Counted from the first letter of the stretch, positions 1 to 25,420 are shown. The stretch is 25,420 bases of DNA from a virus (IMGVR_UViG_3300030520_000399:1-25420); one strand, 5' to 3'. Notes: generated by a model not told the origin, from the sequence alone. Program-made: numbers and translations.

Positions 1-139
1 CGACTGGCTCGGCGCGCAGACTGGCGGTGCGCGGATCTCGTCGAACACGTGGGCGGAGCATCCCGAGCTTTGCGCCGTCGCGAACCTCCTTCGACAGCGC
101 GCGTGGCGCAAGCCGTCGAGCAAGCCGCGGTCGCAGTGA
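1..139 (+). CDS. 3' end of an unrecognised phage gene (partial)
   Basis: The frame starting at base 2 is open from the window edge to a TGA at 137-139. It encodes about 45 C-terminal residues, beginning DWLGAQTGG and ending KPRSQ. I prefer this frame to the two others because it reads as ordinary protein (ISSNTWAEHPELCAVANLLRQ) and because its stop overlaps the GTG start of the next gene in a GTGA junction, the style used throughout this genome. The position two genes upstream of the portal would suit a terminase subunit, but the visible residues carry no diagnostic motif, so no function is assigned. Confidence 0.5.
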   Translation, partial: DWLGAQTGGARISSNTWAEHPELCAVANLLRQRAWRKPSSKPRSQ

Positions 140-483
140 GCGACATCCCCGATCTCCGCGCGCGCCTCGCTGTCCTGCGCGAGTTGAACGTCGGCGTGTA
201 CAACGTCGAGCGCGCGCCGGACGGCACGATCCTCAAGGAGCACATCCAGCTCTTCGCGCCCGCCGTTCCGGTTCCGCAGCGCTCGCCGAAGGAGATCGAC
301 GACGCGGAGCGCGCGGCCGCTGCTCGAATGGAAGAGTGGGAAGCGCGCGTGACGCGTGGCGCCTCGGGCGGCCTGCGCGAGACCAAGAATGCGCCGTCGT
401 CCACTGCGGGCGGTGGCAGCGTGAATCCAGCGCTCAACGACGCCATCCGGCGCGAGCGAAAGAGCCAACAGGGGGCGCCGTGA
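136..483 (+). CDS. small phage protein of unknown function upstream of portal
   Basis: This encodes 115 residues. The frame is open upstream to the window edge, but the part before base 136 reads as arginine-rich shadow. I therefore choose the GTG at 136, which overlaps the upstream stop (GTGA). The N-terminal half (DIPDLRARLAVLRELNVGVYN, then LKEHIQLFAP) looks folded. A charged helix follows (about residues 50-75, EIDDAERAAAARMEEWEARV), then a Gly/Ser-rich and polar tail. Its position just before the portal suggests a role in packaging or head assembly, but I do not recognise the family. The stop at 481-483 is preceded by AGGGGG and followed by C, so the protein may be extended by frameshifting (see the site at 470-484). 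Confidence 0.65.
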   Translation: MSDIPDLRARLAVLRELNVGVYNVERAPDGTILKEHIQLFAPAVPVPQRSPKEIDDAERAAAARMEEWEARVTRGASGGLRETKNAPSSTAGGGSVNPALNDAIRRERKSQQGAP

Positions 484-484
484 C
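470..484 (+). promoter_or_regulatory. candidate +1 frameshift site or ribosome binding site
   Basis: The bases read AGGGGG (470-475), CGCCG, TGA (481-483), C. This resembles the layout of the bacterial prfB +1 frameshift site: an SD-like AGGGGG a few bases before a sense codon, then UGA C. A +1 shift at the TGA would join the upstream 115-residue frame to the frame that runs to 682. The alternative is that AGGGGG is simply the Shine-Dalgarno of a GTG at 480, which opens a 24-codon frame ending at 554. The slippage codon CCG re-pairs poorly as CGT, which weakens the frameshift reading. Confidence 0.35.
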
Positions 485-550
485 TTCTCACGCGCGCTCG
501 ACGACGCGACTTCTCGCCGCGCAACTGCGCACTGGACGTCGGATCATGCG

Positions 551-682
551 TTGAGCGGCGTTCGGGCACGGATTGCGCGGCAGCGGAAGCTGCGCCCCAA
601 GGCTTGGGGCGACGCTTTTCCTATGTCTTCCATCCTGAAGGATCTCTATCCGTCGCAACTGAAGGCGTTGGCCGATGGCTAA
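551..682 (+). CDS. short frame before portal, possibly the 3' part of the preceding gene
   Basis: The frame ending in TAA at 680-682 reads as normal protein from about base 482 (DDATSRRATAHWTSDHALSG, then KAWGDAFPM and LKDLYPSQLKALADG). It has no ATG, GTG or TTG between its opening at 425 and a TTG at 551. I give the TTG as the formal start, for 43 residues. The convincing part lies upstream of that TTG, so it is likelier that this is the C-terminal extension of the 136-483 product, reached by +1 frameshift or split by a mutation or assembly error. The stop overlaps the portal start by eight bases (ATGGCTAA). Function unknown. Confidence 0.4.
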   Translation: MSGVRARIARQRKLRPKAWGDAFPMSSILKDLYPSQLKALADG

Positions 683-2654
683 GCGCCGCAACGTCCCAAC
701 GCAGTACCACCCCGAGACCGACGTCGACGGCAAGCTGCTCGAGCCCGACGCGAACAACGACGACCAGCGTTGGTGGAAGGCGTCGAAAGAGAACATCCAC
801 GATCGCGTGATGACGCGCGTGCGGTTCCTACGCCAACGCCAGCGCGCGCGGCGCGAGATGTACCGCTTCTACGCGGAGCTATACGGCACTCAGGAGCTCT
901 TCGGACTCGGCCTGACAAACTACGACCCCGCGCACGTCGGATTCATCGCCCCATCGCTCCCGTACAACGTCGTGCGGCGCGGCGTGAACACGCTCCTCGC
1001 GAAGATCACCAAGCACAAGCCGCTCCCAATGGTCCTCTCCGAGAGGGGGGACTACTCGCAGTGGCGCCGGGCGCGCGGCCTCGCGAACTTCCTCGCCGGC
1101 GCGTTCTCCCCGAGTGCGCTCGACGTCTTTCCCGTCATGCGCACGATCGCGCGCGACGCGCTGGTGTTCGGCACCGGCATTCTGCGCGTGCATCACAACG
1201 AGGGGGATCAGCAGCCGAGACTCGATCGCATCCTGCCCTGGGAGATCCTCGTCGACGTCGCCGACGCGCGCTACGGCAAGCCCAAGCAGATCTTCTTCAT
1301 CCGTTGGATGGACAAGACGGAACTGAAGGAGCGCTACCCGCAGTTTCGCGTGCAGATCGACAAGTGCCAGTCGTCGTCGGGGCTCATCGACGACATGCCC
1401 GATTACACGTCGCAGGCCGACATGATCATGGTGACGGAGGCGTATCGCCTACCAGTCGCCGACGGGAAGCGCCGCATCGATGGCCGCTGGGCGATCTGCA
1501 TCGATTCCGTCTGCCTCGAAGAAGGTCCGTACACCAAAAAGCACTTCGGCATCGCGATCTGCAAGTACGCGGACCCCGTCATCGGCCTCTGGGGTGACGG
1601 CCTCGCTGCCGAGATGGCGGGCTTTCAATACGAGGTCAACTACGTCACTGAGACGTTGCGCATGGCGCACCGTGTGGCGGGGACGGGGATCTGGATGGTG
1701 CCGGACGGCGGAGACGTGCCCGACGCGCACTTCGAGAACGGCATCGGGCTGTTGCTAAAGTACAAGCCGCCCTTCAAGCCCGAGTACCAGAATCCGACGC
1801 CTGCCGATCCGCAGACCTACCAATACCAACAGCAGTGCGCGACCGGTGCACTCGAATGGTCCGGGATCTCTACGATGAGCGCGAACGCGACGAAGCCAGC
1901 CGGCATCACCGCAGCCCGCGCGCTCCAAACGCTCGACGATATGGAGGCCGACAATCAGGCCGTCTTCGAGGACAACTACGAGGCCCTCGCGCTCTCGATC
2001 GCAGACCTCCTCATCGAGGAGTACAAAGAGCTCGCCGCCGAGAACGACAACGGCGATGGCCTCGCGATGATGGTCCCCGAGCGGCGCTCGCTGCTCAAGG
2101 TGAACTGGAAAGACGTGGACATGAAGCGTGACGCGATCGTCATGCAGGTGTGGCCCACGAACCTTCTCGGGCGGACGCCCGCCGCGCGGTTGCAGATGGT
2201 CAACGACCTATTCAACGGCGGCATCATCGACCGCGCGCTCTACCTGAAGCTCCTCGACGCGCCGGACATCGACGCTGAGACGGACCTCGCCAGCGCGCTC
2301 CAGGAGGTCGCCGACGCGCAGATCGAAGCGATCCTCGACATCAACCCGTCGTGGGCGCCGCGATCGATGGATCGCGCGTACGCCAAGAGCCGTCCGGACA
2401 CGTACCAGGACTTGGTGTACGCGATGCATCGCGCGCAGCAGCACATCTGCTTCGGCAAGCTCCGCGGCGTGCCGGACAACCTGATCGATCTGTTGCGCCG
2501 CTACATCACCGACGCGAAGTCGGAGCTCGACAAGGCGACGCCGCCGGTCCCCGCGACCCCGCAGGCGCCGCAGCTCGCGCCCGCGCCGATCGCGCCGCCG
2601 GGGATGGCTCCCGCCGCCCCCGCGCCCCTTCAGGCCCCCGGATCCGCCGCGTGA
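675..2654 (+). CDS. portal protein (head-tail connector)
   Basis: This encodes 659 residues, in the usual size range for portal proteins of short-tailed phages. By family knowledge the portal is the dodecameric ring at one capsid vertex through which DNA is packaged and ejected. The call rests on the size, the position just upstream of scaffold and capsid genes, and portal-like character: a basic N-terminal helix (RVMTRVRFLRQRQRARREMYRFY, about residues 46-68), an acidic central region, a segment with STMSANATKPAGITAARAL (about 396-415) followed by a long helix like the portal stem/wing helices, and a Pro/Ala-rich disordered tail (about 620-659). The ATG at 675 lies inside the stop of the upstream frame, with AAGG about 10 bases before it. 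Close alternatives within phage head proteins are unlikely. Confidence 0.78.
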   Translation: MAKRRNVPTQYHPETDVDGKLLEPDANNDDQRWWKASKENIHDRVMTRVRFLRQRQRARREMYRFYAELYGTQELFGLGLTNYDPAHVGFIAPSLPYNVVRRGVNTLLAKITKHKPLPMVLSERGDYSQWRRARGLANFLAGAFSPSALDVFPVMRTIARDALVFGTGILRVHHNEGDQQPRLDRILPWEILVDVADARYGKPKQIFFIRWMDKTELKERYPQFRVQIDKCQSSSGLIDDMPDYTSQADMIMVTEAYRLPVADGKRRIDGRWAICIDSVCLEEGPYTKKHFGIAICKYADPVIGLWGDGLAAEMAGFQYEVNYVTETLRMAHRVAGTGIWMVPDGGDVPDAHFENGIGLLLKYKPPFKPEYQNPTPADPQTYQYQQQCATGALEWSGISTMSANATKPAGITAARALQTLDDMEADNQAVFEDNYEALALSIADLLIEEYKELAAENDNGDGLAMMVPERRSLLKVNWKDVDMKRDAIVMQVWPTNLLGRTPAARLQMVNDLFNGGIIDRALYLKLLDAPDIDAETDLASALQEVADAQIEAILDINPSWAPRSMDRAYAKSRPDTYQDLVYAMHRAQQHICFGKLRGVPDNLIDLLRRYITDAKSELDKATPPVPATPQAPQLAPAPIAPPGMAPAAPAPLQAPGSAA

Positions 2655-2788
2655 TGCGCGCGCCCGGCATCCACAGGAACGCCCCCCGCGGCTGCGTGAA
2701 CTGCCACGAGATCCTTGGCGCACGCCCGACTGGCGCTCCCTCGGCTACGCCGCGCCTTCTGATGACGACCCTCGGGAGGCGACGATGA
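2654..2788 (+). CDS. 44-residue protein with CxxC motif
   Basis: A tiny gene whose ATG (2654) overlaps the portal TGA and whose TGA overlaps the next ATG (ATGA at 2785-2788). It begins MRAPGIHRNAPRGCVNCHE and contains one CxxC pair, which could hold a metal only together with other ligands or as a dimer. The rest is Pro/Arg/Thr-rich. No strong Shine-Dalgarno is seen, so translation would depend on coupling to the portal. It shares the N-terminal word RAPGI, and 17 identical bases, with the gene starting at 2934. Coding status rests mainly on the double overlap. Confidence 0.45.
   Translation: MRAPGIHRNAPRGCVNCHEILGARPTGAPSATPRLLMTTLGRRR
2655..2671 (+). repeat. 17-bp direct repeat, copy 1
   Basis: Identical to 2941-2957. 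In both places the bases are read in the same frame and give RAPGI at the N-terminus of a tiny gene. Confidence 0.7.
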
Positions 2789-2937
2789 AGTACGCCGTCC
2801 ACCTCAAGAAGAAGCACCTCGCGGAGCTGAAGGCGCAGGTCCCGAACCTGTCCGAGCGCGAGATCTTCGAGCTCGCGCTCGTCATCGGCCTCAACGCCCT
2901 CACGGCGACGGGCCGCGGAAAGGCACCGAAAGCATGA
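2785..2937 (+). CDS. 50-residue helical protein of unknown function
   Basis: It begins MKYAVHLKKKHLAELKAQ and continues with a second helix (LSEREIFELALVIGLNAL, about residues 22-39). A good Shine-Dalgarno (GGGAGG at 2775-2780) precedes the ATG, and both ends overlap neighbours as ATGA. The strand-helix-helix look recalls small ribbon-helix-helix or phage accessory proteins, but this is only a resemblance. It lies between the portal and the scaffold, in the head operon, and would be produced at the same time as them. Confidence 0.65.
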   Translation: MKYAVHLKKKHLAELKAQVPNLSEREIFELALVIGLNALTATGRGKAPKA

Positions 2938-3050
2938 GCCTGCGCGCGCCCGGCATCGTTCGAACATCGTGGATGGCTCGCGCCAGTGCGGGCATCGTCG
3001 TCGGTTGGCTGATCGGCGTCACACACATGCTTCCCAAGCACCTCTCCTGA
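2934..3050 (+). CDS. 38-residue putative membrane peptide
   Basis: Starts at the ATGA overlapping the previous stop. The sequence has one hydrophobic stretch (ASAGIVVGWLIGVTHML, about residues 17-33) after a short basic N-terminus (MSLRAPGIVRTSW), so a single membrane-spanning peptide is possible. The base-identical segment shared with the start of the 44-residue gene suggests that part of this little cluster arose by duplication. No function can be given. The ten bases that follow carry the Shine-Dalgarno of the scaffold gene. Confidence 0.45.
   Translation: MSLRAPGIVRTSWMARASAGIVVGWLIGVTHMLPKHLS
2941..2957 (+). repeat. 17-bp direct repeat, copy 2
   Basis: Second copy of the 17-base segment at 2655-2671, near the start of the 38-residue membrane peptide gene. 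Confidence 0.7.
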
Positions 3051-3060
3051 AGGACCACGC

Positions 3061-4287
3061 ATGACGCAACTTGCCGACGCCCCCGCCGCTCCCGCCGCCA
3101 CTGCACCCGCTGCGGCGCCGCCCCCTCCCGCCGCTCCGACCGCGGGCGCCGCGGGCAAAGAGATCCCCGCCGAAGCCTCCCATCAGGACCGCGTCGCGAC
3201 GCTCCATGCGGCGCTCGCCGAAGAGGACAACAAGGGTCCGAAGGTCGGCGACGAGCCGGCCAAGACGGAGCCGGAAGCGAAGGCAGACGAAGCCAAGGTC
3301 GAAGCCTCGCCGAAGCTCGACAAGGACGGCAAGCCCGTCGTCGAGAAGCCGGAGGAGACCAAAGACCCGAAGCTCGCGGCGAAGTTTGCGGCCATCGCCA
3401 GCGAGCGAAAGGACGTCGTCGAGCGCCGTGCGCAGCTCGAATCGGCGACGCGGGCGCACGTGGCCCGCGAGCAGGAGTTCACTGCGCAGAAAGCGCAGTT
3501 TGCGCAGCAGCAATCGGCGCGCGAGCAGGAGTTCGCCGCACGCGAAGCCCGCATCCGGGCCGCCGAGGAGAGCGACCACAAGCTGATGAGCGATTCGCCG
3601 GAGAAGATCTTTCAGCGCCTCATCGCGCTCGGGGTCGACTCCGACGAGAAGCTCGCCGCGCTCGGGAAGCGCGAATGGGGCGCACACCGTGCACGTGCCG
3701 AGGCGGAGAAGTCGAAAGCCGACGCTGCGAAGCCGAAGGAGCCCGACGATCCCAAGGCCAAGCCCCTCACGATCGCCGAATGGGAGAAGCTACAGGCGGA
3801 GGCCGCAAAGAAGTCGCTAGTCGATACCCAGGTGAAGGCCGAAGCCGAGGACTTCGAAAAAGGTTTCGACGAGACGAAGCACGAGGCTGCGTCGACGATC
3901 TTCACCCGAGAGGATCGATATCAGCAGGCGCTCAAGATCACCCAAGGGTGGAAGGCCAACGGTAAGGCAGGACCCTACAGCGCGGATGATATTCGCGAGG
4001 CTGTCAATACCCTTGCTGAGTTAGACCCGAGATGGCATAAGGTACAAAAGCGCGGCCCCCTAGCGTCGGCCGCATCGACGAAAGCCCCCACCGGTTCGCC
4101 GGACAACAAAGCTGCCGACTCTGCCGCCCCCCAAAGTCCTCGGGGCAACAAAACGCTGAGCAACGATGCCGTGAGCGAATCTTCGCCGGCCGTGACGGAT
4201 GACAAGAAGCCGCAGACCCTCAACGGGGCCGGCTCTTCGTACAAGTCCGAGCGACAGAAGCGTCTCGCGAACATGATGCGCAGCTAG
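3061..4287 (+). CDS. capsid scaffolding-like protein
   Basis: This encodes 408 residues and lies immediately upstream of the major capsid protein, the normal scaffold position. It starts with a Pro/Ala-rich disordered segment (about 1-45), then a long highly charged Lys/Glu/Ala-rich region with strong coiled-coil character (about 110-180, with REQEFTAQKAQFAQQ and REQEFAAREARIRAAEE). A mixed section about 185-340 follows and the tail is polar (about 340-408). No transmembrane or enzymatic motif is seen. By family knowledge, scaffolds of this kind direct procapsid assembly and then leave or are degraded. AAGGA at 3050-3054 gives a suitable ribosome site for the ATG at 3061. The role comes from composition and synteny rather than from a motif. 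Confidence 0.65.
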   Translation: MTQLADAPAAPAATAPAAAPPPPAAPTAGAAGKEIPAEASHQDRVATLHAALAEEDNKGPKVGDEPAKTEPEAKADEAKVEASPKLDKDGKPVVEKPEETKDPKLAAKFAAIASERKDVVERRAQLESATRAHVAREQEFTAQKAQFAQQQSAREQEFAAREARIRAAEESDHKLMSDSPEKIFQRLIALGVDSDEKLAALGKREWGAHRARAEAEKSKADAAKPKEPDDPKAKPLTIAEWEKLQAEAAKKSLVDTQVKAEAEDFEKGFDETKHEAASTIFTREDRYQQALKITQGWKANGKAGPYSADDIREAVNTLAELDPRWHKVQKRGPLASAASTKAPTGSPDNKAADSAAPQSPRGNKTLSNDAVSESSPAVTDDKKPQTLNGAGSSYKSERQKRLANMMRS

Positions 4288-4290
4288 CCC

Positions 4291-4328
4291 GCGCGCGACA
4301 ACCCACGCTGAGGACAGCGTTCGCGCGC
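4291..4328 (+). promoter_or_regulatory. strong bulged hairpin before the capsid gene
   Basis: GCGCGCGA (4291-4298) pairs with TCGCGCGC (4321-4328), and inside it ACGCTG (4305-4310) pairs with CAGCGT (4315-4320) around an AGGA loop. The result is 14 base pairs with one 6-base bulge (4299-4304). No T run follows, so it is not a standard terminator. It sits in the 55-base gap before the capsid ATG and could act in mRNA processing, stability or translation control. The AGGA loop may present or hide an SD-like sequence. Confidence 0.6.
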
Positions 4329-4342
4329 CACGGGGCACCGCG

Positions 4343-5635
4343 ATGGCAGCAGCTAACTCGACGACGTACTCGGCCCTCCTAAAGGAGATCTGGCCGCAAA
4401 ACGACATCATCAACGAGCTCTACGACACGAACCAGTCGTTCTATGGGCTCTGCCCGAAGGACACGAGCTTCTACGAGATCGTTCGGCACATCGCGGTGGG
4501 CTACGGCTACACCGGCGGCGCGTCGGCGACCTTCAGCAACGCGAAGGCGAACAAGCAGCCGACGGTCGAGTCTCAGTTCAAGATCTCGCCGGTCCAATAC
4601 TACTCTCTGTTCTCGATCCAGCGGCAGCTCCTGCGCCGCGCGCAGCAGAAGAAGGCCGCGATCGTTCCGGCGCTCGAGCGCCAGTCGAAGATGGCGATCG
4701 AGGTCTGGAAGCGCCGGATGGGGATCTACCTGTTCAACACGAACGTGGGGTCCATCGGTCAGATCCTGACCGCTCCCGGCGGGAGCGCGACGGTCCAGGG
4801 CGGCACGACGCAGGTGCTCACGAGTTCGCAGATCCAGCTGACCGCCAGCTCGGACATGCGACACTTCAACAAAAACGTGACGGTCGACTTCTCGGTCGAC
4901 AACACGGGCGTGGCCGGCGTCGGCTTCATGGTCTCGCCGCTCATCGTCACGAACCTGGACCGCGACAACGCGATCCTCACGTTCAACCAGCCGATCGCGA
5001 GCGCATGCCCGTCGATCCCCGGCACGGTCAACACGTACGTCTACTATTCGGGCGACTACAACTCGATCATCTCGGGCGTCGCGCAGTGGATTCCGACGAC
5101 CGCGCCGACCTCGACGCTGTTCTTCGGCCTGGATCGCACGCAGGACATTCAGCTGCTCAGCGGATGGCGCATCAGCTGCAAGAACAAGTCGATGCGCGCG
5201 GCGGGGATGACGACCGCCAAGGTGCTGCACGAGATCGGCGGAAAGCCGACGAACTGGTTCCTGTCTCCCAACGACTTCCTCAACCTCCAGATCGAGCTCG
5301 AGAGCGCCGGCGCACTCAAGTCCGTGAAGGAGCCTGGCGCGCCGATGAACGGCCGCAACTTCGGCGAACCCTACGAGGGGATCGCGCTGATGGGGCCGGG
5401 GGGGCAGATCAAGTGCTTCTTCGACATCAATGTGCCGGACAACTACGGCTGGATGACGTCCCTCGACATGTGGACCTACGCCACGATGGGAGACGCGCCG
5501 TACTTCGATCAGGAGGACGGCAACGAGATCCTTCGCGAGACGGACGCCGATGCGTTCGAAGGTCGGATCGTGGGCGACCCGCAACTCTATACCGAGGCGC
5601 CGGCATTCTCTGCCGTGTCGCTCCTCGCGGCCTGA
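4343..5635 (+). CDS. major capsid protein
   Basis: This encodes 430 residues, a normal size for a major capsid protein, directly after the scaffold-like gene. The N-terminal part (LLKEIWPQNDIINELYD, about residues 11-27) resembles the N-arm and first helix region of HK97-fold capsid proteins. A long basic helix follows (RRAQQKKAAIVPALERQSKMAIEVWKRRMG, about 98-127), like the spine helix. The middle (about 140-270) is beta-rich and could be an inserted domain. The C-terminal part has the pattern of the A-domain (GGKPTNWFLSPNDFLNLQIEL, later YEGIALMGPGGQIKCFFDINVP). The ribosome site is weak (GGGGC about 10 bases upstream), which makes the preceding hairpin of interest. Fold assignment is by pattern only. 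Confidence 0.8.
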   Translation: MAAANSTTYSALLKEIWPQNDIINELYDTNQSFYGLCPKDTSFYEIVRHIAVGYGYTGGASATFSNAKANKQPTVESQFKISPVQYYSLFSIQRQLLRRAQQKKAAIVPALERQSKMAIEVWKRRMGIYLFNTNVGSIGQILTAPGGSATVQGGTTQVLTSSQIQLTASSDMRHFNKNVTVDFSVDNTGVAGVGFMVSPLIVTNLDRDNAILTFNQPIASACPSIPGTVNTYVYYSGDYNSIISGVAQWIPTTAPTSTLFFGLDRTQDIQLLSGWRISCKNKSMRAAGMTTAKVLHEIGGKPTNWFLSPNDFLNLQIELESAGALKSVKEPGAPMNGRNFGEPYEGIALMGPGGQIKCFFDINVPDNYGWMTSLDMWTYATMGDAPYFDQEDGNEILRETDADAFEGRIVGDPQLYTEAPAFSAVSLLAA

Positions 5636-5647
5636 AAGGAGCCCAGC

Positions 5648-6118
5648 ATGTCGGATTTTTCCGTTTACCGAAAGCTCGAGACTGCACGCATCTCGTCGAG
5701 CGGTGACATCGTCAACCCGTCGCAGCCGATCTCCCAATCGCACCAGCGCACGGACCGATTCTCCTTCTCGACGACCACCGCGAACGTCGCGGAAAGCCCC
5801 TTCCTCACGGTGCCCTATCCGGCCGTGCTGAAGACGGCCAACCTCGTCGCCACCGCGAATACGACCGCCAACGCGGCGCAGGGCACGATCGTCAACGTCT
5901 ACAAGCGCACGGGCAATGGCGCCGCGGTGCTGATGGCGACGGCGAACACCGCAAATACCGCGGTGACGGCGTTCGTACCCGTCCCGCTCGTGCTCGTTGC
6001 CAACGCCGCGAACACCCAGTTCGCAGCGGGCGACGAGTGCACGGTCTCGACGACCGTCATCGGCACCGGCGGTAGCACGGTCGCCAGCTGCGACATCCTC
6101 TTCGAGGACATCGCCTGA
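5648..6118 (+). CDS. small beta-rich head protein (decoration-like)
   Basis: This encodes 156 residues with a strong ribosome site (AAAGGAG) between the capsid stop and the ATG. The sequence is rich in Thr, Ala, Asn and Val with alternating patterns (FSFSTTTANVAESPFLTVPY, ANTANTAVTAFVPVPLVLVANA), as expected of a beta-sandwich. No signal peptide or membrane segment is seen. Its position directly after the capsid gene is where head decoration or stabilising proteins are commonly encoded, and I infer that role. It could equally be another minor structural protein. Confidence 0.6.
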   Translation: MSDFSVYRKLETARISSSGDIVNPSQPISQSHQRTDRFSFSTTTANVAESPFLTVPYPAVLKTANLVATANTTANAAQGTIVNVYKRTGNGAAVLMATANTANTAVTAFVPVPLVLVANAANTQFAAGDECTVSTTVIGTGGSTVASCDILFEDIA

Positions 6119-6600
6119 TGAGCAGCGGTAACCGGCTACTCGGCAACGACATCGAGGGCGTGAACGGCGGCGGCCAGGAGCGCTATCGCTTCCAGTTCGT
6201 TCCCAACGGGACGAGCTCGCCCGCCGTTTATACATCCTACACTCCCACCTCCAGCGGGCCTACCTACCAGACGCCCTCGAAGGGTACGGGGATCTCGAGC
6301 ATCACGCGGCTGGGCGTCGGCCTCATCGGCGTCCAGCTCGCGGATACATCACCGGGCGTATTGCTCGGGTTCTGGGCCTGCGCCGTCACCGGCTCGGCCC
6401 TCACCGGGACACCTCCGAACCAAACGATCACGCCGGGCAATCTGGCGGGATATGAGTTCGCGATCGTGTCCAACGTCGCCGGTCTCGTCGTCATCGGCAT
6501 GTATGCCGCGGGCGGCACGACGCTCACCGACCCGGCGAACGACGGATCAGCGGTCACCTGCGAGATGGTGTTCTCGAAGGATCCCACCAACGCCTACTGA
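6118..6600 (+). CDS. small beta-rich structural protein
   Basis: This encodes 160 residues. Its ATG overlaps the upstream stop (TGATG), so translation is likely coupled. The N-terminal part is polar (MSSGNRLLGNDIEGVNGGGQERYRF), followed by Gly/Thr/Ser-rich segments and hydrophobic strands (GYEFAIVSNVAGLVVIGMY, about residues 118-136). The sequence is compatible with an exposed beta-structured virion protein and is of similar size to its upstream neighbour, so the two may function together on the head. I do not recognise the family. Confidence 0.6.
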   Translation: MSSGNRLLGNDIEGVNGGGQERYRFQFVPNGTSSPAVYTSYTPTSSGPTYQTPSKGTGISSITRLGVGLIGVQLADTSPGVLLGFWACAVTGSALTGTPPNQTITPGNLAGYEFAIVSNVAGLVVIGMYAAGGTTLTDPANDGSAVTCEMVFSKDPTNAY

Positions 6601-6615
6601 GAAGGAGCCGATGCC

Positions 6616-6846
6616 ATGAGCAAGAAAGGCGAAGGACTCCTCATCGCAGCAGGCATCCCGGTGCCCAAGCGATCAGAGTCGGAAGACGATGACCCGATGA
6701 AATCGGAGGACGACGCGCCCTCCGATGATGTCGATCTCAGCGAAGGCGAAAAGACCGCCGCCGAGGATGCGATGGTCGCCCTCAAAGACGAGGACTCAGA
6801 AGCCTTCGGCAAGGCGCTCAAGCGCTTCTTGCAGATGGGTAGCTGA
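6616..6846 (+). CDS. small acidic head-module protein
   Basis: This encodes 76 residues and is strongly acidic. It begins MSKKGEGLLIAAGIPVPKR, then an Asp/Glu/Ser run (about residues 20-45) and a terminal helix (AAEDAMVALKDEDSEAFGKALKRFLQM). The ribosome site is AAGGAG at 6602-6607. Many phages carry a small acidic protein of this layout (short hydrophobic start, acidic linker, amphipathic C-terminal helix) in the head module. The exact role is not known to me. It is the last gene before the hairpin at 6858-6898. Confidence 0.65.
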   Translation: MSKKGEGLLIAAGIPVPKRSESEDDDPMKSEDDAPSDDVDLSEGEKTAAEDAMVALKDEDSEAFGKALKRFLQMGS

Positions 6847-6857
6847 GGCGAATCCGC

Positions 6858-6898
6858 AGAGAGGCCCCGCGCCAGCACGCGGCGGGGCCGCTCTCTTT
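6858..6898 (+). terminator. probable intrinsic terminator between head and tail modules
   Basis: GGCCCCGC (6863-6870) pairs perfectly with GCGGGGCC (6882-6889) around an 11-base loop. The stem extends outward through AGA/TCT with a small bulge and is followed by CTCTTTCC. It starts 12 bases after the acidic protein stop and lies in the longest gap (78 bases) of the + strand operon. The T run is short, so termination may be partial. Confidence 0.6.
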
Positions 6899-6924
6899 CC
6901 ACGTGACGGAGGCAGGGCGATCGA

Positions 6925-7665
6925 ATGCTCGCGGTGACACTCGGAAGCATGCGTGCAGAAGCGACCGCGCTCGCGAACATGCCCGCGTGCACCGCCACGA
7001 CCGCCGTCACGATCGCGATGGCGAACGGTTGGATCAACCGCGGCATCAACAAGCTGTTCCGCACGGCTCTCCAGGCAGGCGGCGAGTCGGTCTACCGCAA
7101 AGACCTGATGATGACGCTGAGCGTCCCCGGCCAGACGATCTACCAGCTCCCCCCCGACTTCTACGAGCTGAAGAGCGTCGAGCTCTTGCTCTCGACGAAC
7201 GTGCCCGGTGATCGAATCGTGCTCGAGCGCTTCACGCTCAACGAGCGGCCGTACCTTCTGAGCGCGACCCCCGGATGGAACGGGGAGCCCTTCAGGTACA
7301 TGCTCGTCGGTAAGACGACGCAGGACGGGACCGACCCCGGCTCGATCGAGTTCCTTCCGCCCCCCTCGTCGAACACGAAGATCAACCTGATCTACATCTT
7401 CGGCCCGAAGCCGCTGGTGAATGACAGCGACACGTTCGACGGCTTCGCTGGCTTCGACGAGTATGCCGTCAAGTTCTGTACGCGCGACATGCTTCTTCGC
7501 AACCGCGAAGAGGAGCGCGCGCAGCTCTTCGAGCAGCAGCTCTCGATGATCCAAGCCGACGTGCTGTCGGGGATGCGCCAGCGGGATGCGGCCATGGCGC
7601 CGAGGGTGAACATGACCCGCGACGTATGGCGCCCTCGCTTCACGCGAATGGGCCGCTTCCGATGA
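6925..7665 (+). CDS. head-tail adaptor / tail tubular-like protein
   Basis: This encodes 246 residues. After an N-terminal helical part (about 1-50, with MANGWINRGINKLFRTALQ) comes a beta-rich section typical of head-completion proteins (LSVPGQTIYQLPPDFYELKSVELL, about residues 68-90; IEFLPPPSSNTKINLIYIFGPKPL, about 145-170). A long C-terminal helix follows (DEYAVKFCTRDMLLRNREEERAQLFEQQLSMIQADVLSGM), ending in a basic tail. This order, strands then a long helix starting near a FDEY motif, is what I know from adaptor proteins that sit between portal and tail of short-tailed phages. GGAGG at 6908-6912 and AGGG at 6914-6917 precede the ATG; a second ATG at 6949 is possible. Confidence 0.65.
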   Translation: MLAVTLGSMRAEATALANMPACTATTAVTIAMANGWINRGINKLFRTALQAGGESVYRKDLMMTLSVPGQTIYQLPPDFYELKSVELLLSTNVPGDRIVLERFTLNERPYLLSATPGWNGEPFRYMLVGKTTQDGTDPGSIEFLPPPSSNTKINLIYIFGPKPLVNDSDTFDGFAGFDEYAVKFCTRDMLLRNREEERAQLFEQQLSMIQADVLSGMRQRDAAMAPRVNMTRDVWRPRFTRMGRFR

Positions 7666-8087
7666 GTGCCCCGCGCAACACCGGCACCACGATCCTCAAG
7701 CTCACCGGCGGCAAATGGGCCGTGCAGCCGCGCTCCGTATTCCCGATCCGTAACTTCCGCCTCACGGGCACCCCCACACCCGCGCAGGTGACGCAGCAGT
7801 TCAACCAGTCGCAAGACGAGGTGCAGGACGCGACGGTGGGCTCGCGCGATGTCGCCGGCACCGTGCGCACGCTCTACGTCGCCGTGCCCTTCACCGGCGG
7901 CATCGATGTACAGCTCCCGCATCTCCTCGGTTCGGCGAACATCGGCGTATGGCTCGGCCAGCCGCGCGGCGCGGTCGGCTCGGGCATTCCCTATGTGACC
8001 TGGACGGTCTCGCCCGATGGCACCGCGGCGATCCTGGTGCCCGCGGGAACGTTCACCGCCGATCTCGAGTTTCGGGTGATCCCATGA
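7662..8087 (+). CDS. small tail-region structural protein
   Basis: This encodes 141 residues. I choose the ATG at 7662 because it overlaps the adaptor stop (ATGA) and the residues before it (from 7626) are shadow of the adaptor gene. The N-terminal half is polar and helical around VTQQFNQSQDEVQDATVGS (about residues 41-59). The C-terminal half is beta-rich and ends with FTADLEFRVIP. The gene lies between adaptor and nozzle genes with overlaps at both ends, so a virion role in the connector or tail is inferred. No specific family is recognised. Confidence 0.6.
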   Translation: MSAPRNTGTTILKLTGGKWAVQPRSVFPIRNFRLTGTPTPAQVTQQFNQSQDEVQDATVGSRDVAGTVRTLYVAVPFTGGIDVQLPHLLGSANIGVWLGQPRGAVGSGIPYVTWTVSPDGTAAILVPAGTFTADLEFRVIP

Positions 8088-11000
8088 CCGAAGCGGAGCT
8101 GATCAGCATTCCGCTCGGCGCGGGGCAAGACGAGTCCTTCGATGACGCATTCACGCCGCCGACCGCGATGCGCGTCGCGCAGAACGTCATCTACCCCACC
8201 GCGCAGACCGCGACGAAGCGCAGCGGGGTGACGGCGTTGGCGACGCTCGCGAATGCGCGCGCGCTCGTGAAGCATGGTGAAGAGGTGCTCGCGATCGACG
8301 GGCTCAATGCCTGGTCATGGTCGCCCACCGAAGAGGCCTTCGTGGGCCGCGGGCGTGTGCCCAGCTGCCTTGTGCGCGCGAAGCTTCCCATCGGCCAGGG
8401 TCTACCCGCGAACCGCATCGGGCGAAACGACAACCTCATCGGTGCGCCATTCGTCTCTCTTGCAGAAACGGCGGCCTACCGCATCTCCGTTTGGAACGAC
8501 GGAACTTCAATTCTGGCCAGCGTCTACGACCTAGCCGGGGTGTTCGTGCGCGTTTCGGACGTGCTCGACGCGCAGGCTGGCGACCAATCGTATGCATCCT
8601 ATTTGCAGCCGCGCGTACTCATCCTCGCGACGAGGGTGGTGGCACTCTGGTTCAATACGACAGGAGGCGCCGTCTATGCTTCGAGTCTGGATCTCACCGC
8701 CATCGCCTCCGGGTGGTCCAATGCGGTGAACACGACCGTCGTAACGGGCGGCTCGACGACCTATTTCGATGCGTGCCCCATTCCGCAGACTGGAAACTTC
8801 GGAATGATCGTTGGTGACGTGAGTGGCAAGGCTGTTGTGGCCTATCTTTTTTCCCCGAGCGCACTCACGTCGCCTATCGCTACGCAAATCGTGGCCGCGG
8901 CATCCGGTTCCCCGGACCTGTCGAGCGCGACGATCACGGCCGTTGCGTGCCGGCCCGACTGGTCGGGAATCAATCAGCTCTTCATCTATTCGTTCGCGTA
9001 TACGACGGGTCCAGGCACGAGCACGCTCATGTATTATGGCGTCGTCGGTGCATCTCTGACCGGCTCTCCCATATTGGCCAACACGTCACTGACGTCAGGA
9101 TTTGGTGGATTCGCGCCCAGCCCGGACAGTGGCCCAGGCGTCGACACGATGGGAATCGAGCGCGTCTACCAGGAGGGAACGGGCACCAGCTCGCTCTTTC
9201 TGATGACGACGAGCTACCTCGTCTCGCAAGCCGGCATTCCAGCCAACCGATGCCTGGTGACATGGCAGCTAAGCGTGAATGGATCATGGGCCGTTCTCGA
9301 CACGCAGCTCGCGCTCGAGATGACAAGCAAGCCGTTCGCGATCACCCTGAATGGCGTCTACCGATACTGCGTGCTTGCGATGACAAGCGACCCCACCCGG
9401 CAGGGTACCGCAATGCTCCTATCGATGCGGTATGAGGACATCTCTGGCGCGGGGGTGACTCCGCTCTGGTACCCGGTCGCGACGATCACGCCCGACTATG
9501 CCTCAATCGTTGGCTCGTCTTTTGTGGGAGTTTCGTCCCGTTCCGCAGACGTCACCCATACAACCGACCCCACGCAAACCGTCTATACGGTGTCGTCCTC
9601 GATCGCGACCGACGCGCTTCAGAACGCTTCGGTCATGTTCGAGATCGATTTCGCGAACGTGGCTTCCTATCAGTCGGTGGAACTTGGGCCTTATGCGTTC
9701 ATCGCGTGCGGCACTCCGATGATCTACGACGGCTCGCGGCTCACTGAGGTGGGGTTCCTTCACGCGCCGCCACCGCCGGTATGCACATTCTCATCCGGCG
9801 GCGGCAGTGTCCCCGCAAACGCGTCGACGCAATACCTATGCTGCTACGCGCAGCAAGATTCGCAGGGCAACGTGCATCGATCGGCGCCGAGCACGGTAAC
9901 CAATGTGGACGTGTCGTCCGAAGGCAATGTCGTCGTGAACGTCGTCAGCTATTTGCCGACCTACCGCCAATCCGGGCCAGGTGCGGGGAGCTCGGGCAAA
10001 GATGAGGGGACGCCGATCTACGTCGAGGTCTACCGGAACACCGCCGCCAATGGCAGCATATACAATCTGCTGGCGCGCGTGCCCAACAACATCACGGCCG
10101 CGCCGTTCCAGATCGTGATCACATCGGTGACCGACGTTTCGCCCGATTCGCAGATCGCGACAAACCCCGTGCTCTATACGGAAACCGGTCAGCTCCCGGC
10201 GACTCCAACGCCGTCGCTCTACGGAATCTCGGTCCATTCCGATCGCCTCTTCGGCTGCGACGCGGACGGGATCACGACCTATTACAGCTCGGCGCTCGAA
10301 AGCGGGCTTGCGCCTTTCTTCGCCGACGCTTTCATCGTGGAGTGGCCGGAAGGTCCGCTCACGGCCACGTGGTCGCTCGAAGGTCGATTCCATGCGGCGA
10401 CCGCGAACCGAATCCACTTTCTCTATGGCGATGGCCCTACCGATTCGGGTGCGTCCTCCGACTTCTCGGCGCCCGCGCTCTGGCAATACGATCTCGGCGT
10501 CGTCGATTGCCGCTCGCTCGTCATCTGCCAGCCGGGTCTGATCTTCCTCTCGCAGAAGGGGATCTATCTCGAGACACGCGCGAACGAATACCAGTGGATC
10601 GGCGAGCGCGTGCAGCGCACGCTCGCGGCATCGGGCGGACTCGTAAGCTCGGCGGTCGCCCTCGACTCAGACGGAAGCGTGCGACTGTCGCTCGGCGGGT
10701 CTATCGGCACCGTGCTCGCCTACAATTACCGTCACGACAAGTGGTCGACGCTGATCTATTCGGCGCCGATGGTGTCGAGCGTCGTCGCTGGGGGCACCTG
10801 GTATGGCCTCGCCTACCCCGGCGCGGGCCAGCAGACACTGTTCGAGGAGAGCGCGACCAGTTCGTGCGACGTGAATACCGTCTCCGGTTCATCGTCGTGG
10901 GTCACCTCGACGCTCACGAATGGCTGGGCGCTCCCAGGCGATGTCATGCAAGGCTGGGGTGAGATGATCCAGGCGCAAGTCCTGCTCCGCCAGTCGAGCC

Positions 11001-11290
11001 CGTGCGGGATATCCGTCACTTTCAGCACCGACTACGAGAACGACCCTGGCCCCGCTCTCACGTGGAGCGATGCCGCGCTCGAGGCGTTCCCTACGCAACC
11101 GATCGTGCAACTGCGCCCGAACACGAACGCGCAGCAAAACGCGCAGGCGATCTCCTTCACGATCACCGATAGTGCGCCGACGACCGGAGCGCTCGGTACC
11201 GGCCAGGGCGTGACCTTCCTGCATGCGCAATTCATGTCGCGCGAGAAGCGCGGGCCATATCCCAACATCGAAGCCGCGGGGGTGCAGTAA
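8084..11290 (+). CDS. large tail nozzle / stabilisation-like protein
   Basis: This encodes 1068 residues from the ATG at 8084, which overlaps the upstream stop (ATGA); the same frame is open further upstream but reads as shadow there. The first residues (IPLGAGQDESFDDAFTPPTAMRVAQNVIY) match the start of many podovirus nozzle or tail-stabilisation proteins, where an early segment mentions contact strands before a beta-propeller. The body is Ser/Thr/Gly-rich and almost all beta. The stretch RLFGCDADGITTYYSSALESG (about 723-743) and the following region through YNYRHDKWSTLIYSAPMV (about 880-897) have the repeating blade look of a propeller. By family knowledge such proteins extend the portal channel and close the tail tip. 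It could also be described simply as a tail tubular protein. Confidence 0.6.
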   Translation: MTEAELISIPLGAGQDESFDDAFTPPTAMRVAQNVIYPTAQTATKRSGVTALATLANARALVKHGEEVLAIDGLNAWSWSPTEEAFVGRGRVPSCLVRAKLPIGQGLPANRIGRNDNLIGAPFVSLAETAAYRISVWNDGTSILASVYDLAGVFVRVSDVLDAQAGDQSYASYLQPRVLILATRVVALWFNTTGGAVYASSLDLTAIASGWSNAVNTTVVTGGSTTYFDACPIPQTGNFGMIVGDVSGKAVVAYLFSPSALTSPIATQIVAAASGSPDLSSATITAVACRPDWSGINQLFIYSFAYTTGPGTSTLMYYGVVGASLTGSPILANTSLTSGFGGFAPSPDSGPGVDTMGIERVYQEGTGTSSLFLMTTSYLVSQAGIPANRCLVTWQLSVNGSWAVLDTQLALEMTSKPFAITLNGVYRYCVLAMTSDPTRQGTAMLLSMRYEDISGAGVTPLWYPVATITPDYASIVGSSFVGVSSRSADVTHTTDPTQTVYTVSSSIATDALQNASVMFEIDFANVASYQSVELGPYAFIACGTPMIYDGSRLTEVGFLHAPPPPVCTFSSGGGSVPANASTQYLCCYAQQDSQGNVHRSAPSTVTNVDVSSEGNVVVNVVSYLPTYRQSGPGAGSSGKDEGTPIYVEVYRNTAANGSIYNLLARVPNNITAAPFQIVITSVTDVSPDSQIATNPVLYTETGQLPATPTPSLYGISVHSDRLFGCDADGITTYYSSALESGLAPFFADAFIVEWPEGPLTATWSLEGRFHAATANRIHFLYGDGPTDSGASSDFSAPALWQYDLGVVDCRSLVICQPGLIFLSQKGIYLETRANEYQWIGERVQRTLAASGGLVSSAVALDSDGSVRLSLGGSIGTVLAYNYRHDKWSTLIYSAPMVSSVVAGGTWYGLAYPGAGQQTLFEESATSSCDVNTVSGSSSWVTSTLTNGWALPGDVMQGWGEMIQAQVLLRQSSPCGISVTFSTDYENDPGPALTWSDAALEAFPTQPIVQLRPNTNAQQNAQAISFTITDSAPTTGALGTGQGVTFLHAQFMSREKRGPYPNIEAAGVQ

Positions 11291-13428
11291 TGACGGCGAC
11301 CGCCTATCCCGGACTCGGAACGATTCAAGGCCCGAACCTCGGGGCTGGCGCTTCCGCGAGCAGCGCAGCCGCGAATCAAACCGCTCAGCAACAGGCCACC
11401 GCGCTCGCGGCGTCGATGAAGTCGGCGCTTAGTAGCGGGAACCCTACGGCCATAGAGGAGGCGAACCAGCAGGCGCAGGCCAATGAGAACGCCATCAACA
11501 ACCAGCAGGCGCAGGCTGCGACGAACTACGGCGGCTACGTCGGGGGAGCTAACGCGTTCTCCAACTACAGCGCGCAGCTCGGCCAGCAAGCCGCCAATAT
11601 CGCCGCACCCACGATCAGCAACCCGAACGCCGCGACGGATCGCGCGAACGTCACGAGCGGCCTCAACATGCTCGGCGCATCCGCGGCGGGCGGGGGCGCC
11701 GCGGGCCAGCTCGGTCAGAGCACGTTCAACGCGTCGCAGAACGCGAGCGCACTCGCGGCGCTCCAGAACCTTGGCAACGAGCGAGGGGGAGGGGCCACGG
11801 GTGCAGCGGCCGCGCGCGGTGGCGTGCAGCAGGCGGCGGCGAACGGCTCGGCCAACGCCGTGAATGCCGCGGGCGCGCGCGCAGCGGCGAGCGGATCGGC
11901 GGCCGGCGCTTACAACCAAGGTCTCGCGGGGCTCACGAGCAACGACACGAATGCGTCGACCGCCGCGGCGAGCCTGCAAGAGCAGCAGAACTCGATCGAC
12001 CAGCAAGGCCAGCTCGGCTACCTCACGCTCGGCCAGTCCGCAGAGGATGCGCAGTTGAACGCGCAGACGGGCGTCTACGCGGCGAACGTCGGCAACACGA
12101 CGGCGGCCAACCAGCTCGCTGCGCAGCAGTCGGCGGCGAACGTCGGGCTTGCACTCGGCGCAGTATCCGGCGGCGCGAGCGCCGTCTCGGCGGGGGCGAA
12201 GAACGGCTTTGGCAACGGTTTCGGCGGGGCAAAAAATAGCTCGAGTTCCTCTGGCTTCGACTCCACCGGTGCCGAAGTTGACATGGGCGATGTCGATGCG
12301 ACCGATGTGAGAATGAAGGAGCCTGGCGGTTCGTCAGGCTGGACGCTTCGCGAGGAGCCGAACTTCCTGCTCGCGCGCAACGATCGCACCGGTGAACTTC
12401 GAAAGCTCGCGACCGAGCCTCTGTCGAAGGAAGAGGCAGCGCAGGCGAAGGCGCCTCATGGCGCGGGCCCGCTCGGCACGACGCAGCCGGGAATGCTGCT
12501 CGTGGGTGATCTCAACGTCGGGCAGCAGCCTTCGCAGTCGCAGGCCATCAGCGAAGGCACCAAGGGCGTGACCTCTCAGGCGACCGCGACGCCGGGACTC
12601 GGAACGGCCGCGACGACGCCGGCCACGTCGTCGATGGCGCCGCCGTCGAACACCCCTAGCGCCGCATCCGGTGTCCCCACCGTGTCTGGCGGGGGTGCCT
12701 CCTACTCCACCAACAACGCCCCTGTCGCCGGCTATGGCGGCAACGCGATGGCGAACTACGGCGGGAACGCGGGGGGCGCAAACGCCACGATGACCGCGGC
12801 GGAAGGGCTCTCGAACAACGCATTCCAGAACGGCGCGCCGCAGATCGGAAGCGCTAACCTGACGGCCGATCAGGGAATGCAGAACGCTGGGCTCAACACG
12901 CTCGCGCAGACCGCGAATGGCACGGGCTCCGCGATCCAGGCCGCGACCGGCCAGCTCGCGCAGAACACCCAGCAGTCGAACGCCACGAACACCGCTATCG
13001 CGAACACGGCGGCCGGGGGGCGAGGCGTCGCGGCGGCGCAGGGCGCCTCTTCGCTCGCGAACGCGCAGGCGACGGGCGGTCTCGCGCAGCAGGAACAGCA
13101 GCTCACCGCGCAGATGCAATCGCAGGCGCAGCAGCAGTACACGCAAGCGGGGCTCGGCATCCAAAGCTCGGACGCGCAGCTAGGCGCGCAGAACGCCTCG
13201 ATGCAACAGCAGCAGCAACAGCTCAATCAGCAAGGGAGCCTCGGCTTCCTCGGCTACGGCAACGCCGCGGAGAATGCGCAGCTCGGATCGCAGGCGGGCC
13301 AATACGCCTCGACGCTCACCGGGCAGCAGTCGGCGGCGGCGGCGGCGCAGCAGAAGCAGAACGCAGAAAACTCCGGCATCGAGGGCGCGCTCGTCGGCCT
13401 CGGAACCATGGCGGCGATCGCAGCATGA
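11290..13428 (+). CDS. low-complexity internal virion (ejection-like) protein with internal duplication
   Basis: This encodes 712 residues, dominated by Ala, Gln, Asn, Gly and Ser. The start overlaps the nozzle stop (TAATGA). Residues about 117-280 and 523-688 are an internal duplication: for example IDQQGQLGYLTLGQSAEDAQ (about 236-255) matches LNQQGSLGFLGYGNAAENAQ (about 645-664). Between them lies a unique module (about 325-415, with DVRMKEPGGSSGW, REEPNFLLARNDRTGELRKL and MLLVGDLNV). By position, after the nozzle and before two other large low-complexity proteins, I infer an ejection protein carried in the capsid and injected with DNA. The family cannot be fixed from composition. Confidence 0.55.
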   Translation: MTATAYPGLGTIQGPNLGAGASASSAAANQTAQQQATALAASMKSALSSGNPTAIEEANQQAQANENAINNQQAQAATNYGGYVGGANAFSNYSAQLGQQAANIAAPTISNPNAATDRANVTSGLNMLGASAAGGGAAGQLGQSTFNASQNASALAALQNLGNERGGGATGAAAARGGVQQAAANGSANAVNAAGARAAASGSAAGAYNQGLAGLTSNDTNASTAAASLQEQQNSIDQQGQLGYLTLGQSAEDAQLNAQTGVYAANVGNTTAANQLAAQQSAANVGLALGAVSGGASAVSAGAKNGFGNGFGGAKNSSSSSGFDSTGAEVDMGDVDATDVRMKEPGGSSGWTLREEPNFLLARNDRTGELRKLATEPLSKEEAAQAKAPHGAGPLGTTQPGMLLVGDLNVGQQPSQSQAISEGTKGVTSQATATPGLGTAATTPATSSMAPPSNTPSAASGVPTVSGGGASYSTNNAPVAGYGGNAMANYGGNAGGANATMTAAEGLSNNAFQNGAPQIGSANLTADQGMQNAGLNTLAQTANGTGSAIQAATGQLAQNTQQSNATNTAIANTAAGGRGVAAAQGASSLANAQATGGLAQQEQQLTAQMQSQAQQQYTQAGLGIQSSDAQLGAQNASMQQQQQQLNQQGSLGFLGYGNAAENAQLGSQAGQYASTLTGQQSAAAAAQQKQNAENSGIEGALVGLGTMAAIAA

Positions 13429-15245
13429 ACGGCAACCTTCAACAGTGGTCGCAAGCGGCCGACGCCATCGCGGCGGACGACGCGCAACAGGACGCGGCGA
13501 TCAACGCCACGATGGGGATCCCGTCGGCGCCTCCCGCGGACGTCCCCGCGGCGCCGCACCCCTTCGTCGCGCCGACCGGCAACCAGATGCTGGCGCTCTA
13601 TAGCGGCCAAGCGGCGCCACCGCCCGCAGCCACGCCGCAGCAGCAGTCGCAGCACATTCAAGCCCTGGTCGCGGCGAATCAGGCGGCGGATGCTGCGCGC
13701 GGCGGCGCGGCTCCGATCGTCGACCAAAATGCGGCGCCCCCCGGCAAACCGTCCGTGTGGGACGACCCGACCGGCATGCAGGCAGCGCTCGCGCGCGGGG
13801 ACGCCAATCCAAGCGTCACGAAGCCGTCGCCGTTTCAGCAGCAGGCGCGCGCCGCCGACCAGATCGTCGGCTACTCGAAGCCACGCGCCGGCGTGGGTGC
13901 ACCGTCGTCGACGCCGATGCCTGGCGCCGCGGGCGCGCTCGCGAACTACGCGCGTGGCGGGTACGGAATGGGCGGCGCCGGAGGAGGCTTCTCCTTCGAC
14001 CCCTACAAGAACGAGAAGGCTGCGGCGCTCGCCGGCAAGGGTGTCCTGTCCGCTGAGCAGAAGGCACTCGAAGGACCCGCGGCCGATCGGGTCTCGGCCA
14101 TCGCGGGCGCGGGCGACGAGAATAAGAGCTACGCCGCCAAGGTCGCCGCCGACAACGCCGCCGAGGAGAAGGAGCGCGCGCGCCTCGACGATGAGCGGAA
14201 GACGCTCATCGATAGCGAAGCCTCGCGCGACTACACCAAAGAATACTTCAAGCGCGGTGGCATCGTCGCAGGGCTCGCGGGCTTCATCGGTGCGATCGCG
14301 GGCGGCGCTCTCCAGGGCTTCCGGGGGCTTCCGAACAACCCGTTCCTTGAGCAACAAAACAAGGACATCGACCGCTATATCGCGAGCGCGCAGCACAACG
14401 CGACACTGAAGATCGGCGAGCAGAACAACCTCTACACGCACTTCCTCGACGCGACGAAGAGCAAGGACGCGGCGACCGCGCTCACGCACGAGACACTCTT
14501 GAATGGCTACCGGAACCAGTTGGAGAAGGCGGGGGCCGAGACCGACGACGTGCAGACGCGCGGACACTTCGCCGACGCGGCGCAATCGATCGACATGCAG
14601 ATCGCGCAGTGGAACGACGCGAGCGCAGTCGCGATGCAGAAGGCGCGTGTGGCGGCGGCCGGCGCTAACAACCCATTCACCCTTGCGAAGGAGGAGCTCG
14701 ATCTGCGGAAGACGCAGGCGGAGATCGGGAAGATCAACGCGGAAACCGGTAAGACGCAGGCGGAAGCCGCTACCGGCCCGAAGCTCTCCGACGAACAGAA
14801 GGCCCAGCGTGAGGCCGATGCCGCCGTCGCCCCGCTCGACGAGGCGAGCCGCAACGTCGATCAGCTCACGCGGGGGACGCAGCTAGGGGGCGCCGTCTCC
14901 GCGCATCTCCCGCAGTGGGTACCCGGCGTGAAGGATGCGCAAGCGGCGGTGAATGACCGTGAGTCGTTCAATAACCGCGTGAAGGCATCGATCGCCGGCG
15001 CGTACAAGCTGAGCACGAACGCGAACGAGCCGAAAAACCTCGCGCTCATCGAGAGCTATGCGCGCCCCTACGAGATCACGTCGAAGGACAGCCCCGAGAT
15101 CGCGGCGCAGAAGATCGGCAGTCTCCGCACATTCGTTGCGGACAGCGCACGTGCGCAGGGCGCTACCGTCGCGCCAAAGGGTTCCGCGCTCTCGAGCTAT
15201 GCGCAGCCGGCGATCCCCGGCCTCACGCGGGTGCCGGGCACATGA
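13425..15245 (+). CDS. internal virion / ejection-like protein
   Basis: This encodes 606 residues, beginning at the ATGA overlapping the previous stop. The N-terminal ~190 residues are Ala/Pro/Gln-rich and probably flexible. A charged helical region (about 220-275) leads to a glycine-zipper hydrophobic segment (GGIVAGLAGFIGAIAGGALQGF, about 278-299), then long helices (FLEQQNKDIDRYIASAQHNA; KEELDLRKTQAEIGKINAETGKTQAEA near 423-449). A hydrophobic gly-rich segment within a helical virion protein is a common feature of ejection proteins that line or cross the cell envelope. The assignment is by this pattern and by gene order; no lytic enzyme motif is seen. Confidence 0.55.
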   Translation: MNGNLQQWSQAADAIAADDAQQDAAINATMGIPSAPPADVPAAPHPFVAPTGNQMLALYSGQAAPPPAATPQQQSQHIQALVAANQAADAARGGAAPIVDQNAAPPGKPSVWDDPTGMQAALARGDANPSVTKPSPFQQQARAADQIVGYSKPRAGVGAPSSTPMPGAAGALANYARGGYGMGGAGGGFSFDPYKNEKAAALAGKGVLSAEQKALEGPAADRVSAIAGAGDENKSYAAKVAADNAAEEKERARLDDERKTLIDSEASRDYTKEYFKRGGIVAGLAGFIGAIAGGALQGFRGLPNNPFLEQQNKDIDRYIASAQHNATLKIGEQNNLYTHFLDATKSKDAATALTHETLLNGYRNQLEKAGAETDDVQTRGHFADAAQSIDMQIAQWNDASAVAMQKARVAAAGANNPFTLAKEELDLRKTQAEIGKINAETGKTQAEAATGPKLSDEQKAQREADAAVAPLDEASRNVDQLTRGTQLGGAVSAHLPQWVPGVKDAQAAVNDRESFNNRVKASIAGAYKLSTNANEPKNLALIESYARPYEITSKDSPEIAAQKIGSLRTFVADSARAQGATVAPKGSALSSYAQPAIPGLTRVPGT

Positions 15246-18055
15246 CGCAGCCGATCCCGCAAGACTTCGCCCCGCCGCCGGAAGCCGCGACGCCGCCCCC
15301 TGCGCCTCCTTCGCAGGAAGAGCCTGTCGCGCCGGCGCCCGCGGCCTCGATGCCCCCTTCGGCCCAGCCTCCGAAGGTCGGCCTCGATGCGCTGAAGTCG
15401 ATCGCGCCGGATCAGATGACCGCCGCATACAAGGCGGGCGACCTCGCGTTCCACGCCGCCGATCGCGTGCCGATTCGCCTCGCGGATGGGGGGCTCGCGA
15501 CGGTTCCCGCGACCTCGCTTGCGCAGGCCGTCGACCAGGGCGCGGAGATTGTGCACCCCGACGTGGTCCACCACGCCGAGCTCGAAGCGAAATACGGCGA
15601 CGCGACGGGGGCGGCGGGCGCTGGCCTCGCGGGCTTCGCGCGCGGTCTGTCGATCGGCCTCTCCGACCCGATCGCGCTCGCCACCGCGGGAGCGCTCGGC
15701 GGGGACGAGGCGAAGGAGAGCCTCCGGGAGCGCCTCGGCGCCTATAAGGAGCTCCACCCGATCGCCACGACCATCGGCGAGTTCGCGGGCGTCGCACCCC
15801 CCGCGCTCCTTTCCGGCGGCGCCGCGGCCATCCCCGAGGGCGCCGGGCTCGGCCTCCGCGCCGCAGGTACGGTCGCACGCGGGCTCGGACTCGCGGGCGA
15901 AGGGGTGAGCGCCGTGGGGCGCCTGGCGGAGAGCGCGGCCGCGCGTGCTGTCGCTGGCATCGGCGGGGAGGCAGCCGACTCGCTCGCCGTCCGCGCCGCG
16001 CAAGCCGCGCTCGGCAAGGGCACCGCGGGTGCCGCCGAGGGGACGATCTTCGGCGCGGGCCAAGGGGTGAGCGAGGCTTCGCTCGGCGACCCGAACGCGA
16101 GCGGCGAAAAGGTGTGGGCGACGATCGGGCATGATGCCGTGCTCGGCGCGCTGATGGGAGGCGCGAGCGGAGCGGCGCTCGGCGCTGGAGGTGAGGCTGC
16201 TGGCGATGCGCTCGCGAGCGTCCGCGCGAAGGCCTCGCCGTATCTGCGCGCGAAGGGCGAGGACGAAGCCTTCCGTTCCCTCAACGGCCGGAAGCTCTAT
16301 ACGACGCAGGCGGAGAAGATTCCGGGCGGAGTGCGCGGCATCGGACGGACTATGCTGGACGACGTAGGGCTTGTCGCGGGCGACACGATCGATACGATCG
16401 CCCCGAAGGTCGACGCGGCGCTTGAGCACGCTGGCGACAAGATTACCGCCGAGGTCTCAAAGGTCGGAGATGCAACCGTCACCCTGAAGGACGCGGAAAC
16501 CGCCCTCGAAGAGCGCGCCAAGGAATTTGACGCGCAGATGGGGCATGAGGCAGGCGCGCGCGCCGTGCGCGATGGCAAGACGCAGCTGCGCAACATCTTC
16601 GCCCCGTTCGAGGCGGCCACCGAGGGAACGTCCGAGTTGATCATCCCGCCGCACCTCGAGGCGCAGCGCGCGCAGATCGAAGCGGTTGCGCAGGCCGCAA
16701 GGAAGCCGGGGGGCGAAGAGGCCGCGCAGGCCCTAGAAGGCATGGGCGTGAAGTTCGGAGCGCCGAAGAAGCCCGTCCCGTTCGACCCCGAGAAGGTGAA
16801 GATTCCGCTCGCGGATCTGCTCAAACAGCGGCGCCTTTTCGAGTCCACCGTCGACTTCCAGCGCGAGGGCTCAGTCATCACGAACGGCAAGCGCGCCGTT
16901 GGCCGCACGCTCGAAGACCTCATCGTCGAGCGCGGCGAACAGGCCGCGAAAGAGGCCGGTGTCGACTTCGCAGCTCCCTACAAGGCGGCAAAGCTGAAGT
17001 GGCGCCAACTCCGGGTGGCGAGCGACGCGGTCAATGACGCCGTCACGCGCGCGGAGTCGAACGCTGCGCATTCCCTCACCGACAAGATGTTCGGGGCGGC
17101 CGGCGCGGCGGCGGGGCTCGCCTCGCATGGCCCCGCGGGGCTCGTCACGGGGCTCGCGACGCAACAAGCGAGCAAGTTCATCCGAACGCGCGCCAATGCA
17201 ACGCTCGCGACCTGGTTCGACAAGCTATCTACGCTCCAGGCGATTGCGCGCCGTACGGACCAGGTCGACGCGCAGCTAGACAAGGGTGTCGCGTCGTTTT
17301 TGAAGCGTGTTACCGGGGGCGCTGAAGAGGCGCAGGCCGCGTCCCCTGCGCGCAGCGCGAAGCTGCGTGCGTCGAAGATCTCGAAGAGCCCCAAGGAATC
17401 GGATGATCCACGCGAGCAATACGCCGCGCGCGCCGCCGCCGTCGAGGCCGCGGCAAAGACTGGCTTCGACCCGCTCGCCAAGGAGCTCGCGCAGCACGCG
17501 CCGCAGACCGCTGCGGTGGTCGCGCAGCGCGCCGCGAGCGCTTCGACATGGCTCGCCTCGCAGATCCCGCCGCCGCCGAAGTTCGGATCGAAGACGCCGA
17601 GCGATCAGCAGATCTACGAGTTCAACGCGAAGTTCCAGGCCGTCGCGCATCCCGTCGAAACGCTCAGCGAAGGGCTAGCGACCGGAGCGCTCACCAAGAT
17701 CCAAGTCGATGCCGTGAAGGCGACTGCCCCGACGATCGTCGACCAGGTCGTCAAGCAGATCGACGCGCGGCTTCAAGCTTCGCTGAAGGATGACCAGGCC
17801 GTTCCCTACGCCACGCGGCGAGATCTGGCGATGCTCTTTGGGATCGATCTCGACTGGTCGCAGACGCAGCAAGGCGCCGCAGCGCTCCAGAAGAACGCCG
17901 CCGATCCGCTCCAGAGTCCCAAGCCGCCCGGCAACTCGGGAAGCGGTGGGCCGGCGCCCGGTCCGATGGGCGGACCGAAGCGCGCGGTAAAGACGCCGAG
18001 CGCGACGCTGATGCAATCGGACACCGAGAGACGCCAAGGCGGCTCGATTCGCTGA
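15242..18055 (+). CDS. large internal virion / ejection-like protein
   Basis: This encodes 937 residues from the ATGA overlapping the previous stop. After a Pro-rich N-terminus (about 1-45) comes a compact region (GDLAFHAADRVPIRLADG), then glycine-zipper hydrophobic segments (GLAGFARGLSIGLSDPIALA near 127-146; VLGALMGGASGAALGAGGEA near 300-319; AAGAAAGLASHGPAGLVTGL near 617-640) alternating with charged helices (about 370-460). The pattern FARGLSIGLSDP is one I associate with large internal phage proteins whose glycine-rich parts may insert in membranes. No transglycosylase or peptidase motif is obvious. It is the last of three such proteins, and is followed by AAGGAG and the next gene. Confidence 0.58.
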   Translation: MTQPIPQDFAPPPEAATPPPAPPSQEEPVAPAPAASMPPSAQPPKVGLDALKSIAPDQMTAAYKAGDLAFHAADRVPIRLADGGLATVPATSLAQAVDQGAEIVHPDVVHHAELEAKYGDATGAAGAGLAGFARGLSIGLSDPIALATAGALGGDEAKESLRERLGAYKELHPIATTIGEFAGVAPPALLSGGAAAIPEGAGLGLRAAGTVARGLGLAGEGVSAVGRLAESAAARAVAGIGGEAADSLAVRAAQAALGKGTAGAAEGTIFGAGQGVSEASLGDPNASGEKVWATIGHDAVLGALMGGASGAALGAGGEAAGDALASVRAKASPYLRAKGEDEAFRSLNGRKLYTTQAEKIPGGVRGIGRTMLDDVGLVAGDTIDTIAPKVDAALEHAGDKITAEVSKVGDATVTLKDAETALEERAKEFDAQMGHEAGARAVRDGKTQLRNIFAPFEAATEGTSELIIPPHLEAQRAQIEAVAQAARKPGGEEAAQALEGMGVKFGAPKKPVPFDPEKVKIPLADLLKQRRLFESTVDFQREGSVITNGKRAVGRTLEDLIVERGEQAAKEAGVDFAAPYKAAKLKWRQLRVASDAVNDAVTRAESNAAHSLTDKMFGAAGAAAGLASHGPAGLVTGLATQQASKFIRTRANATLATWFDKLSTLQAIARRTDQVDAQLDKGVASFLKRVTGGAEEAQAASPARSAKLRASKISKSPKESDDPREQYAARAAAVEAAAKTGFDPLAKELAQHAPQTAAVVAQRAASASTWLASQIPPPPKFGSKTPSDQQIYEFNAKFQAVAHPVETLSEGLATGALTKIQVDAVKATAPTIVDQVVKQIDARLQASLKDDQAVPYATRRDLAMLFGIDLDWSQTQQGAAALQKNAADPLQSPKPPGNSGSGGPAPGPMGGPKRAVKTPSATLMQSDTERRQGGSIR

Positions 18056-18070
18056 GAAGGAGACACGACG

Positions 18071-18550
18071 ATGGGCGATACCGTTCAAGACCAGGAAGCA
18101 GACATCCAGCCGCCGCGCGTCGGCTACATCATCGCGCTCAACGTCGACGCGACGAGCCGAGGCTACGATCTCACTCAGCTTTGCCTCCAGGATGAGGATC
18201 CATCGGTGCAGCGCGGGACGCGTAAAAACGACGTGTATCTAACGCTGGAGAACTGCGACAGCGCGAACGCCATCTATTTCGGGTTCGATTCGGCGAATGT
18301 TTCCGTGAACCAGATCAGCGACACGAATGTCCAGGCGGCGGGCGCGGCACCGCTCGTATTCGATTCGCTCCCCTCGGCTACATGCCAGGCCGCAACGGTT
18401 CGACCGAACGTCACGCGCGACATCCGGATCAACCGGCTCGTCGACCGGACGCTGATCCTCAAGTGCGCCGCTTCGACGACCGCGGTACTCCGCATCGGTG
18501 TAACCTCGAAGTCCCTTTCCGGCGCCGCTCCGCTCACGGGGGTGCCGTGA
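18071..18550 (+). CDS. small structural protein next to the receptor-binding protein
   Basis: This encodes 159 residues with a good ribosome site (AAGGAG at 18056-18061) before the ATG. It is rich in Asp, Asn, Ser, Thr and Val, and beta-like (DVYLTLENCDSANAIYFGFD about 55-74; RTLILKCAASTTAVLRIGVT about 127-146). No signal peptide or membrane segment is seen. It sits one base before the receptor-binding protein start and may be a tail adaptor or fibre-attachment protein. I do not recognise the family. Confidence 0.55.
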   Translation: MGDTVQDQEADIQPPRVGYIIALNVDATSRGYDLTQLCLQDEDPSVQRGTRKNDVYLTLENCDSANAIYFGFDSANVSVNQISDTNVQAAGAAPLVFDSLPSATCQAATVRPNVTRDIRINRLVDRTLILKCAASTTAVLRIGVTSKSLSGAAPLTGVP

Positions 18551-18551
18551 C

Positions 18552-21500
18552 GTGACGACCCGCCGCCGTACAGGACGATCGGCCCGCTCGCACGGGAGGA
18601 GCGCGTCTTCTTCCAATCCGTCGCCCCCGGCGAGCGCGCCCGTCGTCACGTCCTTTTCCCCATCTCAAGGGGCGAGCACCGGCGGTACGGTCGTCACCGT
18701 CGTCGGTACCGGCTTCACCAACACGGCGACATCCACGCTAGGCGCGGTCACGTTCGTGAGTTCGACGCAGATTCGGATCACCACCTCGGGAGGATCGGGA
18801 AACATCGGCTGGACCGTCACGGCGTCAGGCTATACGTCCGCTACCAAGCTGTTCTTCTACATCCCGACGCTACTTCAGCTCTCTGGCCTCATCTCCACCG
18901 GCCAGTCGCTTTCCGTCGGTGACGACTCTACGCCGGCAAGCACGACTCCGGCCGTCGCGAACGTGATGCTCCACGACTCGCAGGAATCCACCTACGGCTG
19001 GTATTGGGGAAGCACGCTGCCCGTCTCGATCGGGACGTACATGTTCGCGGACCCCGCCAACGGCTACGTCTACCAGGTCACGAACGCGGGCACGGGCATC
19101 ACCGCTGGCACTCAGCCGACGTGGCCGACGACGATCAACAGCACCGTCACCGATGGCAACGGCGTGGTCTTCAAATGCGCCGTCGCCGCGAATGCCCCGC
19201 TCAACCCCGCTGCGTTCAGCGCATCGACGCTCTCGTTCACGCCGCTTGTCGCTCCTGAGCGCCCGCTCCAAGCGACCAACCAGCAGAATCTCTACCCAAC
19301 GAACCTCGGCGGTGAATGCACGTCGATTGCCGCGGCCAACCAGTTCTACGCGCTCACGCAAGCCCCCATGGCCGTGACCGACGTGGGCATTGGCGGCTCG
19401 ACCGTGTCGGGGATTTCGCCCGGCGGCGGAAACAACTCCTGGGTCTCGATGGAGTTCGAGATCCAGCAGATCAACGCGCTCGCGCAGGGTCAATCGAAGT
19501 CGTACGGCGTCCCTTTCTTCATGTGCACGAACGGAGAGGCAGACGCGCAATCTTCTACGTTCGTGACGGATTCGCTGGCGTACTACAACGACATCCAATC
19601 CCTGGTTACCACGACGACCTCGCAGTCCTTCCTGCCACTCGCGATCATCTCGCAGCAAGGCACGACGCCCCCCGCCGTGACAGGTCCACCTATCTCGGCG
19701 CTCGGTCAGCTATTCCTTTCGCGCGTGTACGGATCGACTCCGCTTATTCTGAGCGGGCCGAAGTATCAATACCCGTATACCTTCACGACAGGACAGCACT
19801 TGACTGCGACGGGCTACCAACAGAACGGCGAGAAGAGCGCAGAGGCGGCGCTCACGGTGCTCAAGGGAGGCTCATGGCTTCCGCTCGCGCCGAACGGGAT
19901 CACGGTCTCCGGCTCCGTCGTCACGATCGCGTTCGACGTGCAGTTCTCTCCGCTCGAATTCAACACGACGCTCTTTGGCCAGCCACACCAGACGGCGCCG
20001 CTCTCGCTCGTATGGGCCAACAGCTACGGATTCGAGGCGCTCCAGGGCATCGCGAACATCATCGGCGCGACGAAGGCGAGCCCGATCGTGTACCAGACGG
20101 CGCAGCCCCACGGGCTAACGACCGGCAACGTCGTGAGCGCGTGCAACGTGATGGGCAACGCGAAAGCGAACAGCCAGCAAAACTCGGGCAATGCGGCGGT
20201 CACCGTCATCGATTCGACGCACTTCTCGATGCCTTACTCGGGCGTAGCGGCGTACCAGTCCGGGGGACAGGTGCGGCTTGCCGTGATCGGTGCGACGAAC
20301 GCGAGCCCGATTGTCATTCAGACGGGTACGCCGCACGGGCTTGCGACGAACAGCGTCGTTGCGATCGATTCGGTGCTTGGCAACACGGCGGCCAACGGGA
20401 ATTGGGAAGTCACCGTCGTGGACTCCGCGCATTTCTCGCTGAACGGATCGACGGGCAACGGAGCATGGACGGCCGCGGGCGGTGTGTTTCAGTGCCTTCC
20501 GATTACGAGCGCCGCGATCTCCGGTAGCACCGTACAGCTCACGCTCCCGGCGGCACCCGGCAACGGCGTCTCGGTCGCCGCCGCGCTCACGCCGGACGAT
20601 ATCCTCGACTATGCCGGCGTGCTCCCGACGCGAAGATGCGCGAATCTCACCGACTCGGATCCGTTCGTCGGATCGATCACGGGACTCGCGGCGCCGAACT
20701 ACGTATGCACATTCCTCGATCCGTTGCCCTATTCGATTCCGCAGTTGATCCTTAGCGTGTCTCCCGTCTCGATGACGAATACCCCATCGAGCCCCCAGCT
20801 CGTCACGGTGAACGTCAACCGCACGGTCAGGCCAAACGGCGCTACGGTCTCCGGTGTCACCGTCGATGGTGTCTCGCTCACGGGCATCACGACTCCAACG
20901 GCTGCCACGATTCAGGGCTACGTGCCCGCGGGAACGTATACCGGAGGCACCGGCAACGTGGTCGTCACGTGGAGCGATGCCACGACAGCGACGCTGACCA
21001 ATGGCTTCGCCTTCGTTTCCTACGGGCCTCTGCTCTTCTTCTACGGGCGGCTTCTCGCATACCTCGACGGTCGCTCGTCGGTCGCGCAGTCCGCTGGCGT
21101 CGTCACGGCATGGAACGACCTGAGCCCGTTCGCGCAGAATTTCCCAGCCGTCGGTTCGCCGACCTACAACGCGAGTGGCTCTACGCCGACTGCGCAGCCC
21201 ACGGTCTCTGTTTCGAGCGGCAACTACCTGGAGGTAACGAGCTTCAATTTCAGTTCAAGCCCAACCAACGGCTTCAGCGTGATCGTGCTCCTGAAAACTT
21301 CCTCCACCGGATCCGCCGAGATCGTGGCTTCTGGGCAGGGCGCAGATCCCGAATTGCGCATATCGAGTACGCAGACGACGCACCCGGAAATCATCAAAAA
21401 CTCGGGAACGGCCCTCATCTGGGGAAGCGCAACGCTGGGCGCGTGGCACGTCTACGCGGGCGGCACGACGGGCGCTCTCTCAGGAAACGACGCATTCGTC

Positions 21501-21710
21501 ACGGTTGACAACGCAACGCCTGTCACGAGCACCAACTTCGCGGGAACCGCCATGGTGCAAACATCCACGATGACCATCGGCGCGCGAGCGGGCGGCAGCG
21601 TACCCATCAACGCCGAAGTGGCGTTCGTCGTGATCGTGTCGGGCCTCCTAAGCAGCACGGACCTTTCTGAGATGCAGACGTGGGCCACGGGCATCTGGGG
21701 GGCAGTGTAA
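18552..21710 (+). CDS. multidomain receptor-binding protein (tail fibre/spike) with esterase-like domain
   Basis: This encodes 1052 residues from a GTG one base after the upstream stop. Domains in order: a basic N-terminus (1-20); an IPT/TIG-like fold (about 30-105, VTSFSPSQGASTGGTVVTVV); an SGNH/sialate-esterase-like domain with block-I-like TGQSLSVG (about 116-123, candidate nucleophile Ser), GEADA (about 327-331) and a C-terminal HLTATGYQQNGE (about 415-426). The usual Asp three residues before that His is absent (TGQH), so activity is uncertain. Two FCCH-like repeats follow (about 504-575 and 578-646), then a second Ig-like segment (about 735-820) and a LamG-like jelly-roll (about 830-1052) ending LSSTDLSEMQTWATGIWG. 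By this architecture it binds, and may deacetylate, cell-surface polysaccharide. Its TAA stop lies at the edge of a mobile element. Confidence 0.75.
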   Translation: MTTRRRTGRSARSHGRSASSSNPSPPASAPVVTSFSPSQGASTGGTVVTVVGTGFTNTATSTLGAVTFVSSTQIRITTSGGSGNIGWTVTASGYTSATKLFFYIPTLLQLSGLISTGQSLSVGDDSTPASTTPAVANVMLHDSQESTYGWYWGSTLPVSIGTYMFADPANGYVYQVTNAGTGITAGTQPTWPTTINSTVTDGNGVVFKCAVAANAPLNPAAFSASTLSFTPLVAPERPLQATNQQNLYPTNLGGECTSIAAANQFYALTQAPMAVTDVGIGGSTVSGISPGGGNNSWVSMEFEIQQINALAQGQSKSYGVPFFMCTNGEADAQSSTFVTDSLAYYNDIQSLVTTTTSQSFLPLAIISQQGTTPPAVTGPPISALGQLFLSRVYGSTPLILSGPKYQYPYTFTTGQHLTATGYQQNGEKSAEAALTVLKGGSWLPLAPNGITVSGSVVTIAFDVQFSPLEFNTTLFGQPHQTAPLSLVWANSYGFEALQGIANIIGATKASPIVYQTAQPHGLTTGNVVSACNVMGNAKANSQQNSGNAAVTVIDSTHFSMPYSGVAAYQSGGQVRLAVIGATNASPIVIQTGTPHGLATNSVVAIDSVLGNTAANGNWEVTVVDSAHFSLNGSTGNGAWTAAGGVFQCLPITSAAISGSTVQLTLPAAPGNGVSVAAALTPDDILDYAGVLPTRRCANLTDSDPFVGSITGLAAPNYVCTFLDPLPYSIPQLILSVSPVSMTNTPSSPQLVTVNVNRTVRPNGATVSGVTVDGVSLTGITTPTAATIQGYVPAGTYTGGTGNVVVTWSDATTATLTNGFAFVSYGPLLFFYGRLLAYLDGRSSVAQSAGVVTAWNDLSPFAQNFPAVGSPTYNASGSTPTAQPTVSVSSGNYLEVTSFNFSSSPTNGFSVIVLLKTSSTGSAEIVASGQGADPELRISSTQTTHPEIIKNSGTALIWGSATLGAWHVYAGGTTGALSGNDAFVTVDNATPVTSTNFAGTAMVQTSTMTIGARAGGSVPINAEVAFVVIVSGLLSSTDLSEMQTWATGIWGAV

Positions 21711-21853
21711 TCAACCCCGTCCTAAAGGACGGAGCTTTGCAGATCAACTCCATGGGACCGACCCACTTCAACATTGTCCACGTACGGCCGGATTACATCG
21801 GCCCGGCGAGCTATTACCCTCGCCGCGTTGACGTCGGCGTCCGCGGTGTGACG
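21710..21853 (-). ncRNA. possible solo omega RNA (guide RNA) of the short element
   Basis: In TnpB systems the guide-RNA scaffold is made from the tnpB 3' end and right end, and the guide is the flanking sequence. The short element retains just these parts. The terminal hairpin is CCGTCC-TAAA-GGACGG (21717-21732). The predicted guide is the minus strand of about 21687-21706, within the end of the fibre gene. Expression and compatibility with the neighbouring TnpB are unproven. Confidence 0.35.
21722..21853 (-). pseudogene. tnpB: C-terminal remnant of a tnpB
   Basis: Read on the minus strand, this frame gives HTADADVNAARVIARR and ends in SSVL plus TAG, with the stop inside the right-end hairpin. 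The intact TnpB next door has CEHADLNAAKVLLQRF and ends SSAL plus TAG in the equivalent place. The match includes the third RuvC aspartate in the D-x-NAA motif. The segment after that Asp is shorter (37 against 49 residues) and quite different in sequence, so it comes from another TnpB lineage rather than from recent deletion of the neighbour. Upstream the frame runs directly into left-end sequence. Confidence 0.75.
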
Positions 21854-21900
21854 GGGCTTCCTCCCCGTCCTCAAGGAGGGGGTTTCCGCCCCGAAGATCG

Positions 21901-22182
21901 ATGAGCCTGGAGGTCATCATCGCGGCCATCGCCGTCATGCTCACTGGACTGGGGATGCTCGGAGGCGGCATCCTCTTTCTCGTGAAGCTCGGGGGCTACG
22001 TCGCCCGCATGCAGGATTCGGCTTCGACGGTTCAGAAGGCACTCGACCGTCTCGACCGCATCCCGGCGATCGAGCAGCACCTGAGCATGCAAGATGACCG
22101 GCTAGACCGCATCGAGAACCGAACCAACTCCGCTCACGCTCACGCGATGCGCGCAGAGTTCGTGTCAACCCATGGAGAGTAG
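21901..22182 (+). CDS. small membrane protein with coiled-coil tail, lysis-region
   Basis: This encodes 93 residues: one N-terminal membrane segment (about 3-30, VIIAAIAVMLTGLGMLGGGILFL) followed by a helical coiled-coil (about 37-80, VQKALDRLDRIPAIEQHLSMQDDRLDRIENR). In phages such proteins near the tail fibre are often holin- or spanin-like. No cysteine or lipobox is present. The ATG is abutted by the left end of the short mobile element, which leaves only a weak ribosome site (GAAG at 21893-21896). If the element is removed in silico, GGGGGG from the end of the fibre gene comes to lie a few bases upstream. The stop is followed two bases later by the right end of the larger element. Confidence 0.65.
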   Translation: MSLEVIIAAIAVMLTGLGMLGGGILFLVKLGGYVARMQDSASTVQKALDRLDRIPAIEQHLSMQDDRLDRIENRTNSAHAHAMRAEFVSTHGE

Positions 22183-22186
22183 GGTA

Positions 22187-22340
22187 ATCAACCCCGCCCT
22201 AAAGGGCGGAGCTTTCGGAGGTACGTCGAAACGTACGCAGCCGTTTCCTGGGTCGCAGGCTGGGCAATCCCGAAGCCTCACCAGGCAGCACCGAGCGATT
22301 CGCACGGTGTTCAAATCGTTGGAGCAGCACCTTTGCTGCA
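22187..22340 (-). ncRNA. predicted omega RNA scaffold at the tnpB 3' end
   Basis: By family knowledge the omega RNA is processed from the last ~100-150 bases of tnpB and the right end, followed by a guide from the flank. Seen here are the terminal hairpin at 22194-22209 and the tnpB 3' region. The expected guide is the minus strand of about 22164-22183, inside the end of the 93-residue membrane-protein gene. The 5' limit given is approximate. Confidence 0.45.
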
Positions 22341-23398
22341 TTGAGGTCCGCATGCTCGCAGACACCGCAACCCGTGCACTCGAAGACGGCTTGAGCCTTC
22401 CGGCTCTCGGCGTCGACGTGTCCGCATGCGTGGCAGGTCTGCGAGCTGTAGGCAGCGGGGACTTCGACGACGGCGCCACCGAGCGCCGCGGTCTTGTACC
22501 TCAACATCTCGACGAGACGTCCCCAGCCGGCGCCGAGGATGCTCCTCGCGAGGCCGCGGTTCGCCTTCACCATATTTCCGATCTGAAGCCTCTCGACGAC
22601 GACGACCGCGTGGCTCTTGCTCAGCCTCGTCGAGATTTCATGGAGCACGTGGTCGCGCTGCCGGCGCACCTTGCGGTGCAAAACGGCGACGCGGTGCTTG
22701 GCCTTCTCCCTGTTCTTGGATCCCTTCTTCTTACGGCTGACGTTTCGCTGGGCGCGGGCGAGCCGCTTCGCGGTCGCGTCCAGGTGCTTCGGGTTCTCGA
22801 CGACGTTGCCGTCGCTGTCGGCGATCACGTTGACGATGCCGCGATCGAGCGCGACGACGGGCGCGATGCGCGGAGCGGGCTCGGCGACATCCGCCTCGTA
22901 GACGAGGCTCGCGAACCACTGCCCGGCCTCCTCGCGGAGCGTGCACGTCTTCGGTGTGCCGGTCGGCTCGCGGTGGACGACGGCGCGCAGATTGCCCAGC
23001 TTCGGGAAGCGGACGTTCGAGCCGTCCAGTCTCCAAGCCTTCGGATGCGGCTCGCAGAAGCCCAGACCGTCGCGACCCTTGCGCTTGAAACGCGGGGCGC
23101 GGGCGAGCTTCTTGAAACAACGCGACCACGCCCGGTCGAGCTCCACAAGAAGCTGCGCGCACACGTTGCGCGGGACGTCGGCCAGCCACGGCAACTCGGC
23201 GCGCAATTCGGTCAGCTCGTTGATCTGATCGAAGGCCGTCGGGTAGACGCGTTCGTCTCTCGGCCTCGCATACCCGAGCTTCCGTTGCTCGAGCGCGAGG
23301 TTCCAGAGGAAGCGCAGCGACCCATCCCACGCGGACATGCGCGCCACCTGAGCCTCGCTCGGATAGACACGGAAGCGAAACGCCTTCACACGCTTCAC
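22199..23398 (-). CDS. tnpB: TnpB, RNA-guided RuvC nuclease of IS200/IS605 type
   Basis: This encodes 399 residues, a typical TnpB length. The start is a GTG preceded by AAGGAGG with 6-base spacing. The N-terminal part has the family's start (FRFRVYPSEAQVARM). RuvC motif I is VVALDRGIVN (Asp about 185), motif II VVVERLQIGNM (Glu about 269) and motif III HADLNAA (Asp about 351). A zinc finger lies between II and III (C322, C325, C341, C344: CHACG and CTGCG). All catalytic and metal residues are present, so the protein looks active. By family knowledge TnpB uses an omega RNA from the element's right end to cut DNA matching the guide next to a target-adjacent motif, which keeps the element at its site. 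The frame ends in SSAL inside the right-end hairpin, as is common in IS1341-type elements. Confidence 0.92.
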   Translation of the reverse strand: MKRVKAFRFRVYPSEAQVARMSAWDGSLRFLWNLALEQRKLGYARPRDERVYPTAFDQINELTELRAELPWLADVPRNVCAQLLVELDRAWSRCFKKLARAPRFKRKGRDGLGFCEPHPKAWRLDGSNVRFPKLGNLRAVVHREPTGTPKTCTLREEAGQWFASLVYEADVAEPAPRIAPVVALDRGIVNVIADSDGNVVENPKHLDATAKRLARAQRNVSRKKKGSKNREKAKHRVAVLHRKVRRQRDHVLHEISTRLSKSHAVVVVERLQIGNMVKANRGLARSILGAGWGRLVEMLRYKTAALGGAVVEVPAAYSSQTCHACGHVDAESRKAQAVFECTGCGVCEHADLNAAKVLLQRFEHRANRSVLPGEASGLPSLRPRKRLRTFRRTSESSAL

Positions 23399-23532
23399 GC
23401 TTTGCCTCCTTTCCGAGGTGGGCCATGCGGTCCGGGCGTGTTCAGCGCCGCGGGCCGCACTTCTCCTAGCACGAAATCGAAACGCGGGTTCCTGCCCGCC
23501 CTGAAGAACGGGGTTTCCCCCGCGGAGATACG
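23399..23532 (-). other. left end and leader of the tnpB element, non-coding
   Basis: There is no gene in these 134 bases. On the minus strand they hold, in order, the left-end hairpin region, a short A/T-richer stretch near 23465-23485 (TTTCGATTTCGTG) that may include promoter elements, and the tnpB ribosome site AAGGAGG. No clear -35/-10 pair can be defended. Confidence 0.6.
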
Positions 23533-23748
23533 ATGAAAGAAGCGACTGCGTTTGCCACGACGGTGATCATCGGAGCGCTTGCCGCGCTCTTCGTGTGGAA
23601 GGGAGAGAGCGGCTTCGCCATGACCTGCATCGTGGCGCTGTTGCCCGCCGCGGGCGGCTCTGCGGCGATCGCAGCCGGCAAGCTCGCCCCCTCCGCAGCC
23701 GATCCAACAGCGACCATGACGACCACGAAAGTAGAGGTGAAGCCATGA
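23533..23748 (+). CDS. putative holin (two membrane segments)
   Basis: This encodes 71 residues with two hydrophobic segments (FATTVIIGALAALFVW about 7-22; MTCIVALLPAAGGSAAIAAG about 30-49) and a polar Thr-rich tail. Size and layout fit a class II holin, the protein that permeabilises the inner membrane at lysis; the Rz1-like lipoprotein directly downstream supports this. The ATG abuts the left end of the tnpB element, with GGAG about 5 bases upstream now inside element sequence. Without the element, GGAG from the preceding gene would take that place. The stop overlaps the next start (ATGA). Sequence alone cannot prove holin function. Confidence 0.5.
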   Translation: MKEATAFATTVIIGALAALFVWKGESGFAMTCIVALLPAAGGSAAIAAGKLAPSAADPTATMTTTKVEVKP

Positions 23749-24038
23749 TGAACGACATACGAAACGACCCGCGCGAGATCCGCGCGCGACGCGAGCGTGC
23801 CCTCGTGGGCGGAGCGGGACTCCTGCTCTGCGCGGGATTGATCGCGCTCGCATGCGGCGTGGTCCCCCCCGCGCAGAATCCCGCGACGGACGGCAACCTC
23901 GCCGCGCAGACCGCGTGCGTCTACGAGGCGGGCGCGGGGCTCGCGGACGCCAGTGCGAAGAAGGCGGCGATCGACGAGTGCCGGTGCGCGGCCAAGGCGC
24001 AGTACGGTTCCCCTTGCGACGGAGGATCCCCCCAATGA
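23745..24038 (+). CDS. small lipoprotein, possible outer-membrane spanin
   Basis: This encodes 97 residues starting MMND at the ATGA overlap; the second ATG (23748) is also possible. A basic stretch (REIRARRERA) precedes a hydrophobic core and a lipobox-like LIALAC-G, with the lipidated Cys near residue 37. The mature part is short, with further cysteines (TACVYEAG, ECRCAAKAQYGSPCDGG). A short lipoprotein right after a putative holin is the position of Rz1-like outer-membrane spanins, which by family knowledge join inner-membrane partners to fuse the membranes at lysis. The mature part is not notably Pro-rich, so this is a tentative role; lipoprotein export is better supported. Confidence 0.6.
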   Translation: MMNDIRNDPREIRARRERALVGGAGLLLCAGLIALACGVVPPAQNPATDGNLAAQTACVYEAGAGLADASAKKAAIDECRCAAKAQYGSPCDGGSPQ

Positions 24039-24322
24039 CCAGCACCATCGTGACCGACGCCAAGGCCCTCGCGACCTCGGCGATCCAGTGGCTCACCAGC
24101 CAGGTGGGTCAGCAGCTCGTCAGCGACGTCTATGCCGTGCTCACCATGGAGAGCCCCGGCGAGCTGATCGAGGACGTCTCGACGTTCGCCGCCAGCATCC
24201 TGCGCGGCGCGATCGGCATCCTCGACGACGCCGCGATCAAGGCCGCCATCGCGGCGGAGAATCTCGCGGTGGACAAGGCGGTCGACGCGCTCGAAGCCGC
24301 GGAGGTCGCGGCGAAGCCGTAA
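24035..24322 (+). CDS. small helical protein of unknown function
   Basis: This encodes 95 residues from the ATG at 24035 (overlapping the upstream TGA; GGAGG at 24021-24025 is a good ribosome site). The sequence is Ala/Val/Ile/Asp-rich with amphipathic helices (IVTDAKALATSAIQWLTSQVGQQ; FAASILRGAIGILDDAAIKA; AAENLAVDKAVDALEAAEVA). There is no signal peptide or clear membrane segment, and no cysteine. It sits among lysis-region genes, but nothing in it indicates a lysis role. Function not recognised. Confidence 0.6.
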   Translation: MTSTIVTDAKALATSAIQWLTSQVGQQLVSDVYAVLTMESPGELIEDVSTFAASILRGAIGILDDAAIKAAIAAENLAVDKAVDALEAAEVAAKP

Positions 24323-24323
24323 C

Positions 24324-24560
24324 GTGTCCCCTCTCGGCGCTCTCGAGACGCTCCTCGCGCAAGCCCGCGAGGAAGGGCGGCGCGCGGGCGTCGCGGAGGG
24401 GGAGGCCCGACACCACCACGACCCTCTGCGGCGATGGCGTCACGCGCTGCCCCAATCCGTACGTCTGCACCCTCTACGACCGCTGCGAGGCGCCGGGGCC
24501 GGCTCCTACGTCGTGGGGATCGCGACTCGCGGACGCTGGAAAGGACCGATAGAAGCATGA
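24324..24560 (+). CDS. chimeric small gene (duplicated N-terminus joined to a foreign tail)
   Basis: This gives 78 residues from a GTG one base after the preceding stop. Residues 2-28 (LETLLAQAREEGRRAGVAEGEAR within) are nearly identical to the N-terminus of the gene at 25017. After base 24409 the similarity stops and this frame becomes His/Arg/Gly-rich, while the +1 frame becomes a convincing cysteine-rich protein. The stop overlaps the next ATG (ATGA), so the frame may be translated and coupled to its neighbour. I regard it as a recombination product whose second half is out of its original frame. Whether it is functional is unknown. Confidence 0.4.
   Translation: MSPLGALETLLAQAREEGRRAGVAEGEARHHHDPLRRWRHALPQSVRLHPLRPLRGAGAGSYVVGIATRGRWKGPIEA
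24327..24406 (+). repeat. 80-bp direct repeat, copy 1
   Basis: 78 of 80 bases are identical to 25026-25105, with the same reading frame. It contains the perfect inverted repeat TCCTCGCG/CGCGAGGA with a 6-base loop. Confidence 0.9.
24410..24552 (+). pseudogene. 3' fragment of a cysteine-rich protein gene
   Basis: The frame ending in TAG at 24550-24552 reads DTTTTLCGDGVTRCPNPYV, then CTLYDRCEAPGPAPTSWG, and has higher G/C at third positions than the overlapping 24324 frame. Four cysteines in about 22 residues suggest a small exported, disulfide-bonded domain. Its 5' part, presumably with start and signal peptide, is missing: directly upstream is the duplicated 80-bp segment in another frame. 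I infer that the original gene was truncated by that duplication. Confidence 0.5.
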
Positions 24561-24763
24561 CCAATCAATCCAAGATGTTCCTCCTTGCGGCGGCGCTAGG
24601 CACTACGCCCGGATTCGAGGGGCCGCCGGACATGTTCGCCCGTGCCATCCCGCGCGAGCCCGGCCCGTCTGCACGCCAGCAAGAGGTCATCCGCGAGCGA
24701 GAGGAGCGACACGATCGTCTGCTCGCGTGGAAGCGAATGAAACGACAAAAGGGAGAAGAATGA
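24557..24763 (+). CDS. small charged protein of unknown function
   Basis: This encodes 68 residues starting at the ATGA overlap with the chimeric frame. A weakly hydrophobic start (MTNQSKMFLLAAALGTTPGF) precedes a Pro-containing section (EGPPDMFARAIPREPGPSA), then a highly charged helix (QQEVIREREERHDRLLAWKRMKRQKGEE). It has no cysteine and no full-length membrane span. The basic, helical tail could bind nucleic acid or another protein, which is a guess. Function not recognised. Confidence 0.6.
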   Translation: MTNQSKMFLLAAALGTTPGFEGPPDMFARAIPREPGPSARQQEVIREREERHDRLLAWKRMKRQKGEE

Positions 24764-24766
24764 CAA

Positions 24767-25012
24767 ATGCATTACCGAAATGGTCGTGAAGCGAAGAACG
24801 GGGATCGGATCCTCCAGCTGGACGGCAACGGCAAGATCATAGGCGGCGTCATCCTGTTCGACGCGCAGCCCGGAAACGACTACTGCAACGGGAGCGTCGC
24901 ACCAACGATGGCGTCCTCCTATTTCGCCTGCCTCATCGATGCGCTGCATGTGGACGACGTGTCCGCTCTGCTCGTCGAGAAGGGGCTAGACAAGCGACCG
25001 GCCGGCAAATAG
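24767..25012 (+). CDS. small phage protein beginning MHYRNGREAKNGD
   Basis: This encodes 81 residues with a good ribosome site (GGGAGAAG at 24751-24758). The start, YRNGREAKNGDRILQLDGNGKI, is a beta-rich motif that I have met in small uncharacterised phage proteins; the rest (GGVILFDAQPGNDYCNGSVAP) would continue a small barrel. The C-terminal third is helical (SSYFACLIDALHVDDVSALLVEKG). It is probably a compact cytosolic protein. No function is known to me. It lies between two small genes in the late region, and the next start follows its stop by four bases. Confidence 0.65.
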   Translation: MHYRNGREAKNGDRILQLDGNGKIIGGVILFDAQPGNDYCNGSVAPTMASSYFACLIDALHVDDVSALLVEKGLDKRPAGK

Positions 25013-25016
25013 GACC

Positions 25017-25259
25017 ATGCCGTCCTCCCCTCTCGACGCCCTCGAGACGCTCCTCGCGCAAGCCCGCGAGGAAGGGCGGCGCGCGGGCGTCGCGGAGGGG
25101 GAGGCGCGCATGCGGCACGCGGTCGTGAGCTACCTGCGCTACGAGGCGCGAGGCGTCACGCTGCGCTACCGCCGGCTGCTGTTGCAGCACGCGATCTGGG
25201 TGGAGGACTACCGAGGTGCGGCGACCGAGAGGCCGACCGTGCCGGACGTGGGAGAGTGA
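25017..25259 (+). CDS. small helical protein, parent copy of the duplicated N-terminus
   Basis: This encodes 80 residues. Residues 4-30 (SPLDALETLLAQAREEGRRA then GVAEGEARM) are the segment found again at 24324. Here the frame continues smoothly into a helical, tyrosine/arginine-rich part (YLRYEARGVTLRYRRLLLQH, about 40-59) and an acidic end, so this is the intact version. The ribosome site is weak (AGGA). The stop overlaps the next ATG (TGATG at 25257-25261). Function not recognised; the whole protein is likely one or two long helices. Confidence 0.6.
   Translation: MPSSPLDALETLLAQAREEGRRAGVAEGEARMRHAVVSYLRYEARGVTLRYRRLLLQHAIWVEDYRGAATERPTVPDVGE
25026..25105 (+). repeat. 80-bp direct repeat, copy 2
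   Basis: Partner of 24327-24406 with two mismatches; located within the intact gene at 25017-25259. Confidence 0.9.
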
Positions 25260-25420
25260 TGCACTCGACGCCTCCAGTGGCCTGGACCGCCCGCGACTCC
25301 CTGATCTCCGCCCTGGTCGGCAGCCACGTCGACGCGCTGAATCTGCCGCTGCCGCCGCGGGTGCCGTTCGACGTGGATTCGTTCGTAGAGCAGGAGGATG
25401 ACGAATGCGACCCTCAGCAC
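25259..25420 (+). CDS. 5' end of an unknown gene, cut by the window edge
   Basis: The ATG at 25259 overlaps the upstream stop (TGATG) and the frame stays open for 54 codons to the edge. It begins MHSTPPVAWTARDSLISALV and continues with a Pro-rich strand (LNLPLPPRVPFDVDSFVEQE) and an acidic run. The overlap and composition favour a real gene; the function is not visible. Confidence 0.5.
   Translation, partial: MHSTPPVAWTARDSLISALVGSHVDALNLPLPPRVPFDVDSFVEQEDDECDPQH

Follow-up and report, generated by a model that had tools for sequence, protein, structure and literature searches.

A short phage element without a TnpB gene carries a complete omega-RNA scaffold of a different TnpB subfamily from that of its intact neighbour

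Introduction

Can a short element that lacks a TnpB gene of its own hold a guide RNA, and if so, for which TnpB? This question is raised by an IMG/VR virus record of 25,420 bases, which was analysed in its entirety (the window) and which, by its portal and tail-fibre genes, is a fragment of a tailed phage. A first-pass annotation had proposed that the TnpB of a full element close by receives a second guide from a short, solo element, so that one phage would hold a two-guide arrangement.

Two elements of one end-family flank a small gene

Two IS1341-type elements in the same orientation around one small gene had been described, and these are indeed present. Both belong to one end-family, lie on the minus strand and flank a single gene of 93 amino acids (aa). 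The features of the full element and of this gene are:

22184..23532, minus strand: full IS1341-type element (IS200/IS605 family), 1,349 bp, recognised by the homology of its LE and RE with L002-L006 and with the solo element
23482..23532, minus strand: left end (LE) with hairpin
22199..23398, minus strand: tnpB, 399 aa, GTG start (Pfam PF01385/PF07282/PF12323)
22184..22317, minus strand: omega-RNA scaffold of the neighbour type, including the right-end (RE) hairpin (covariance model R2, 118.3 bits, E=6.7e-30)
22164..22183, minus strand: predicted guide segment (CCTACTCTCCATGGGTTGAC), the sequence past the conserved GATTAC end
21901..22182, plus strand: 93-aa gene, intact, with one hydrophobic segment

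Element limits were set from the flanks and from the conserved RE end (GATTAC/GTTTAC/GGTTAC) in relatives. With these limits, the full and the solo element are separated by 283 bp, i.e. the 93-aa gene and one base; they are close together as first described, the distance being corrected from 286 bp. Searches of PHROG and Pfam gave no match for the 93-aa gene. The genes around the elements encode small proteins with hydrophobic segments, none of which matched in PHROG, and an assignment to a phage lysis region is plausible at most.

The TnpB of the full element scores above the Pfam cut-offs for OrfB_IS605, TNB and HTH, matches the solved structure of ISDra2 TnpB (PDB 8bf8, E=2.9e-42) and shares 85% aa identity with the TnpB of L004. 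By inspection, the RuvC D/E/D motifs and the zinc-finger cysteines are present, in line with the earlier statement that all these residues are kept. The stop codon of tnpB falls within the RE hairpin. Its TnpB domains and motifs, together with a lack of any TnpA match in the window, place the element in the IS1341 group; the ends are those of the IS200/IS605 family, with subterminal hairpins in both LE and RE, no terminal inverted repeats, a fixed target and predicted empty sites without duplication.

Both elements begin immediately 3′ of TCAT (the antisense of ATGA); of the 28 LEs of the end-family, 24 have this sequence as their flank. The full element is bounded by a TAM-like TTTCAT (23533-23538) and the flank CCTACTCTCC, the solo element by a TAM-like CTCAT (21901-21905) and the flank ACTGCCCCCC. 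Joining of the flanks gives the predicted empty joints ...GAGTAGG/ATGAAAG... for the full element and ...GGGGCAGT/ATGAGCC... for the solo (the slash marks the joint), the latter with the stop-start overlap GTATGA; at this predicted empty site, the tail protein retains its 1,052 residues. The adjoining genes are unbroken whether the elements are present or removed. Given this ATGA on the opposite strand, an element that inserts between two genes can spare both of them.

Relatives of the record were sought with the portal, the 93-aa gene and the empty-site DNA, and only L013 was found, a contig whose portal is 100% identical to that of the window phage and which ends short of the element region. 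Since these searches revealed neither a sister phage nor a natural vacant allele of either element, the case for mobility rests on anatomy. The RE pattern had no match in 95 genomes of one GTDB phylum and 148 of another, so that neither phylum gave a host lead.

The solo element derives from an element with another TnpB

The solo element is composed of the following parts:

21707..21900, minus strand: solo element, 194 bp
21851..21900, minus strand: LE
21722..21850, minus strand: last 42 codons and stop of an L025-type tnpB
21687..21706, minus strand: predicted guide segment (ACTGCCCCCCAGATGCCCGT)

The two elements resemble each other at their ends (LE, 80% over 55 nt; RE, 86% over 43 nt), and their interiors do not align to each other. 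A pattern search with the solo interior matched two further contigs, L025 and L014. L025 contains a full element with another TnpB, which aligns to the window TnpB over 189 residues with 29% aa identity. The solo is 91.7% identical to this element in the LE (48 nt) and 91.0% in its 3′ part, the last 144 nt, and its 42 codons plus stop, which include the RuvC-III motif ADADVNAA, are 83% identical at the aa level to the C-terminus of the L025 TnpB (tblastn, 42 aa). Because of these identities, the solo is derived by deletion from an L025-type element and not from its neighbour. The earlier count of about 43 C-terminal tnpB codons was right (42 plus stop), though they come from a different, L025-type tnpB; the claim that the solo is not simply a decayed neighbouring copy is upheld by this ancestry.

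L014, another phage contig, holds an L025-type solo with a different deletion point and 105 nt kept, only ~8 nt of them beyond the stretch from stem 1 to the end. Judged from its sequence, it is a second, independent deletion of the L025 subfamily. By inspection, the deletion junctions overlap by 1-2 nt. A gapped LE-to-RE pattern for further solos retrieved L014 and L034 only. The third derivative, L034, is without stem 1, and four RE-only insertions are without any scaffold; retention of the complete omega RNA is therefore not a general rule. Comparison of the solo DNA with phage and plasmid records gave a single 44-nt partial match and no plasmid match.

The solo element holds a complete omega-RNA scaffold

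At the gathering threshold, Rfam gave no match in the window, and the omega RNA was therefore modelled anew. The conserved RNA of the L025 type comprises stem 1, stems 2/3 and the RE hairpin. In the solo element, these parts are located as follows:

21707..21811, minus strand: complete L025-type omega-RNA scaffold (covariance model R1, 147.7 bits, E=3.8e-34; covariation)
21799-21803/21786-21790, minus strand: stem 1
21791..21796, minus strand: pseudoknot strand GUAAUC in the stem-1 loop, pairing with GAUUAC at 21707-21712 (6 bp)
21773-21781/21739-21748, minus strand: stem 2
21762-21766/21752-21756, minus strand: stem 3
21713-21736, minus strand: RE hairpin

The fold adopted here is the one that RNAalifold yields for four non-solo relatives. 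With three relatives only, an alternative middle stem was obtained, with 3 pairs broken in each solo; adding the fourth relative brings back the adopted fold. In a MAFFT alignment of six sequences, 99.4% of the cells are paired and 11 pairs are changed on both sides, compared with 1-3 when slid. For 25 sequences, whose alignment was fitted to the covariance model and is hence biased towards it, 96.2% of the cells are paired and the covariation score is 0.635, compared with at most 0.117 when slid. The pseudoknot varies in step (GTAATC:GATTAC, GTAAAC:GTTTAC, GTAATG:CATTAC and GTCATG:CATGAC) and is intact in both solos, that of the window and that of L014, as is every part of the scaffold. All parts of the TnpB omega-RNA architecture, from stem 1, pseudoknot and stems 2/3 to the RE hairpin and the boundary end, were found in the solo of the window, which holds a complete omega-RNA scaffold. 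This agrees with the first description, by which the short element has both ends plus the omega-RNA-encoding stretch; as modelled, the scaffold is whole.

The 13 substitutions between the solo and L025 break no pair (3.9 expected at random, p=0.006) and include 3 two-sided compensations (expected 0.1, p=5e-5). Among the 7 differences of the L014 solo, none breaks a pair and 3 are compensated. The solo-L025 differences show no bias to third codon positions and affect 12 of the 105 scaffold positions versus 1 of the 39 in the upstream codons (Fisher p=0.19). The pattern suggests that the substitutions arose before a recent deletion; since they seem to predate it, they are no proof of selection on the solo itself. 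An interpretation of the compensatory changes as selection on the solo after its deletion was rejected, given the smaller change in the upstream codons than in the scaffold. What the comparison shows is an intact scaffold, which was under constraint in its lineage.

Scaffold type followed TnpB type in the elements examined

Model R1 was built from four L025-type RNAs, excluding the solos, and model R2 from seven neighbour-type RNAs, excluding the window sequence. With R1, the solo scores 147.7 bits and the full element of the window 37.5 bits; with R2, the full element scores 118.3 bits and the solo 37.4 bits. RE hairpins free of any scaffold reach 34-44 bits with R1 and 34-50 bits with R2. 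At 37.4 bits, the solo is thus no better than a bare hairpin as a neighbour-type scaffold, and it does not belong to that subtype. In the neighbour type, stem 2 lies ~40 nt further from the RE hairpin, and the pseudoknot is 4 bp long instead of 6 bp. In the examined elements that hold both parts, scaffold type tracked TnpB type.

Origin and possible role of the solo element

Most probably, the solo is a PATE/MITE-like non-autonomous element that arose by internal deletion from an L025-type element, could be moved by TnpA in trans and could provide an omega RNA for an L025-type TnpB only. Like PATEs and MITEs, it has kept both ends, has a deleted core and contains no transposase gene. In such a deletion, an L025-type element would have lost everything between its LE and its last 144 nt, and both TnpA-recognisable ends as well as the entire omega RNA would have survived. 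The solo and its neighbour may have reached the phage separately, or the core may have been lost in place from a complete L025-type copy that had come in. A Y1 TnpA acting in trans might then excise the solo and insert it 3′ of TCAT; tnpA of the Y1 type, divergent, is present in the same-ended relatives L004, L006 and L034. The omega RNA, if transcribed, could be loaded in trans by an L025-type TnpB of a co-infecting phage, a prophage or the host, and the loaded TnpB would cleave element-free alleles (TCAT followed by ACTGCCCCCC...), which would help the element to be retained or copied. TnpA and an L025-type TnpB are absent from the 25-kb record, itself possibly a fragment. Supply by another phage is conceivable, since relatives of the L025 TnpB (at least 34% identity) occur at 66 viral-contig loci. 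That the solo is in fact a functional guide-only selfish element, its RNA being expressed and loaded by a foreign L025-type TnpB and the element spreading as a parasite of the TnpA and TnpB of others, appears rather unlikely.

The idea that the solo gives the neighbouring TnpB a second guide could appeal to the common orientation of the two elements at 283 bp, so that read-through of tnpB could take in the solo, to their identical terminal GATTAC and near-identical RE hairpins, and to the common plan of stem 1, pseudoknot, stems 2/3 and RE hairpin. However, the scaffolds are those of two TnpB subfamilies, which differ by the ~40 nt and the pseudoknot length given above; each scores at bare-hairpin level with the model of the other, and scaffold type followed TnpB type wherever both parts could be examined. 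As modelled, there is no support for cross-loading of the solo RNA into the neighbour TnpB, and we regard the proposed two-guide arrangement as highly improbable. A scaffold unlike that of the full copy had been named beforehand as evidence against it; sequence and detail do differ, but the general architecture is common to both. An effect of hairpins or ends on the flanking genes, by antisense RNA, a terminator or a replacement ribosome-binding site instead of a guide RNA, is likewise improbable as the reason why the elements are kept. It would fit both insertions being exactly at start codons, the LE ends GGAGATACG (full) and GAAGATCG (solo), each directly followed by ATG, resembling a Shine-Dalgarno site, and the share of LEs that face an ORF of 60 aa or more (16 of 24, against 42% for ATGA sites of the background; p=0.013). 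Yet placement at start codons follows from the TCAT target and selection against gene disruption, and the covariation of the pseudoknot is left unexplained. A Shine-Dalgarno site as a general feature of LE ends was rejected, as it is clear in only some LEs.

A serious rival is that the solo is inert debris of an L025-type insertion which lost its core, with an RNA that is never made or used. The solo is present in a single copy in the window, L014 being deleted differently; a search restricted to the sigma-70 consensus found no promoter-like site for it; the short junction overlap is, by inspection, what is expected of random deletions; and derivatives without scaffold exist too. On the other hand, two independent deletions of the L025 subfamily (window and L014) each retain the LE and the complete scaffold, in L014 with hardly anything beyond it, and the best-supported fold has no broken pair in either solo. 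Taken together, we rate the chance that the solo is inert as somewhat below even.

Relation to known systems

Palindrome-associated transposable elements (PATEs) are known from Haloquadratum walsbyi, for example HqIRS71 and a core-deleted ISHwa23 (PMC3119063). Both PATEs and the solo derive from elements of the IS605/IS1341 type, contain no transposase gene, have palindromes near their ends and show no duplication of the target (PMC3119063). PATE deletions are mediated by repeats of 19-22 bp, whereas the joints seen here overlap by only 1-2 nt; moreover, PATEs are often reduced to their 52-bp ends, while the solo keeps a complete omega RNA and resides in a phage (PMC3119063). In the omega RNA of ISDra2, the stem-1 loop forms a pseudoknot with the 3′ end of the scaffold, and stems 2/3 and a terminal hairpin with a UUUA tetraloop are present (PMC10097598). 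The modelled scaffold of the solo has all of these parts in the same order, a likeness of plan; unlike ISDra2, the solo is without tnpB (PMC10097598). The processed AmaTnpB scaffold of 106 nt and its TAM, TCAC, are close to the 105-nt scaffold and the TCAT flank of the solo, but AmaTnpB was shown by experiment to process its RNA from the mRNA that encodes it, and the solo has neither a TnpB nor such an mRNA (PMC10278001).

PATEs are thus already known, and the solo fits that kind. A phage PATE in which the guide scaffold of a heterologous TnpB is kept complete may, with reserve, be called a modest new variant; in the literature covered, which is incomplete, we found no description of a phage PATE-like element with a complete omega RNA of another TnpB subfamily beside an intact TnpB. 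Three modules that are usually treated as one come apart here, namely the ends recognised by TnpA, the nuclease TnpB and the guide scaffold. TnpB subfamilies with only ~29% identity to each other have near-identical ends around them and separate scaffolds, and loss of the nuclease need not mean loss of the scaffold. This opens a direct test of whether TnpB-less elements exploit TnpB in trans and of how specific TnpB and scaffold are between end-sharing subfamilies.

Stand-alone, trans-acting IscB omega-RNAs were reportedly described by Altae-Tran and co-workers in 2021. As with the solo, no nuclease gene adjoins these guide-RNA loci; they belong to the IscB/Cas9 lineage, whereas the solo has a TnpB-type scaffold in a short element with transposon ends. 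REPINs and REP units are very short hairpin elements mobilised in trans by RAYT, a Y1 transposase. The RE-only insertions of the relatives resemble REPINs, but are derived from IS605-type right ends and lie in phage genomes.

Apparent modular organization of the element ends, nuclease and scaffold

Among the relative loci, near-identical ends enclose TnpB subfamilies that are only about 29% identical to each other, and some of these elements have a Y1 TnpA type in common (L002-L006, L018, L023, L025, L030, L034, L047). Element ends, nuclease and scaffold look like interchangeable modules. In the L025-type phage TnpB subfamily, to which the solo element belongs, a 6-bp pseudoknot between the stem-1 loop and the last six scaffold bases covaries across the A5 alignment (25 loci). 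Since these six bases also serve as the right end (RE) boundary in this alignment, the DNA end and the RNA fold are coupled.

Four insertions in relatives consist of the RE without a left end (LE) and are roughly 41-65 nt in size.

RE-only insertions in relatives
L020:5195-5243, RE-only insertion
L021:401-449, minus strand, RE-only insertion
L022:2594-2638, RE-only insertion
L017:1295-1361, RE-only insertion

Their 5′ limit lies immediately 3′ of TCAT at a start codon and their 3′ limit is the RE boundary; three of the four open with a GT located at the 3′ terminus of a tnpB of the neighbour type, the subfamily of the full element in the window. Within the end-family of the window elements, these insertions appear to be the smallest mobile units, and perhaps the RE hairpin alone fills both end roles.

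At L034:510-2313, a third solo element adjoins a full tnpA-tnpB element without a gap, the LE of the latter starting exactly where the RE of the solo stops. The flank at this junction is TTTAC instead of TCAT, and the solo lacks stem 1 and has ends of another type. L026:10566-12055 is a partly gutted element with intact ends, a tnpA fragment close to the LE and tnpB reduced to two fragments approximately 1 kb apart.

Left ends and start codons

Read on the plus strand, the outer LE ends of the full element (window 23518-23535) and of the solo (21890-21903) provide Shine-Dalgarno-like sequences, GGAGATACG and GAAGATCG, followed by the start codon of the next gene (GGAGATACG|ATG and GAAGATCG|ATG). 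Possibly, they substitute for the ribosome-binding site displaced by the insertion. Such an outer end is clear in only some relatives.

Duplicated sequences

The gene starts at window positions 24324-24405 and 25018-25108 are near-duplicates of each other (ALETLLAQAREEGRRAGVAEGEA). The first copy, which continues into a different frame, appears to be a truncated duplicate. L027 and L032 belong to one 38.9-kb contig, each end of which breaks off within one and the same 3′ part of a neighbour-type tnpB. Probably, two identical copies broke the assembly.
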